Source of the DNA: Aquella oligotrophica
GTDB lineage: Bacteria > Pseudomonadota > Gammaproteobacteria > Burkholderiales > UBA11063
Direction of reading: 5' to 3'
NCBI RefSeq assembly: GCF_002892535.1
Contig: NZ_CP024847.1
Location: 1,984,001-2,048,000, forward strand
DNA: 64,000 nucleotides
Made by a program: the position numbers and the translations under genes. Position 1 is the stretch's first letter, and the number at the start of each line of letters is the position of its first letter. Positions 1-64,000 of the stretch are shown here, in pieces. The notes under the pieces are model-generated. The model did no database searches. It worked only from the letters and a program-made list of their open reading frames with translations, and was not told where the DNA came from.

Positions 1-1
1 A

Positions 2-205
2 ATTGATATAGCAGCTGAGAAATCTCGCTTAACTAAAGAAATTGAGAAAAATACAAAAGAAATCGAAAAGATGAAAGTTAAACTGGATAACCCAAATTAC
101 GCGCTTCGTGCACCAGCTGAACTAGTAGCAAAAGATCAGGCACGGGTTAGTGAATTAAATGCAATTGTTGTAACACTTACGCAGCAATTAGCCAAATTAT
201 CTTGA
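2..205 (+). CDS. valS: Valine-tRNA ligase, C-terminal end (partial)
   Basis: Only the last 67 codons are in the window; the gene runs off the left edge. The peptide is a charged helical segment (AAEKSRLTKEIEKNTKEIEK) followed by NPNYALRAPAELV, which matches the C-terminal tRNA-binding coiled coil that closes bacterial ValRS. The full enzyme charges tRNA-Val in the cytoplasm. The stop is TGA at 203-205, and the next gene begins 13 bases later, so the two are probably cotranscribed. The identification rests on this short tail and on its position ahead of ycaR-kdsB. Confidence 0.82.
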   Translation: MDIAAEKSRLTKEIEKNTKEIEKMKVKLDNPNYALRAPAELVAKDQARVSELNAIVVTLTQQLAKLS

Positions 206-218
206 TCGGAGAGAATAA

Positions 219-395
219 ATGGATGCGAAACTACTTGAAATATTGGTATGTCCAGTTTGTAAGGCAAAAGTTGAATATGATAAACCAAATCAAGAATTGG
301 TTTGTAATAAATGTAAGCTAGCATATCCGATAGATGATGGGATTCCGGTAATGCTTATTGATGAAGCAAGGAATTTTGAAAATGCCAGTGAATAA
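219..395 (+). CDS. ycaR: Trm112/YcaR-family small zinc-ribbon-like protein
   Basis: This 58-residue protein starts [17 protein letters not shown] and has a second pair, CNKC, followed by [12 protein letters not shown]. This is the UPF0434/Trm112-like fold. The family is known in eukaryotes and archaea as an activator of methyltransferases; the bacterial role is not settled. A GGAGAG ribosome site lies just upstream at about 207-213. The stop overlaps the kdsB start by 14 bases, which suggests translational coupling. A ycaR-kdsB pair is typical of proteobacteria. Confidence 0.9.
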
Positions 396-1161
396 TTTTA
401 CGGTAGTAATTCCGGCGCGGATGAGTTCTACCAGATTGCCGCGCAAAATGGTGCTAGATGTGGTCGGAGTACCTCTTATCGTTAGGGTTGCTAGACAGGC
501 GCTTAAAAGTAATGCCAATCAGGTAGTGGTTGCCACCGATCATCAGGAAATTTATGATATTTGTGTCGCACATGGACTTAATGTAGTTATGACGAGTAGC
601 GAACATCAATCAGGAACTGACCGAATTAGTGAAGTGGTCGGTAAGCTTGGGCTTATGCCAGATGAAGTTATCGTAAATGTACAGGGCGATGAACCGTTAA
701 TTGATCCTGAGTTGATTAATCAATTGGCACAGTTTATTATCCGTAAACAAACGGCAATTGCTACACTTGCGCATCCAATTCATAGTAGTGATGAAGTGTT
801 TAATCCCAATGTAGTAAAAGCCGTGATAAATCATGAAAGTCATGCACTTTATTTTTCAAGAGCACCAATTCCATACTATCGCGATGGTTATACTCATGGT
901 GGTAAGGTTGAATTACCTAAGCAGATTAATGTATTACGCCACATTGGTATTTACGCGTATCAGGTGAGTTTTCTTAATCTTTATCATCAGTTACCAGTTT
1001 GCCCATTAGAGCAAGTTGAAGCATTAGAACAATTGCGCGCCATGTATAATGGTTATAAAATTTCAGTGATGATTACTCCTGATGCTCCAGCGGCTGGTGT
1101 TGATACACTTGAAGATCTAGTACGTGTACGTCAAATTATTGCCGCGGAGGAATATGAGTAA
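382..1161 (+). CDS. kdsB: 3-deoxy-manno-octulosonate cytidylyltransferase
   Basis: CMP-Kdo synthetase activates Kdo with CTP for addition to lipid A in the cytoplasm. The 259-residue protein begins [22 protein letters not shown], the nucleotide-binding loop of the family, and contains NVQGDEPLI and a C-terminal GVDTLEDL; E. coli KdsB is 248 residues. I chose the ATG at 382 over an upstream in-frame ATG at 358 because the alignment to PARxxSxRLP then starts normally and an AAGGA site sits about 9 bases upstream. It overlaps ycaR upstream and the 2H phosphoesterase gene downstream, consistent with one operon. Confidence 0.95.
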
Positions 1162-1684
1162 TTTATATTATATTGGACTTATACCGGATGAAGAACTAAA
1201 TTCTTTATGTGTAGCTTATAAAAATCAGGCAGAAGAGCTTTTTGCTTGTAAGGCAGCCAAAAAATCGCCTGCGCATATAACTATAGTTCCTCCTTTTGAG
1301 ATAGATAGCTCAAATATGGAATTGATTAATCAAGAGTTATCCGAATTAGTCAAAAACTATACTACGCTAGAACTAGCGATTCATGGTTGGAATCATTTTA
1401 AAGAACGTACCATTTATATGGCGATTGAGGCAACACCTCAGCTGAAACAAATCTTTACAGAAGTTTATGAGCGAGTAATTCATTATGTTACTCCACGTGG
1501 CGATAGAAAATTCATACCTCATATTAGCATCATCAACCGTGATTTGTTAGCAGAAAACTTCACTGCTGCCTATGACTTCTTTAGCCAAAAGCCATTACCC
1601 GCCAAATGTGTTTGTAGTAAACTAGTACTCTTTAGTCTGGTAAATGGAAAATGGCGAAATTCGATAAGTTATAATTTGATTTAG
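1154..1684 (+). CDS. 2'-5' RNA ligase / 2H phosphoesterase family protein
   Basis: The 176-residue protein carries the two signature motifs of the 2H superfamily: HITI in AHITIVPPFE and HISI in FIPHISIIN. These supply the paired histidines that act on 2',3'-cyclic phosphates or 2'-5' linkages. The real substrate is unknown. The start at 1154 is chosen over an upstream in-frame ATG at 1124 because a GGAGG site lies at 1146-1150 and translation overlaps the kdsB stop by eight bases. It is the downstream partner of kdsB in the same transcript. Confidence 0.75.
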   Translation: MSNLYYIGLIPDEELNSLCVAYKNQAEELFACKAAKKSPAHITIVPPFEIDSSNMELINQELSELVKNYTTLELAIHGWNHFKERTIYMAIEATPQLKQIFTEVYERVIHYVTPRGDRKFIPHISIINRDLLAENFTAAYDFFSQKPLPAKCVCSKLVLFSLVNGKWRNSISYNLI

Positions 1685-1685
1685 T

Positions 1686-2426
1686 ATGAATATGAAATAT
1701 TTGCCACTTTATTGTCTTTTATTTGCGAGTAGTCTGGTTTATGCCATAACCCCACCGCAAATATTACTTCCCAGTACTAGCACGCCAGACGATCTGAGCT
1801 TAATTCGACAAAAAGAGGAATCTCGCGAATTAAGCATTGAAGAGCAATTAGTTTATAAACAAATGTTCAGCATGGCTTATGCTAATATTGACACCCTAGT
1901 TGACGATGCTAACCTCAAGCCAAAAACTTGGGCAACTGTATTTTCATATGGGACAATTATCACTGGAAAGCTAAGAAATAGTGGTAATACCAGCTATCTA
2001 GTTGAGTCGGCATTACCCGGTGCACAAGAAATTAGCTGTAATATAGAGAAGCTCGGCGGACGAGTTATCATCGTTAGTAATTATACGGAAAGTGGGCTTA
2101 CTTATTCACAACTAGCTCAACTGCGAGCAAGCGAAAGTGAACTCAAAAAACAAAAAATTTGCTATAGTAGCCTCATTGTGGCAAATGCGGCAGATGCTAC
2201 CAATAAAAACCCGCGATTTGTTGCAATTTCCTCTGGAGATTATGAGAGTGTTGTAACAACAGCAAAATTGCCACCGCTAAAAATTATTGCATATTTTGGG
2301 ACCAAATTTGAAGATTTCCCAGACTTTAAAGCAAATACAGCAAGCATGTTATCGCCAGACTCTTCAAAATTTGAACCATTTGGCTATAACTATTTCCTCT
2401 TACCTGATTTTCTTAGTAAAAATTGA
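1686..2426 (+). CDS. Exported protein of unknown function
   Basis: The protein has 246 residues and begins with a clear Sec-type signal, MNMKYLPLYCLLFASSLVYA followed by ITPPQ, with probable cleavage after VYA. The mature part is soluble and mixed alpha/beta, with a cysteine in EISCNIEK and another in KKQKICYSS that could form a disulfide in the periplasm. I recognise no family. It begins one base after the upstream stop codon, so it probably rides on the kdsB operon. A second ATG at 1692 is an equally possible start. Confidence 0.7.
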   Translation: MNMKYLPLYCLLFASSLVYAITPPQILLPSTSTPDDLSLIRQKEESRELSIEEQLVYKQMFSMAYANIDTLVDDANLKPKTWATVFSYGTIITGKLRNSGNTSYLVESALPGAQEISCNIEKLGGRVIIVSNYTESGLTYSQLAQLRASESELKKQKICYSSLIVANAADATNKNPRFVAISSGDYESVVTTAKLPPLKIIAYFGTKFEDFPDFKANTASMLSPDSSKFEPFGYNYFLLPDFLSKN

Positions 2427-2507
2427 CCCAATATTGCATTGCAATGATAATAATTGGTAAAATGTAATATAATTGCGCTTAGTTGACTTAATTAGAAGGT
2501 TATTCCA

Positions 2508-3800
2508 GTGAGTTTTGATCAAGACACCATAAATAAAGTAATTGAATTATTCAAAAATGAAGTTATTCCAGCAGAAGGCTGTACTGAGCCAATTGCTATA
2601 GCACTAGCGACAGCAAAAGCTCGAGAAATACTTGGGTGTGAACCAGAACATATTAATCTCATCCTCTCGGGAAATATAATTAAAAATGTTAAGAGTGTAT
2701 TTGTACCCAATAGTGGTAATATGGTGGGAATTGAAGTTGCAGCTGCCATGGGAGCACTTGCTGGTGATGCCAATCAAGAATTAATGGTGCTTAGCAAGGT
2801 TACACCAGAAGAAATGGTAAAAGTACGTGAATTTTTGGCTAAAGATACTGTACACTACACTAAGTCAGATAATAATTTTAAACTTTATATTAAAGTTAAA
2901 ATGATTGCAGGGAGTCAATCGGCAAGTGTTGAACTAAAACACGTCCACAACAATATTACCGAGATAGTTAAAAATGGTGAGACTCAGCTAAAAATTAACG
3001 ACTCAGGCAGTAAAGCTAAACTTGAAGACGATGCAGCAATCCTTAATATAAAGTTAATTTATGATCTAGCTAAAGAGGTTGATATAAATCTTCTAAAGCC
3101 TATTCTTGAAAAAATTATTAATTGTAATACCGCTATTTCAATAGAAGGCTTAACTCATGACTATGGGGTTAGAACCGGAAAAAATATTAAAACCAGTATT
3201 GAACGTGGATTTTATGGCAAAGATGCAAGAAATCTGAGTGCTAGTAATGCAGCTGCCGCAAGCGATGCACGGATGGGGGGCTCGGCAATGCCCGTGATGA
3301 CTGCTGCCGGAAGTGGTAATGTTGGTTTAACTTCATCAATTCCAGTTATTACCTATTGCCGAGAAAATGGCTTAAGTGAAGATAAAATGATGCGCGGACT
3401 GATTTTTTCAATTCTAGCATCAGTACATATAAAAAACAATATTGGACGGCTTTCTGCATACTGTGGACCTATGTGTGCTGCAGGAGCAGTATCTGGAGCA
3501 TTAGTCTTTCTTAATGATGAGAGTTATGAGGTAGTGGCAAAAGCAATTATTAATACCCTATCTGGAGTATCTGGTGTATTTTGCGATGGAGCAAATTCAT
3601 CATGCTCAGTAAAAATAGCCAACGGCACATATGCTGCCTTTGATGGTGCTGCATCAGCAATGAATGGTAATGTGGTTACACCCGGAGACGGAATTGTTGC
3701 GGATGATGTTGAAGCAACTATTCGTAATATTGGTGAGCTTGCCCGTGATGGAATGCGTGAAACTGATGAGGTTATTCTTGAAATAATGACCCGTAAGTAA
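2508..3800 (+). CDS. cyuA: L-cysteine desulfidase / serine dehydratase alpha-like (CyuA/YhaM, UPF0597)
   Basis: The 430-residue protein matches the UPF0597 family, whose characterised members break L-cysteine to pyruvate, ammonia and sulfide using a 4Fe-4S cluster. Visible hallmarks are EGCTEPIAIALATAKA near residue 22, the glycine-rich stretch GSGNVGLTSSIPV, and the C-terminal cysteines in YCGPMCAAG and FCDGANSSCS that fit a cluster site. The start is GTG at 2508 with AGAAGG about 8 bases upstream; there is no better ATG. It stands alone on the plus strand and ends before a bidirectional hairpin. Serine dehydratase activity is an alternative. Confidence 0.85.
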   Translation: MSFDQDTINKVIELFKNEVIPAEGCTEPIAIALATAKAREILGCEPEHINLILSGNIIKNVKSVFVPNSGNMVGIEVAAAMGALAGDANQELMVLSKVTPEEMVKVREFLAKDTVHYTKSDNNFKLYIKVKMIAGSQSASVELKHVHNNITEIVKNGETQLKINDSGSKAKLEDDAAILNIKLIYDLAKEVDINLLKPILEKIINCNTAISIEGLTHDYGVRTGKNIKTSIERGFYGKDARNLSASNAAAASDARMGGSAMPVMTAAGSGNVGLTSSIPVITYCRENGLSEDKMMRGLIFSILASVHIKNNIGRLSAYCGPMCAAGAVSGALVFLNDESYEVVAKAIINTLSGVSGVFCDGANSSCSVKIANGTYAAFDGAASAMNGNVVTPGDGIVADDVEATIRNIGELARDGMRETDEVILEIMTRK

Positions 3801-3875
3801 GAAACCAAATATCGCACGCGCACATTAAACTGTTACGCTTCAATATTAGTTGGTTCATTTATTTTTATTCTTAAT

Positions 3876-3912
3876 TAAAATAGGCGTTACAAAATGGAAC
3901 GCCTATTAAATT
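3876..3912. terminator. Bidirectional intrinsic terminator
   Basis: A perfect 10-bp inverted repeat, AATAGGCGTT (3879-3888) and AACGCCTATT (3898-3907), with a 9-base loop lies between two convergent genes. On the minus strand the stem is followed by a T-rich run (TTTTAATT), so it best serves the lipoprotein gene; the plus-strand tail is weaker. Confidence 0.75.
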
Positions 3913-3923
3913 TATAAATTAGC

Positions 3924-6251
3924 CTAATAGCCAGCTGTACCAGTTATATTTATAGAAACACCGATACCATAACCAGTATTTATCCATAAGCCACCACTAC
4001 CTGAGTATTCCCAGACCAAACCACCAGCCGTCGCAGCATAAAGATTGCTCTCGCCATCAAAGCTAAGGCTATTAACTCCAAGGGTATCAAGAGAATAAGT
4101 ATTGATTTGTACCCATGATAAACCATTATACTTAAATACATTACCACCCTGAATTTGATTTCCTTGAACGGCTGATGTCGCAGCATAAACATTTAAAGAG
4201 CTATCAGTAATTACACTAGTTATCGGATTCCCATCAAGTGTTCCAAGTCCAACCATCACCCAGCTACTCCCACCAACAGGATATTTCCAAACAAGACCTC
4301 CACTGCCCATACCAGCTGTCGCAGCATAAAGATTTCCAGCACTATCCATAGTGATTGAATTTATTGGGCTACCATCAAGCGACTGTCTTGAAGCACTTCC
4401 CGCAAGTACGGTCCAAGTATTGCTTGTACTATTATATACTTGCACACGCCCATCTTTTAATATTTGATCACCATTACTATCATAATAATTCACGCTAGCA
4501 TATAATCGCCCACCTGAAGTAGTCAATAAGTCTGATGGCTGATAGAGATCATCACTAAATATTGAGTTCCAGCTACCACCATTATTATTACTAGTATAAA
4601 TATTTGTATTTATTCCAGCATAAATATTACTTTCATAGGTTGTGAGTGCAACAATATTACCAAGATTTAAATTGCCAAGCTGTACCCATAATTTATTTGC
4701 ACTGAGATATTTAAAGACATTATTCTGTGTCCCAGCATAATAGCTACCGTCACTAGCTATATTTACTGAATATACTGCTGTACCATCAAGAGCACCAGTT
4801 CCAATTGGTTGCCACATATTTGCAGTATACTGATAGACCATTCCTGTACTACCACCACTATTAGCCGTGCTAGTATAAAGAGTATTATTTTTTATGGCAA
4901 GAGCAGAAACTCCACCATTATTTAATGTTCCAATACTATCCCAGCGAGCATTTCCAGCATCATATAAATAGACCTGTCCATTGTCGCTATCACCATAGGT
5001 TCCAGCATAAATACTTGAATCATTGAGCATCATGCTTGCTATTGCAGAAGCTGAGGTTGCATCTGGAATACCTAACAATGTCCATGAAGTCCCGCTTCCA
5101 TCATATTCATATACCTTACCAGTTGCAGTTCCTGTATAAAGACCACTACTATTTACAACGACTACATTTACTGAGCCATCATTAAAGGCACTAATTGTAG
5201 TCCAGCTTGTTCCTCCACCACCGTCATACTGATATACCTGCCCATCTCCACCATTTCCTTGTGTCGCTGCATAGATATCCCCAGCTGTACTAATCGCAAT
5301 TGATTGAATACCTGTACTATCGGGAGAACCAAGAGTTACCCACGCGCCACTTACATATTTGAATACACCATTGTCAGTATTTGAACTATTATTAGTTCCA
5401 ACATAAAGATTATTACTCGAATCAAGGGCAAGTGTTTTAATTGGCTGATTTAGGCTAGATGCAATTAAATTCCAGACCCCGTTAATATATTTAAAAACAT
5501 TCCCAGCACTTGTCCCAGCGTATAAATTATTATTAGTGTCCAAAATTAAAGCATTTACACCTGAACCATCTAGAGAACCACCACCTCCGCTACCAGCAAG
5601 CATAATCCAGTAACCCAGAGTTGCATTATATTTAAATACCTTACCCGCACCAAAGCCATTAAATATTCCACCACCAGTCCCGGCATAAAAATTACCACTA
5701 GAATCTATCGCAAGACCATTTATTTGACTGGAGTCAATGGTAGCTAATGGTGAATTGCCAGCAATTAAACTACCATTATTAAAAACCAGACCATCTTGAG
5801 TTCCAAATATGATTCCACTTAATGTAACTGGAGGTATAGCTGTAACTGTTATTATTCCAGAAGTAGTCGATGCTATACCAGTTGAACTTGCAGTAAAATT
5901 TGCTGAACCAGCGCCAATACCAGTAATTTTTACTGTACATGATGGAACTGTTGCTGATAAGGTACAATTGCTTGGAGATATAAAAATAACTGAGCTATTA
6001 TTATTGATGATTGCAACTATTGTTGATTCGGTTGTTGGTGGATTAGTAATGCTTATGGTCATTGTAATCGATTCCCCAACCACAAGTGTGGACCTAGTAG
6101 ATGATGAAATTACTAATTCTTCAGTACTAGGCGTAGGGGTTGGTGTGGGCGATGGAGAGCTGCTACTTCCTGCGGAACAAGAGATTAGTACTCCACTTAC
6201 AAGTATTATTGAAAGTAAACCCTGACATTTTCTAAATAACCTAACCAGCAT
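3924..6251 (-). CDS. Surface lipoprotein with an Ig-like domain and a repeated beta-propeller-like region
   Basis: The 775-residue protein has a lipoprotein signal ending in the lipobox LISC, then a Gly/Ser and Pro/Thr linker (SPSPTPTPTPS). Residues about 45-135 look like an Ig-like (Big-type) fold ending in SANFTASSTGI. The rest consists of roughly a dozen degenerate units of about 40-50 residues containing variants of DSSGNLYAGT, KYNG and a Trp near the end (SWVQI, GVWNLI). Such units resemble WD/Kelch or NHL beta-propeller blades. The cellular ligand is unknown; a surface adhesive or sensory scaffold is inference. It is a single-gene transcript on the minus strand. Confidence 0.75.
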   Translation of the reverse strand: MLVRLFRKCQGLLSIILVSGVLISCSAGSSSSPSPTPTPTPSTEELVISSSTRSTLVVGESITMTISITNPPTTESTIVAIINNNSSVIFISPSNCTLSATVPSCTVKITGIGAGSANFTASSTGIASTTSGIITVTAIPPVTLSGIIFGTQDGLVFNNGSLIAGNSPLATIDSSQINGLAIDSSGNFYAGTGGGIFNGFGAGKVFKYNATLGYWIMLAGSGGGGSLDGSGVNALILDTNNNLYAGTSAGNVFKYINGVWNLIASSLNQPIKTLALDSSNNLYVGTNNSSNTDNGVFKYVSGAWVTLGSPDSTGIQSIAISTAGDIYAATQGNGGDGQVYQYDGGGGTSWTTISAFNDGSVNVVVVNSSGLYTGTATGKVYEYDGSGTSWTLLGIPDATSASAIASMMLNDSSIYAGTYGDSDNGQVYLYDAGNARWDSIGTLNNGGVSALAIKNNTLYTSTANSGGSTGMVYQYTANMWQPIGTGALDGTAVYSVNIASDGSYYAGTQNNVFKYLSANKLWVQLGNLNLGNIVALTTYESNIYAGINTNIYTSNNNGGSWNSIFSDDLYQPSDLLTTSGGRLYASVNYYDSNGDQILKDGRVQVYNSTSNTWTVLAGSASRQSLDGSPINSITMDSAGNLYAATAGMGSGGLVWKYPVGGSSWVMVGLGTLDGNPITSVITDSSLNVYAATSAVQGNQIQGGNVFKYNGLSWVQINTYSLDTLGVNSLSFDGESNLYAATAGGLVWEYSGSGGLWINTGYGIGVSINITGTAGY

Positions 6252-6451
6252 AATTTAAATTTTCCAAACAAATGTACAAAAATAACATTCTACAGTAAAA
6301 AATTACTTTTATAACATCCGAATTGGATATAATCAGTAACATAAAGAATAATTCCGTAATTATTTTCCTAGATCAATCAACATAAATTAAAATAAGTTTA
6401 TATATCAATACATTAAACATAAAAACAAAGTGTCGCATTTTGTACACACAT

Positions 6452-7039
6452 TTACTTACACCAGCAGTCAAGAAGATGATCATTAACCACGCCAATTGCC
6501 TGTAAATGTGCATAAATCGTGGTTGAACCAACAAACTTGAAGCCACGCTTCTTCAAATCTTTGGCAACTAGATCAGACAACTCAGTGGTAGCCGGAACTT
6601 GGCTCATACTATTCCATTGGTTATCTACAACTTTATGTCCAGTAAAACCCCAAATATAATTATCAAATGAACCAAATTCTTGCTGTATCAAGAGAAACTT
6701 TTCTGCATTAACGATTGCCGCCCTGATTTTTGCTTGATTCCTGATAATCCCCGCATCATTCATCAACCGCCCAACATCTGACTCATCAAAAGCAGCTACC
6801 TTTTGCGCGATAAACCCAGCAAAAGCTTGACGATAATTTTCTCGGCGCTGAAGAATCGTGTACCAGCTAAGACCAGCTTGCATTGTTTCTAATAATAGAA
6901 ATTCAAAATGCTTATCTTCATCATGAAGTGGTTTCCCCCATTCCTCATCATGATAGCGCTGATAAAGTTCTGATTTATTGCACCAGCCGCAACGATTTTT
7001 ACCATCTTCAAGTAATATAGGTTTTTGCTTATTTGTCAT
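6452..7039 (-). CDS. tag: DNA-3-methyladenine glycosylase I
   Basis: The 195-residue base-excision enzyme removes 3-methyladenine from alkylated DNA. It shows NRCGWCNKS at the N-terminus, YHDEEWGKPLHDE, the substrate-pocket segment LETMQAGLSWYTIL, and a C-terminal DHLLDCWCK. The N- and C-terminal cysteines with a histidine make the zinc-snap of the Tag family; E. coli Tag is 187 residues. It begins one base after the uup stop, so it is cotranscribed with uup. Confidence 0.95.
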   Translation of the reverse strand: MTNKQKPILLEDGKNRCGWCNKSELYQRYHDEEWGKPLHDEDKHFEFLLLETMQAGLSWYTILQRRENYRQAFAGFIAQKVAAFDESDVGRLMNDAGIIRNQAKIRAAIVNAEKFLLIQQEFGSFDNYIWGFTGHKVVDNQWNSMSQVPATTELSDLVAKDLKKRGFKFVGSTTIYAHLQAIGVVNDHLLDCWCK

Positions 7040-7040
7040 A

Positions 7041-8963
7041 TTATTTTACCTTATTCTCCAATTCTTCCCAGCGCGCCAATTTCTCTAATAATAACTCATC
7101 GATTTCAGCAACCCGCGCATGGTATTTGGTGGCTAATTCTGGATTATCTTTGTATAACTGAGAATCTTGCAGCTTCAGATTCAAATCAGCTTGCTCCGCT
7201 TCAAGAGAAGCCAGTAAATCTGGTAATTGTTCTAGTTCAGTTTTTTCTTTATACGACAATTTATTTCGCTGTTGCGTCTGCTTATTTAGGTTAGAGTCTT
7301 TACTTGACTTATCTACATTAGCTACATTTTCAATAGGCTTCTTTTCTGCATAAAATTCAGCAAAATATTGATCTTTATAGCTAAACCAATCACTATAACC
7401 ACCGCTAAATTCAAGAATATTTCCCTCACCGAGAAAAACCCAAGATTGGGTTACCACATTATCAAGAAATTCCCGGTCATGGCTTACTAAAAACACGGTT
7501 CCTGGATAATTTGCCAATAGCTCTTCAAGTAACTCAAGAGTATCCATATCCAAATCATTGGTTGGTTCATCCAATACCAAAACATTTGCGGGCTGCGAAA
7601 ATAAGCGCGCCAGTAAAAGCCGATTACGCTCACCACCAGACAATGAAGCTACTGGTGAACGGAAGCGTGCCGGATCAAACAAAAACTCTTCCAGATATGT
7701 AGCTATATGCTTACGTGCACCATTGATAAATACATAGTCCTGCCCTTGCGCTACCACATCCTGAATAGTAGCATCATCATCAAGCTGCTGGCGAAGCTGA
7801 TCAAAATAAGCCACTTCCAATTTAGTCCCGAGTTTTACTTTGCCGCTAGAAGGCTCCAATTCACCAAGAATAGCTTTAAGTAGAGTTGATTTACCAGCAC
7901 CATTACCACCGATAAGACCAATCTTATCGCCCCGCAAAATTTTAGCTGAGAAATCACGGATAATTTGTCGCTCACCAAAACTCACTTGTAAATGTTCAAT
8001 TTCAGCAACAATCTTACCGGATAACTGCCCACTATCGATCTGTAATCTTACTTGACCTTGATGATCTCGGCGATTTTTGCGAGTCTCTCTTAATTCTTGC
8101 AACCTTCTAACCCGACCTTCATTTCGAGTGCGGCGTGCTTCAATACCTTTACGAATCCATACTTCTTCTTGCGCCAAAAACTTATCAAACTCAGAATTAG
8201 TCTTAGCTTCGTCGGCCAACTGGCGTTCTTTTAATTCCTGATAACGTGCAAAATTACCAGTATAGCTACGGATACTACCACGATCTAATTCAAGTATTTT
8301 GTTAACCGTATTATCGAGAAAACGTCTATCATGTGTAATTAAAACAATTGCTCCGGGGAAATTATTGATTACACCCTCAAGCCATTCAATCGCAAATACA
8401 TCCAAATGATTGGTTGGCTCATCAAGAAATAGAATATCTGGATTTACAACTAAGGCTTTGGCGAGCGCAACTTTTTTCCTAACTCCACCAGAAAGATCGC
8501 CAACAATTTGATGTCCATCTAGCCCAAGCTCTGACAATGTTTTATCAATCAGGTTTTTAACTGTCCAGCCATTATGTAATTCAAGTTCATGCTGTAATCG
8601 TTCGATTTTGGACAAAAGCGCTTCACTATAATCACTTGCCATTTGATCTAAAGCAGCATAATAATCTGTAAGATTGGCGGTAAGATTTCCCAAGCCACTC
8701 ATTACTTCCTGAAATATTGTGTTGCCATCATTTAATTCAGGCTCCTGAGCTACATAAACTATCTTTAGCCCCTCCTGATAATGAATCCTACCATCATCTG
8801 CTTTATGTGCACCAGCAATCACTTTTAAAAAAGAAGACTTCCCTGCCCCATTTCTACCAATCAAGCCATATTTATCATTTTTTTCAAGCGCAAAACTCAC
8901 CTTATCAAGTAGTTGATGATGTCCAAACGCCAAACTGACTTTATCTACCGTAATTATCGCCAT
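7041..8963 (-). CDS. uup: ABC-F family ATPase Uup
   Basis: The 640-residue soluble ABC-F protein has two nucleotide-binding domains and no membrane span. Domain 1 has Walker A GRNGAGKSS near residue 38 and the signature LSGGVRKKVALAKAL; domain 2 has GGNGAGKSTLLK and LSGGERNRLLLARL, each followed by LDEPTN. A charged linker joins the domains, and the last ~80 residues form a coiled coil (KTELEQLPDLLASLEAEQ), the DNA-binding C-terminal domain of Uup. Uup acts in replication/recombination intermediate handling and ribosome-related functions. An extended -10 element lies upstream at 9016-9024. Confidence 0.93.
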   Translation of the reverse strand: MAIITVDKVSLAFGHHQLLDKVSFALEKNDKYGLIGRNGAGKSSFLKVIAGAHKADDGRIHYQEGLKIVYVAQEPELNDGNTIFQEVMSGLGNLTANLTDYYAALDQMASDYSEALLSKIERLQHELELHNGWTVKNLIDKTLSELGLDGHQIVGDLSGGVRKKVALAKALVVNPDILFLDEPTNHLDVFAIEWLEGVINNFPGAIVLITHDRRFLDNTVNKILELDRGSIRSYTGNFARYQELKERQLADEAKTNSEFDKFLAQEEVWIRKGIEARRTRNEGRVRRLQELRETRKNRRDHQGQVRLQIDSGQLSGKIVAEIEHLQVSFGERQIIRDFSAKILRGDKIGLIGGNGAGKSTLLKAILGELEPSSGKVKLGTKLEVAYFDQLRQQLDDDATIQDVVAQGQDYVFINGARKHIATYLEEFLFDPARFRSPVASLSGGERNRLLLARLFSQPANVLVLDEPTNDLDMDTLELLEELLANYPGTVFLVSHDREFLDNVVTQSWVFLGEGNILEFSGGYSDWFSYKDQYFAEFYAEKKPIENVANVDKSSKDSNLNKQTQQRNKLSYKEKTELEQLPDLLASLEAEQADLNLKLQDSQLYKDNPELATKYHARVAEIDELLLEKLARWEELENKVK

Positions 8964-9015
8964 TTATAATCCATTTCATTATTTATCTAACCATTACCGA
9001 TTCTAAATTATTGCT

Positions 9016-9044
9016 ATTATAGCATATGAAGTTTTATCATTAAT
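9016..9044 (-). promoter_or_regulatory. Probable extended -10 promoter of uup with overlapping inverted repeat
   Basis: On the minus strand TGCTATAAT (rc of 9016-9024) is an extended -10 box about 55 bases ahead of the uup ATG; the -35 is poor (ATTAAT). An 8-bp inverted repeat, TATAGCAT at 9018-9025 and ATGCTATA at 9043-9050, overlaps it and could be an operator. Confidence 0.45.
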
Positions 9045-9240
9045 GCTATAAACACCTTACAGATAAATGAATAAAATAATCATTGAGCACCCAATCTCAA
9101 TCTTGAAGGAAACACTTGGCATTTAGAGTTGACAAGAGTAGGTTACAATACGAGAGAGAGAGAAGATAATTAATTACAAGCAGTTATTGTTAGTGTAGTA
9201 TAATTAATACTCTTAATAGTAAAAATTTTAGGGTTGTTTT

Positions 9241-9549
9241 ATGCAAGGTAGTATTGAAAAAATTGATAATTTAGTTAAAAATAATAAAGTTGTTTTATTC
9301 ATGAAAGGTTCCGCAAAGTTTCCTTTGTGTGGTTTTTCTGGACGCGCAGTTAAAATTCTCTCATTATGTGGTGTTACCGATTTCGTCACCTTTAATGTTC
9401 TTGAAGATGAGGGTGTTCGCCAGCAAATAAAAGAATACTCAAACTGGCCAACAATCCCACAGTTATACATAAATGGAGAATTTGTCGGTGGATCAGATAT
9501 CATGGCAGAAATGTACGAATCTGGGGAACTTCAGCAATTATTACCTTAA
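9241..9549 (+). CDS. grxD: Monothiol glutaredoxin (Grx4/GrxD type)
   Basis: The 102-residue protein has the monothiol active-site motif CGFS (FPLCGFSGRAV), the conserved lysine in VVLFMKGS, the TIPQLYINGEFVGGSD glutathione-binding segment and a C-terminal ESGELQQLL. Members carry or deliver 2Fe-2S clusters bound with glutathione and help iron-sulfur protein maturation. An AGGG ribosome site precedes the ATG. It forms a single transcript ended by a strong terminator at 9554-9580. Confidence 0.95.
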   Translation: MQGSIEKIDNLVKNNKVVLFMKGSAKFPLCGFSGRAVKILSLCGVTDFVTFNVLEDEGVRQQIKEYSNWPTIPQLYINGEFVGGSDIMAEMYESGELQQLLP

Positions 9550-9553
9550 TAAG

Positions 9554-9580
9554 AAGAGGTCCACAGATGACCTCTTTTTT
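9554..9580 (+). terminator. Intrinsic terminator after grxD
   Basis: AAGAGGTC (9554-9561) pairs perfectly with GACCTCTT (9569-9576) over a 7-base loop and runs into six T residues, a textbook rho-independent terminator. Confidence 0.9.
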
Positions 9581-9607
9581 AATTCATAATATTAAATGGA
9601 ATATGCA

Positions 9608-11098
9608 ATGAATGATTTTCTAAATCTGCTTCAGTTAAGGCAAATTGAAAATGAAGCTGCCAAAAATAGTATAGATTTGATAGATCGTGCCGGACACTCT
9701 ACTGCATTATGGGTAAATGGTAAATTTAACAAAAAAGCCAGAATACTAATAGTAGCTGGACGGGGCAATAATGGTTGTGATGGCTTAGCAGCAGCAATAC
9801 ATCTTCAGCAGCTGGGCTATAAAGTTGATTGTATCAGATTATTTAAAGATAATACCAATGCTAATCAAGAATGGTTTAATAAATTACAAGCATTGAAAAA
9901 AAGCCTGACAAAATTCCCTCAGGATCTTGAAAAATATACATTAATAATAGATGCTATTTATGGTATTGGATTAACTCATGAGCTTGATGTCGAAACCAGC
10001 AAAATAATCCAGAAGATTAATGATTCAAATGCACATATTCTTGCTCTTGATGCGCCAAGCGGCTTAAATCCCTTTAGTGGAAGAGTTCAGGGATCTTCTA
10101 TCATTGCGGACTCAACACTTACTTTTATCAGTGATAAGCCCGGACTACATACTGGTGATGGACTTGATACTTGTGGTGAAATTGAAATTGCTGATTTAAT
10201 CAAACTATCTGATTATAAGCTCTTACCTGCGAATAACAAGATTGAATTTAACCTGCTTGATGATATACCCTACCAGCATCTGATGCGTTCTAAATTTAAC
10301 ACCAGCAAGGGAAATTATGGCACTGTAGCCATCATCGGTGGTAATCAAGGTATGCATGGAGCACTATACCTTGCTGGAAAAGCCGCACTACTTTCAGGAG
10401 CGGGGAAAGTAGTGTTGGGCGCTCTTGATAACGATTTTACATTAAACTTTAATACTCCTGAATTAATGTCCCAATCGCCCAAAGAAATTATTCAGAATAT
10501 TCAAGCATTTGATGCTATTGCTATTGGTCCAGGTCTTGGACAAGATGACAAAGCTGTAAAAATATTAAATAAATTATTAGATAATATTGAAGATAGTAAA
10601 CTTCTTGTTGATGCAGATGCCTTGAATCTTATATCAACCAATCATGATCTCAAACTTAAATTTAGAGAAGTCCGCTATAAAATTATTACACCACACCCCG
10701 GTGAAGCAGCACGAATTCTTGGGGTTACGGTAAACGAAGTTCAAGATAATCGATTTATGTCGATCGCGGATTTAACTGACAAACTAAATAGTGTTACGAT
10801 TCTAAAAGGAGCAGGAACCTTAATCCAGTCGGAGAAGAATATTTATATTAACTCAACTGGAAATCCAGCTCTGGCTAATGCAGGACAAGGTGATACCCTA
10901 ACTGGAATTATAGTTGCTCTACTTGGTCAAGGAATGGATTTGCTTTCTGCAAGCCGTTTTGGCGTATTTATCCATGGACTAGCAGCTACCAAACTAGTCT
11001 TATCGCGCCGTGGATTTAATGGAATACTTGCTAGTGATGTCGCTGAGGAAGCATCTAAATTAATAAATGAATATGTATATGCCGGAGTTTTTGAGTAA
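9608..11098 (+). CDS. nnr: Bifunctional NAD(P)HX epimerase / ADP-dependent NAD(P)HX dehydratase
   Basis: This enzyme repairs hydrated NADH and NADPH. The N-terminal ~210 residues are the YjeF_N/NnrE epimerase domain (GRGNNGCDGLAAA, LDAPSGLNPFSG). The rest is the ribokinase-like NnrD dehydratase (GNYGTVAIIGGNQGMHGA, ITPHPGEAARILG, NAGQGDTLTGI). The length of about 496 residues matches the fused form of E. coli. An in-frame ATG at 9596 exists, but the one at 9608 has a TGGA site 7 bases upstream and leaves MNDFLNLLQLRQIE as a normal family N-terminus. Confidence 0.92.
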   Translation: MNDFLNLLQLRQIENEAAKNSIDLIDRAGHSTALWVNGKFNKKARILIVAGRGNNGCDGLAAAIHLQQLGYKVDCIRLFKDNTNANQEWFNKLQALKKSLTKFPQDLEKYTLIIDAIYGIGLTHELDVETSKIIQKINDSNAHILALDAPSGLNPFSGRVQGSSIIADSTLTFISDKPGLHTGDGLDTCGEIEIADLIKLSDYKLLPANNKIEFNLLDDIPYQHLMRSKFNTSKGNYGTVAIIGGNQGMHGALYLAGKAALLSGAGKVVLGALDNDFTLNFNTPELMSQSPKEIIQNIQAFDAIAIGPGLGQDDKAVKILNKLLDNIEDSKLLVDADALNLISTNHDLKLKFREVRYKIITPHPGEAARILGVTVNEVQDNRFMSIADLTDKLNSVTILKGAGTLIQSEKNIYINSTGNPALANAGQGDTLTGIIVALLGQGMDLLSASRFGVFIHGLAATKLVLSRRGFNGILASDVAEEASKLINEYVYAGVFE

Positions 11099-11124
11099 AA
11101 TCGCATCTTTAAATTAATACCAAT

Positions 11125-11242
11125 AATGTAACTACTGTATCCCCCCTGTAACTAAGGGAATATAAAAATCCGACGCAGTTTAGATGAGAGTAAAATAAGA
11201 AGTCTTGCAACGCAGCTATTGCTAGATAGTCCGAGCAGTTTC
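11125..11242 (+). repeat. Dispersed ~130-bp palindromic repeat, copy 1 (divergent)
   Basis: This segment matches two others at 57454-57592 and 63809-63937. Shared blocks in order are CTGTAACT near the left end, GGAATAT, a central AAGAAGT/AAATAAG region, CTTGCAACGCAGCTATTGC and TAGTCCGAGCAGTT at the right end. The ends are imperfect inverted repeats, so the unit can fold into one long hairpin. This copy is the most degraded. No coding sequence is present. Confidence 0.7.
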
Positions 11243-11360
11243 CCAATAATTTCCTACACGCATGGTTGACAGATTATATGGCAATAAATTAAAATTACCA
11301 GTAAGAGAAAACTAAAATAAATTTTAATGATAACCATGTTTTGTAAAAAGGAGAACTAAA

Positions 11361-11471
11361 ATGGATGCATTTTGGCTTCTTATAGCACTCGCAGTTAGTG
11401 GTTTATTTTTATTGTTTATTACACTTGGTGTCAATAAAAAAGAACAGAATCGCAAAGCCAAACATGAGTAG
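11361..11471 (+). CDS. Small single-span membrane protein (36 residues)
   Basis: The ORF encodes MDAFWLLIALAVSGLFLLFI and then TLGVNKKEQNRKAKHE. It has one hydrophobic helix, an acidic residue at the N-terminus and a strongly basic tail, giving N-out/C-in topology by the positive-inside rule. An excellent AAAAAGGAG ribosome site lies at 11346-11354 with 6-7 bases spacing, which supports real translation. Small membrane subunits of this form often attach to oxidases or transporters (CydX- or CcoQ-like), but I cannot assign a partner. The adjacent minus-strand genes are regulators and ndh. Confidence 0.65.
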   Translation: MDAFWLLIALAVSGLFLLFITLGVNKKEQNRKAKHE

Positions 11472-11524
11472 CGCGCTTGGTTAACGTCATTGACTGTGAT
11501 ATTAGAGTGTCTGTTTAAAATTTC

Positions 11525-11551
11525 CCAGTTTACCCAAAAATACTAAACTGG
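11525..11551 (-). terminator. Hairpin terminator of the regulator pair
   Basis: CCAGTTTA (11525-11532) and TAAACTGG (11544-11551) form a perfect 8-bp stem with an 11-base loop just after the minus-strand stop codon. The minus-strand tail GGAAATTTTAAAC is only moderately T-rich. Confidence 0.6.
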
Positions 11552-11554
11552 TTC

Positions 11555-12295
11555 TTAGATATTATTGACCATCTCAGGAATATTTAATGCAGGCAATCTT
11601 AAATCATTTTCCGAGCTATTAATAATTAATTCAATCAGCTCAGTTATTGATGAACAGTTGTACTTTTGATAAAGTTTAGTCAAGAAGTATTTTATTTGCC
11701 GATCGCTATATTCTTTACTAGTAAGATTTTGCAGTATATAAGCAATTTCCTTACGCTGATGAAAGCCCATGAGTAAACAGGCAATAATTTGATGCTGCTC
11801 TTCCGAAAGCTCTTCTTTAAATACCACATCAACTTTATCCTGCCGTCCTGACATTACCCGGTGAATTATATTACTATGTTGAGCAAGATTCAATAGTGCA
11901 GCTGAAATAAATATCCCAACACAGTTATTTGTTCCTGGATTTATTATTGGTCTTTTCCGTATATAATATAATCTTATTTCATTACCCTGCTTAATCTGAT
12001 ATACAGACTCATGAAATACCTTTTCCTGAATAATTTTACATTCAGACTCTTCGATCTTTAATGCCAGATTACTATTATTATAAATACTAAATCTACGTCC
12101 CAAAATTTCACTGCCACAATTAAAAATTTCAGAAAATTGATTTGAAATACCTAAATATTCAAGCCTAGTATTCACTACTGCCGCAATTTCATTATAAAAA
12201 ATATGTTTTAGTAGCCATAACTGATTTAATAAATATTCCTCATCGGAAAGAAAGTCATTATTTTGTGGCAAATCATAATCTTCATGTATCAACAT
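11555..12295 (-). CDS. PAS-like/LuxR-type HTH regulator, single-module paralog A
   Basis: The 246-residue protein is one of five related proteins here. Residues ~25-135 resemble a small sensor domain of PAS type (EIAAVVNTRLEYLGISNQFSEIF, then IRKRPIINPGTNNCVGIFIS). Residues ~155-225 form a LuxR-like helix-turn-helix: LSEEQHQIIACLLMGFHQRKEIA, then SDRQIKYFLTKLYQKYNCSSITELIELI. Compared with canonical LuxR domains there is an insertion of several residues between the scanning and recognition helices. The start codon overlaps the end of paralog B by 14 bases, so both are translated from one message. The ligand and targets are unknown. Confidence 0.65.
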   Translation of the reverse strand: MLIHEDYDLPQNNDFLSDEEYLLNQLWLLKHIFYNEIAAVVNTRLEYLGISNQFSEIFNCGSEILGRRFSIYNNSNLALKIEESECKIIQEKVFHESVYQIKQGNEIRLYYIRKRPIINPGTNNCVGIFISAALLNLAQHSNIIHRVMSGRQDKVDVVFKEELSEEQHQIIACLLMGFHQRKEIAYILQNLTSKEYSDRQIKYFLTKLYQKYNCSSITELIELIINSSENDLRLPALNIPEMVNNI

Positions 12296-13046
12296 ATTTA
12301 TTACTCGATAGGATAGTTACCAGAAGCAAATACATCCGGGGGAGTTCAAGATTAATCATATCATTTGAAATTAAGGTTAATAATTGGCTAATACTGCTAC
12401 AGTGAAATTTTTGATATAATGCATTTAAGCCATTTTTTACTTTGATTTCATTTATTTTTTCTTTAGTAACATTGCTAAGCATGGCAGAAATTTCTTTTCT
12501 AGAATGAAAACCGAGTAACAAGGCAAATATTATCTGTTGCTCACTGTTAGTTAATTTTTGCTCTTTAGTAGCTAAGTATGAACTTTTATTGGGTACAAAT
12601 AGCTTAAGATAGGATTTTCGCAATATGCCAGGCTTGAACTTTCCGGCAACAATTAGAAGTCCAACTACATTATTATTAGATGGATTTATCAGTTGCCGCT
12701 TCCGAATCCCACAGTATTCCGTTTTCTCATTTTTTTGGTAAAAGCAAATTGAATCCTGACATGGATATTTTTCAAGGATGTCCTGCTCTTGTTGCAAAAT
12801 AGCCAACTCGGTATCAATATCAGTTAAATTATTGACAATTTTTTTACCAAGAGCATTCTTATCTAAATTAAATTCATAGGCATATTCATCAGACATTGCA
12901 ATATATTCAAGAGCAGAATTTTTTACTGCAATCATTTCCCCTCTAAAAAGATAGCTGACATTCTTTATAGTATAACGCAAAAACTCCCGATCTGTCATTA
13001 GAGGAAATGAATCTATCTGTTTTCGCAATAATTCTAAAACATGCAT
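12282..13046 (-). CDS. PAS-like/LuxR-type HTH regulator, single-module paralog B
   Basis: The 254-residue protein has the same plan as paralog A. A sensor half contains AVKNSALEYIAMSDEYAYEF and IRKRQLINPSNNNVVGLLIV. A C-terminal HTH reads LTNSEQQIIFALLLGFHSRKEIS, then IKVKNGLNALYQKFHCSSISQLLTLI. The shared (I)RKR-INP and FHxRKEI strings show a direct duplication with paralog A. It is first in the two-gene transcript, 16 bases after the ndh stop, so it could also be read through from ndh. Function is inferred only from the HTH. Confidence 0.65.
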   Translation of the reverse strand: MHVLELLRKQIDSFPLMTDREFLRYTIKNVSYLFRGEMIAVKNSALEYIAMSDEYAYEFNLDKNALGKKIVNNLTDIDTELAILQQEQDILEKYPCQDSICFYQKNEKTEYCGIRKRQLINPSNNNVVGLLIVAGKFKPGILRKSYLKLFVPNKSSYLATKEQKLTNSEQQIIFALLLGFHSRKEISAMLSNVTKEKINEIKVKNGLNALYQKFHCSSISQLLTLISNDMINLELPRMYLLLVTILSSNKYVDT

Positions 13047-13062
13047 TCATTACACCTTATAA

Positions 13063-14388
13063 TCATGAATCCGGCTTGGCAACATTTCGTTGAAGAAAGG
13101 CCTTTGAGCTATTTTCTTCTATTTCATTATCATGAACAATCAAACGACTACCACGTTTGGATGTCCAATAAGTCCATGCCCAACGCAACATAATCATTAA
13201 TTTATTATCATAACCAATCAGATACCAAATGTGTACCACCACCCATAATATCCAAGCGATATAACCGGAAAACTCTAATTTACCAAGTTGCGCAACAGCT
13301 GCATTCTTACCGATTACTGCCATATTTCCCTTATCCAAGTATTTGAAGCTCTCCCCTGACTCACCATTTGCCTCTTTTTTTAATAATTTACCAATATAGT
13401 ACCCCTCCTGCATTGCGACTGGGGCAATACCAGGTAAAGGCTTACCGTTTTTATCTTTTAGATGCGAAATATCACCCAGCACAAAAATATTCGAATAACC
13501 AGGGATGCTTAAATCGGGATTTACTTCTATTCTACCCTGAGTATCTTGTTGTGCATCAGTTTTATTGGCAAGAAGTCCAGCAAGCGGAGTCGTTTTCATT
13601 CCGGCTGCCCATAATACAGTTTGAGTGAAAAGAGTCGTTTCACCACCTTCAGATTTGAGTCGAATATACTCGGATTGAATATCAGTAACCCTATTATTAG
13701 TAACAACAGTAACCCCAAGTTTATGTAACTGATCTACTGCTTTTTGAGATAGTTTGCTGCTATAAGCTGGTAAAGCTCTATCAGAACCTTCTACTAGAAT
13801 AATTTCAACATCAGATGGAACAAAATTACGAAAATCTTTACGTAAGGTATTATGCGCAAGTTCGCCCAAAGAGCCGGCTAATTCAACTCCTGTAGGTCCA
13901 CTACCCACGACAACAAAACGTAACAAAGCCTTGCGTTTTTCTGAGTCTTTCTCCAACTCAGCTTTTTCAAAAGCCATAAATATACGGTTACGGATTTCAA
14001 GTGCATCTTCAATAGTTTTTAATCCTGGGGCGTGTTCTGCCCATTGAGTATTACCAAAATAATTATGAGTAACACCACTACAAACAATTAATTTATCGTA
14101 CTCAAAATCACCTTCATCAGTAATTACTAGCTGATTTTTAATATCAAAATCATGGACTTTTGTTCGATAAACAGAAACATTTTTATCTTTTGTCAATGCA
14201 GAACGTAACGGAAAGGTAATATCTGCCTCGGTTAAACTAGCTGTAGCGACCTGATACAAGAGAGGCTGAAAAAGATTAAAATTACGCTTATCCAATAAAG
14301 TAACTTGATAAGAACTGTCTTTCAATTCCCAAGCAGCTGCTAAACCAGCAAACCCGCCACCAACAATAACTACTTTTGGCTTAGTCAT
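13063..14388 (-). CDS. ndh: Type II NADH:quinone oxidoreductase
   Basis: The 441-residue FAD enzyme passes electrons from NADH to quinone without proton pumping, at the inner face of the membrane. It shows VVIVGGGFAGLAAAWEL (FAD Rossmann motif), LFQPLLYQVATASLTEADI, a second dinucleotide site FVVVGSGPTGVELAGSL near residue 160, VFVLGDISH, and a C-terminal hydrophobic segment (YIAWILWVVVHIWYLIGY) that anchors such enzymes to the membrane. A GGAGGAG ribosome site precedes the ATG. A near-perfect palindrome sits upstream at 14414-14432. Confidence 0.93.
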   Translation of the reverse strand: MTKPKVVIVGGGFAGLAAAWELKDSSYQVTLLDKRNFNLFQPLLYQVATASLTEADITFPLRSALTKDKNVSVYRTKVHDFDIKNQLVITDEGDFEYDKLIVCSGVTHNYFGNTQWAEHAPGLKTIEDALEIRNRIFMAFEKAELEKDSEKRKALLRFVVVGSGPTGVELAGSLGELAHNTLRKDFRNFVPSDVEIILVEGSDRALPAYSSKLSQKAVDQLHKLGVTVVTNNRVTDIQSEYIRLKSEGGETTLFTQTVLWAAGMKTTPLAGLLANKTDAQQDTQGRIEVNPDLSIPGYSNIFVLGDISHLKDKNGKPLPGIAPVAMQEGYYIGKLLKKEANGESGESFKYLDKGNMAVIGKNAAVAQLGKLEFSGYIAWILWVVVHIWYLIGYDNKLMIMLRWAWTYWTSKRGSRLIVHDNEIEENSSKAFLQRNVAKPDS

Positions 14389-14413
14389 AACTCCTCCATC
14401 TTTTCAAACCTGA

Positions 14414-14432
14414 TGTGTACATGATATACACA
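14414..14432. promoter_or_regulatory. Operator-like palindrome upstream of ndh
   Basis: TGTGTACATGATATACACA is a 19-base near-perfect palindrome (TGTGTA/TACACA half-sites) about 25 bases ahead of the ndh start codon. Its symmetry and position suggest a repressor or redox-regulator site; it does not fit the FNR or Rex consensus well. Confidence 0.45.
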
Positions 14433-14489
14433 ACTATTTACAAAAACTCAAGATATAATTATACCAAGCGGAATAAAGTTTATTTATAA

Positions 14490-15371
14490 CTATTTACGGG
14501 CATAAATAACTATTGACATCATAACTAGCATCATGCCAATAAATTTATTTAATGTCAACCCCTCTCCCAAAATAATCCAAGCAAGAATTACCGTTGCCAG
14601 AGGCATAAATGCAGTTGATAACGCAGCATAAGCAGCATCAATATTTTTTATACCTTTTTGCCAGAAGATAAAAAATAGGCCTGAATTTATTCCAATAATT
14701 ATGAGCATAGTCCAATCATGCAGTGAAACCATACTCCATAAACTTGCTGGCAAAAATAAAATGATAATAAAAAGGATGGGTACATTTATCGCATTAAGCA
14801 TAAATACTTTTAGCATATTATTCATTTTTAATGGGTAATATTTACTTAAAGTGTAATATAAGCCATCTGGTATGAGAGAAATAAAAATTAGAAAATTACC
14901 AAGTACTGCCTTGCTATTTTGGCTTCCTAAAGCACCATAATTAATCAAAATCAAACCACAAATTGAAATCATAATTGAGAGCATCATCTTAGATGTCATT
15001 TTTTGCCGAAATAATAAGATATTTAAGCAAATAACAACAGCTGGCAATAAACTAGTGATTAGACCAGCACTATTTGCATCAGTATAATGTAGCCCACTTA
15101 GCATGATAAAATTAAACGCGACTCCAGCTCCGATTGCTTTAGCAAATAAAACAAACCAATCATTACGGCAAAAATCAAATTTAAATCTTCTAGCATCATC
15201 ATTTCTGATTAGAAGTAATAGCATAAAGATACTGGCAAAACTAAACCGAATCGTCATAATTATAACTGGATTTAGATGATTAACCAGGCCTTTACTTAGT
15301 ACAATATTTACCCCGACACAGGCTTGAGCTAAAAATAACCACCCCATTGATTTTAATAAAATTTTATTCAT
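14490..15371 (-). CDS. EamA/DMT-family transporter
   Basis: The protein has about 293 residues and ten hydrophobic segments arranged as two EamA repeats, the drug/metabolite transporter fold of the inner membrane. Repeat 1 contains VNIVLSKGLVNHLNPVIIM; repeat 2 ends FMPLATVILAWIILGEGLTLNKFIG, a classic DMT segment. The ATG at 15371 is preferred; an upstream TTG at 15389 would overlap the previous gene. It is last in a run with FAH, LhgO-like and LysO-like genes, so export of a metabolite or amino acid is plausible but unproven. Confidence 0.8.
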   Translation of the reverse strand: MNKILLKSMGWLFLAQACVGVNIVLSKGLVNHLNPVIIMTIRFSFASIFMLLLLIRNDDARRFKFDFCRNDWFVLFAKAIGAGVAFNFIMLSGLHYTDANSAGLITSLLPAVVICLNILLFRQKMTSKMMLSIMISICGLILINYGALGSQNSKAVLGNFLIFISLIPDGLYYTLSKYYPLKMNNMLKVFMLNAINVPILFIIILFLPASLWSMVSLHDWTMLIIIGINSGLFFIFWQKGIKNIDAAYAALSTAFMPLATVILAWIILGEGLTLNKFIGMMLVMMSIVIYARK

Positions 15372-15375
15372 TCGG

Positions 15376-16281
15376 TTACAGTTTTGCAAAAACAGATATT
15401 AAAACTGGTACTGCTATACTTAGTAGCATTCCACTAGAAATTGCCAGAATAACGCATTCCTCATGTAAATTTTGCTTAATAACAGGTAAAGAAAAATCCA
15501 TTGCCGTACCCCCACAATAACCAACCATTGAAGCAGGATAGCGCTGTCCCAAGCTTGGAATCAGAATAATTGCGATAACCTCGCGGATAAAATCAATAAA
15601 AAACGCCATTGCTCCATAGTTCTGATCGATCAGATTACCGGTTAGAATACTCGATAAAGTGTACCAACCAAAACCGGAGCTGAGAATTAAACCATGTGTC
15701 CATTTTATTCCACAGATATATGCAGCAATACTACCAGCTATAAGTGAACTTATAATTATCAAAGCTGCCAATTTTAAACCATTTCGGTTTAAGATCACAG
15801 AAACAAGCGAAACACCATTAGCCCGCATCTGGTGTCCGATGATGAAAAGTAAGATAAATAATAGCAGCGATATAAACTCGCTTAGCGCATGTAATGGATG
15901 TTTGATAAGTACGCCACAGCACATGCCAATTATGATAATAACTACATACTTACCACTCTCCCTAGCAAATTGAAGGAAATTAGCACTTTTGCTATGATGA
16001 AGGGGCTTACGTAAGCTGCGATTTATTTTTTTTAATAACCAATAACAAGCATAAAAATTTGCTAGAAATAAGGCGATTGTAAAAGTAACTACAATTCGAC
16101 TAAGCGAAATAAGCTGACTTATTAAATCACTGCTACTACTACCTAACTCATAGCCCATTACAAAAAGGATAAGCACAACTATATAGACCAACGTTTTATT
16201 AAGCGCACTATCCGATATGGGAAGGTTTTTAATCCCATAACCCAAGACTAATGCACCTAAAATAGCTAATAACTGTATCAT
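15376..16281 (-). CDS. lysO: LysO-family (DUF340) putative lysine exporter
   Basis: The 301-residue membrane protein begins MIQLLAILGALVLGYGIKNLP and has about eight hydrophobic spans. It shows the conserved GFGWYTLSSILTGNL, then YGAMAFFIDFIREVIAIILIP and a GYCGGTAMDFSLPVIKQ near residue 260, all typical of E. coli YbjE/LysO, which exports L-lysine. It lies 9 bases after the LhgO-like gene, in the same transcript. Substrate in this organism is inferred from family only. Confidence 0.85.
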   Translation of the reverse strand: MIQLLAILGALVLGYGIKNLPISDSALNKTLVYIVVLILFVMGYELGSSSSDLISQLISLSRIVVTFTIALFLANFYACYWLLKKINRSLRKPLHHSKSANFLQFARESGKYVVIIIIGMCCGVLIKHPLHALSEFISLLLFILLFIIGHQMRANGVSLVSVILNRNGLKLAALIIISSLIAGSIAAYICGIKWTHGLILSSGFGWYTLSSILTGNLIDQNYGAMAFFIDFIREVIAIILIPSLGQRYPASMVGYCGGTAMDFSLPVIKQNLHEECVILAISSGMLLSIAVPVLISVFAKL

Positions 16282-16290
16282 CTGTTTTCT

Positions 16291-17484
16291 TTATAAATAA
16301 TTTTCAGCCACATGCTTGGCAAAAGCAAAGGATGCGGTATATGCGGGAGAAACACTGTTTATTATATGTATTGAATTAAGTCCACGCTCAATCAAAAAAT
16401 CATCCATAATTTCTTGCTTTTTCAAATTATACAATCGTGGCTGGATGCCTGGAGTACCCCAATCAGTAAACTCAAACTGTTTAATATTTTTCACTAAATT
16501 TGTAGAGTATTTTATCAAACCTTTTTTTGTCTGTTTTTTAAGTTCAGCAAAGGCAAGATCCCTAAAATTAAACTTATTACTCCAAAGTAATTTAAATTCA
16601 GTTCCTAATACTTCACGCATTTCATTAAAGCGCCAGTTTTCAAGCCATGAATAATTTTCACGCGCAAGACATGGTACTGCAGTTGGTCCAACTTTTATTT
16701 TGCCGTCATATTCCGGTGAGAAATGAACTCCAAGAAGCTTTATCTTCGCATCTGGCACCGGATAAATATGTCTCCGATAATTGCCAATCAAATCATTACA
16801 GTAGAGAAAAATTCCTTTAAATGGAATCAGAACATAGTCTTCAATCAAACCAAAATCCGTCGCAATTTTATCAGCATACATTCCAGCACAATTAATCAGG
16901 GTCATGTACTCAATCTCTCCCTGACTGGTTTTTATACAATTCCCATTTATATTTTCAATATACTCTGTTTTAAACATAAACTTGACACTTGCATGAGCTA
17001 ACTCACGCTGCAATTCGGAACAAATAGCCAAGGCATGAAATGATGCCGTATCAGGCGAATAAATGGCATAGCCAGAAGTTTTGGCGGTAGGCTCGATTTC
17101 GGATAGTTCTTTCTCATCAACGAGGCTACAATTAACGCCATTGGCAATTGCTCGCTGGTAAAGCTCCTGTATTTGAATAGTTTCGGAATCATTAGCCGCA
17201 ACTACAACCTTTCCACATTGGTTAAGCGGAATTTTATTTTTGAGCGAATAATCCCTAAGCATTTTCGAACCTGCAACACAGAACTTGGCACGCAAACTGT
17301 CGGTGGCATAGTATAAGCCAGCATGAAGTACACCGCTATTTCTGCCACTGGCATGGCGCGCAATCCAATCTTCTTTATCAATAACCAGAATTGATTTATT
17401 AGGATATTTATCGCACAACTCTCTAGCAATAGTTAAACCAATTATTCCTGCCCCAACTATTAAATAATCTGTCTTTAACTGCAT
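16291..17484 (-). CDS. lhgO: L-2-hydroxyglutarate oxidase/dehydrogenase-like FAD enzyme
   Basis: The 397-residue protein starts with the FAD-binding motif DYLIVGAGIIGLTIARELCD, followed by ARHASGRNSGVLHAGLYYATDSLRA, typical of LhgO. The middle contains INCAGMYADKIA and the end has GLNSIHIINSVSPAYTASFAFA. The family oxidises L-2-hydroxyglutarate to 2-oxoglutarate and feeds electrons to quinone. The start is six bases after the FAH gene stop, indicating cotranscription. Other members of the DAO superfamily are possible alternatives. Confidence 0.88.
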   Translation of the reverse strand: MQLKTDYLIVGAGIIGLTIARELCDKYPNKSILVIDKEDWIARHASGRNSGVLHAGLYYATDSLRAKFCVAGSKMLRDYSLKNKIPLNQCGKVVVAANDSETIQIQELYQRAIANGVNCSLVDEKELSEIEPTAKTSGYAIYSPDTASFHALAICSELQRELAHASVKFMFKTEYIENINGNCIKTSQGEIEYMTLINCAGMYADKIATDFGLIEDYVLIPFKGIFLYCNDLIGNYRRHIYPVPDAKIKLLGVHFSPEYDGKIKVGPTAVPCLARENYSWLENWRFNEMREVLGTEFKLLWSNKFNFRDLAFAELKKQTKKGLIKYSTNLVKNIKQFEFTDWGTPGIQPRLYNLKKQEIMDDFLIERGLNSIHIINSVSPAYTASFAFAKHVAENYL

Positions 17485-17490
17485 TTTATC

Positions 17491-18366
17491 CTACTCTACT
17501 ACATTTTCCAGCACACCGATGCCAGCAACTTCAATCTTAACTTTATCACCAGATTGTAGAAATCTTGGTGGATTAAAGCCCATTCCCACCCCACTAGGTG
17601 TTCCAGTTGCAATAATATCACCAGGATAGAGAGTAATCCCAGCAGATAAACTTTCAATAAGCGCCGGAATATCAAAGATAAATAATGAAGTCGAAGAGTC
17701 CTGACGTAACTCATCATTAACCCAACAACGGATGGCAGTATTATTACCATCAAATTCATCTTTGGATACCAACCATGGTCCCATTGGGCAAAAACTGTCT
17801 AAACTCTTGGCTATATGCCATTGCTGATGTTTCTTTTGTAGATCGCGTGCCGAGACATCATTAATTATCGTATATCCCCAAACATGCTCCATTGCATTTT
17901 CACGACTAATTCCTCGCCCTTTTTTACCAATAACAACAGCTAGCTCTGCCTCGTAATCCAGATGATTAGTCAAGTTTGCATGACGAAGGATTTTAGCCTG
18001 TGGCGCAATTACCGATTCTGGTACTTTAGTAAAAATAATCGGATATGTTGGGGCTTCACTTCCTGAAGTTGGGCCGCTACCTAAACCACTTTTGGCTACT
18101 TCTTTTACATGGTCTAGATAGTTTTTGCCAGCACAAAAGATATTTCGTCGTGGTCTTGGCAATGGTGCTTCTAGTTCGACGCTATCAAGTGAAGTAGTTT
18201 CCCTGATTTTCGGCAACTCGCCACCTTCCGAAAGAAGATCTAGCAGGTATTGAACGCCATTTTTTGCATTTTCAATAGTTAAATCAAATATTGATACCAT
18301 TTTAGCAGCAACATCAACAATCCCGACACACCTTTGTTGATTATAGCGAAATGTAGCTAGTTTCAT
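17491..18366 (-). CDS. Fumarylacetoacetate hydrolase (FAH) family protein
   Basis: The 291-residue protein shows the FAH fold: NIFCAGKNYLDHVKE, the metal-binding DYEAELAVVIGKKGRGIS, the segment GYTIINDVSARDLQKKHQQW, and C-terminal GDIIATGTPSGVGMGFNPPRFL. The family covers C-C hydrolases and decarboxylases acting on oxo-acids, often at the end of aromatic catabolism. It is the first gene of a four-gene run with an LhgO-like oxidase and two exporters, so the substrate may be a dicarboxylic oxo-acid; that is inference. Confidence 0.85.
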   Translation of the reverse strand: MKLATFRYNQQRCVGIVDVAAKMVSIFDLTIENAKNGVQYLLDLLSEGGELPKIRETTSLDSVELEAPLPRPRRNIFCAGKNYLDHVKEVAKSGLGSGPTSGSEAPTYPIIFTKVPESVIAPQAKILRHANLTNHLDYEAELAVVIGKKGRGISRENAMEHVWGYTIINDVSARDLQKKHQQWHIAKSLDSFCPMGPWLVSKDEFDGNNTAIRCWVNDELRQDSSTSLFIFDIPALIESLSAGITLYPGDIIATGTPSGVGMGFNPPRFLQSGDKVKIEVAGIGVLENVVE

Positions 18367-18385
18367 GATTAGATCCTTTCAATAT

Positions 18386-19585
18386 TCATCTTGCTTTTGA
18401 ATGTAACATTGTACGATATATAAACATGCAAAGCAAAATCATAATAAAATAAGTCAGCAGCATTTCTGTAGCTGAATTTACATTAAGTAAACTAATTATA
18501 AATGATGAAGCAGCAGTTATTGAACCGTTAATAAGATACATTATCGCAGTTGCTGTACCTGCAATATGACTAAACATAGAAAGACCTTTTCCCATTGAAA
18601 GTGGAAAAAGGATTCCAGTTGCAAAAAACATAATTAGACTCGCTACTATAATAAAAGTCAGCGGCATAGTCAAAAGATGGCTAAAAATAAGAAGAACTGT
18701 GATTGCCAACAAAAATAAGCTGATCCCTAGCTGAAATATTCGTTCAACAGGCATTATTCCAACCAAATATCTAGCAGTAAAAGTAGCTAAAAGAAAGCTA
18801 ATACCCATACATAACGCTAATCTACCAAAAAATAATGGAGAATACCCCAATATATTCTGAATCAAAAATGGTCCAGCAGTATGAAAAGTTATTATCAAGG
18901 AATATGCTATACCCATTAGTACTGGTAATGCTAAGAAAACTTTATTCGTCAGGATTTCACGACAATTAGCGCGAATAACTGAATATTTGAGCTTCTGACG
19001 GCGTGCTATTGTCTCGGGTACAACAAAATAGACTGATGTAAGACAAAACACACCAATTATCGTAAAAAAATAAAACCCAGCCTGCCAACCATAAGCATGC
19101 TGTAAATTTGCACCAATAACAGGTCCAATAATCGGACCTAGCCCCCAGACAGTTCCAATAACTGCACCCAGTTTAACTAGTTTCTCTTTCGGCAATATAT
19201 CCGCAAAGATTGCTCGCAATAAAACAGCCGCTGCCCCACTACTTACCCCTTGCATAAAACGCGAAAATAGAATTACATTTATGCTTGGATAAAATATCGG
19301 CAAAATACTGACAATTACAAAAGTCAATAATGCAATTCGAATTAAATTCCTTCGCCCAAAGGCATCGGTTAAGAAGCCAGTAAAAAAATTGCCTAGCGCA
19401 TAACCAAAAAGGAAAGTTGTTATGACATTCTTAATCATACTTTCGGAAACGTGAATATCGATAGCCATTGCTGGTAAAGATGGAGCAACCAAATCAACAA
19501 TCATCCCGATAACAGGCATTATAAATAATAATGTCCAGGTTATCAACCGTACCCGTAAAGGCGTTAAGCTAAGATTTTCATTCAT
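18386..19585 (-). CDS. MFS multidrug efflux transporter (Bcr/CflA type)
   Basis: The protein has about 399 residues with twelve hydrophobic segments. Motif A appears as GNFFTGFLTDAFGRRNLIRIA after helix 2, and helix 5 contains the antiporter motif C, VWGLGPIIGPVIGANL, which marks drug-proton antiporters of the Bcr/CflA family. The ATG at 19585 is chosen because an upstream in-frame start would sit inside the beta-lactamase gene. It follows the bla stop by 20 bases, giving a two-gene unit that combines drug export with beta-lactam hydrolysis. The actual drug range is unknown. Confidence 0.85.
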   Translation of the reverse strand: MNENLSLTPLRVRLITWTLLFIMPVIGMIVDLVAPSLPAMAIDIHVSESMIKNVITTFLFGYALGNFFTGFLTDAFGRRNLIRIALLTFVIVSILPIFYPSINVILFSRFMQGVSSGAAAVLLRAIFADILPKEKLVKLGAVIGTVWGLGPIIGPVIGANLQHAYGWQAGFYFFTIIGVFCLTSVYFVVPETIARRQKLKYSVIRANCREILTNKVFLALPVLMGIAYSLIITFHTAGPFLIQNILGYSPLFFGRLALCMGISFLLATFTARYLVGIMPVERIFQLGISLFLLAITVLLIFSHLLTMPLTFIIVASLIMFFATGILFPLSMGKGLSMFSHIAGTATAIMYLINGSITAASSFIISLLNVNSATEMLLTYFIMILLCMFIYRTMLHSKAR

Positions 19586-19605
19586 GCTATTTTTATACCA
19601 GTATT

Positions 19606-20544
19606 CTATTTTAAATTTAATTGATTGCGAAGACAAGCATCATTTTTGGCCAAAGCATCAATTGCCACTTTAGTTGCCGAGGCAATAACTGAATCATTAG
19701 ATTTAGCATCTTTTTGATCCTGTGTATAATAGATAGAAATAACTATCGGATCACATTTAGCTGCCCAAATTATACCAATATCATTAGTCGTACCATAAGC
19801 ACCAGTACCTGTTTTATCGCCAATAATCCAGCTATTTGGTACTCCTGCCCTAATTCTTTTATCTCCGGTCGTATTTGCCTTTAACCATTTGGTTAAATAT
19901 GCCTGTGAATTACTTTCAAGCGATTGTCCAAAAGCAAGTTTATCTAATGACATTGTCATAGCAAGTGGCGTAGTTGTATCACGGTTATCGGCTGGAATGG
20001 CAGTATTTAATTCAGGCTCCATTCGATCTAAACGAAATTTCTCATCGCCAATTGATCTGGCATAATCAGTAATTTTGCCAACACCGCCAGCTTCAGCCAC
20101 AAGTAAGTTCATAGCTGTATTATCACTATAATCAAGAGCTGCCTGACTCAACTCGCTAATAGTCATGCCTTTAGCTACATATTTGCTGGTAATCGGTGCA
20201 TAAGCACTTTTATCCGTATCAGCTTTGTTATATTTTATGATTTTTGTTAATAAATCTGACTCTTTCTCACTAGCTTTAAGAATAGCTGCAACCGTCATAA
20301 CTTTACCAGTACTACAAAATGGAAACCTTTCGTTACCACGATAACTTAAAGTTTCTTTGTTTCTAGTGTTATACACAGCTATACCAATGCGCCCACCGAC
20401 AGTTGATTCAAGTTTACTCATTTGCTGATAGAAATAACTATTATTACTTGATTTTGCTTCTACCTGAGAAGACTCAATAGCGTATGAATAAAAAGGCAAA
20501 ATAAGCCCCATAACAATTAAAATCTGCTTATTTTTTGAAAACAT
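19606..20544 (-). CDS. bla: Class A beta-lactamase
   Basis: The 312-residue protein has a Sec signal (MFSKNKQILIVMGLILPFYS, cleavage near YA) and all class A signatures: STGK with Ser78 and Lys81, SDN at 140-142, the omega-loop EPELN with the general base Glu176, and KTG at 244-246. A cysteine precedes the active serine (FCSTGK), as in CTX-M-like enzymes, but the KTGTGA segment lacks the second cysteine that makes the disulfide of carbapenemases. It would act in the periplasm. No AmpR/BlaI-type regulator is adjacent. Whether it is intrinsic or acquired is open; base composition matches the neighbours. Confidence 0.93.
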   Translation of the reverse strand: MFSKNKQILIVMGLILPFYSYAIESSQVEAKSSNNSYFYQQMSKLESTVGGRIGIAVYNTRNKETLSYRGNERFPFCSTGKVMTVAAILKASEKESDLLTKIIKYNKADTDKSAYAPITSKYVAKGMTISELSQAALDYSDNTAMNLLVAEAGGVGKITDYARSIGDEKFRLDRMEPELNTAIPADNRDTTTPLAMTMSLDKLAFGQSLESNSQAYLTKWLKANTTGDKRIRAGVPNSWIIGDKTGTGAYGTTNDIGIIWAAKCDPIVISIYYTQDQKDAKSNDSVIASATKVAIDALAKNDACLRNQLNLK

Positions 20545-20609
20545 TAAATTTATCCTGATATATTTTTTGCTAATTTATAACAATGAAAAATGGATGAGAA
20601 GAATAGTTT

Positions 20610-21212
20610 TTACCAGCGACTTATTAAAGAATTACCAATCCCTGCCTGATCTAGAATCCGGCTAACTACAAAATTAACCATATCTTCAATTGTTGCTGGA
20701 TGAGTATAAAATGCAGGTATTGGCGGAATAATTGATACCCCAAGTTGCGCAAGTTTCAACATATTTTCCAGATGAATTGCTGAAAAAGGCGTCTCGCGCG
20801 GAACCAAAATCAGATTTTTCCGTTCTTTTATTGCTACATCTGCACTTCTAGCAATAAGATCATCACCAATCCCATTAGCAATTTTGGCTAACGTTGCCAT
20901 AGTGCATGGACAAACAATTGTAACATCAGCAACACTGGAACCAGAAGCAACAGGCGCATACCAATCTTCAATCCCATAAACATTAAACTTATCAGCAACT
21001 TTTAAGTCAATCGCCTCAAGTAACTTTTCTCTGGTTAATTGTGGATTATGCGAAAGCGAGATTCCTAATTCCTGATGCATGGTAACTATGCCTGCTTTAC
21101 TTATTACAAAGTTGACAAGAACATCCTCACGAGCGAGTAACTCTTTCAAAAGAGCAATGACATATGGCATGCCACTTGCTCCTGTTACTGCTAAGGTTAT
21201 GCTTTTGGGCAT
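20610..21212 (-). CDS. ubiX: Flavin prenyltransferase UbiX
   Basis: The 200-residue enzyme makes prenylated FMN, the cofactor for UbiD-type decarboxylases in ubiquinone synthesis. Visible motifs are LAVTGASGMPYVIALLKEL, the SSVADVTIVCPCTMATLAKIANGI flavin/phosphate region, and the RKNLILVPRETPFSAIHLENML segment. The start codon overlaps the PFK stop in a TAATG arrangement, so the two are translationally coupled. No ubiD is in the window. Confidence 0.93.
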   Translation of the reverse strand: MPKSITLAVTGASGMPYVIALLKELLAREDVLVNFVISKAGIVTMHQELGISLSHNPQLTREKLLEAIDLKVADKFNVYGIEDWYAPVASGSSVADVTIVCPCTMATLAKIANGIGDDLIARSADVAIKERKNLILVPRETPFSAIHLENMLKLAQLGVSIIPPIPAFYTHPATIEDMVNFVVSRILDQAGIGNSLISRW

Positions 21213-22477
21213 TAACGCGTTACCTCAAATACTGGCAATTTCTTCTGCACTTTATGCTTTTTCAAGCGGATATACTCCGGAAGACCATTTTTAAATGGCG
21301 GATAATCTTCACCAGTAATTAATGGTAATATATAATCGCGACACTTCTGGGTAATATGAAAGCCATCATTACTAATGAAGTCGTTGGGCATAAATTTCTC
21401 ATGATTGGCAACTTTAGCCAAATCAACTGACTCAATATCCCAAAGGTATGGTTCTTGCGATACCCGCTTGATTGATGCCATTACCGCATTTTGCCCCTGC
21501 AAGGCAAATTCGACACCCCGGTAACCACAAACATACGCCTGCTCAACATCACTAGCCGAGGCAATATGTCGTGCTGAACGTTGTAAATAATCAGCTACAG
21601 CCCAGTGGTATTTTAACCCAAGTCTTTTTTTGATGATTCCAGCAAGAATTGGTGCTACACCGCCTAATTGCTGATGACCAAAATCATCCACATTGGTTTG
21701 CGAGGCGCTTAATTCAACTCCATTTTTATCCTTGACACCTTCAGAAACTGCAATAACGCAAAAACCATGGCGATCAACAGCTAATTTAACGGCATCGATA
21801 AATTTGTCTTCATCAAAGGGAACTTCTGGAAATAAGATGATATGTGGTGGCTCGCCATCATGCGTTGAGGCAACGCCACAAGCAGCAGCTATCCAGCCAG
21901 CATTGCGCCCCATCACCTCGAGAATAAAAACCTTGGTAGATGTTTTATACATAGATTCAAGATCATAACCAGCCTCACGAATAGAGGTAGCCACATATTT
22001 GGCAACCGAACCAAAGCCTGGGCAATTATCGGTTATTACCAGATCATTATCAATGGTTTTGGGGATATGAATAGCATGGATTGGGTAACCCATTTCTTTT
22101 GCCAACTGCGAAACTTTAAGACAGGTATCAGCAGAATCATTACCACCGTTATAGAAAAAATAACCAATATCATAAGCAGAAAATATTTCAATCAGACGCT
22201 CATATTCGCGGCGATTTTGCTCTAACGATTTAAGCTTATAACGACATGAGCCAAATGCGCCACTTGGTGTATGACGTAATCCATCAATCAGTTCGCGCGA
22301 CTCGTGAGTGGTATCTATCAAATCCTCGGTTAAAATTCCTAAGATTCCATTTTCTCCAGCATACAAAGTACCAATTTGATGTGCATAATCGCGACAAGCA
22401 TTAATAACCCCAGCTGCCGAAGCATTTATAACCGCAGTAACTCCACCCGATTGAGCATAAATCGCATTTTTCTTCAT
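21212..22477 (-). CDS. pfp: 6-phosphofructokinase, pyrophosphate-type
   Basis: The protein has about 421 residues. The nucleotide region reads FYNGGNDSADTC, with Asp where ATP-dependent enzymes have Gly (GGDG/GGDD context), and it continues with the catalytic PKTIDND and PGFGSVAKYVATS. These features and the length point to the PPi-dependent long type, which phosphorylates fructose 6-phosphate reversibly. The ATG at 22477 is preferred over one 15 bases upstream because TAGGG sits 6-7 bases ahead and MKKNAIYAQSGG is a normal N-terminus. It overlaps ubiX downstream. Confidence 0.9.
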   Translation of the reverse strand: MKKNAIYAQSGGVTAVINASAAGVINACRDYAHQIGTLYAGENGILGILTEDLIDTTHESRELIDGLRHTPSGAFGSCRYKLKSLEQNRREYERLIEIFSAYDIGYFFYNGGNDSADTCLKVSQLAKEMGYPIHAIHIPKTIDNDLVITDNCPGFGSVAKYVATSIREAGYDLESMYKTSTKVFILEVMGRNAGWIAAACGVASTHDGEPPHIILFPEVPFDEDKFIDAVKLAVDRHGFCVIAVSEGVKDKNGVELSASQTNVDDFGHQQLGGVAPILAGIIKKRLGLKYHWAVADYLQRSARHIASASDVEQAYVCGYRGVEFALQGQNAVMASIKRVSQEPYLWDIESVDLAKVANHEKFMPNDFISNDGFHITQKCRDYILPLITGEDYPPFKNGLPEYIRLKKHKVQKKLPVFEVTR

Positions 22478-22605
22478 GACGAACCCTATCATCTATTATT
22501 TGAAACTTGTGTAAATTATACCAGAAACGGCATTCTCGCGATGTACTTTGGACAGGAAAACATGTTACAATAAGACGTTAAACAAGGATAGAGTAAGACA
22601 AAAAA

Positions 22606-22881
22606 ATGATTTATATGATAAACCAGAAAGAGCAACGATTCTACTGGTTATTTTTACAGCAGGATCTTTTAGGCACATGGTGTGTACGTAAAATATCGGG
22701 TGGGCTACATAACAATCATCGCCGCGAACAATGGTTTAGCTATGAAGATAAACTTAGTGCAGCGAAAGCACTTAGCGAGCTTGAATACCAGCATAGACAG
22801 CATGGCTATACTTATGCTGATATAGAAGATGCAGATTATTTTAATCTTACCCCACAAACTATTGAAAAGGTACTAGCATAA
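22606..22881 (+). CDS. Small WGR-domain-like protein
   Basis: The 91-residue protein reads RFYWLFLQQDLLGTWCVRKI, then a short loop and EQWFSYEDKLSAAKALSELEYQHRQHGY. This order (aromatic strand, W-x-V-R strand, loop, helix with SAAKAL, then RxxGY) is that of WGR domains, found with PARP-like and DNA-modification proteins. The usual WGRIG core is replaced by ISGGLHN. No other domain is present, so it is a stand-alone version of unknown job. It is divergent from the pfp-ubiX transcript. Confidence 0.6.
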   Translation: MIYMINQKEQRFYWLFLQQDLLGTWCVRKISGGLHNNHRREQWFSYEDKLSAAKALSELEYQHRQHGYTYADIEDADYFNLTPQTIEKVLA

Positions 22882-22921
22882 CTGGGAACAGAGTAACCAG
22901 CCATTTTTCTGGATTTTCATA

Positions 22922-23383
22922 TTAGTTATTAATCGTGAATGATTCAAAGATATAATTATTGGTTGGAGGGGTGGTATTCATATTGCTATTTGGCACTGCT
23001 TCTACATATACATTGGAATTACCAGGAGTGGTTGCGGTTAAAGTTATACTGCAACTCGTTGTGATAGACTCAGCCGGGTTACTAATTACACAGCTTACTG
23101 GTTGTAAAGTAGCAATGTTTGATGACTCTGGTACACCATTATTGAAACTATTCCAAACATAAAAGTTAATGGTTGCAGAACCAATTGGATCACTACCCTG
23201 ATATGCATTAGTCAGTGTTGCTGTTACCTGTGTAGATTGTCCCACAACTAGCTGAACACTCTCCATCTCGACCCCTAATGAACCCAAGTTTCCAGCCTGC
23301 CATGATGAACTACCTGAATTACATCCCACCATAGCCACACCCAAAGCTATTGTACATCCAATATTCCGTATTGTCTTTTTCAT
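22922..23383 (-). CDS. Small Ig-like lipoprotein
   Basis: The 153-residue protein has a signal MKKTIRNIGCTIALGVAMVG ending at lipobox Cys (VGCNSGSSS) and a Ser-rich linker. The remaining ~120 residues form one Ig-like beta sandwich: EMESVQLVVGQSTQVTATLT, then CSITLTATTPGNSNVYVEA. It resembles the Ig-like modules of the larger lipoproteins at 3,924-6,251 and 27,609-29,867. It is likely attached to the outer membrane; no function can be assigned. Confidence 0.7.
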   Translation of the reverse strand: MKKTIRNIGCTIALGVAMVGCNSGSSSWQAGNLGSLGVEMESVQLVVGQSTQVTATLTNAYQGSDPIGSATINFYVWNSFNNGVPESSNIATLQPVSCVISNPAESITTSCSITLTATTPGNSNVYVEAVPNSNMNTTPPTNNYIFESFTINN

Positions 23384-23692
23384 GATTTACTTCCAATGAT
23401 TAAAGGGGGACATTCTAACATAATGTTTTGAGACAGGGTACCATCCAAAATGGGTGGTGTCAGAATCAATTATTTGTAGAAGGTAGAGAAATTTGCAAAA
23501 TTGGTATAAAACGCTAGAAATCAATACAAAAAAATGTTATCGGTCTGTAGACTAAATTGCGATTTATCTATATTGAATTTACAATACCCCAAAAACACAT
23601 GAAACTGGGTCTAAGATTCAATCGTAAAGCAACATAACCATCCGAATTGAGATTAGAAAATCGTCAGATGGGTGCTAGATTAGGTAATTGAA
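23384..23692. other. Intergenic region without a recognisable gene
   Basis: These ~310 bases separate two minus-strand genes. I see no ORF with a ribosome site. An imperfect hairpin, ACCATCC...GGGTGGT at about 23441-23459, lies upstream of the small lipoprotein and has no T-run after it. The rest is AT-rich sequence that probably holds its promoter. Confidence 0.5.
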
Positions 23693-24412
23693 TTATACTT
23701 TACTCATTGGAAACATGAATTCGCCAAATAATGAAAGTGGTACGCTCTTATGGTAGCCATTTTTATGTCCTGCAGCCATTAAGGATTCCAGATTAACAAC
23801 ATCAAATTTGACATACAAATTTCTACTTACAATCTTGGCTACCATTGAACTAGTAACGTTTATTCCATGACTTAAACTTAATAAATCTGCCACCTGCTGA
23901 TAATTATCACAATAGAATAATAAAAATAGCACCTCATGTTCACGATTGGTCAAGAATTTATCATTTCTTACCCTTGTAGCTGGACGTTCTTCAGAGCTAT
24001 TGCGAATAATCTCTTTAATCCCATAAAACTGTAACGGATGATCCGGAATTTCACCCGTAACCTTAAATCCAAAAATATTATCTGTCTCATAGTTTATTAA
24101 TGGCTGAAAATTAATCACAATTAGCCAATATAAAGGATCACGAGAAAATTTTAAAGAAAGCCATTTACTATTACTTCTCTTGGTTCGACAAGATTCAAGA
24201 ATGTTCCTGAATTTCTCTGTACGCCATTCTTCATTATTAAGTGTTAGTAAACTTTTACCAATGTATGTTCCATCATTAATATTTGCCAACTTTGCAGAGA
24301 ATCTATCCTCGCTAACAATCTCATAAGCTAAATTAGTGATAAGAGTATGATTATTATCATAAATACTATTATTATATTTTATGGCAAGTTCAAGTGCTTC
24401 AGTATCATTCAT
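23693..24412 (-). CDS. PAS-like/LuxR-type HTH regulator, single-module paralog C
   Basis: The 239-residue protein belongs to the same family as the regulators at 11,555-13,046 and 49,311-52,591. The N-terminal ~135 residues look like a PAS-type sensor (NLAYEIVSEDRFSAKLANI, then FGFKVTGEIP). The HTH begins LTNREHEVLFLLFYCDNYQQVA and, after a longer than usual turn (SLSHGINVTSS), has MVAKIVSRNLYVKFDVVNLE. It is divergent from the 869-residue lipoprotein gene; the shared intergenic region holds two imperfect direct repeats. Control of that gene is inference. Confidence 0.65.
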   Translation of the reverse strand: MNDTEALELAIKYNNSIYDNNHTLITNLAYEIVSEDRFSAKLANINDGTYIGKSLLTLNNEEWRTEKFRNILESCRTKRSNSKWLSLKFSRDPLYWLIVINFQPLINYETDNIFGFKVTGEIPDHPLQFYGIKEIIRNSSEERPATRVRNDKFLTNREHEVLFLLFYCDNYQQVADLLSLSHGINVTSSMVAKIVSRNLYVKFDVVNLESLMAAGHKNGYHKSVPLSLFGEFMFPMSKV

Positions 24413-24429
24413 ATCTATATTTCTCCGCT

Positions 24430-24546
24430 GGCATAAAAATGGACATTTCGTAATTCATCGATTAATACATATTTAAATCAGTAGGTTTACGTATTATAAC
24501 TTATCTGCGGCATAAACGTGGACAATTTTCAGATTCACCGGATTGT
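24430..24546. promoter_or_regulatory. Divergent promoter region with two ~35-bp imperfect direct repeats
   Basis: Copy 1 starts at 24430 and copy 2 at 24509. Both contain GGCATAAA, then TGGACA, a spacer of similar length, ATTCA and a final GATT. They sit between the PAS/LuxR regulator and the large lipoprotein it faces, where tandem activator sites would be expected. The 79-base period is about 7.5 helical turns. Confidence 0.45.
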
Positions 24547-24580
24547 AGAATAACGCTACTTTACAAGAAAGGACTATAAT

Positions 24581-27190
24581 ATGAAAAAAATTGTATATTT
24601 AACTCTTATGGCTGCTTCTACTGTTGCCTGTACTGGAACAGGATCTTCATCTACAGGTGGTGGAATAAATCCGGCTCCGAATACACTTCAGCTATCAGCA
24701 CTCTCTATTGATCAAAGTGCGCCTATTCCAATTCTGTCCAGTGGAGTAACCAATACCCAACTATTTGTACATAATAACTCAAAAACTGAAATCAAAAACA
24801 TCAAATTTAATGTACTTGAGCACGACTCAGCAAAACTTATAAAAATCAGCCAAGCATCAAAAACTAGATGTGAGACCATTGGAGCTGGACAATCTTGTGC
24901 TTTGGAAATAAGCACTCCAACTGCAGAAGGCATTGATTTCAAAGGTAGCTCGATTATTCAGGCTCAGTATACGGATGCAAATGGTAGTAAAAAAGAATTC
25001 AATACCGTAGCAAGCTATGCACGAATCAATGCAAGTAAAGTATCAGGTGCACAATTTAGCGGGAATGTTAGTGTAGCGGCAAATTCAAAATCAAGCCAAT
25101 TTGCTACTTTATACATATATGGTGGTGGTAGTTCAGAAATTCATAAAGTCAGATCAATGAAACTAGATAAGCCTGGTTTTAAAATTACTCAAGGTGATTT
25201 ATCTGGAAGAGAAATTCAATCCGATTATGTTCAGGCAGTAGAAATAGCAATTCCGCCAAGTGCAACCCTAGCATCCGCTAATATAATAACAGAAATTGAC
25301 TCAACTAATAGTAAAATAGCAAACCGTTCGGCACTTAAGAGTGGTAATAATGCTCAAGCAGTTGTAAATGCTGTGCCATCAGATAATGGTGCATTGTTGA
25401 CAGTTGGACAGGCAGCGGTACTAAATCTAGCAAATGGCTCTACTGGATCATTTCCAATAGTTAACTCGGGAAATGCTGACGCAAGCGACCTTAATATTTC
25501 AGCACCAGAAGGTATAAGTATCCTTGGGGGTGATAACTCCTGTGGTTCAACACTTGCTGCTAATAGCTACTGTTTTGTTTACTATAAGATTACCTCATCT
25601 TATACCACAGGCAGTGAATTAATAACTATGACCTACAATGGTGGCACCTCAACTTCATTAAGTAATCTTATTGATTGGTATCGTACTGGAGCCGCAATGG
25701 TGTCTATGACAGCTACTAATAGCCCAATGTCATTCCCGCGCTTAGTCGGTTCTGCTACAACAACAGTTACTGTTACCAATAGTGGTGCATATAATTTAAC
25801 TGGATTAAGTATTGCTACACCAGTAGTTGTTACGGGTAATGCAACACCAACGGTAAGCAATAGTACTTGTGGTACTGATCTTGATATTGGAGAGAGTTGT
25901 AGTTATGATGTCAGCGTTGCTTCAACCACTGAGCAAAGTAATAGCCAGATTAATCTAAGATTTAGTGGTAGTTACCAGAAAAATGGTGCTACGGCTAGCT
26001 ATAACCGAGTATTACCATTTACATTTACGGTAGTTCCAAGTTTACCATCATTGTCTGTAGATACCTTGAATTTGTCAATTATTGGTAATAATCGTGAGTC
26101 TGTTACTCAAAACCTTGTTATTCATAATAATGGAAACCATGCAGCAACCATTAGCAGTTCTGGTTTGGTAAATCCTCCTACTTACGTTACATCAGCAGGA
26201 ACACCTTGTACATCAGTACCTGCCGGAGGCTCATGCCAAACTGCTACTGTCAAGCTAGGCCCTGTTGCAGTAAGTACTACACTAGCAACAACGGTAAACT
26301 ATAATGTAACGTATAGTGGTGGTGATATGTCAACTCCAGCATCGGTAACAGGAACAATAAATACTGCGGTTCAGCCAAATGAGCAAAATATGTCAATTAG
26401 TACATTACCAACTGCAAATGGTTCAGCATCAGGTGATGGTTCTACTAATAACCCATACATATTTAATGGCAGTAGTACGGCTAGCAAATCAATTACGCTT
26501 ACGCTAAATAATGGTGGACAGAATCCAGTAAAAGTATCAGGGATTATAAATCCAAACTCTGCTTACGCATGGAGAATCGATACTAATGCTTCTACTTGCT
26601 ATAATGGTGGATTACTACCATCAGCAGCAATTGAGCCGGGCGCAAATTGTACGATAGTATTTAATAATGTCTTACACCAGAATCATTTAGGATTAGGAGA
26701 TATTGGCGCTAGCTATACCGAAAACCTAACTACTCCAACGGTAATTTTCCAAGATCAGGTCGCAACTGGTACACAATTTAGCGTCCAGCCTACGTTGCCT
26801 GCACCATTAAATGGAACAATCCTTTATGCGACGGCACACCAAGCTACATTAGCTAATGGAATTTCACAACCTAGCGTAAATGGTACAGTGACAGTTTCTC
26901 ATACACTCGCAAATGCAACTGGTTACGCCCCTATCACTGTAACAACGGAAATGGAAGATTATTTCACTGGGGTTCCAACGATGACAAACTGTACCCAAAG
27001 TGGCAATAATGGAATCAAGACACAAGTGTGTACACTATCACCAGATGGTTCTGGAAACGCAGTTGCTAGTGGTGCATATACTCCATTTGCCGGGCTAGCA
27101 GGTGTAGATCTTACCGCTATTTATGGATTAAATTCAGGTGGACAGATTGTGTCAATGGATAAATTAACCGGGTCAATTACGTTAAAATAA
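24581..27190 (+). CDS. Large repeat lipoprotein with Ig-like/choice-of-anchor-type beta domains
   Basis: The 869-residue protein has a lipoprotein signal MKKIVYLTLMAASTVAC and a Gly/Ser/Thr linker. The body is made of about seven beta-sandwich units of ~100 residues, each with a recurring pattern such as VTVTNSGAYNLTGLSI, C..L..G.SC and YS or YTGG, like the ASPM-SPD-2-Hydin or choice-of-anchor-D modules of bacterial surface proteins. Paired cysteines recur (STCGTDLDIGESCSYDV). There is no enzymatic motif. An AAAGGA site precedes the ATG, and a strong terminator follows. A surface structural or adhesive role is inferred. Confidence 0.75.
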   Translation: MKKIVYLTLMAASTVACTGTGSSSTGGGINPAPNTLQLSALSIDQSAPIPILSSGVTNTQLFVHNNSKTEIKNIKFNVLEHDSAKLIKISQASKTRCETIGAGQSCALEISTPTAEGIDFKGSSIIQAQYTDANGSKKEFNTVASYARINASKVSGAQFSGNVSVAANSKSSQFATLYIYGGGSSEIHKVRSMKLDKPGFKITQGDLSGREIQSDYVQAVEIAIPPSATLASANIITEIDSTNSKIANRSALKSGNNAQAVVNAVPSDNGALLTVGQAAVLNLANGSTGSFPIVNSGNADASDLNISAPEGISILGGDNSCGSTLAANSYCFVYYKITSSYTTGSELITMTYNGGTSTSLSNLIDWYRTGAAMVSMTATNSPMSFPRLVGSATTTVTVTNSGAYNLTGLSIATPVVVTGNATPTVSNSTCGTDLDIGESCSYDVSVASTTEQSNSQINLRFSGSYQKNGATASYNRVLPFTFTVVPSLPSLSVDTLNLSIIGNNRESVTQNLVIHNNGNHAATISSSGLVNPPTYVTSAGTPCTSVPAGGSCQTATVKLGPVAVSTTLATTVNYNVTYSGGDMSTPASVTGTINTAVQPNEQNMSISTLPTANGSASGDGSTNNPYIFNGSSTASKSITLTLNNGGQNPVKVSGIINPNSAYAWRIDTNASTCYNGGLLPSAAIEPGANCTIVFNNVLHQNHLGLGDIGASYTENLTTPTVIFQDQVATGTQFSVQPTLPAPLNGTILYATAHQATLANGISQPSVNGTVTVSHTLANATGYAPITVTTEMEDYFTGVPTMTNCTQSGNNGIKTQVCTLSPDGSGNAVASGAYTPFAGLAGVDLTAIYGLNSGGQIVSMDKLTGSITLK

Positions 27191-27205
27191 TACATCACAC
27201 CCAAT

Positions 27206-27240
27206 AAAATACCGCAGACTACATAATCTGCGGTATTTTA
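27206..27240 (+). terminator. Intrinsic terminator of the 869-residue lipoprotein gene
   Basis: AAAATACCGCAGA (27206-27218) pairs perfectly with TCTGCGGTATTTT (27227-27239), an 8-base loop between, with the U-tract contained in the stem end. Confidence 0.88.
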
Positions 27241-27608
27241 TTAATTCATAATTTTAATAGCCCCCTTCATAACCTATTATAACCAGACTAGAAATAAAGA
27301 CGTTGAAAAACTGAATCTATACGTCGTAGTCCTAAGTTCCTGTTTGTTTTATGCAACATATAACAAACAGCCCTTCACATCAATAAAAACAATATCATAC
27401 TGATAAAGTTAAATTTTTATATCAAAATCACTAATTAATTATTACTTTAGCAGTAGGATTCAAGATATAATACGAATAGATTTATCTGACTGATATTACA
27501 CTAAGTTATTTTTGAATAAGTCACTGGAAATATTAAAGCTCAGTTATCTTCAGATTTATATAATATCAGCTTAAATTACATAAGAATGATTAGGAGATCA
27601 AGAATATC
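27241..27608. other. Intergenic region holding a 13-bp stem hairpin
   Basis: About 370 bases lie between two large lipoprotein genes on the plus strand. The only clear structure is a hairpin: CTGTTTGTTTTAT (27340-27352) against ATATAACAAACAG (27358-27370), with a GCAAC loop and one mismatch, about 240 bases ahead of the next start. No T-run follows, so it is not an obvious terminator. A GGAG ribosome site lies at about 27592. Confidence 0.5.
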
Positions 27609-29867
27609 ATGAATAATAAAAAATTAATTTGGGCAATGACAGCCTATATTGCTGGAGTCAGCAGCCTTCTTGTTGGTTGTAGCGGTGGCAACAGTAGCTC
27701 GAGTAGTGGAAATACGGGATTGGTATTTAATACCAACGCAATTACGGTAACTAATGGAAGCTCAGGGGAGTTATTTCTGACGCTTCAAGAAAGCGGAATC
27801 AGTGGGCTCAAAGTAGCAATAAATTCATCTAATACTGGAGTTGCAAGTGTAACCCCGGGAGAATGCATACTATCGAGCGAATCAAATGGTCCAAATAGCT
27901 GTGAGATTCTAGTTAATGGTCTTAGTAATGGTACAGCCAATATTACAGCTACAGCAGCAGGATTTAATGTAACACCAGTTAACGCTACTGTACAAAGTAA
28001 TACAATCCAAGGATCACTATCGTTTAGCAAGAATTCAGAATCTATAGCCTTAGGTAGTACTAACTATGTCTATCTTAGTCTGAATGGAAGTTCCGGGGTT
28101 TCAAATCTTGTTGTAACGTTAGCATCAACTAAACCTTCCGTTGCCAAACCGGAGGAGCAAACATGCGTACTTTCCAGTGGTATTAATCGTAAATGTGAAG
28201 TAACTATCGACGGTATCGCAATTGGCAACGCAGATATTACTGCTACAGCTACTGGCTATACTAGCCCAACACCTATGCTGGCAAATGTCGAAAGCACTGC
28301 TAATGCAGGAACTATCTCTTTCAGTAATACCGCGATTTATACCTCACCAGGTAGTTCATCAGAAGTTTTATTAACCCTTAATGATAGTTCGGGAGTATCT
28401 GATCTTCATGTTGGGCTTAAAACAACTAATCATGCCATAGCTCAAGTTAGTCCCGAGTCATGTGTTCTTTCCAGTGGAAAACATGCTGTTCGTTCATGTA
28501 CATTACAGGTTTCTGGACTAGAATCAGGAACTACTACGCTAAATGCAACTGCTACTGGTTATTCAATAACTCCAGCATCAGTATATGTTGAATCTACATC
28601 ATACGCAAGAACCTTTACAATTCAGAATAACTGTGAATCAACTATTTGGGTTGGCTCTACGGGTGGATCAACTGATTCATTAAAAGCAGATGGAACTGAT
28701 AGTGGCAGTACTGCCTGCGGAACAAGTAATCCAGGAACGGTATGTCCATCAGGAAGCTCATGTACAAATGCAGGAAAAGCTGGCTGGATTTGTTACTTTA
28801 ACCCATTACAAAATTCTGGGAATAATTATGCAATTGCACCTAAATCATCAATAATTTTAGGTGTTCCTTCCACTTCCTACGATCCAGGCAATGACTTTGT
28901 TTGGTCTGGAAATATGTTTGCTCGCCAGTTATGTGATGCAAATGGTAAATGTGTAGTAGCTAATTGTAATACAGTCAATGGTGGCACAGATATGACTTGT
29001 ACCACTGGTGCTCAACCACCAGTTACCCTAGCTGAAATAACCATGCTACGGAAAAATCCTGATAGCTATGATATTTCAATTGAGAATGGTTTAAATGTAG
29101 GAGCAAGCTTTGGTCCGAATAATACGACGTATAGCTCAAGCCAAACCCCATTTAGCTGTGGAATAGCAGGATCAACCAGTTCCGCAACTTCAGGTGGAAC
29201 AACAATCAATGCCTCACCTTGGACATTTAACCCAAGTGGTGTAGAACCAAATGGATCCCCAATCACTGCTCCATATTTTACTTGGGTTAGTGGCGATGGA
29301 ACAGGTACTCCATGCTCGGATAGCTCTAGTTGCAGTAATGGTGATTCTTGTGGCTATACCGAAAGTGCAGTATTATCTGTAAATCCAGTGGGCAATGTTC
29401 CTCCACCTGCAAACTATAACCTCACCTGTGGAAAAAAACTTGGTTATTGGTCGGCGGCACAAATCTGGTTCTTTAATCAAAATACAGCAACTAATCTTGC
29501 TCCATTTGGATTTAGTCAGACCAATGGAAATTCACCATATAATAATGCGACCCTCTATGCCTGTGCAACGCCGCCGTTATATTCGGGTTATAGCTTGTCA
29601 TCAGGGCAAACCACGTTAAATACTTGTGGTGCTACCGACTGGAAAAACATTGCCACATTAGCACCAGGTTACTCAGTTCAGGAAAGTAATCCAAACTGGC
29701 TAGCTGTCGTACTACCGAATATTACTTGGACAAAACAAGGTTGCCCTAGTTGCTATACATATCCATATGATGATGCAAGTTCATCATTTACATGTGACAA
29801 TGTAACTCCTGGCTCAGTCACTCCAAACTCAACTAATTATACGGTAACGTTCTGCCCAAATAATTAA
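27609..29867 (+). CDS. Lipoprotein with three Ig-like repeats and a C-terminal thaumatin-like domain
   Basis: The 752-residue protein has a signal with lipobox LLVGC (Cys24) and a Gly/Ser linker. Three successive ~95-residue Ig-like repeats follow (each with C.LSS and a closing TATATGY-type strand), to about residue 330. The rest is thaumatin-like: it opens RTFTIQNNCESTIWVGSTGG, has FARQLCDANGKCVVANC, VDISIENGLN-type strand (YDISIENGLNVGASF), and ends CPSCYTYPYDDASSSFTC and YTVTFCPNN, the normal close of that family. Many cysteines fit its disulfides. Thaumatin domains bind or cut beta-glucans in plants and fungi; the role here is unknown. Confidence 0.8.
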   Translation: MNNKKLIWAMTAYIAGVSSLLVGCSGGNSSSSSGNTGLVFNTNAITVTNGSSGELFLTLQESGISGLKVAINSSNTGVASVTPGECILSSESNGPNSCEILVNGLSNGTANITATAAGFNVTPVNATVQSNTIQGSLSFSKNSESIALGSTNYVYLSLNGSSGVSNLVVTLASTKPSVAKPEEQTCVLSSGINRKCEVTIDGIAIGNADITATATGYTSPTPMLANVESTANAGTISFSNTAIYTSPGSSSEVLLTLNDSSGVSDLHVGLKTTNHAIAQVSPESCVLSSGKHAVRSCTLQVSGLESGTTTLNATATGYSITPASVYVESTSYARTFTIQNNCESTIWVGSTGGSTDSLKADGTDSGSTACGTSNPGTVCPSGSSCTNAGKAGWICYFNPLQNSGNNYAIAPKSSIILGVPSTSYDPGNDFVWSGNMFARQLCDANGKCVVANCNTVNGGTDMTCTTGAQPPVTLAEITMLRKNPDSYDISIENGLNVGASFGPNNTTYSSSQTPFSCGIAGSTSSATSGGTTINASPWTFNPSGVEPNGSPITAPYFTWVSGDGTGTPCSDSSSCSNGDSCGYTESAVLSVNPVGNVPPPANYNLTCGKKLGYWSAAQIWFFNQNTATNLAPFGFSQTNGNSPYNNATLYACATPPLYSGYSLSSGQTTLNTCGATDWKNIATLAPGYSVQESNPNWLAVVLPNITWTKQGCPSCYTYPYDDASSSFTCDNVTPGSVTPNSTNYTVTFCPNN

Positions 29868-29875
29868 TACAAACT

Positions 29876-29902
29876 AAATCCCGCCTTACTGGCGGGATTT
29901 TT
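29876..29902 (+). terminator. Intrinsic terminator after the thaumatin-like gene
   Basis: AAATCCCGCC (29876-29885) and GGCGGGATTT (29891-29900) form a perfect GC-rich stem with a 5-base loop and end in a T-run. Confidence 0.9.
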
Positions 29903-29935
29903 GCTCCAAATTAACCATCTGTAAAAGCTGTCCAC

Positions 29936-30847
29936 ATGGAAATTAAAAACCTATACAGTAATGCCCAAACTTTTTGCCGCTTAATTGAAATTGGAAGTTT
30001 TAGCGGTGTTGCCAACAAATATGGAATTAGCCAATCAACGGTTAGCCGGAGGATAAGTATTCTTGAAGAAGATTTGGGTACACTTTTACTAAAAAGGAAT
30101 ACCAGAAGCTTTGAAGTTACAGAAGCTGGCAAAAAATTCTATGACCTCTTTATTAGTCAAGAGGAAACATTGAAAGAAACGGTCAAACAATTTCGTAATC
30201 AACAAGAAAATGAACCATATACTATACGAATATCTTTACCAATGGGAGTTATACATAGTATTATTTCGCCACAAATTCCAAAATACCTACATTCTCATCC
30301 AAATATTACGATATTGGCATTTTATCAAAACCGTGAAGTTGACTTAGTAAAAGAAAACTTTGATTTTGCTATTTTGCGCCACATTCCTCAGCATACGACA
30401 CTGCGGATTCGTAAACTTTATAAATGCCAGTTTAATCTGTATTGCACTCCAAAATACATAGAAAAGCATAGCGAACCTAGAAACCTTGACGAACTTAGTG
30501 GACACCTACTTGTTGGCGCTGTAATGGAAAACAATATGGAACAACCAGTAATTGATGTAACGACCCCTGATGGCAAACGGATTTTATGGCGACATCAACC
30601 AAGACTAATGCTAAATAACAGTGAGCCATCATTAAGAATGGCTAAGCAAAATGACGTAATCATTGGCGGCACAGATCATATGTATCATGATGAGCTCAAA
30701 AAAAGAGAGTTAATAAAAATAATGCCAAACTATAAATTTGCCACTTTTGACTATTACTTAGTACGCCTTGATAATGAACAAAACCCACATGTAAAAGAAT
30801 TTATCAAATTTATAGAAAACTGTTTCACTGAAATAACAGAAAATTAG
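29936..30847 (+). CDS. LysR-family transcriptional regulator
   Basis: The 303-residue protein has the N-terminal winged HTH of LysR regulators: FCRLIEIGSFSGVANKYGISQSTVSRRISILEEDL in segments, then LLKRNTRSFEVTEAGKKFYD. The effector half starts near residue 93 (YTIRISLPMGVIHSIISPQ). It resembles the PecT/CrgA subgroup. No clear ribosome site precedes the ATG at 29936, and there is no divergent target gene, so its regulon cannot be guessed from context. Confidence 0.88.
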   Translation: MEIKNLYSNAQTFCRLIEIGSFSGVANKYGISQSTVSRRISILEEDLGTLLLKRNTRSFEVTEAGKKFYDLFISQEETLKETVKQFRNQQENEPYTIRISLPMGVIHSIISPQIPKYLHSHPNITILAFYQNREVDLVKENFDFAILRHIPQHTTLRIRKLYKCQFNLYCTPKYIEKHSEPRNLDELSGHLLVGAVMENNMEQPVIDVTTPDGKRILWRHQPRLMLNNSEPSLRMAKQNDVIIGGTDHMYHDELKKRELIKIMPNYKFATFDYYLVRLDNEQNPHVKEFIKFIENCFTEITEN

Positions 30848-30869
30848 CCTGTCATTCATAAAAATATTT

Positions 30870-30948
30870 TTTAATTACCAATTCATTAAAGATCAGTTTG
30901 CTCAGCTTGAGTTACTAATTCAAGCATAAAAAAGTGAGGACTCGGGTA
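30870..30948 (+). mobile_element. Solo end of an IS982-family element
   Basis: This stretch (TTTTTTAATTACCAA to GAGGACTCGGGT) is nearly identical to the right end of the miniature IS982 element at 44339-44829, covering the last codons of the transposase and the terminal inverted repeat GTGAGGACTCGGGT. The remainder of the element is absent. It sits between the LysR gene and the ankyrin gene. Confidence 0.8.
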
Positions 30949-30969
30949 ATGTAACTCTTTTTAAACATA

Positions 30970-33393
30970 TTATCCGATTAATAAAGCCTGATTACTTACG
31001 AGATAATCATTAATTAACTTAGCCTCTGAAAAACTCTCACTTTGAAGAAGTTTTATTGCATTATCTAAATCTTGCTTATCATGAAATTTTGCCCCGTGAT
31101 TTGTTAATAATCTAACTGTGTCCAACATATATTGCTTAGTTTCTCGACATTCTTTAAGATAAATTTTTATAGGATAAAACCATTCTTGTATGTGATCTTC
31201 TTTTGCTTTAAATATTCTAATATTGACATCTGCACCTTTTCTAATTAAATGTTGGATTACATAATTATTGGTATTCCAGCATGCCACCATTAATGGAGTT
31301 ACACCATTATTTGCTGCTAGGTTAATATTTGCACCTTGTTTAAGAAGGTAATCAATTATGTCTAATCTGTGCGTTGAGCAAGCATAATGAAGTGGAGTAT
31401 AACCAATTAGGCGCCCTACTAACCATGTTCTTCGGGACTCAGAGCCAATACATCCTCTCGGACTCTCCAGAGTAGTAAAACTGTATACAGTATGGCGGAT
31501 ATCTCCAGAAGTTGTTTCTAATAAAGTTTGAACATTAACTTCTGCACCATTATCAATTAATAATTCTACGATAGATAAAGCTTCTTGCTCACAGGCAGCA
31601 TGTAGAGGATAGGTTATAAAACTACCCTCCCAATTTCCGCGATACCCATGTTCTGACAAAGATAGATAAGCAGGTTGGTTAGCATTTACGCCATTTCTAA
31701 TTAGTAATCGTGCAATACTATATAGTTTTTTATCTATTACATTAACTAGTGGGGTTATTCCATTATTTTGGGCTTGATTTAATTCTGCGCCATTTTTAAT
31801 AAGAAATTCCACAAGATCATAATTACAAGCTCTTGGAGAATCAACTACCCAATTGAATAAGCAATCATTGCTTTGAATATCGACGTAGTCATTTTTCATC
31901 GTTTGGTTTATTGGATATCCATTTTTTACAATTAATTTTATTACTTCGAAAAGTAAGTTCACACCACTACCAAAACCTCTATCAAAATAATTTGACAAAA
32001 AATAATCACCGTCAGAATAAATAAGGCTTCGTAAAAGATGTGAATCTAAATTTTTAGTAGTGGCTTTACTATTTAATAGAGTAATTGCTATAGCTAACCA
32101 TTCCTTCTTTTTCTCTTTGACAAAATTATTTAAGACAATCTCTAACGGAGTTGTGTAATATCCATTAAGATTATTTTCGCCATTAATATTATCGACATCC
32201 GCACCACAATGGATAAAGCTTCTTATTAAGTTATAATTTAATAAAGAAAAACAAGCAAGCGCTAGCGGTGAACAATTACCCCTGTCTAAAGAGTTTAGAT
32301 TAGCCCCACTCTTTACAAGGAATCCAATCGCATTCAAGATAAACTTTTCTTTTCTATTCGTTAAATCTTCCTTTTCTGAACTGACCATAAACTGCCAGTG
32401 GTCTCTTTCTTCTTTTACCCATCTTGCATCTATAATATAGAGGAAGTCAGAGTCTTTATTTTTATAATTATCAATAGAACATAATTTATGTAAAATAGTA
32501 TCACCATCTGCATTTATAAAATTGATGTCAAAGCCAGCAAATAATAAAAATCCAGCCTCTTCAAAATTGCCATAAGTAATGGTTCCAAGAAAATTATTAA
32601 ATAGTTTTTGCTGCCACACCTCAGTTTGCTTGAACTTTACTCCAGAATTAACAAGAATACGTAACAAAGTATATCCATTTCCTAAATTTCCTTCATTATA
32701 TGCAATTTCTAATAAATTTTGATAACTATCATAGGATAAATTTTTTTCATAGAGATCTATAGAATAATTGTCCAGTTCATTTCTATCTATTTCTTCCCCT
32801 GTTAGAATTAGTGTAATTAAGTCTAGCCACCACCTAGTTGTTAATTTCTCTTTATTATATGCCTCTTGAAAAAAATTTATTACACTAATTAACTGTTTTT
32901 GACTCTCTAATTTATCAATTTCAAAAGATTTTTTGATTATTCTTTCGACCTCAAAATAATCATCATTAGGCAACAACTCAAGTTGAATAAATTTTGCTAA
33001 AGTTTGGTTACTTATTAACTGTTTAACAATAGTATCACCATGTTTTTCAAATATAGCATATTTTCTTTTATCAGCTGTCCTTATTGTTATTGGGCTATAC
33101 TTTTCTTTTGAGCAACATGTAATATCTGACAAAATAGCATATTGAAATAGCGGAGATAGTACCTTCCACAATAGATAGCCAATAATTAAAGTAGCCCCAA
33201 CAATTATCCATACCCAGTAAGTTGAGAAAAAGTATAATAATAGTCCAACAATTGTAACAATAAAAATTAGGCTAAATAGATATGTATTAAAATACTCCCC
33301 TAGATATATCGTTAGTCTAGGTTCATTAAATTTTGCTATAAGTAATATCAACATAATAATAACAATCAAAGTAATTGAAAATATAATAATCAT
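30970..33393 (-). CDS. Membrane-anchored ankyrin-repeat protein
   Basis: The N-terminus holds three hydrophobic segments (MIIIFSITLIVIIMLILLIA, a second around FSLIFIVTIVGLLLYFF, a third WVWIIVGATLIIGYLL), then a ~200-residue helical region, then ankyrin repeats to the C-terminus. Clear repeats include DGDTILHKLC, GITPLVNVIDKKLYSIARLL, YPLHAACEQEALSIVELLI, GYTPLHYACSTHRLDIIDYL and GVTPLMVACWNTNNYVIQHL. The frame opens further to a TTG at 33474, but that has no ribosome site and lies in a block repeated elsewhere, so I favour ATG 33393. Ankyrin proteins mediate protein contacts; a host- or competitor-directed role is speculative. IS scars flank it. Confidence 0.78.
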   Translation of the reverse strand: MIIIFSITLIVIIMLILLIAKFNEPRLTIYLGEYFNTYLFSLIFIVTIVGLLLYFFSTYWVWIIVGATLIIGYLLWKVLSPLFQYAILSDITCCSKEKYSPITIRTADKRKYAIFEKHGDTIVKQLISNQTLAKFIQLELLPNDDYFEVERIIKKSFEIDKLESQKQLISVINFFQEAYNKEKLTTRWWLDLITLILTGEEIDRNELDNYSIDLYEKNLSYDSYQNLLEIAYNEGNLGNGYTLLRILVNSGVKFKQTEVWQQKLFNNFLGTITYGNFEEAGFLLFAGFDINFINADGDTILHKLCSIDNYKNKDSDFLYIIDARWVKEERDHWQFMVSSEKEDLTNRKEKFILNAIGFLVKSGANLNSLDRGNCSPLALACFSLLNYNLIRSFIHCGADVDNINGENNLNGYYTTPLEIVLNNFVKEKKKEWLAIAITLLNSKATTKNLDSHLLRSLIYSDGDYFLSNYFDRGFGSGVNLLFEVIKLIVKNGYPINQTMKNDYVDIQSNDCLFNWVVDSPRACNYDLVEFLIKNGAELNQAQNNGITPLVNVIDKKLYSIARLLIRNGVNANQPAYLSLSEHGYRGNWEGSFITYPLHAACEQEALSIVELLIDNGAEVNVQTLLETTSGDIRHTVYSFTTLESPRGCIGSESRRTWLVGRLIGYTPLHYACSTHRLDIIDYLLKQGANINLAANNGVTPLMVACWNTNNYVIQHLIRKGADVNIRIFKAKEDHIQEWFYPIKIYLKECRETKQYMLDTVRLLTNHGAKFHDKQDLDNAIKLLQSESFSEAKLINDYLVSNQALLIG

Positions 33394-33466
33394 GTTAATT
33401 ACCCGCAAAAAGACTAGAAATAATAATTTGGATATGAAAAATATACTAGTAAAGAATTTTACTATA

Positions 33467-33517
33467 AACGCCAATTAAGGATAAGCAATAAAATAACATT
33501 TTTATTCAAATACTTAT
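33467..33517. repeat. Block shared with the 44.9-kb mobile-element scar
   Basis: The sequence AACGCCAA, a variable 4 bases, then the perfect 20-mer core at 33479-33498 (GGATAAGC to AATAACA) and an AT-rich tail recurs at 44900-44950 with about 80% identity overall. It lies at the 5' edge of the ankyrin gene, while an IS982 end lies at its 3' edge. Confidence 0.65.
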
Positions 33518-34886
<1,369 letters not shown>

Positions 34887-34888
<2 letters not shown>

Positions 34889-34897
34889 AAAAGCACC
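34887..34897. terminator. Left half of the disrupted obgE/gmhA bidirectional terminator
   Basis: AAAAAAGCACC here is the left arm of a stem whose right arm GGTGCTTTTTT is at 36223-36233, on the far side of the IS. Joining the flanks and removing one copy of the TTA duplication restores an 11-bp perfect stem with a GTTAA loop. Confidence 0.85.
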
Positions 34898-34974
34898 GTT
34901 ATGATCTGCTCCCTATAAAGTAGACAAGTATAAAGAAAGCCCTTTATACTTAACTACTCGTAGGGAGTTTTTTT

Positions 34975-35316
34975 ATGTACACACAAAATAAACATCGCAA
35001 AACATATACCCGAGAATTTAAATTGCTTATTGTTAATAAGTATCTAAATGAGGGTAAAACAGGTCCCCAACTTTCTGTAGAATATGAATTAGAGATAAGC
35101 ATAATAAAAGATTGGATAAGGAAGTTTCGACTTTATGGTGCTTCAGGTTTAGAAGATGGTCGTGGCAAGCATAACAACCATAGCTCTCACGGCCGACCAA
35201 AGAAAGAAAGATTTAATTCAGAAGTTGAGGCGTTGCGTCATGAAAATATGAGGCTAAAAGGAGAGCTATTTCTACTAAAAAAGTTGAAGGAGCTAAGAGA
35301 CAAACAGGAAAAATAA
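34975..35316 (+). CDS. IS3-family transposase OrfA
   Basis: The 113-residue protein has a helix-turn-helix of the IS3 type (TYTREFKLLIVNKYLNEGKT, then SIIKDWIRKFRLYGASGLED) and a C-terminal leucine zipper-like helix (EVEALRHENMRLKGELFLLKK). TAGGGAG precedes the ATG. The A_AAA_AAG heptamer at 35277-35283 sits in the right phase for -1 frameshifting into orfB, making the OrfAB transposase. Confidence 0.92.
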   Translation: MYTQNKHRKTYTREFKLLIVNKYLNEGKTGPQLSVEYELEISIIKDWIRKFRLYGASGLEDGRGKHNNHSSHGRPKKERFNSEVEALRHENMRLKGELFLLKKLKELRDKQEK

Positions 35317-36191
35317 AATCTCTGTCTTTTAGTGTTATTGAGAGCTATATTTCTACATCTGGTTTGTCTATTATATCTGCTTGCAAATTTTTTGGTGTAT
35401 CCCGGAGCGGATATTACAAATATTTATTAGCCAACCGTAATAAAGCTGTGTTAACAGAAACTATGGTAATGGATAGTATCAAAGCTATCTACATTAAAAG
35501 TAAAGGTCGCTATGGTTACCGTAGAATACGTGATACTTTAACATCAAAGCAAGGTATGGTAATAAGTTATAAGAAGGTTTTACGCTTAATGCGCAAACTT
35601 GGCCTAAAGTCTAGGATTAGAAAGAAGCGTAATTTTTTTGGAAATGAAAATTTACTGGCAGCTAATATTCTAAACCGGAAGTTTCAAAGCAATTTACCTA
35701 ATAGAAAATTAGTTACTGATATTACTTATTTAAAGGTTAGAGGAGTAAATTATTATCTCTCCGTAATTTATGATTTATTTAACAATGAAGTAAAATCATA
35801 TGAGCTAAGTAAATACAATGATAATCCGCTAGTAATAGAGACTATCAAACGAGCATTCCCAAGTATGAGTAATGATCAGCTTATTCTACATAGTGATCAA
35901 GGTTCACAGTACACATCTATTGCCTACACATCTTTATTAAAATCACTAGGTATAACAAAGAGCATGTCCAGGAGAGGTAATTGTTTGGATAATGCATGTA
36001 TTGAGAGTTTCTTTGGACATTTGAAAAGTGAGAGTATTTATTTAGAGCAAATAAGTACTTACGAAGAATTAAAATTATTAATTGATGAGTATATCTATTT
36101 TTATAATAATGATAGAATACAGCGCAAATTAAGAAAAATGGCTCCGATTGAATATCGAAACCATTTTGAATCTACCAGAGGCTTTTTATAA
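35283..36191 (+). CDS. IS3-family transposase OrfB (read by -1 frameshift)
   Basis: The frame is open from the slippery site onward, so the main product should be the OrfAB fusion; a lone OrfB would need a TTG at 35364 with no ribosome site. It contains the HTH_21 region (SIKAIYIKSKGRYGYRRIRD) and the rve integrase core with D (LVTDITYLKV), D (LHSDQGSQYTS) and E (NACIESFFGHLKSE). All three catalytic residues are present and there is no internal stop, so the enzyme is probably functional. Confidence 0.92.
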   Translation, partial: VEGAKRQTGKIKSLSFSVIESYISTSGLSIISACKFFGVSRSGYYKYLLANRNKAVLTETMVMDSIKAIYIKSKGRYGYRRIRDTLTSKQGMVISYKKVLRLMRKLGLKSRIRKKRNFFGNENLLAANILNRKFQSNLPNRKLVTDITYLKVRGVNYYLSVIYDLFNNEVKSYELSKYNDNPLVIETIKRAFPSMSNDQLILHSDQGSQYTSIAYTSLLKSLGITKSMSRRGNCLDNACIESFFGHLKSESIYLEQISTYEELKLLIDEYIYFYNNDRIQRKLRKMAPIEYRNHFESTRGFL

Positions 36192-36222
36192 TCTGTCCAC
36201 TATTTGGGGAGCAGATCATTAA

Positions 36223-36233
36223 GGTGCTTTTTT
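36223..36233. terminator. Right half of the disrupted obgE/gmhA terminator
   Basis: GGTGCTTTTTT is the complement of the arm at 34887-34897. It overlaps the gmhA stop codon on the minus strand, so both flanking genes have lost their hairpin; the IS now separates the arms by over 1.3 kb. Confidence 0.85.
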
Positions 36234-36816
36234 ATTTAAACATAAGAGTATCAACTGCATCACAAATAGTATGTAGCGTAAGTAGATGAACTTCCTGAAT
36301 CCGGGCAGTTCGATTAGCTGGCACACACAGATTTACATCTGCGCCCGATAGCATCTGAGCAATTTTGCCACCATCTTTACCAACCATAGCAATAATATGC
36401 ATTCCCCGAGCTTTCGCTACCTCAATTGCTTTAATCACATTCCCGGAGTTACCTGAAGTAGAAATAGCATAAAGAATATCACCAGCTTGCCCAAGAGCCT
36501 CAACTTGCTTGGAAAAAACCACATCAAAACCATAATCATTACCAATCGCAGTTAGAGCAGAAGTATCTGTTGTCAGAGCTACCGCAGGCAATGGAGTCCG
36601 CTCCATTTCATAACGACCTGTAAATTCAGCAGCAAAATGTTGGGCATCAGCAGCAGAACCACCATTACCACAAATAAGCATCTTATTACCATTTTGAAAA
36701 GCCGCTACGATTAATTTAACGGCATCCGCAATTGGCGCAACCATTGTTGATTGGGCTTGTTGCTTGGTTTCAATACTTTGGGTAAAATTAAATTCAATCA
36801 ATTCATTTAACTGCAT
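36232..36816 (-). CDS. gmhA: SIS-domain phosphosugar protein, GmhA/DiaA family
   Basis: The protein of about 194 residues has the SIS fold: [25 protein letters not shown], the [31 protein letters not shown] phosphate loop, and [16 protein letters not shown]. It could be the sedoheptulose-7-phosphate isomerase for LPS heptose or the replication regulator DiaA; the yraN-BON neighbourhood is the one seen for DiaA in E. coli and for the gene called gmhA in Neisseria. ATG 36816 has AGGA six bases upstream; another ATG at 36822 is less well placed. Confidence 0.85.
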
Positions 36817-36829
36817 ATTCATTCCTAAT

Positions 36830-37177
36830 TTATAAAGTAATTATATTTTTTAGCCACTCAATTCTTCCATCGGAATCAAGGACCACCGCATCGAAGCGAC
36901 AATTAACGTCTCGCCCAAGCTTTAATAAAAAATATTGGGCAGTTTTTACCAATTTTTGCTGTTTGCTATAATTAATGCTCTCTATTGCATGGTTTAAGCC
37001 AAGCTTACGTTTTTTAACCTCAACAAAAAGATAGCTATCACCATCATGCATAATCAGATCAATTTCACCAAAACGTGAATTGAAATTGGCGACAATCAGG
37101 CTAAGTCCTTGCTTTTTTAAATATTCAAGAGCAAGACTTTCTCCTTCATTACCAATTTTTCTGTGCTGATGAACCAT
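36830..37177 (-). CDS. yraN: YraN family protein (UPF0102), nuclease-like
   Basis: The 115-residue protein has the restriction endonuclease-like core of UPF0102: [45 protein letters not shown] and YFLLKLG. The E-D-ExK residues of the nuclease site are present (GEIDLI, VEVKKR). Function in the cell is not established, though Holliday-junction-type cleavage has been proposed for the fold. It starts right after the BON gene stop. Confidence 0.93.
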
Positions 37178-37777
37178 TTATTTACTAGCAACTGGCTGCG
37201 TATATTGGAAAAGTGTTACGACCTTAGTTACACCACCAACTTTTGATGCCACATATGCCGCAGATTCCCCCTCCTGAGGAGTTACCATACCCATCAAATA
37301 TACTACAGTATTGGTTGTTTCAACCTTTATATTATTACTATTAATCTTACTAGTACCAAACAACTCAGCCTTAACTTGTGTTGTAATCAATGAATCTTTA
37401 CTTCTCGCAGTTGCAGACGATGGTAATCTTACATCCAGATAATCATAAAGTTTAATTACACCCGGATAACCACGGGCAACATTTTCAGCTAAATTTTTCA
37501 ATTCATTGGTTTTGACTTGTCCAGTCAATAATACTTCTCCAGCATAAACATCAACATAAATGTTTGAATCAGGGAAATCATCACTATTACCATATTTTGC
37601 TGCAAGTTTTGCCTGAATTGTATTATCATTGACAACCGTACCATTGCTCCGTGGGTCAGTACCAACCGCAGCACCAGTAGCACCAACTGCAGCTACACCT
37701 CCAACCACTACTGCCGCACAACCACTCACAATAACACCAAACAAACCTAGCAATAACAAATTACGTATTTTAGTCAT
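37178..37777 (-). CDS. BON-domain outer-membrane lipoprotein, copy 1
   Basis: The 199-residue lipoprotein has MTKIRNLLLLGLFGVIVSGC as signal and lipobox, the glycine-rich AAVVVGGVAAVGATGAAVG linker common to YraP/DolP, and two BON domains (about 50-115 and 125-190, each with a GEVLLTGQV or VVYLMGMV strand). E. coli DolP guards outer-membrane integrity and binds anionic lipids at the division site. It lies 17 bases after a close paralog and directly before yraN. Confidence 0.9.
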   Translation of the reverse strand: MTKIRNLLLLGLFGVIVSGCAAVVVGGVAAVGATGAAVGTDPRSNGTVVNDNTIQAKLAAKYGNSDDFPDSNIYVDVYAGEVLLTGQVKTNELKNLAENVARGYPGVIKLYDYLDVRLPSSATARSKDSLITTQVKAELFGTSKINSNNIKVETTNTVVYLMGMVTPQEGESAAYVASKVGGVTKVVTLFQYTQPVASK

Positions 37778-37794
37778 ATAAAATATCCTGAAAA

Positions 37795-38388
37795 TTATTC
37801 ACTAACATATTCAAATAAACTGACCACTTTTTTGACACCATCAACTTCACTGGCAGCCTTAGTGATCTTCTTAGCTTGATATGGATCAATCATACCCATT
37901 AGATAAACCACACCATTTGTTGTAACGACTTTGACATCATTGCTATTAACACCTTTGGAAACCAACAAGTTTGATTTAACTGCTGAAGTAAGATATGAAT
38001 CCTTGCTAGTTTGACTAGCAGATTGTTTATGTCCAACTGTAATGTAATTATATATCTTCTTAACTCCAGCCGCATCTTTGGCAACTGTCTCAGCCTTAGT
38101 TTTATCATCTTCCGTATTAACTTGACCTGTTAAGAGAATGTTATGATCATAACTAGTTACTTCAACATTATTTTCAGGTATTGCCGCATTAATTACATCT
38201 TCAACTTTACCGCGAAGCTTCTGATCACTTACAACACCATCAGCTGACCTAGGATCAGCTGCAACAGCCGCACCACTAGTTGCTCCAGCAGCTACACCAC
38301 CAACAACAACTGCAGCGCAACCATTTAACACTGAAATAGAACCAGCTAGTAACAATAATAAAATACTCTCTCTATAAATCTTCTTCAT
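37795..38388 (-). CDS. BON-domain outer-membrane lipoprotein, copy 2
   Basis: The 197-residue lipoprotein is paralogous to the next gene, sharing the CAAVVVGGVAAGATSGAAVA linker after the lipobox and the tandem BON domains (HNILLTGQVNTEDDKTKAE; VVYLMGMIDPYQAKKI). The pair arose by tandem duplication. It follows htpX by 19 bases in the same run. A DolP-like envelope role is inferred from the family. Confidence 0.9.
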   Translation of the reverse strand: MKKIYRESILLLLLAGSISVLNGCAAVVVGGVAAGATSGAAVAADPRSADGVVSDQKLRGKVEDVINAAIPENNVEVTSYDHNILLTGQVNTEDDKTKAETVAKDAAGVKKIYNYITVGHKQSASQTSKDSYLTSAVKSNLLVSKGVNSNDVKVVTTNGVVYLMGMIDPYQAKKITKAASEVDGVKKVVSLFEYVSE

Positions 38389-38407
38389 TCTTAATCCTAA
38401 AACATAA

Positions 38408-39268
38408 TTATCTTAATTGTCCCATTCTTTTTGCCATATCTTCTAAACGCATGATTCTATTCGCGGTACTAGGATGTGTAGAAAATAGATTATCTCTACC
38501 CTCGCCTGACAATGGATTAATTATCATCATTTGAGCCGTCGCTGGATGTTCTTCGGCTGGTGGCATATATGTTCCACGTACAATTCCTTCAATTTTTTGT
38601 AAAGCACCAGCTAAAGCCAAAGGTTCATTGGTAAGATTAGCCGCCCCTTCATCAGCAAGATACTCTCTGGAACGTGAAATAGCCATTTGGATAACTGCGG
38701 CTGCTAGGGGTGCGAAGATCCCAATTAATAAACCAGCAAGCCAGTTACGATGACCTTCTTCATCGCGAACTCCAAACCACATTGCCATATTGGCAATTGC
38801 CGAAATAGCACCAGCAACTGTCGCAGAAACTGTTGAAATCAAAATATCTCGATGATTAACATGCGATAGCTCATGGGCGGCGACTCCGCGTAGTTCAGAA
38901 TAATTAAGTACTCGCATAATTCCAGTCGTAAAGGCTACAGCGGCATTCTCTGGATTACGCCCTGTAGCAAAAGCATTCGGCTGATCCTGATTGATAACAT
39001 ACACTTTAGGCATTGGCAATTGAGCACGACTAGCTAATTCAGCTACCATTTGATATAGATCTGGAGCATTGTGTGGACCAACTTCCTGTGCGTTATACAT
39101 CCTAAGTACCATATCCGCTGAATACCAGTAAGCAAAAAAATTCATGGCACCGCCAAAAATCAATGCCATTAACATGCCACCTTTACCACCAATCACGCCA
39201 CCGATTAACATAAAAAGTGCAATGATTGCTGCCATTAAGGCAAAAGTTTTGAACTGATTACCACTCAT
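38408..39268 (-). CDS. htpX: Membrane zinc metalloprotease HtpX
   Basis: The 286-residue M48B protease degrades misfolded inner-membrane proteins. It shows two N-terminal membrane spans, the zinc motif HELSH ([12 protein letters not shown] near residue 130), two further spans, and the third ligand region [15 protein letters not shown]. Its start overlaps the fmt stop by four bases (ATGA), indicating coupling. Length and motifs are normal. Confidence 0.96.
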
Positions 39269-40221
39269 GATAACTCCTTTTCAAAGATTAGCCCATCCAA
39301 ATTATTTTTCCCTTGCAAGAATTGTGCAATATTTTTACGTTTTGCACCAGCTTCCTGGATTTCATCAATCGAAATAAGCCATCCATCACCACAGACTATT
39401 TCCAATTTATCTCTATCAGCAGTAATGATTGTACCAGCTTTTACATCTCCTTTAAAAGCTCGGCTAATATGAGCCTGCCAAATTTTTACAAGCTCTCCAT
39501 TTAAATAAGTATAAGCCCCGGGGAATGGATTATAGCCACGGATATTTCGGCTAATAATCTCAGCAGGACTTTGCCAGTCTATCAAAGCTTCAGATTTTTC
39601 AATTTTGTGGGCGTAACTCACTCCAGCTTCACTTTGTGAAATTGGCTTATACTCTTCAGGACTATCAAGAAACCTAACTAGTAATTCACTACCAAGTATT
39701 GCCAACTTATCATGTAATGAACCACTAGTATCATTACTTTCTATTTGTAACTTATCTGATAGTAAAATAGCACCAGTATCAAGTCCAGCATCCATCTGCA
39801 TAATACAAACACCAGTTTCTTGATCTCCAGCCAATACTGCACGCTGAATTGGCGCGGCACCACGCCATCTTGGCAGTAAAGATACATGCACATTGATACA
39901 ACCAAGCCGGGGAATATCTAGTAACTCTTGTGGCAATATCAAACCATATGCAACTACGACTATCAAATCTGGCTTAAATTCACGTATCCGATTTAACGCT
40001 TCGGGATCTTTGCGAAAACTGACAGGTTGAAAAACCTCAATCTGATGCTCGCTGGCTAATATCTTGACAGGTGAAGGAGTAAGCTTCATTCCTCTTCCCG
40101 CCGGACGATCTGGCTGGGATAATACTAATTCAGGAGAATATCCATTCATAATCATTTTTGCCAAACATGTTTTGGCAATCTCTGGTGTTCCAGCGAATAT
40201 AATACGTAGCTTTTGTTTCAT
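39265..40221 (-). CDS. fmt: Methionyl-tRNA formyltransferase
   Basis: The 318-residue enzyme formylates initiator Met-tRNA. It shows [18 protein letters not shown], the formyl-THF site [20 protein letters not shown], the [12 protein letters not shown] segment and the C-terminal OB-like domain ([16 protein letters not shown]). The usual partner def is not next to it; instead an RlpA-like gene precedes it by 18 bases and htpX follows with an overlap. Confidence 0.96.
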
Positions 40222-40239
40222 TATTTAATCTATCTTCTT

Positions 40240-40725
40240 TTAATCATCGCGATTCATATCATGTGACTCAAATTCGGCATTATTAACAACCTGCAATTTC
40301 ACACGCAGTCCACGTCCAGTACCATTAAGATATTTGGCAGCAGCTGGACTGAAATCAATAATATATTTTGAACGACTAGACATCCTATCGGTAACTTCAA
40401 CATAAAGCACTTTACCATTATCCGAATCATTATCAATATTGGTAACCTTTAGTTTAGTACCTAGTGGTAATTTGGCATGTGCCGCACTATACACATCATC
40501 CCAATAGCGATCTCCATTAGCCATTTTACGCCCATTAAATTTCGGAGCATAAAAGCTGGCCTGACCTTGCATATAGTTTTTTGGCTTTTTAGCATGCTTT
40601 ATTTTATGTTTTTTAGTATGCTTTTTTTTACTTGTCGAACCAGAGGCAGTTGTAGTTGCATAGACGGGATTAAAAATCAGACCAAGCTGAAGCAACAAAA
40701 TAACTAGTAACCGTTTTTTATTCAC
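40240..40725 (-). CDS. rlpA: RlpA-like double-psi beta-barrel protein
   Basis: The 161-residue exported protein has a Sec signal (LLVILLLQLGLIFNPVYA), a very basic linker rich in Lys/His (KKKHTKKHKIKHAKKPK) and the RlpA barrel: GQASFYAPKFNGRKMANGDRY, AAHAKLPLGTKLKVTN, VEVTDRM and IIDFSPAAAKYL. RlpA proteins bind or cleave peptidoglycan strands that lack stem peptides. It lacks the SPOR domain, and there is no lipobox, so it may be periplasmic and soluble. Confidence 0.88.
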   Translation of the reverse strand: MNKKRLLVILLLQLGLIFNPVYATTTASGSTSKKKHTKKHKIKHAKKPKNYMQGQASFYAPKFNGRKMANGDRYWDDVYSAAHAKLPLGTKLKVTNIDNDSDNGKVLYVEVTDRMSSRSKYIIDFSPAAAKYLNGTGRGLRVKLQVVNNAEFESHDMNRDD

Positions 40726-40737
40726 ATTTTAACCCTC

Positions 40738-41217
40738 TTAAACGCCACCGATAAACCTTATTTGGCGCCATGCTTCATAAATAGCAATTGCTACAGAATT
40801 AGATAAATTTAAGCTACGTTGACTGATTTGCATCGGTAATCTTATCACATTTTGCATTCCAAGCTGAGTCAGGATACTATCTGGTAAGCCACGGGTTTCC
40901 GAACCAAAAAGTAACACATCATTAGATGTATAACTAACTTCAGTATGAAAGACTGAACTTCCGGTTTCAACTGCCCAGATAGTTCGTCCGCGAAAATATT
41001 CAAAACACCTTGCCCAGTTTTCATGGATAACTAAATTTGTATACTCGTGATAATCAAGGCCTGCTCGCCTTAATTTGCTATCGTTCATACCTCCCCAGCC
41101 AAGTGGTTTTACCAAATGAAGTTCTGCACCAGTATTCGCACAAAGACGGATAATATTACCTGTATTTTGTGGAATATCAGGCTCATGAAGGATTACAGCT
41201 AGATTATGTTTTTTCAT
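40738..41217 (-). CDS. trmL: tRNA (cytidine(34)-2'-O)-methyltransferase TrmL
   Basis: The 159-residue SPOUT enzyme methylates the wobble ribose of tRNA-Leu. Motifs are LHEPDIPQNTGNIIRLCANT, the knot segments VLLFGSETRGLPDSIL and IRLPMQISQRSLNLSNSVAIAIYEAWRQ. It overlaps the preceding HAD gene by 14 bases. Confidence 0.95.
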   Translation of the reverse strand: MKKHNLAVILHEPDIPQNTGNIIRLCANTGAELHLVKPLGWGGMNDSKLRRAGLDYHEYTNLVIHENWARCFEYFRGRTIWAVETGSSVFHTEVSYTSNDVLLFGSETRGLPDSILTQLGMQNVIRLPMQISQRSLNLSNSVAIAIYEAWRQIRFIGGV

Positions 41218-41707
41218 TTTTTAATAGCGAGTATAACTCTGAAATGTTATTAAAAAGATATTTAGGATTAGAAGGTAACAACGCTGACCAATCATTTTGA
41301 GTATTAGAAATGGCAATAGCATCAATTACTGCATTATGTGCCATCAGTATATCTTGCTTAGTATCACCAATCATCACGGCTTTAGTTTTACTTATGCCAC
41401 AAAAATCAAGTATTTCATCAATCATCTGCGGGTGTGGCTTAGAAAAACACTCATCAGCTGTCTTTGTGATTATAAAATAGTCTTCTAAGCCACTACTAGT
41501 CAGTATTTTATCAAGCGTTGCCCGGCTCCTTCCGGTTGCCACTGCTAAAAGCTTATTACTAGCTGATAGCAACTGAAGCATCTCAGCTACATCAGGAAAT
41601 AACAAATCACCTAAAGCATCACTAATTACAATCTGACTGGTATCCATTAGCGTACCATCCCAATCAAAGATAAACAAATCATATTGCTCAAGAAGCACAG
41701 ATTTCAT
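41204..41707 (-). CDS. HAD-family phosphatase lacking the cap domain
   Basis: The 167-residue protein has all four HAD motifs: DWDGT with Asp15/Asp17, Thr58 in AVATGRS, Lys90 in SKPHP and GDTKQD with Asp115. It is most like the phosphoglycolate-phosphatase-type HAD proteins of betaproteobacteria, which are ~220 residues. The ~60-residue helical cap between motifs I and II is reduced to about a dozen residues (SQIVISDALGDLLFPDV), so this is a capless version that may accept larger substrates. Neighbours are prmB and trmL in one transcript. Confidence 0.85.
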   Translation of the reverse strand: MKSVLLEQYDLFIFDWDGTLMDTSQIVISDALGDLLFPDVAEMLQLLSASNKLLAVATGRSRATLDKILTSSGLEDYFIITKTADECFSKPHPQMIDEILDFCGISKTKAVMIGDTKQDILMAHNAVIDAIAISNTQNDWSALLPSNPKYLFNNISELYSLLKNEKT

Positions 41708-41713
41708 ACAGTA

Positions 41714-42616
41714 CTAATCAAAATAATCAATCAAATCTGCTTTAGTTAGGACAAATACCACCCCATCCCCACTAACACTCTCGAGCCATTTGAATGGTAA
41801 ATCGGGATACATCTGTTCTAGTTCAAAACGATTATCGCCCATCTCAACAACTAGGACACCAAAATCAGAAAGATAATATTTTGATTGTTTCAAAATCTTA
41901 TCAACAAATTCCAAGCCATCAGTCCCACCAAACAATGCCAAATTTGGTTCATACAGATACTCTTTAGGCAATGATTCCATTCGTCTCGTATCAACATATG
42001 GTGGATTCGTAAGGATTAGATCAAAAGTTTCAAAATAATCACCTAGCTCATTAAAGAGATCTGATTTGATTAATGTAACTCTATCTGTTACCTGATTACG
42101 CTCTATATTAATGCTTGCGACATCAAGTGCATCTTCAGAAATATCACTAGCAACAATTTCAGCATCATAATAATGATGTGCAGCGATGGTCGCCAATGAA
42201 CCATTCCCAGTACACAAATCAAGAACATTATTAACAAGCTCAGGATGCTCGATCCATTCATCAAGCTGATTATTCACTATATGTTCAGCAATAAATGAAC
42301 GCGGAATTATTACCCGCTTATCTACATAAAATGAATATCCTTGCAAATAAGCTTCATTAGTAATATATGATAATGGAATCCGTTCATCTACCCGGCGTTT
42401 AATACGTTCCAGAATAATCGCCTTTTCCTCGGGCAATAATCTTGCATCAAAAAAAGGCTCCAACTGCTCTAATGGCAAGGATAAGGATTGTAGCACTAGA
42501 AAAACTGCCTCATCATAAGCATTAGTCGTTCCATGCCCGAAAAACAGATTATTTCTACGAAATTCACTCACAGCATAACGAATGTAGTCTCTTAATGTAA
42601 CTAAAGATTCTGTCAT
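41714..42616 (-). CDS. prmB: Ribosomal protein uL3 glutamine methyltransferase PrmB
   Basis: The 300-residue SAM methyltransferase modifies glutamine 150 of ribosomal protein L3. It has the SAM site VLDLCTGNGSLATIAA and the catalytic LTNPPYVDTRRM (NPPY), with the N-terminal helical domain of this family (AVSEFRRNNLFFGHGTTNAYDEAVFLVLQSL). HemK/PrmC is the main alternative, but the FGHGTTNAYDEA segment is typical of PrmB. It is the first gene of the ten-gene minus-strand run down to gmhA. Confidence 0.93.
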   Translation of the reverse strand: MTESLVTLRDYIRYAVSEFRRNNLFFGHGTTNAYDEAVFLVLQSLSLPLEQLEPFFDARLLPEEKAIILERIKRRVDERIPLSYITNEAYLQGYSFYVDKRVIIPRSFIAEHIVNNQLDEWIEHPELVNNVLDLCTGNGSLATIAAHHYYDAEIVASDISEDALDVASINIERNQVTDRVTLIKSDLFNELGDYFETFDLILTNPPYVDTRRMESLPKEYLYEPNLALFGGTDGLEFVDKILKQSKYYLSDFGVLVVEMGDNRFELEQMYPDLPFKWLESVSGDGVVFVLTKADLIDYFD

Positions 42617-42823
42617 TTTAACAACCTTTATATGTATGTCATAACTAGCGAGTATATAACATCATTGTAATTATATGTATATTTTTCAGCAAAAGCAGCT
42701 GTTATCAATTACAATTATGGCTATAATAAAAATTGAAAATAAAATTCAAAACTTTAAAATAGACTAAGTAATAACAAAAGCTTTTAATCAAACACGCGGA
42801 ATCAGCAGGAATACCAGAATACA

Positions 42824-43807
42824 ATGATAAAAAAACTCTTAATCTTAATTTTATGTTCAACATTTCTAGGCACAAGCTACGCAGCAAAAAACTCTTCAGC
42901 CACCAAAGCAAAGACACATAAAAAAATCAAAAAGAAGAAAACTTATTCAAGTAGTAATAAGGGTGATCCAATCCTTGATGCAATCAATACTCCTGCAACT
43001 ACAACTTCAAAAAGGCGCAAACCAAAGCCAGTTACACCAGTGGTTAGTGGCGGAATCCCACGGCAACCCAAGTTAATTTCATATGCTGGTTATGCAGTAG
43101 ATTTAAATACCGGGGAAGCACTAGTCAGTAAAAATGCATCAACTCAACTATCAATTGCCTCAATTACCAAATTAATGACGGCTATGGTTATGCTTGATTC
43201 TGGAGCAGATTTAGATGAATACATTACCATAGAAGAAGACGATGTTGATCATCTTAAAAATACATTCTCTCGTTTAAGAGTCGGCATGCAATTGCGCCGT
43301 AGAGATCTTTTGCTACTAGCATTAATGTCGTCTGAAAATCGTGCTGCTCACGCTATTGCTAGAACAGCCTATCCAGGTGGGATCAATGTTTTCATCCAAA
43401 AGATGAATGCGAAAGCCAAAGCTCTTGGAATGAATAATAGCCAATTCTATGATCCAACAGGACTTACTCCACGAAATAAATCAACTGCCATTGACTTGAC
43501 CAAAATGGTAGCTGCCGCCTACAAATACGAAGCCATCCGTGAAGATACCACAACCAAAGGTGCAGATGTTATGCTTGGACGCAACTATACTCATCATTAT
43601 ATGAATAGTGATGCACTGGTTAGAACAGATAAATTCCAAATTGAAGTATCAAAAACCGGGTTTATCAATGAAGCTGGACACTGCTTGGTTCTTTATGCAG
43701 TAGTGGATAATCGCCCTATTGCAATGGCATTTTTAAATAGCGTTGGTAAAAATGGTCGCTTGGTTGATGCCATGGCAGTAGAACGCTATGTTGACCAAAT
43801 GCAATAA
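42824..43807 (+). CDS. pbpG: D-alanyl-D-alanine endopeptidase (PbpG, S11 family)
   Basis: The 327-residue penicillin-binding protein cuts peptidoglycan cross-bridges in the periplasm. After a signal (LLILILCSTFLGTSYA) and a Lys/Thr-rich linker comes the S11 domain: active serine in SITK (Ser113, Lys116), SEN at 170-172, and KTG at 277-279. It lacks the C-terminal membrane helix of PBP5-type carboxypeptidases, as expected for PbpG/PBP7. The linker composition echoes that of the RlpA-like protein at 40,240-40,725. Confidence 0.93.
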   Translation: MIKKLLILILCSTFLGTSYAAKNSSATKAKTHKKIKKKKTYSSSNKGDPILDAINTPATTTSKRRKPKPVTPVVSGGIPRQPKLISYAGYAVDLNTGEALVSKNASTQLSIASITKLMTAMVMLDSGADLDEYITIEEDDVDHLKNTFSRLRVGMQLRRRDLLLLALMSSENRAAHAIARTAYPGGINVFIQKMNAKAKALGMNNSQFYDPTGLTPRNKSTAIDLTKMVAAAYKYEAIREDTTTKGADVMLGRNYTHHYMNSDALVRTDKFQIEVSKTGFINEAGHCLVLYAVVDNRPIAMAFLNSVGKNGRLVDAMAVERYVDQMQ

Positions 43808-44237
43808 ACTATTAACTAAAACAAGAAGCCATCATTCCATATTGCTGGCTTCTTTTATAATACTCTCTCCATTAATTCTGCTTTTTCTAATATCATACGT
43901 CAAATTAGCCTTACCTATAGTAAATTCTGATCTTACTTCCATTATCAAATTATTAGTTATCGCCCCAATACTTGAAGAAGTGGTTTTCCGCGGGTTATTA
44001 CAGGATTTTATAAAAAAAATAACCGTTTCCAAACTAACATGCTATTTTATAGTAAATATCATATTTGCCCTATTACATTATAAAAATAGCTATGACATAC
44101 TATATCTATCTGGAGTCTTCATATCAGGGTTAATCTTTAGTACTATTAAAGACTATTATAAAAAAATAAGCGTAGCCATCATTTGCCACGCTTATTTTAA
44201 TTTAATTTACCTGATAATCACCCAATATTCAAACTAA
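43788..44237 (+). CDS. Short CPBP-family intramembrane glutamic protease
   Basis: The 149-residue protein has four hydrophobic segments and the CPBP/ABI motifs: EEVVFR with Glu63, Glu64 and Arg68; FALLH (Phe93, His97); and HAYFN (His134, Asn138). It is shorter than most family members and resembles compact Mrt-type sorting proteases, but no sorting-signal partner was recognised. The start overlaps the pbpG stop by 20 bases and has no clear ribosome site. An 11-bp perfect inverted repeat is embedded in its last codons. Confidence 0.75.
   Translation: MLTKCNKLLTKTRSHHSILLASFIILSPLILLFLISYVKLALPIVNSDLTSIIKLLVIAPILEEVVFRGLLQDFIKKITVSKLTCYFIVNIIFALLHYKNSYDILYLSGVFISGLIFSTIKDYYKKISVAIICHAYFNLIYLIITQYSN
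44163..44198 (+). terminator. Terminator-like hairpin inside the CPBP gene
   Basis: AAAATAAGCGT (44163-44173) and ACGCTTATTTT (44188-44198) are perfect complements with a 14-base loop, followed by AATTTAATTT. It overlaps the codons for the catalytic HAYFN motif, before the stop codon at 44235-44237. Confidence 0.55.
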
Positions 44238-44338
44238 TAATTATTGGGGCTAGACAATCAAAGCACATTTAAAGGTGTGCTAATATATTGTAGCTACGCT
44301 GAACTAAAGTTTCATGATTCATAAAAATAAGTATATAA

Positions 44339-44829
44339 ACCTGAGTCCTCACTTTTTTATGCTTAGTATAGATTTAAGCAATCGATAAATCTTTAACAAA
44401 TTGGTAATTAGAAATGAAAAGGCATAAGCCCTAATAAAATCATTGTTTCAACGCAAATAATTAGATTAGGAGTACTTTATGCCATTAGAAGATTATATCA
44501 TACATGTATTTTGCCTAATAGATGACTTATATCAGGATTTACTGTTAACTTGTAAAGTTCGTAAAAGTGGTTATAGTCCTATACTTGCAGATAGTGAAAT
44601 CATTAGTATCACTAGTATTCGTAAAAGAATTGAGACAAGTATCAGTCAATTAACCGAATCATTTAGCATCAACACCACTAAAGCTAGGAGCTTTCATGGC
44701 TTATTGGGCAGGATTAATCGTAAGATATTTTCCTATACAACTGCGTTATTTTTTAATTACCAACTTGCTAAAGATCAGTTTACTCAGCTTGAATTACTTA
44801 TTCAAGCATAAAAAAGTGAGGACTCGGGT
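44339..44829 (+). mobile_element. IS982-family miniature (internally deleted) element
   Basis: The 491-bp element has 26-bp terminal inverted repeats with one mismatch (ACCTGAGTCCTCAC... and its complement) and weaker pairing to about 75 bp. A 6-bp target duplication ATATAA (44333-44338 and 44830-44835) flanks it. Inside is one frame, 44479-44811, that joins the N-terminus and the C-terminus of an IS982 transposase. Confidence 0.88.
44479..44811 (+). pseudogene. Internally deleted IS982 transposase
   Basis: The 110-residue product starts like IS982 transposases (EDYIIHVFCLIDDLYQDLL) for about 42 residues, then jumps to the C-terminal part (SIRKRIETSISQLTESF, ARSFHGLLGRINRKIFSY). Full-length proteins are near 290 residues, so about 180 residues with the catalytic core are missing. 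The join keeps the reading frame. Mobility would need a transposase from elsewhere. Confidence 0.85.
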
Positions 44830-44924
44830 ATATAAATAGTTCAAAGATTTCAGAAGCTAAATTTAGGGAAATAGTTAGGTATTTTGTTGCAGATTTATCA
44901 ACGCCAACTCGGGATAAGCAATAA

Positions 44925-45097
44925 AATAACAGTTTGATTTAAATGTTTATATGTTAATTTGGCTAAATCTTATCAAATTATCTAATTATCAGTGGTTCTA
45001 TTATACGGGGCTAGGACAACTAAAAACCCTTTTGATAATTCCAATAGAAATAGTCCAGCTTAAAAGCCAGACTATTAATTATCCTAAATAATAAAAA
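44925..45097. other. Short gap with a repeat block and a terminator-like hairpin
   Basis: It contains the end of the 44900-44950 block shared with 33467-33517, the lone IS1595-like end GGGGCTAGGACAA at 45007, and a hairpin AATAGTC (45049-45055)/GACTATT (45070-45076) with an inner GCTT/AAGC pairing. The hairpin lies just after the minus-strand oligopeptidase gene and may end its transcript. Confidence 0.5.
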
Positions 45098-47320
45098 TCA
45101 AGGTTGAATGGTGGTTTTTGTTTCATTAAAAAATAATGTCCACATATCTACATAGTATTGACTTAAAAGATTATGTCCTGCTCCAAAGTACGAACGTAAT
45201 AGATATGGATTATCTCCTATAGCCGTATTTTGCATGGTTGCTGCAAATTTATAACTATGTAATGGTGGCACACGCCCATCTTCCGTACCAGTTTGAACTA
45301 GCATCGTAGGATAAGCAATATGCTGAACATTTTGCAATGGAGAAAAGGTCATCAGGTTATAAAATTGCTCAAGATTTGTACTATAGCCATAATCTGGATA
45401 CCAGCCAAACCCCACTGTAAATAGCTGGTAGCGTAATAGATCAAGAACACCTACCGCAGGAAACACCACTTTAAATAAATCTGGATTCTGTAGAGCAGTC
45501 GCTGCCGTTGTAAGACCACCATTAGAAGCTCCAGATAAAGCCAGTTTTGCTGGATTAGTATAACCATTATCAATCAGGTAATTAGCTACTGCCGCTACAT
45601 CATTATAGGTATTCTGCTTATTTAGCATCCTACCGGCATTATACCAAGCAGTACCATATTCTCCTCCACCACGTACCTGAGCGACAACATAAATCCCACC
45701 ATTTTTCATTAATAATGTGGCATTTTGATTAAACTCTGGCAAAGTTGATGCGTCAAATCCACCATAAACATAGATAAGAGTAGGATTATTTCCATTTAAC
45801 TGTAATCCTTTCTTATATCCAATAAAGATTGAAACTTGTACTCCATCCGTAGACGGGACAAACAACTCTTTCATCTCATAGTCAGCCGGATTAAAATCAG
45901 GAATACTAGCCGTTCCCTGCCCTACTCCCTCTTCCTGAGTTGCGGGATCATAAGAATATAACTCATTAGGAGTAACCAGATTTGAATACATATATGTTAA
46001 AACATTATTCTTGTCACAAGCAGGCTTATACTGCCCCTCAGATGCCAAAGCACCTAAACCAGGAAACCCATCAATTTCTACAGGATTTGAAGCTGGTATC
46101 GTCTTATCATAACGATACAGTTTGCTTGCGCCATTTACCAAAATTTCTACATAATAGTAATTTCCACAACTAGTCATAGAATTAGCAATAACGCTTTCTG
46201 GATTGGGTGGCACAACATTAACCCAATTAGATGAGTCTGGAGTATTTGGATTAACAATAACCCAACGTTTCTGTACCGCCCCCTGATTTGTTTTAACAAA
46301 AAAAGTTCCATCTGAACTTTCGTTAACGATATCAAAAGAAGCAGGGATATCTCCACTAAGAAATATTTTTGCGGAATTATTCAGATTAGATGGGTTGAAG
46401 CTGTAAATCCGATTACTCCCATTGGCATAACCAGTAGAAAAATAAAGCATATCATTATACAATTGCGGTTCTAGGTTAACTGTCCCAATCTCTGAACCAG
46501 CTTCAAAAATTGTTACTGGACGGGTATTAATCTGATAATAATAAATTGTTTGGGAATTATAGCTTGAAGTATAAATATCGGTTACTTCCTGTGGCTGAAC
46601 ATAAAAGAAACCACTCTCATAAGTTGTGAACATACCATAAATATTATTAATTGTCTTTATTATAGCATTATTATTTAAATTATCCAGTACCGTAATAGTG
46701 CCCAAATCAAGATTTGTATCCTGAGTTTTGATTATTGTATAAATAATGCTTTCTTGACTATTTTTAATAACATCAAACTGCTGTACTGATACTGATCCTT
46801 TTAGAATACCAGTCTTATTTAAATCAAGGAAAACTTTACCATTCTGATTTCTGTCATCTGCCACATAAATTATATTATCAGTTGAAATCTTGTTATTTAT
46901 TCCATTGTTGAACTCCGGAATAGTATTATCAACTTCACGAACATTCATATAATAATATTTATCACCAACTCTGACAAAATCTTTTTGTACATCAGATTTT
47001 AAAGATTTACTACCTTGAGATAATGCTGCTAAACTACCAGCTACAATATTATATTCAGGCAAATTATGAATATAATTATCGGTAAAAACATTCTGCTGAT
47101 TTACCCACGCTAGAGTCTCAGGGCTATTAGTACTTTCCATCCATTGATACGGATCCGCAATTGTAGTTCCAAAATAAGTATTACTCACGTTAGTATATTG
47201 ACTTGCTGGATAATCAAACTTTTCACTAGTACCACTATTACTACCTCCAGAAGAACCATTACTGCAAGCAATTAAACTTGTCACAGACAATATACTAATT
47301 AAAATTTTCTTTACATACAT
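45098..47320 (-). CDS. Lipoprotein prolyl oligopeptidase (S9A family)
   Basis: The 740-residue protein has a lipobox signal (SILSVTSLIAC) and a Gly/Ser linker. The N-terminal beta-propeller region starts with YFGTTIADPYQWMES and the C-terminal alpha/beta hydrolase domain carries the triad: Ser599 in SGASNGG, Asp681 in GTEDGRV and His716 in GAGHN. S9A enzymes cut short peptides after proline. Most are soluble and cytosolic or periplasmic; a lipid-anchored form suggests peptide processing at the outer membrane. It heads no operon; a DUF4156-like gene lies upstream on the same strand. Confidence 0.9.
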   Translation of the reverse strand: MYVKKILISILSVTSLIACSNGSSGGSNSGTSEKFDYPASQYTNVSNTYFGTTIADPYQWMESTNSPETLAWVNQQNVFTDNYIHNLPEYNIVAGSLAALSQGSKSLKSDVQKDFVRVGDKYYYMNVREVDNTIPEFNNGINNKISTDNIIYVADDRNQNGKVFLDLNKTGILKGSVSVQQFDVIKNSQESIIYTIIKTQDTNLDLGTITVLDNLNNNAIIKTINNIYGMFTTYESGFFYVQPQEVTDIYTSSYNSQTIYYYQINTRPVTIFEAGSEIGTVNLEPQLYNDMLYFSTGYANGSNRIYSFNPSNLNNSAKIFLSGDIPASFDIVNESSDGTFFVKTNQGAVQKRWVIVNPNTPDSSNWVNVVPPNPESVIANSMTSCGNYYYVEILVNGASKLYRYDKTIPASNPVEIDGFPGLGALASEGQYKPACDKNNVLTYMYSNLVTPNELYSYDPATQEEGVGQGTASIPDFNPADYEMKELFVPSTDGVQVSIFIGYKKGLQLNGNNPTLIYVYGGFDASTLPEFNQNATLLMKNGGIYVVAQVRGGGEYGTAWYNAGRMLNKQNTYNDVAAVANYLIDNGYTNPAKLALSGASNGGLTTAATALQNPDLFKVVFPAVGVLDLLRYQLFTVGFGWYPDYGYSTNLEQFYNLMTFSPLQNVQHIAYPTMLVQTGTEDGRVPPLHSYKFAATMQNTAIGDNPYLLRSYFGAGHNLLSQYYVDMWTLFFNETKTTIQP

Positions 47321-47413
47321 TCATTTATACCTTTATTTCTTTATTTAACCATATAATCAATGATAACAAATCTGATACCTGTTCCAATAACGAATAACCA
47401 AAATAATAAAATT

Positions 47414-47809
47414 TTAATTCAATGAATTAAGCGCAGATTCTGGGCACTTATAGGCATTGGCAGAATTAGTGATAGTTGTTTCATCATTAAACCCTACAAC
47501 TGCACCAAACGCACCAGTTCCGCCCTGACGAGTCGTCAGAATCTCAAGATAGTTGGCACCCATATCTGCGGCTTTATTTTTAAGATCATTTAATGCCCCT
47601 TTTTCAAGTTCTTCATTAGATGTCCACTCACCACTAATAAAGTTACCTTCATGACCAGTTATTTGACCAAGTAATTTACAATTAGCTCCAATTGGAGGTA
47701 TTTCAGAAACTACAATTTTGCTAGCAGCAGGTTTAAGAGGAGTTGAAGAACAAGCCTCCAACAAAAGGGTTATAGCCAAAATTAATTGTAATATATACTT
47801 CATTTTCAA
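47414..47809 (-). CDS. DUF4156-like small lipoprotein
   Basis: The 131-residue protein has a signal with lipobox LLLEAC and a domain that matches DUF4156: ANCKLLGQITGHEGNF, LKNKAADMGANYLEIL and a final cysteine YKCPESAL. The ALNDLKNKAADMGANYL helix is the family's most conserved part. Function is unknown. It lies between the oligopeptidase and a protease gene on the same strand. Confidence 0.75.
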   Translation of the reverse strand: MKMKYILQLILAITLLLEACSSTPLKPAASKIVVSEIPPIGANCKLLGQITGHEGNFISGEWTSNEELEKGALNDLKNKAADMGANYLEILTTRQGGTGAFGAVVGFNDETTITNSANAYKCPESALNSLN

Positions 47810-47882
47810 GATCCTAAATTTAAATTTCAGTTAAAAATAGCTCATATTTAAATACGAGCTATTTTGATTATTCACAACTAAA

Positions 47883-49073
47883 CTATTTACCAGTTCCTGA
47901 TGCACAGGCATAATTACTGCCCAGATTAGCACAACCAGTTGCTTGTGTATCTTGAGTTAGAACTGTGTTAATCCACGAGTTAAATTGACGCACATCAGCT
48001 GACCAGTCCATTCCCACTATACCACACCCTATAGGACCCCAAGAATGTACTCCAACCAAATTCCAATTGGTACCATCCCAAGCAAAATCTCCACCACCAG
48101 AATCACCTGGGCAAATTAATGAATACACTTTATTATTTTGAAACCATCCGTTCATAATGGTAGTTTCAGCTTCCTTATTTGTTGCAAAGTATTGATAGTT
48201 TATGTAATTTAGATTAGTATTTTCTGGGTTAGCAGGTGTACCATTATTAGGGTTTGTGCCCCCATAACCTAATGCAAGCAATCTAGTACTGCTTTCTATC
48301 ATGCTAAAATTTGATGGTGCCAATTTTAAATTTGGGGCAATATCTACGGTTTTACCGGTCTGAGCCTGGACTTTTAATATAGCAAAATCACCATTCCAAG
48401 ACCTTACGGATGTATTACAATCATATGTGCCACCATCATTTTTGGTATATGCTGCTTGCTGGCAATACTGACTAGGAACATAAACGGCTAAAATTTGGGC
48501 TGTTAAATTGGTAGGTTGCAAAGGGCCAGCATTAGTTCCCTGATATATCCAAGCATCATTATGCCCAAAGTCGTCTACTACATAGGTACCAATATTTGCA
48601 GCAGTAGTTGGTGCTCCAGCTGCTTTTGGTGTTGTGGTACCAATAACACAATGTGCTGCTGTAACAATAAAAGTTACCCCGGTTGTTGGGTTATACTGAA
48701 TTGGTGTACCAGTGCAATTATTATAAAACCCAGATTCTGGATATTTCGTGTTCTTTGATTTATATGTCTCCAAGGCTACTGCCATCTTTTGTAAATCCGT
48801 AGATTGTGGAGCTGAGGCAACTGAGCAATTACCAGCATAAGCAATTTTTAAAGAATTGGCAACTGAACTTGCTGTTGGTAAATTAGATGGCAAGCATTGG
48901 TAACTAGCCGGAATCGCCTGGGCTGATGGACCAGGACTCGGAGCTGGTGTCGGAGATGGTGTCGGAGTTGGGGTAGGTGCTGGACTTGGGCTACTACTAC
49001 CACTATTACACGCTGCTACAGTTAAGCCTACACTACTTAGTAGTGCTAATTGAAGTAATTTTTTATTCATCAT
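47883..49073 (-). CDS. Lipoprotein trypsin-like serine protease
   Basis: The 396-residue protein has a lipobox (TVAAC, Cys22), then a long Pro/Ser/Thr linker (SPSPAPTPTPTPSPTPAPSP) to about residue 50. The protease domain has His141 in TAAHC, Asp229 in NGDFAILKV and Ser325 in CPGDSGGGDF, the S1 triad in order, with extra cysteines for disulfides. The linker would hold it away from the outer membrane. Its substrate is unknown; with the adjacent oligopeptidase it could form a surface proteolysis pair. Confidence 0.88.
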   Translation of the reverse strand: MMNKKLLQLALLSSVGLTVAACNSGSSSPSPAPTPTPTPSPTPAPSPGPSAQAIPASYQCLPSNLPTASSVANSLKIAYAGNCSVASAPQSTDLQKMAVALETYKSKNTKYPESGFYNNCTGTPIQYNPTTGVTFIVTAAHCVIGTTTPKAAGAPTTAANIGTYVVDDFGHNDAWIYQGTNAGPLQPTNLTAQILAVYVPSQYCQQAAYTKNDGGTYDCNTSVRSWNGDFAILKVQAQTGKTVDIAPNLKLAPSNFSMIESSTRLLALGYGGTNPNNGTPANPENTNLNYINYQYFATNKEAETTIMNGWFQNNKVYSLICPGDSGGGDFAWDGTNWNLVGVHSWGPIGCGIVGMDWSADVRQFNSWINTVLTQDTQATGCANLGSNYACASGTGK

Positions 49074-49243
49074 TTTTCCTTCTTTAATTGTTATTTCACT
49101 GTGTTACTACCGATTATAAAATGAATCTAATTGCACAAAGAAAAGAAGTAACTTACTCCACGAATACACATAAGACTCAAATTCTAACAAGTTTATAAAT
49201 ACACAACAGTGTATTATGTAAAATAATCCCATGGAAACCACCC

Positions 49244-49278
49244 AATAAGCCCCCATAGTTTTTAGGGGGCTTATTTGT
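49244..49278. terminator. Strong hairpin between the serine protease and the double-module regulator
   Basis: AATAAGCCCCC (49244-49254) pairs with GGGGGCTTATT (49265-49275) over ATAGTTTTTA. It most likely ends the minus-strand regulator transcript, although the U-tract lies within the stem end. Confidence 0.7.
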
Positions 49279-49310
49279 TGACAAAAGAAACACCCACTTA
49301 ATTAAAATTA

Positions 49311-50804
49311 TTAACATATCCACTTATGAATATCTGTATTTACTAATTTACACACTTGATGCTTAAGTATTGAATGAGGTATAAGTGCATAGCCGATAAC
49401 AAGCGCAATATCGATTAGTTGGCTCTTATTTGTTACGTTAAACATAGTTTTTAATGTTTCAAGGTGCTCATTAATTGTATGTGGTGAAATAGGATAACCA
49501 AGTTCAGTTAAAATTGTAGCTACTTTGCTATAAGAGTAATTACGGGCATAAAAAAACAATACCTGATGTTGTCGATTGGTAACTCGCATATGCTCTGGCA
49601 AGCTAATTTTAGGCATTGGAAATATATTAAAAACCTCAATCATTAGTCTATGTACTGTTGGCATAACATATTTACGAATCTGTATATGCACATAAGAACC
49701 TAGAAGTTGCATTTGTAGTAGATAAATTTTCCCACTTATTTGTACATCCAGAAAAATATTTGGTTCACTGCCACTTAACCTTGGATGATTCTGTATAATT
49801 ATTTCTTGCAAGTTAGTAAAATTTCTAGATAGTTCATTAACCATTTTTATAGTAACCAATAAAACTTTGCCATCTTTATTAAATAAGCCAGCCATTTCAC
49901 TACTGCTAGTATAGAAGCTTTGAAATAGCTTTGATTCTAAACTTTCATTTAATCGCTGATCATCGAAAATAACAACCTCAGAGCTAAGTGAGATTAATTC
50001 GTTAGGCAAATATTTATAGCCAATATTTATATCAGATAACAATAATGGGTAATCATTTTGTCCTTTTATTTCGGTAAGATGGTTCTCAATACAATATGCC
50101 CCATTAGGTAAGAATCCAGCTGGCATTTCTGAATGATAACCATATTGTATGGCTAGTGTTCGTAGGTCATTGCTATTTTTAGCACCAAATATATTCTTTA
50201 AAGTAGTTAAATGCTCCGTAACCCGAGCAGATGACATTTGAAGTCCAAAAGCACTCATCCAGCCAGAAATCTCACTGTATGAATAATTACGTAGAAAGAG
50301 GAATAGCACCATACGCTGCTTGGGTGTTAATTTATATTTAACTGTATTTAAAGGTCTGGAATATAGATCTAGTTCGTGGGTATAATAAATAATATCCTCT
50401 AACCGAGGTAACCCAAAAGGACGTAAATAAACATGGAAAACCGTAATGCCACCGCAAAGAATACGTGGTGATTTATGAACAATATACATCTTGGATATTT
50501 GTTCATAATCCAATATATCAAGGGTAATGTAAACTTTATTCTCACGGCTAGCTTCTTGAAACTGCTTTTCAAGAACGGCGTGATTTTTTGAATACCATTC
50601 GAGACTTGGAACTTTACATTTATAAAAAGGTTTTCCCAAAACTTCTTTTTCTGATTTAATTAAAAACTCATCTAGAAATTTTTGGCTAACGGCAAGAATA
50701 GTATAGTTACTATCACATACATATGCAACTGAATATAGATTATCACTAATTAACTTGAAAGCAGCTAAATAATCATTTATTCTTAAATTAGTATCACCCC
50801 GCAT
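49311..50804 (-). CDS. Double-module PAS-like/LuxR-HTH regulator, copy 1
   Basis: The 497-residue protein contains two copies of a sensor plus HTH unit. Module 1 has a PAS-like half (SVAYVCDSNYTILAVSQKFL) and an HTH at about 159-222 (LTPKQRMVLFLFLRNYSYSE, then RVTEHLTTLKNIFGAKNSND). Module 2 has a diverged sensor and an HTH at about 409-472 (VTNRQHQVLFFYARNYSYSK, then TINEHLETLKTMFNVTNKSQ). Both HTHs carry the family's longer turn (MSAFGLQMSS, LTELGYPISP). It ends DIHKWIC, a tail shared with its divergent partner. Two DNA-binding units in one chain is unusual. Confidence 0.7.
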   Translation of the reverse strand: MRGDTNLRINDYLAAFKLISDNLYSVAYVCDSNYTILAVSQKFLDEFLIKSEKEVLGKPFYKCKVPSLEWYSKNHAVLEKQFQEASRENKVYITLDILDYEQISKMYIVHKSPRILCGGITVFHVYLRPFGLPRLEDIIYYTHELDLYSRPLNTVKYKLTPKQRMVLFLFLRNYSYSEISGWMSAFGLQMSSARVTEHLTTLKNIFGAKNSNDLRTLAIQYGYHSEMPAGFLPNGAYCIENHLTEIKGQNDYPLLLSDINIGYKYLPNELISLSSEVVIFDDQRLNESLESKLFQSFYTSSSEMAGLFNKDGKVLLVTIKMVNELSRNFTNLQEIIIQNHPRLSGSEPNIFLDVQISGKIYLLQMQLLGSYVHIQIRKYVMPTVHRLMIEVFNIFPMPKISLPEHMRVTNRQHQVLFFYARNYSYSKVATILTELGYPISPHTINEHLETLKTMFNVTNKSQLIDIALVIGYALIPHSILKHQVCKLVNTDIHKWIC

Positions 50805-51094
50805 CTTAATCCTATTGTATTAATTACTCCTCTATTATATTTAAGTATATCCTATTCTGCTTTAAGCATTTTAGCTAAAACAACCATCAATAAATTAATT
50901 TATTAAAGCTATACAATATGATAAATACAAACCATGAAACAATACCAGTAACTACAACCCCTATAGTTTTTAGGGGGGTTAATGTTGTAAATTCATTAAA
51001 TTATTTATTAGACATTGAGAAAAGCCTTTTATAAAGACTATTGGTATGTTACAATAAATTTTCAACCAGCTAAATAGATTTTGTAGGTAAATTA
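50805..51094. promoter_or_regulatory. Divergent intergenic region between the two double-module regulators
   Basis: About 290 bases with the start regions of both genes. A hairpin, ACAACCCCTATAG then TTTT then TAGGGGGGTT, lies at about 50953-50981, with a loop sequence (ATAGTTTTTAGGGGG) almost the same as in the terminator at 49244-49278. It lies about 115 bases upstream of the plus-strand start, possibly within a leader. Confidence 0.5.
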
Positions 51095-52591
51095 ATGTCA
51101 TATAACGCTATTAATGATTATTTGGAAAGCTTCAAATTCACTACCAAAACACAAGACATAATAGCTTATGTTACTAACCGACATCATCAACCATTAGCGC
51201 TAAGCCCTAAATTTAAAGAAGTATTTAATATTGCAGAAATTGAAGAAACCTTATTTTTCTCTACACAAAAGACAGACAAAAATTCAAGTCCTTTCTTTTA
51301 TAGATTCCAAAAAACTCTCATTGAACAAGAACAGCAAGTTTTAAATAATAAGCTTCATCACATTTTTTTGCAAGTAATTAACCAAACTACATCATCAAAA
51401 TTATATATTGTTCATAAATTCCCAATAATTATAGACTCTGTCGTACAAGCAATTTACACATGTATGCTACCTTATGGTTTCCCACGTATACCGGATCTTA
51501 CTTTTATAACATTTAATACTAATCACTATGCACGACCACTTACGTCAGAGTATAAACTTACAGAAAAGCAGCACCTTATACTATTTTTTCTGATTCGGAA
51601 TCATTCGTATGCCGAAATATCTTCGTGGATGAGCGCATTTGGACACACAATTTCTGTAGCAAGAGTTAATGAACACATTATAAATCTTAAACAGATATTT
51701 AACGTAGATACTAGGGTAGAATTGATCGATAAAGCTTTAGAAAAAGGATATTATTCAGAAGTTCCATTAGGATTATTGCAAGAAGGAAGCTATTTAATTG
51801 ATGATTTTCTATTTAAACTAAAGGTAGTCCAAGATTATTCTATACCAGTAGCAACACCAGAATACATAAAGCCAACCACACCTGAAAGAAATCGAATTCT
51901 TTATCTACAAGAAGCTAAATTAATAACTCAAGATATTAGCAATCATATAGATAAGATCAGTCAATTTTACTTCCATTTAGATACCCCTGTTTATTTTTTC
52001 GATGATAAGAAAACATTAATTGCACAAACAGAATACTGCATGAGTCTGGGACTAGATTTCCATGAGAGTAAGTTCTTGCAAGAAATCATCTCAGTACCTA
52101 CCGAAACCAATAATAGTAAGTATCTTCAAGTTATCCAAGTTAATAAAGCTGTAAAAATTTTCATCGTTTATAAAGATACCATTATTAATGAATTCAAAGA
52201 AATTATTGGTTATTCGATCCGCATATCTCCATATATCATGCCATCAATTCCATTAATAATGGAGAAAGTATTTAACGTAGTAAAATTACCTTATAGTTCA
52301 GTCCCTGAAGAAATAATTTTTACTAAAAAACAACTTTTTGTAATCTATTTCTACATCAGGAATTTTTGGAATCAAAGAATTAGTCAGATACTTAGTGAAA
52401 TTGGCTTTAAAATGACTTCAGGTAGAGTAAATGAGCATCTTGCTAATATAAAATCAAAACTCAAGATCAATGCCAAAAATCAGCTTTTAGACCGAGCTAT
52501 TGCGATGAATCATCACTTTATTCCTAGAGAGCTAATTAAAACAGGTCTCTTTAATATTAATGATACCGAAATTGATAAATGGATTTGCTAG
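51095..52591 (+). CDS. Double-module PAS-like/LuxR-HTH regulator, copy 2
   Basis: The 498-residue protein is a clear paralog of the divergent gene, with the same order of parts: sensor (DIIAYVTNRHHQPLALSPKF), HTH1 (LTEKQHLILFFLIRNHSYAE, RVNEHIINLKQIFNVDTRVE), sensor 2 (PVYFFDDKKTLIAQTEYCMS), HTH2 (FTKKQLFVIYFYIRNFWNQR, RVNEHLANIKSKLKINAKNQ), and the closing DKWIC. HTH2 is more diverged than HTH1. The divergent layout suggests mutual or joint control. No kinase, receiver or known ligand domain is seen. Confidence 0.7.
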   Translation: MSYNAINDYLESFKFTTKTQDIIAYVTNRHHQPLALSPKFKEVFNIAEIEETLFFSTQKTDKNSSPFFYRFQKTLIEQEQQVLNNKLHHIFLQVINQTTSSKLYIVHKFPIIIDSVVQAIYTCMLPYGFPRIPDLTFITFNTNHYARPLTSEYKLTEKQHLILFFLIRNHSYAEISSWMSAFGHTISVARVNEHIINLKQIFNVDTRVELIDKALEKGYYSEVPLGLLQEGSYLIDDFLFKLKVVQDYSIPVATPEYIKPTTPERNRILYLQEAKLITQDISNHIDKISQFYFHLDTPVYFFDDKKTLIAQTEYCMSLGLDFHESKFLQEIISVPTETNNSKYLQVIQVNKAVKIFIVYKDTIINEFKEIIGYSIRISPYIMPSIPLIMEKVFNVVKLPYSSVPEEIIFTKKQLFVIYFYIRNFWNQRISQILSEIGFKMTSGRVNEHLANIKSKLKINAKNQLLDRAIAMNHHFIPRELIKTGLFNINDTEIDKWIC

Positions 52592-52635
52592 CTAAGCCAG
52601 ATACTATAATCTGACTTAGCTTGTGGCAAATGCGA

Positions 52636-54141
52636 TTAATGTTTGAAATGACGAATACCAGTAAATATCATGCTAATACCATGCTCGTTACAGGCATCAA
52701 TAGACTCTTGATCGCGCATTGAACCACCGGGCTGGATAATCGCTTTAATCCCAGCTTTGGCACATTCATCAACACAGTCACGGAATGGAAAAAATGCATC
52801 TGATGCCAATACACCACCATCTTTTGCCCGTTCAATTGCCTGCGCCGTTGCCCAGATACGATTGGTTTGCCCGGCACCGATTCCTTTAGCAACGCCGTTT
52901 TTGGCAACAACAATTGCGTTTGATTTCACATGCTTAACAACTTTCATAGCCATAGTCAAATCAGCAATATCTGCTTCTTGTGGTTTGGTATTGGTAACAA
53001 CATTTAAACCTTCGGCAAATTTGCTATCACTATCTTGGATAAGAATCCCACCATCGACTGTTACGTATTCAAATTTACCTTGTGGCTTCTCTGTTTTAAT
53101 CTTGATTACTCGTAAGTTTTTCTTAGTTTGTAGCTCAGCTAATGCCTCAGGGGTAAACGAAGGTGCCATCACAATCTCAAGAAAGGTATTATTCATATCT
53201 CTGGCGGTTGCCAGATCAACTTCTTTATTAATTGCAACTATCCCACCAAAGATCGACACAGGATCACTAGCATGCATTTTGGCATAAGCATCACTAACCG
53301 AAGAGCCGGTTGCTACACCACAAGGTGTAGAATGCTTAACCCCACAAGCAGCAAACTCATCAAACTCACTAACAACCTTCCATGCAAGATCCATATCACG
53401 AATATTATTAAAAGATAGCTCTTTACCGTGTAACTGCTCAAAATCTTTTAAAACACCAGCTTCTGTAGTTGCCACATAGTATGCAGCCTTTTGGTGTGGG
53501 TTCTCACCATAACGCAAATCATCAACTTTTTTATATGACATATTAAGATAAGTCGGAAACTCTTCATCACCAAGAAGAAATTTACTAATTGCCCCGTCAT
53601 AAGCAGAGGTAAGATTAAATACCTTACCAGCTAGCTTTTTGCGAGTAGCAAAGCTTACTTCTTTAGTTCCTGACAATTCCTCTTTTATATTAGCGTAATC
53701 ACTAGGTTCGGTAATTACAATAACATCTTTAAATGCTTTGGCAGCCGAACGCAGCATGGTTGGTCCACCAATATCGATAAACTCAACTTTTTCTTCAAAA
53801 CTAATATCTTTTACCACTTCATCGAAAAATGGATATAGATTCACAATCACCATATCAATGGTTTCAATATTGTGTTTAGCGATGGTTTCCATATGTACGG
53901 GATTATCGCGAATCGCAAGAATACCACCATGTACATTTGGATGTAAAGTTTTCACCCGTCCATCAAGCATTTCTGGAAAATTAGTAATTTCACTTATATC
54001 AGTTACTTTCAAGCCTTCCTGCTGAAGGTATTTATAGGTGCCACCAGTCGAAATTAATTCTACACCTTGAGACAATAAAAACCTTGCAAAATCAGCAATT
54101 CCATTTTTATCATAAACACTTATTAACGCTCTTTTTAACAT
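52636..54141 (-). CDS. purH: Bifunctional AICAR transformylase / IMP cyclohydrolase
   Basis: This enzyme does the last two steps of IMP synthesis. The ~501-residue protein starts [20 protein letters not shown] (MGS-like cyclohydrolase domain), contains [14 protein letters not shown] and [16 protein letters not shown], then the transformylase half with [11 protein letters not shown] and [11 protein letters not shown], ending [11 protein letters not shown] 54141 has AAGGAAA upstream; the preceding in-frame codon is a TTG. It is last in the purine operon, after pduO. Confidence 0.96.
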
Positions 54142-54150
54142 CAATTTTCC

Positions 54151-54681
54151 TTAAAAACTATAGGGGGTTTCTTCAACATTAAGATTCTTAGCAGTAAATC
54201 TAGCTAAAACAAATAGATAATCTGACAAGCGATTCAAATATATCTGCTGACTAGGCTCAATACTCTCAAACTGAAAAGCAGTAACAAGCTTACGCTCAAG
54301 CCGCCTACAAATACTTCGGGCAATATGAATTTGCGAAATTATCGGATGTCCAAATAGATAGATAAAGCTACTCAATGGTGGTAACTCAAGATCCATCTTA
54401 TCAATAAAAGACTCAAGCTGATTTATATTTTCTGTCAGATTAAGGGTTTCATAACCTTTTGCCTTAGCAATCGACGCATTAAGCCTAAATAAGGTATTAA
54501 TAATTTCGCTAATCTGATTTTTGCTATTCTTATCCTCAACTAGATCATGAACTAACCCAAGGTAGCTACTTAATTCATCACTATCGCCAAGCACATCAAT
54601 GAGGATATCCGCTTTACTGACTCTAGTACCATTATAAAGACTAGTTTCACCAGTATCACCAGTTTTGGTATATATTTTCAT
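54151..54681 (-). CDS. pduO: Cob(I)alamin adenosyltransferase, PduO type
   Basis: The 176-residue enzyme adds the adenosyl group of ATP to cobalamin. It begins IYTKTGDTGETSLYNGTRVSK, the PduO ATP site, and has ARSICRRLERKLV and LNRLSDYLFVLARF. It sits in the purine operon with 3-6 base gaps on both sides (purT upstream, purH downstream), which is an odd position, as no other B12 gene is in the window. Confidence 0.93.
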   Translation of the reverse strand: MKIYTKTGDTGETSLYNGTRVSKADILIDVLGDSDELSSYLGLVHDLVEDKNSKNQISEIINTLFRLNASIAKAKGYETLNLTENINQLESFIDKMDLELPPLSSFIYLFGHPIISQIHIARSICRRLERKLVTAFQFESIEPSQQIYLNRLSDYLFVLARFTAKNLNVEETPYSF

Positions 54682-54684
54682 TGC

Positions 54685-55881
54685 TTACTCAGCAATTACT
54701 TTTACTGCGTTAGCAACTTCCTTCGCTCGAGATCTGGCAATTTCAATGGACTCAGCAAAACTTAGGGCAACACCCATACGGCGCTTAATAAAACCTTCTG
54801 GCTTAGCAAATAAGCGTAAATCGCTATCTGGCACTGCTAATGCCTGTTCAAGATTAGCGTAAGATAATGCATCTTTATCCACACCCGCATAAATAACGTG
54901 GCTAGCGCCAATTTCCTTCTGCTTAGGATTAACCGGTAAACCAAGAATCGCACGCGCATGAAGCTCAAATTCGTTCTGATATTGAGTAATCATCGTTACC
55001 ATGCCTGTATCATGTGGACGTGGGCTCACCTCTGAAAACCAAACCTCATCACCACTAACAAAAAGTTCAACTCCAAATATACCAAGACCACCGAGATTAT
55101 CAGTAATAGTTTTCGCAATTTGCTGCGCTTTAGCTAAGGCATTCTCCGACATAGGCTGTGGCTGCCAACTTTCAACATAGTCACCAGCTACCTGACGATG
55201 CCCAATCGGATTACAAAAATGGGTTTCTACTTTGCCAGCTGCGTTTTTCGCGCGTACTGTAAGAAGTGTAATTTCAAAATCAAAATCAATTTTTGCTTCA
55301 ACAATCACTTCGCATTTATTAACTCGCCCAGCCTGATTAGCATATTCCCACGCAGCTTCAACCTCGCTGGCTGAACTAATCATTGATTGCCCTTTACCGG
55401 AGGAAGACATAACTGGCTTGATAAAACAAGGAAAACCAATTTCCGTAGTTGCTACTTTCAATTCATCAAGCGATTTGGCAAAACGATAGTTTGAAGTAGG
55501 CAACTGTAATTCTTCACTTGCAAGCGTTCTGATTCCTGCCCGATTCATGGTAAGATTAACTGCTCTTGCCGTTGGTATGACTGTAGCTAAATGAGAGTCT
55601 TCGATTTCAAGTAATACTTCTGTTGCAATGGCTTCTATTTCTGGTACAACCAGATTAGGTTTTTCATTTATAATTAGTTCGCGTAGTGCAGCTGCATCGG
55701 TCATGGCAATTACGTGTGAACGGTGCGCCACCTGCATTGCTGGTGCATTAGCATAACGATCAACAACAATCACTTCAACACCAAGCCGTTGTAATGCGAT
55801 AACGACTTCTTTACCAAGCTCACCGCCACCAAGAAACATAACCTTAAAAGCACTTTTCGTTAATGCCGTACCTAATTGCAT
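54685..55881 (-). CDS. purT: Formate-dependent phosphoribosylglycinamide formyltransferase
   Basis: The ATP-grasp enzyme makes formylglycinamide ribonucleotide from formate, an alternative to PurN. The ~398-residue protein shows [53 protein letters not shown] and [31 protein letters not shown] 55881 follows GGAGAAATAAA; an upstream in-frame start would lie inside purN. It is encoded directly after purN, so both enzymes for the same step are made from one transcript. Confidence 0.95.
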
Positions 55882-55882
55882 T

Positions 55883-56452
55883 TTATTTCTCCAATATTTT
55901 TCTGATTGCGGCAAGCATTGCTAGATGTTCTGTCTGCTGCACTCGTAGCCGTAGGCTTTCTACCGTATCATCCTTCAAAACCGGAACTTTTTGCTGAACT
56001 ATTATCTGTCCGCAATCAATTTCACTAGTTACCAAATGAACGGTACAGCCGGATTCAGTTTCACCGCTAGCCAATACAGCCTCATGAACGCGATTACCCC
56101 ACATGCCATGTCCGCCAAATTTTGGCAATAATGAAGGATGAATATTGATTATCCGGTTTTGCCATTTATCAATAAAAGCATTATCTAAAATAGACAAAAA
56201 TCCGGCAAGAACGATCAGGCTGCTATCCTGCGGAATCAATTTATCGATTTCTTGTGATAACTCTTCACGATAAGTCTTTCTATCTACGAGATAGGCAGGA
56301 ATACCTGCCTCTTTTGCTCGCGTAAGTCCATAGCAATCACGATCTGCAATCACACCAGCAATATTACAATCTAACTCACCATGCTTAATTGCATCAATAA
56401 TACTTTGTAAATTTGACCCACTCCCAGATACCAAGACTACTATTTTAGGCAT
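55883..56452 (-). CDS. purN: Phosphoribosylglycinamide formyltransferase 1
   Basis: The 189-residue enzyme transfers the formyl group of 10-formyl-THF to GAR. Motifs are [30 protein letters not shown] with the catalytic Asn-His pair, and [17 protein letters not shown] with the catalytic Asp. Its start overlaps the purM end by 13 bases. Confidence 0.95.
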
Positions 56453-57435
56453 ATTTTTTCATTACCACTGGTAATAGTACCGATAATTTCTGGGAACTCA
56501 CCGTTTTCTTCAAGTATTTTTACTATATTAGCTGCGTTATCAGGGTTAACCACCATCACAAAACCAAGCCCCATATTGAAAGTACCATACATTTCTTCAC
56601 GTGGCACACCTAGTTTTTCAATCAGATCAAAAATCGGTAAAGCTTTAATTTTAGCCTTATCAATTGTCGCACATAAACCATCAGGAATTACACGCGGAAT
56701 ATTTTCATATAAACCGCCACCAGTAATATGCGCCATCCCATTGACTGCAAATTTCTCTAATACCGCCAGAACTGGCTTAACGTAAATCTTAGTCGGTGTC
56801 AATAAAGCTTCGCCAATTGGCATACCATTAAAGTCAATAGTTAAATCAGTAATCAATTTACGTACCAATGAGAATCCATTACTATGCACACCACTACTTG
56901 GTAAACCGATAATTACATCACCCTCGCGGATTTTGTCACCAGTTATAACGGCATCTTTTTCAACAACACCAACCGCAAAACCAGCAATATCATATTCACC
57001 CGGCTGATAAAAACCAGGCATTTCAGCAGTTTCACCACCAACTAAGGCTGCGCCTGATTGCAAACAACCTTCAGTAATGCCGCTAACTATTTGCGCTGCA
57101 ACTTCAGCATCAAGCCTGCCACAAGCCAAATAATCAAGAAAAAATAACGGCTTAGCACCATGACACAAAATATCATTGACACACATTGCCACGCAATCAA
57201 TACCTATAGTATTATATTTATTCAAGGTGAAAGCTATTTTTAGCTTGGTACCGACCCCATCCGTACCAGAAACAAGAACTGGATTATTATATTTACCAAG
57301 CTCATAAAGGGCACCAAAGCTACCTAATTCAGTTAGAACATTTTTATTATAGGTGCGTTTAACCATATCTTTTATCAGTCCAACGCTTTTATAACCTTCT
57401 TCTTTATCAACACCTGCACTTTTATAAGTTACCAT
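56440..57435 (-). CDS. purM: Phosphoribosylformylglycinamidine cyclo-ligase
   Basis: The 331-residue AIR synthetase begins MVTYKSAGVDKEEGYKSVGL and has VLVSGTDGVGTKLKIAF, the NDILCHGAKPLFFLDYLACG segment and GGGLYENIPRVIP. The wording of these motifs is closer to clostridial PurM than to E. coli PurM by my reading. A dispersed repeat separates it from purF upstream by 165 bases; purN overlaps it downstream. Confidence 0.95.
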   Translation of the reverse strand: MVTYKSAGVDKEEGYKSVGLIKDMVKRTYNKNVLTELGSFGALYELGKYNNPVLVSGTDGVGTKLKIAFTLNKYNTIGIDCVAMCVNDILCHGAKPLFFLDYLACGRLDAEVAAQIVSGITEGCLQSGAALVGGETAEMPGFYQPGEYDIAGFAVGVVEKDAVITGDKIREGDVIIGLPSSGVHSNGFSLVRKLITDLTIDFNGMPIGEALLTPTKIYVKPVLAVLEKFAVNGMAHITGGGLYENIPRVIPDGLCATIDKAKIKALPIFDLIEKLGVPREEMYGTFNMGLGFVMVVNPDNAANIVKILEENGEFPEIIGTITSGNEKICLK

Positions 57436-57453
57436 TATTTAATTTTTCCTAAA

Positions 57454-57592
57454 TTGTAATTACTCATACTATGTAGCTCTGTAACTGCCGGAATATGTAG
57501 CAAGAGCAAGGCGCAAAGCGACACGATTTACATAAGAAGTAAATAAGGAGCCTTGCAACACAGCTATTGCGGGATAGTCCAAGCAGTTACAC
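57454..57592 (+). repeat. Dispersed ~130-bp palindromic repeat, copy 2
   Basis: Begins TTGTAATTACTCATACTATG and ends TAGTCCAAGCAGTTAC. GTAACTGC at 57481 is the exact complement of GCAGTTAC at 57583, and inner segments (GGAATAT..GCAA / TTGC..ATAGTCC) also pair, giving a long imperfect hairpin. It lies within the purine operon, between purF and purM. Confidence 0.8.
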
Positions 57593-57600
57593 TAAATTTA

Positions 57601-59028
57601 TTATTCTCGTTCGATATGTGCGATTGGATAACTAGCGGTAAAACAACCATCGCAAAATTGATCACTACCCAAAATCCTACGTTGATTATCTAATGAGAGA
57701 AAGTCGAGACTATCCGCATTGATTTCTTGACAAATCTCATCGCAACTCATTTTACTGGCAATTAGTTCTTCTTTACTAGAAATATCGACACCAAAGAAGC
57801 ATTCACTTCTAACCATTGGTGAAGCAAGCCTAAAATGAACTTCTTTTGCCCCAGCGTCACGTAGTAGCCGCACAAGTTTTTTGGCAGTAGTACCACGCAC
57901 CAGTGAATCATCAACTAGAATCACTCGTTTATCTTTGATCACTTGCTTTAGCGGATTAAGTTTTAATTTAACCGCCTGTTCGCGCATGCTCTGATTCGGT
58001 AAAATAAAGCTACGCCCCATATATTTGCTCCGTACCAAACCCATTGCATATGGAATACCACTTACTTCAGAGTAACCAATCGCTGCTACTACACCAGAAT
58101 CAGGTACTCCAATTACCACATCCGCATCAACCGGGCTTTGAGTATATAATGCCTTCCCGGCTTCCTGACGAATATTATAAACATCCAATCCATCAAGATG
58201 ACTGTCTGGGCGTGAAAAATAAATATACTCAAAAGAACATGATGCTCGGCGAGTTTCTTTGGTATAACGGGAAGAATGAAGACCATTCCCATCAATAACT
58301 ATCATTTCTCCCGGCTCAACATCGCGTACTAGCTCAGCACCAACAATATCAAGAGCGCAACTTTCCGAAGCAAAAACATAGGTATCACTATCCCGCATCT
58401 TACCATAGCAAAGTGGACGAATACCAAGTGGGTCACGTACCGCAATCAGTTTATTCCCGATCAGCATAACCAAAGCATATGCACCGCGAATAGTATTACA
58501 AGTATCATGTATCGCCTGTTCTAGTCCCATCCAGCCACGTTTTGCCAATAGATTAAGAATTACTTCCGTATCACTACTAGTTTGGAAAATCGCACCATCA
58601 AGCTCAAGCTCACGTCTAAGAGAATGTGCATTTACCAGATTTCCATTATGTGCAAGCGCGATTGCACCTAATACAGACTGAGCAAATAAGGGCTGGGCAT
58701 TGGCTAATACTGAGCTACCTGTCGTTGAATAACGAACATGCCCAATAATCGCATTCCCAATCTTTGTTGCTAACTGATCTGGATTAAATACCTCGTTTAC
58801 AAGCCCCATACCTTTTACAGTTTCAAGATGCCCAAAATTCCCGATCGAAATTCCGGCACTTTCCTGTCCCCGATGCTGAAGGGCAAAAAGCCCACAATAT
58901 GCCATATAAGCAATAGCTGGAACCTGTTCTTTAGAATAAACGGCAAAGACGCCACACTCTTCTTCCATCTTATCCGAGGCAAAGTTATTTTCATTAATAG
59001 GCTTGATGGGTATAGTTTTATGATTCAT
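57601..59028 (-). CDS. purF: Amidophosphoribosyltransferase (Bacillus-type, Fe-S, with propeptide)
   Basis: This 475-residue enzyme begins de novo purine synthesis. A 24-residue leader precedes EECGVFAVYS, so Cys25 would become the N-terminal nucleophile after processing, as in Bacillus subtilis; E. coli PurF has no propeptide. The PRPP loop VILVDDSLVRGTT is present. Cysteines in FASESCALDIVGAEL, SPMVRSECFFGVD and FCDGCFTASYP (Cys459, Cys462) are placed like the four ligands of the 4Fe-4S cluster. It begins one base after the purC stop. Confidence 0.95.
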   Translation of the reverse strand: MNHKTIPIKPINENNFASDKMEEECGVFAVYSKEQVPAIAYMAYCGLFALQHRGQESAGISIGNFGHLETVKGMGLVNEVFNPDQLATKIGNAIIGHVRYSTTGSSVLANAQPLFAQSVLGAIALAHNGNLVNAHSLRRELELDGAIFQTSSDTEVILNLLAKRGWMGLEQAIHDTCNTIRGAYALVMLIGNKLIAVRDPLGIRPLCYGKMRDSDTYVFASESCALDIVGAELVRDVEPGEMIVIDGNGLHSSRYTKETRRASCSFEYIYFSRPDSHLDGLDVYNIRQEAGKALYTQSPVDADVVIGVPDSGVVAAIGYSEVSGIPYAMGLVRSKYMGRSFILPNQSMREQAVKLKLNPLKQVIKDKRVILVDDSLVRGTTAKKLVRLLRDAGAKEVHFRLASPMVRSECFFGVDISSKEELIASKMSCDEICQEINADSLDFLSLDNQRRILGSDQFCDGCFTASYPIAHIERE

Positions 59029-59029
59029 A

Positions 59030-59740
59030 TTAATTACTTGTTAACCGTTTAAGTACTTCTTGATAGGCTTCTTCAACATTTCCCAAATCACGGCGAAAAC
59101 GATCCTTATCCATCTTCTCACCCGTTTTAGCATCCCATAAGCGGCAAGTATCTGGGCTTATTTCATCAGCAAGGATTATTTCCCCATTTGCGGTTCTACC
59201 AAATTCGATTTTGAAATCAACCAAGATAATCCCACGGCTGGCAAAAAATTCCTGCAAAACGCTATTTATCTTTCTGGTTTCAGCGTAAATTTTATCCAAT
59301 TCTTCATAACTTGCAGCTTTTAGCGCTACAGCATGATGATCATTAATTAGCGGATCGCCTAGCTCATCATTTTTATAAGAGATTTCCAAAATCGTATTAT
59401 CTGGTTTAGTTCCCTCTTCGATATTCAAACGCTTTGCCAAACTACCAGCAATCAGATTTCTAACGATAACTTCAAGAGGAACAATCGTAACTTTTTCACA
59501 CAGCTGATCACGCTCATTTAACTGTTCTTTGAAATGGGTACGAATACCATGCTTAGCCAGTTCGTTAAATATTGCTTGTGCAATTTTATTATTCATCACA
59601 CCTTTTTCGGCGATGCTACCTTTTTTTTGATTATTAAAAGCCGTTGCATCATCTTTATAGTGAACGATAATCAGATTTGGATCATCGGTTGCATAAATCT
59701 GTTTGGCTTTACCTTCGTATAAGAATGCTCTTTTTTCCAT
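59030..59740 (-). CDS. purC: SAICAR synthetase
   Basis: The 236-residue enzyme joins aspartate to CAIR. It begins [20 protein letters not shown] and has [37 protein letters not shown] and [17 protein letters not shown]. The YEGKAKxIY and ATAFNxxKK wording is like the Firmicutes enzymes rather than the E. coli one (YRGKAKTVY). It lies 14 bases after purL and directly before purF. Confidence 0.95.
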
Positions 59741-59754
59741 CTGCCTATCTCCTA

Positions 59755-62700
59755 TTAATTAAAATATAAAACACCATTGGCAAAAATATCTTGATTTTTA
59801 TCGCCAACAATATTTTTATAAAGATTCTCGCCCTTACGCTCAGAATGTCCCATTTTACCTAAAATCCGCCCATCCAATGAAGTAAGTGCTTCGATCGCAT
59901 AGTCAGAACCATTTGGATTATAAATACCATCCAAAGTTGGCTGACCATCTAGATCAACATACTGACAAGCAATTTGTCCATTTGCTGCTAGCTCTTTTGC
60001 TAATTCAGGGCTAATCACAAGACGCCCTTCACCATGTGACATAGCAATTTGTTTGATCTCACCAATATTAAACGAACTTAACCATGGCGATTGATTACTT
60101 ACGATTTTAGTCGCAGATAAACGCGAGATATGTCGCCCAATAACGTTATAAGTTAAAGTAGGATTATCCTCAGTTAAATCAGCCACTTCACCAAAAGGTA
60201 GTAAGCCAGATTTAATCAATGCCTGAAATCCATTACATATCCCAAGAATCAAGCCATCACGAGCCAATAAGCCATGCACCGCATCACGTACTTGAATATT
60301 GCGCAATATCGTAGCAATGAATTTTGCCGAACCGTCCGGCTCATCACCAGCACTAAAGCCACCTGGCAGCATCAAAATCTGCGAGTTATTAATCAGATTG
60401 ACTAATTTATCAATTGACTGATTAATATAGCTTGGCGATAAATTATTAAATACCATAATATCGCTTATAGCACCAGCAAAATCAAATGCCCGCTTGCTAT
60501 CATACTCGCAATTAGTACCAGGGAATACTGGAATTACCACTCTTGGTTTGGCAACTGATTGTCTTGCTTTAACTCGTGACGGTGTACCCTGTAACCTCAT
60601 ACTAAAATCACTGGCAAAATTGGCATCGCTAACAGGTTTCGTTATTGGGAATACAGGATTAAGCGTACCTTGCCAAATAGCAATCAACTCATCTAGAGCA
60701 ATTACTTCGCCACCTAATTTAGCTAAAGGCTCCGCGATTACATTCCCCAAAAGGATAAATTCGCTAGATGATAATTTTTCATTAGTCGCAAACACCAGCC
60801 CACCATAATAACTATTGAATAAGCCCAATGACTCTAAACCATCAACCAATTCAAAGCCAAGTTTATTCCCGAAGCTCATTTTGCTTATAGCTTCAAGAAT
60901 ACCAGCAAAGCCGATTGCCATGGCTCCATTGATTATACCAGTAGCAATTAACTCCTGAATTAATTTATAAGCATTAAGCGTTTCTTTAGCTTCAAGGATA
61001 TTATTTTCGTCATAGCTTGGTAAATAAGCATAGATATAATTACCTGCAGCTTTAAATTCTGGCGAGATTATCCCACTAGCTAAAGTCGGTGCAACGGCAA
61101 ATGAAATCAAAGTTGGTGGAACATTAATTTCATTAAACGTGCCACTCATTGAATCTTTACCGCCAATAGCCGCCAATTCAAGCTCTTGCTGTGCTTTATA
61201 CGCACCTAGTAATGCATTAAATGGTTTAGCCCATTTATATGGATCCGTGCCTAATTTTTCAAAATATTCCTGAAAAGAAAACCTTATTTTCTGATAATCA
61301 CCACCAGCTGCAACTATTTTGGCAACAGATTCATAAACTGCATAATAAGCACCATGGAAGGTAGATTTACTTGATAAATATGGATCATAACCAAAGCTGG
61401 CAATCGAAGCCGCATCAGTTTGCCCATCAATCAATGGGAATTTTTGCACCGATACTTGCGTAGGAGTTAACTGATATTTACCGCCAAAAGGCATTAATAC
61501 CGTAGTAGCACCAATCGTAGCATCAAACATGTCGACCATGCCCTGCTGTGAACAAACATTAAGATTTGCTAGCATGGTTTTTAGCTGATCAGCTAAGGTA
61601 TTAGTAACTGATTCTTGCTTAAATAAATCATTGCTCTCATTAGCAGCAACGATTATTTTTGCTTCAGATTTGGCACCATTGGTATCAAGAAAAGAACGTT
61701 CAAGATTAACAATCATATCACCGCGCCAAGTCATGGTCATTCTTGGCTCACTGCTTACTTCGGCAACAAATGTGGCTTCAAGATTCTCAGCATTCGCTAA
61801 TTCAATAAATTTAGCCATATCATTTCTGGCAATCACAACTGCCATCCGCTCTTGCGATTCAGAAATCGCAAGTTCAGTTCCGGTTAAGCCATGATATTTG
61901 GTGGGAACCTTATCAAGATCAATGGCAACTCCAGCCGCCAGTTCACCAATTGCAACTGATACGCCACCAGCACCAAAGTCATTACACTTCTTAATTAGTC
62001 GGGTAACTTCAGGATTTCTAAATAAGCGCTGAATTTTACGCTCAATAACCGGATTACCCTTTTGTACCTCAGCACCGCACAGCGCCGCCGAGTCAATAGT
62101 ATGTTCTTTGGATGAGCCAGTAGCACCACCGCAGCCATCACGCCCGGTACGTCCACCAAGAAGGATAATTACATCACCAGCTTCCGGCTGATCACGACGA
62201 ATATTGGCATAGGGAGCAGCTGCAACCACCATCCCAACCTCCATTCGCTTCGCCTTATAGCCCGGATGGTAAATTTCTTTTACATGAGTAGTTGCAAGTC
62301 CGATCTGATTTCCATAACTCGAAAAACCATGAGCGGCTTTAGTCGTAATTTTTTTCTGTGGTAATTTACCCGGCAATGTATCTTCAATTGCTTCAAGAGG
62401 ATTTGCCGCACCACTGACGCGCATAGCCTGATATACATAAGAACGCCCAGATAATGGGTCACGAATTGCACCACCAACACAGGTAGATGCACCACCATAA
62501 GGCTCGATTTCAGTTGGATGATTATGGGTTTCATTTTTAAATTGCAACGACCATTTTTGTGGCTTACCATCAATCTCAATATCAACCAGAATTGAACAAG
62601 CATTTATTTCATCAGAAAGCTCAAGATCATCAAGTTTACCAGCTTTTTTAAATTGCTTACCACAAATAGTTGCTAAATCCATCAAGGTAACTGGTTTATT

Positions 62701-63501
62701 ATTTATCTTATTGGCATGGACATATTCGCGACTTAGTAAGTACTGATTATAGGTTTCTTGATAGAGTTTACTATATTTACCAGAAGCGAATTGAATATCA
62801 ATCAAATGCGTTTCAAAGGTTGTATGGCGACAATGATCTGACCAATAAGTATCAAGAACTTTTATTTCTGTTTCGCTAGGATCTCTCCCAACCTGATTTT
62901 TGAAATAATCCTGCACACACTGTAAATCAGCAAGCGTCATGGCAAGCCCATGCAAAGCTCTAAAACCGTTAAGAGCAGCTTCATCAAACTGATTAAATCC
63001 ACTATAACGTGGAACGGCTACGGGCTGATTATCTATAAATACTGGCTTAATCTCATTTAAATTTTTCTCGCGGTATTCCAGCGGATTAATGTAGTAATTC
63101 TTTATCTTTGCCAACTCATCATCAGTCAATTCGGGATTAGTGATTATTAATTTGCCAGTAGTGATGTCAAGGTTGGGATTATTAATAGAGAGAAGATTGA
63201 AGGCCTGAATCGCAGAATCTGCGCGCTGATCATATTGTCCCGGTAATGGCTCAACGGCAAACCATGAGCGTCCCAGTTCGGGAGTCTTCTCCGTTATCAA
63301 ATCAACAGGCAGTTCAGCTAGAACGGTATTTTTCACCAGCTCTAAATCAGCGGAAGTTATATTAAAAAGGTCGTAGATATTAATTAAGCGGAGAGAAGTG
63401 AGATTTTTTAGATGTAGATTTTGTTTAAGATCAGCAATTAATTGACTTGCTTCAATATTAAACTTGGTCTTTTTCTCAACAAATATTCGATAGTTGGTCA
63501 T
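59755..63501 (-). CDS. purL: Phosphoribosylformylglycinamidine synthase, single-chain clade II type
   Basis: The 1248-residue enzyme converts FGAR to FGAM with glutamine. It begins [20 protein letters not shown], followed by [35 protein letters not shown] and [16 protein letters not shown], then the C-terminal amidotransferase with GICNGFQAL (Cys nucleophile) and GHSERK. This N-terminus and layout are those of the clade II enzyme of streptococci, clostridia and Bacteroidetes, whereas most proteobacteria have a ~1300-residue clade I form. It is the first gene of the operon; a TATAAT box lies upstream at 63577-63582 on the minus strand. Confidence 0.95.
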
Positions 63502-63808
63502 TAGGTCACCATAGGGTATTAGAAAAATTGCTTATGCAGAAACTCTTAAATAATGCACCGCACAATTCAAGCGCATATTATACACAATTTGGCAAAATTC
63601 TGCTCTTAAATAGCAGCTTACCCCATACATATAAATCATCATTAAATGGCTTAGATATAGCTAGTTTGAGCTACAACAAGTAAATAAAAAAATAAATCAG
63701 TCACAATGATATTGCATGAGCATAATCAGTATAGCGAAGATAAAAGCAATAACCCTAGTTAATACAATGCTAAAATAGTGGTAGTACACCTCAACTAAGA
63801 TAAATAAA
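63502..63808. other. Upstream region of the purine operon
   Basis: About 300 bases with no gene. On the minus strand TATAAT (rc of 63577-63582) lies ~75 bases ahead of the purL start, without a good -35 at 17 bases. I see no purine-riboswitch-like aptamer and no PUR-box palindrome. Confidence 0.45.
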
Positions 63809-63937
63809 TCGTAATTACTCATACTATGCAGCTCTGTAACCGCTGGAATATGTAGCAAGGCGCAAGGCAACGCGGTTTACAAAATAAATAAGGAGCCTTG
63901 CAATACCGCTATTGCGAGATAATCCAAGTAGTTACGA
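63809..63937 (+). repeat. Dispersed ~130-bp palindromic repeat, copy 3
   Basis: Begins TCGTAATTAC and ends GTAGTTACGA, inverted ends of 10 bases with one mismatch. The interior (GCTCTGTAAC, GGAATATGTAGCAAGGCGCAA, AATAAGGAGCCTTGCAA, GCTATTGCGAGATAATCCAA) is about 85% the same as copy 2 and in the same orientation. It lies upstream of purL, so copies 2 and 3 bracket purF-purC-purL. Confidence 0.82.
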
Positions 63938-64000
63938 TAAATCGACTATATTTACATGAGGTCACAAAATCAATACATATTTATGGTTAAATGAAAATGT
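63938..64000. other. Right edge of the window
   Basis: These last 63 bases are non-coding as far as visible. An ATGAGGTCAC at about 63956 has no in-frame continuation that I can support. Confidence 0.3.

Follow-up and report, generated by a model that had tools for sequence, protein, structure and literature searches.

Divergent double PAS-LuxR-type regulators in Aquella oligotrophica and a candidate operator palindrome beside them

Aquella oligotrophica is a bacterium from tap water. The stretch of its genome analysed here (64,000 nucleotides, hereafter the window) carries two genes, A and B, that face away from each other across a gap of 290 bases (50805-51094 in the ORF list). Their products align end to end with 32% identity and close with nearly the same tail (A, ...NTDIHKWIC; B, ...DTEIDKWIC). 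The original prediction had described this divergent layout and the common tail, and both are borne out by the ORFs. The genes and the predicted domains are as follows.

47883..49073, minus strand: predicted lipoprotein with a trypsin domain; motif 177 bp upstream
49311..50804, minus strand: protein A, double PAS-HTH regulator, 497 aa (ORF, single-module HMM, AF2)
50415..50792, minus strand: PAS-like sensor 1 of A, residues 5-130 (AF2; VqmA Lys101 equivalent kept)
50145..50324, minus strand: HTH 1 of A, helices 161-171, 176-185, 192-206 and 211-220 (AF2)
49632..49940, minus strand: PAS-like sensor 2 of A, residues about 289-391 (AF2; Met at the VqmA Lys101 position)
49392..49577, minus strand: HTH 2 of A, helices 410-419, 425-434, 441-454 and 460-471 (AF2)
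51095..52591, plus strand: protein B, double PAS-HTH regulator, 498 aa (ORF, single-module HMM, AF2)
51107..51475, plus strand: PAS-like sensor 1 of B, residues 5-127 (AF2)
51563..51742, plus strand: HTH 1 of B, helices 157-167, 172-181, 188-201 and 207-216 (AF2)
51929..52270, plus strand: PAS-like sensor 2 of B, residues 279-392 (AF2)
52325..52510, plus strand: HTH 2 of B, helices 411-420, 426-435, 442-455 and 461-472 (AF2)

Two sensor and HTH modules in each chain

The central claim, that each chain holds two sensor-plus-HTH modules, stands for both proteins (E 7e-49 to 1e-30, together with AF2). The profile HMM used was built from 42 single-module relatives, with all double proteins left out, and reports two modules for A (iE 6.6e-49 and 1.2e-30) and two for B (iE 4.6e-48 and 1.3e-31); shuffling each of five doubles 200 times gave 1000 controls, of which the best had an E of 0.2. 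The GerE model of Pfam scores below its gathering score of 23.5 bits in A and B (21.3 and 18.2 bits; E 2e-4 and 2e-3), PAS_4 gives a very weak match in A only (E 0.11), and the Pfam matches of the two proteins include no autoinducer-binding (AHL) domain.

Structure prediction, which had been proposed as a check, was carried out with AF2 on both proteins and yields a PAS domain followed by a four-helix HTH, twice, in A (pLDDT 82.7, pTM 0.82) and in B (pLDDT 84.7, pTM 0.86; in the alignment for B the single-module sequences cover almost nothing but the N module, so that the C half rests on five rows). Every module ends in a four-helix HTH of the LuxR/GerE type, the block pLDDT of both HTHs is 82-97 in A and B, and the recognition helices are similar between N and C halves; the second HTH is thus predicted to be an HTH in both proteins. 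Mean pLDDT is 59-88 in the blocks of the second sensor of A and below 50 in the preceding residues 253-275. The high single-chain pTM values suggest that the modules have a defined placement in the models. That the second HTH might be no HTH at all was ruled out by the single-module HMM, the AF2 models of A and B, and the dN/dS values of B given below.

Family, fusion history and selection

VqmA is the Vibrio quorum-sensing receptor for DPO. VqmA chains occupy the top eight Foldseek matches for the model of A and likewise for that of B, so the fold search is headed by VqmA rather than by AHL receptors. A search with the single-module profile places four VqmA sequences on top (E 3e-28 to 1e-24), the best across positions 13-241 of 253. 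Judged by profile and by predicted fold, the module is a VqmA-like PAS-LuxR regulator, a known kind, with VqmA as its nearest solved relative. The curated models for PedR, SdiA, VisN and MctR were considered and set aside, as their matches were weak (1 or 2 of the 42 single-module proteins, best E 2e-5).

The 2.82 Mb genome holds 57 genes of this family, three of them double. Single-module homologs, mostly of about 220-290 aa, are found by profile as Aquella paralogs and as PAS-LuxR proteins of other members of the GTDB class; at most seven candidates per genome were scored in the class-wide search and at most three in the order-wide search, so that any count beyond the genus is a minimum. In a viral collection none of 207 pattern matches was confirmed as a relative. 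The count of genomes with the double form that had been suggested was made at the scale of the genus, where 3 of 23 genomes contain it.

The single-module form is likely the ancestral state. In a tree that includes the five doubles, the C modules are monophyletic with a support of 100 and the N modules with only 67, and the internal branching of the doubles is identical for N and C modules, which argues for one old fusion. By their sequences, the doubles are a tandem fusion inside the 57-member paralogous family. Comparison of B with its ortholog in a related genome (G019), the one pair on which selection was measured, gave dN/dS values of 0.04 for HTH1 (segment 151-220), 0.03 for HTH2 (406-475), 0.40 for PAS1 and 0.20 for PAS2; on these estimates purifying selection on the two HTHs of B is strong.

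The elongated turn between the DNA-reading helices, pointed out in the original prediction, is present in all modules of the doubles but is not peculiar to them. Among family members of at least 200 aa (shorter pieces were left out of the turn and residue counts and of the tree), the turn stretch of the profile measures 20 residues, against a canonical 15, in 10 of 10 modules of the five doubles, a spacing from the second to the recognition helix that is non-canonical for LuxR/GerE (five residues longer in all ten). The long turn also occurs in 34 of 53 Aquella single-module proteins, which rules it out as a mark of the doubles; the short canonical turn is found in the other 19, and in 5 of 6 measured proteins from outside the genus.

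The architecture had also been called undescribed, with hits to a well characterised family named as what would speak against this. The likeness to VqmA comes close to such a hit, and the module itself is of a known kind; for the double PAS-HTH form, in contrast, no description was found among the papers listed by a literature search. The same literature yielded no study of the 57-gene VqmA-like Aquella family, and none of five regulator terms occurs in the Aquella species paper.

A candidate operator palindrome and neighbouring lipoprotein genes

A palindromic motif, CCCCNATAGNTTTTAGGG (CCCCTA-N7-TAGGGG), was taken as the candidate operator. Its copies in the window and a possible promoter are listed below.

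50958..50976, no strand: candidate operator CCCCTA-N7-TAGGGG, in the gap between the divergent genes A and B
49244..49275, no strand: candidate operator AATAAGCCCCC / 10 bases / GGGGGCTTATT, between the protease gene and A
54148..54166, minus strand: third motif copy (1 or 2 mismatches by pattern), over the stop codon of the gene that precedes purH
51028..51055, plus strand: possible B promoter TTTATA-16-TACAAT, with TG before the second hexamer

Promoter-like sites in the region of the last of these are in no excess (10 vs a shuffle mean of 12.2). The palindrome at 49244..49275 occupies the place expected for a terminator of A. The third copy lies directly before purH, where it overlaps the ribosome site of that gene and a conserved end of a coding sequence. 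It may be a coincidence.

In this genome the motif occurs with 0-1 mismatches in three places (49250, 50958, 54149), all within 2 kb of A/B, and with two mismatches in two further places, each upstream of a lipoprotein gene, at distances of 172 bp and 504 bp, the latter copy adjoining the third double; these two lipoprotein genes lie near 680.4 kb and 2340 kb in the genome. The reversed-pattern control has no match at up to two mismatches; at three, motif and control are about equal (8 places, in 10 rows, vs 7). A general search for CCCC-N7..13-GGGG gave 31 matches per strand vs 21 for the control, so that G/C-rich dyads alone mean little. In G019 an exact copy lies in the gap that separates the B ortholog from a divergently oriented lipoprotein gene. 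At up to two mismatches the reversed control matches or exceeds the motif in five of seven other genomes searched (motif/control: G019 2/2, G014 0/2, G022 0/2, G016 1/3, G009 2/2), and the two-mismatch copies may be due to chance.

Lipoproteins with a Ser/Gly/Asn-rich start make up 20 of 94 distinct immediate neighbours of family genes, against 23 of 387 background ORFs (Fisher p 2e-5), where a simple regular expression, applied to crude ORFs of at least 80 aa, served to call lipoproteins and the background consists of twenty stretches hand-picked at roughly even steps, a few of which include family genes. The lipoprotein protease at 47883..49073 is a likely target of A/B.

The palindrome might instead be some other element (a terminator, another hairpin or the operator of another regulator), with A and B binding elsewhere, a reading of considerable weight that we nevertheless hold to be somewhat improbable. 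It draws on the terminator-like stems at both window sites (49250 and 50958; 3 found vs a shuffle mean of 1.0), on the plausibility of a terminator of A at 49250, on the copy before purH, which falls on its ribosome site and on the end of a gene, on the controls in relatives, and on the double in another genome (G005), near which no copy lies, the sole match in that genome being inside a gene elsewhere. A terminator role is, however, unfit for the A/B and G019 gaps because divergent genes leave no upstream transcript there. The spacer is as well conserved as the arms, and the confinement of all three 0-1 mismatch copies to the surroundings of A/B also argues against this reading.

Interpretation and comparison with known systems

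LuxR-type regulators are typically dimers of single-HTH chains. The reading favoured here, which we regard as about evenly poised, is that each of A and B is a natural pseudo-dimer of a VqmA-like regulator within a single chain, and that the two proteins autoregulate and control neighbouring surface lipoprotein/hydrolase genes via the palindrome. Two PAS and LuxR-HTH modules, each corresponding to one VqmA subunit, would have been joined once by tandem fusion, and the fused form would since have been retained across gene duplication and speciation. As both HTHs are in one chain, a two-armed site could be read without dimerisation. Each PAS domain might sense a small molecule, and A and B would act on an intracellular ligand signal, the probable site being the motif in the A/B gap and before the adjacent lipoprotein protease.

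Of the two possibilities raised at the outset, the intramolecular dimer is thus the best reading, and the bridging of two sites is a live, if rather unlikely, rival, in which the doubles are subunits of a four-HTH homodimer that loops the DNA between two operators (e.g., 49250 and 50958, 1.7 kb apart). PAS domains often dimerise. Near-perfect sites lie on both sides of gene A, with a third copy beyond B, and the PAS domain of VqmA itself is reported to dimerise in passages of one study (PMC8284805). The high pTM, on the other hand, suggests that the modules of one chain already pack together in the models, and the B locus of G019 has a single site.

That A and B are DPO quorum-sensing receptors, functional equivalents of VqmA, is improbable. 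The nearest solved structure is that of VqmA, and of the residues that we take to bind DPO (Phe67, Phe99 and Lys101, with the numbering checked against the 6ugl sequence) the Lys101 equivalent is kept in three of the four modules, namely both N modules and the C module of B. The equivalents of Phe67/Phe99, by contrast, are Leu/Val in both N modules and Ile/Leu (A) and Phe/Val (B) in the C modules, and the divergence among the 57 paralogs speaks for numerous ligands, or for no shared one. The tdh enzyme is described as required for DPO in passages of PMC8284805, and the genome has a tdh match above the cut-off (489 bits vs 458), in a control search that gave matches in 13 of 14 named genomes, two of them above the cut-off. 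Least probable is that one module is degenerate and purely structural and the protein an ordinary single-HTH regulator: the low-pLDDT stretches and lost Lys of the second PAS domain of A would fit, but the dN/dS of both HTHs of B, the pLDDT of all four HTHs and the similar recognition helices of the two halves do not.

If the pseudo-dimer reading is right and the fusion was kept over duplications and speciation, dimerisation can be hard-wired, which would free the two halves to evolve different sensors and half-site readers. The 57 VqmA-like genes would make up a large repertoire of potential small-molecule receptors in a genome of 2.82 Mb. More tentatively, the genus may possess a whole set of private VqmA-like receptors, many of which adjoin a surface lipoprotein gene of their own and control it, with one branch of obligate single-chain pseudo-dimers in which two separate sensor inputs meet on one palindrome as a two-input logic gate. 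For A and B, the palindrome offers a defined site on which binding can be assayed.

VqmA (from Vibrio cholerae and vibriophage VP882; PDB 6ide, 6ugl, 6kju and 7dwm) has, like the modules described here, a PAS domain followed by a LuxR-type HTH, and shares the Lys-x-Pro at the Lys101 position with the N modules of A and B. It differs in having a single module per chain and a PAS-mediated dimer, where A and B have two modules per chain, and its HTH turn is canonical, whereas that of A and B is long. Both the VqmA sites and the candidate operator have G/C arms, in reverse order (CCCC...GGGG here, GG...CC for VqmA); passages of PMC8284805 give the VqmA sites as GG-N6-CC or GG-N9-CC. According to the same passages, the isolated HTH domain of VqmA is an inactive monomer whose function is restored by GST-driven dimerisation, so that joining two HTHs in a single chain could plausibly stand in for dimerisation (PMC8284805). 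EL222, a Foldseek match for A and B, likewise combines a sensor and a LuxR HTH in one chain, but has only one module and a low whole-chain structural similarity (TMt 0.35-0.37). Streptomyces PAS-LuxR proteins and other PAS/LOV-LuxR one-component regulators also have a sensor and a LuxR HTH per chain, but in one module, as do the Aquella single-module paralogs, which are homologous to the doubles by profile. Two HTHs in one chain that read one site are known from the AraC-family monomers MarA and Rob, whose fold is unrelated and which lack a sensor for each HTH.

Two sensor and helix-turn-helix modules in each chain

The neighbouring proteins termed A and B here, in which a PAS-like sensor and a LuxR-type helix-turn-helix (HTH) had each been read twice from the sequence, were recovered as open reading frames (ORFs) with the positions, lengths and intergenic gap (290 bases) of the original prediction:

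49311-50804, minus strand, protein A, ORF of 497 amino acids
51095-52591, plus strand, protein B, ORF of 498 amino acids

They align end to end with 32% identity, and the double-module observation is confirmed for both. A profile built solely from 42 single-module relatives (singles) matches each of the five known double proteins (A, B, a third double of the same genome, G000, and one double in each of the relatives G019 and G005) twice, with E-values of 6.6e-49 and 1.2e-30 for the modules of A and 4.6e-48 and 1.3e-31 for those of B; the best E-value among 1000 shuffled doubles was 0.2. The C half of the G005 double is broken into two profile pieces, one of them insignificant. Both A and B appear orphan in family searches because their GerE-like or HTH matches in Pfam and NCBIfam stay below threshold.

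AlphaFold2 models of A (pLDDT 82.7, pTM 0.82) and B (pLDDT 84.7, pTM 0.86) agree with the profile, each showing a PAS domain followed by a four-helix HTH, twice per chain, so that the second HTH is present in the predicted structures of both proteins; the high pTM suggests a defined packing of the two modules within the chain. Each model was computed from 32 sequences (the alignment of A contains the same proteins as that of B, reordered), and since nearly all singles cover the N half, the C half of the B model rests on the five doubles.

The elongated HTH turn, also part of the original prediction, is present in all 10 modules of the doubles, where the corresponding profile stretch comprises 20 residues (canonical form, 15), but it is not peculiar to them. 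When the 53 G000 singles with 200 or more amino acids were aligned separately, 34 had a turn exceeding the short form by 4 to 6 residues and 19 had the short form itself; the long turn is thus common to a large part of the family. Among six outside proteins the stretch has 15 residues in five and 21 in one. The latter (locus L048) is a single-module relative (E 1e-49) with a long HTH turn as well, from G248, a genome belonging to a different family in the class.

Family size, distribution and history

At an E-value cut-off of 1e-3, a profile search of the whole G000 genome yielded 61 matches. Three of these are the second halves of double genes and one is the second piece of a split gene; without them 57 genes remain, three of them double (ORF calling on the fetched stretches gave 58 family ORFs, with the split pair counted). 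For a genome of 2.82 Mb, fifty-seven VqmA-like genes represent a large expansion. Further VqmA-like single-module members occur in the window:

11558-12295, minus strand, single-module family member
12285-13046, minus strand, single-module family member
23696-24412, minus strand, single-module family member

Full-length double matches were found in 3 of the 23 genus genomes examined, several of which are incomplete (three in G000, one each in G019 and G005); identity to B is 92% for the G019 double and 47% for the G005 double. Of 399 sampled genomes of the order, 9 have a match at E 1e-8; all 9 are from Aquella's genus, which accounts for 13 of the listed genomes, and the other 386 gave no match at this cut-off with up to three candidates scored per genome. 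At 1e-3 the singles profile has matches in 161 of the 369 genomes sampled from the class, many of the listed rows covering the PAS part alone. The nine family loci in named genome records all derive from metagenome bins labelled Burkholderiales, Neisseriales or Neisseriaceae. The main text of the Aquella oligotrophica paper (PMC6612550) makes no mention of LuxR, regulators, quorum, acyl-homoserine or transcription, and searches of open-access papers brought up no description of the double form.

A tree was built from 86 modules, of which 76 are singles and 10 are halves of doubles. It groups all five C modules of the doubles in one clade (100) and their N modules in another (67), and both halves show the same split between a B type (G000, G019, G005) and an A/third-double type. 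One fusion with subsequent duplication explains this matching branching. At L038:5145-6671 in G019 two singles lie head to tail in one frame with two stop codons between them, a kind of layout from which a fusion could arise. Counts on the single pair formed by B and its G019 ortholog gave dN/dS values of 0.04 (HTH1), 0.03 (HTH2), 0.40 (PAS1), 0.20 (PAS2) and 0.21 overall, indicating that both HTHs of B are under constraint and the sensors drifting.

Candidate operator and neighbouring lipoprotein genes

The A/B gap contains the palindrome CCCCTATAGTTTTTAGGGG, with arms of 6 bp, and the same core lies within an 11-bp perfect dyad in the protease/A gap, the only one of the two reported by a repeat finder (arms of at least 8). 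The pattern CCCCNATAGNTTTTAGGG occurs at 0-1 mismatches in three places of G000:

50958-50976, A/B gap
49244-49275, protease/A gap
54148-54166, minus strand, pattern match at 54149-54166, spanning the stop codon of a 176-aa gene upstream of purH and ending at the purH ribosome-binding site

Two G000 copies have 2 mismatches. Both lie upstream of lipoprotein genes, at a distance of 172 bp for a gene at about 680.4 kb and of 504 bp for the gene adjoining the third double. The reversed pattern, used as control, has none in G000 at up to 2 mismatches. At 3 mismatches motif and control counts are alike. In G019 an exact copy lies 180 bp from a lipoprotein gene, in the gap that separates this gene from the divergently oriented B ortholog; a second copy, with 1 mismatch, precedes purH on a different contig from the B ortholog. 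The purH copy may reflect chance or control of purH by the doubles. Allowing up to 2 mismatches, the motif gave 6 matches and the reversed pattern 11 over the seven genomes searched besides G000, so copies with 2 mismatches are at chance level there; no copy lies near the G005 double. A scan marks terminator-like stems at the sites on either side of A, and the 49250 site sits where a terminator of A would be expected. A link between doubles and palindrome is a lead rather than a proof, based on the copies with 0-1 mismatches that two genomes carry at their B loci. A promoter-like site precedes B (51028-51055), such sites numbering 10 in the region vs. 12.2 in shuffles.

Lipoprotein genes are found beside A:

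47883-49073, trypsin-domain lipoprotein, adjoining A
45098-47320, prolyl oligopeptidase with a lipoprotein-like start, two genes further on

Predicted lipoproteins also adjoin the third, G019 and G005 doubles. Lipoproteins with a Ser/Gly/Asn-rich start represent 20 of 94 distinct immediate neighbours of the family vs. 23 of 387 background ORFs from twenty 20-kb stretches (odds ratio 4.3, Fisher p 2e-5); 23 of the 58 family ORFs have such a neighbour and 35 do not. Two lipoproteins sharing a long N-terminus, MKNLTTKTFVHGRSRRIQ...ACGGGSGGCC, each lie beside a family member (L027:5306-7411 and L031:1349-4147). Type IV pilin-like genes occur near some members (L030, L036, L037), though the automatic neighbour test gave only 2 of 58.

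Comparison with VqmA

In Foldseek searches of the PDB, VqmA chains occupy ranks 1-8 for both models, and EL222 appears at ranks 15 and 9 in two model searches. Four distinct VqmA sequences likewise come first with the singles profile (E 3e-28 to 1e-24), the best match spanning positions 13-241 of 253. Of the residues that we take to form the VqmA DPO pocket (Phe67, Phe99 and Lys101), the Lys alone is retained in both N modules; at its equivalent the C modules have Lys (B) or Met (A). A and B are thus VqmA-like PAS-LuxR proteins for which a role as DPO receptor is not expected, despite an above-cut-off match to tdh in G000.

VqmA is a quorum-sensing receptor whose PAS domain binds DPO and dimerises; its HTH domain by itself is monomeric and inactive, and a dimerising GST fusion of this domain brings function back, as described in PMC8284805. 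Whereas two VqmA chains form a homodimer, each chain of A or B would hold the equivalent of both halves, so that a single molecule could read a palindrome, and the ligands of its two sensors may not be the same. The new regulator architecture originally proposed stands in part: its module matches a characterised family and is of the known VqmA-like PAS-LuxR kind; what is new is the tandem single-chain form, apparently kept by selection and with a possible operator.
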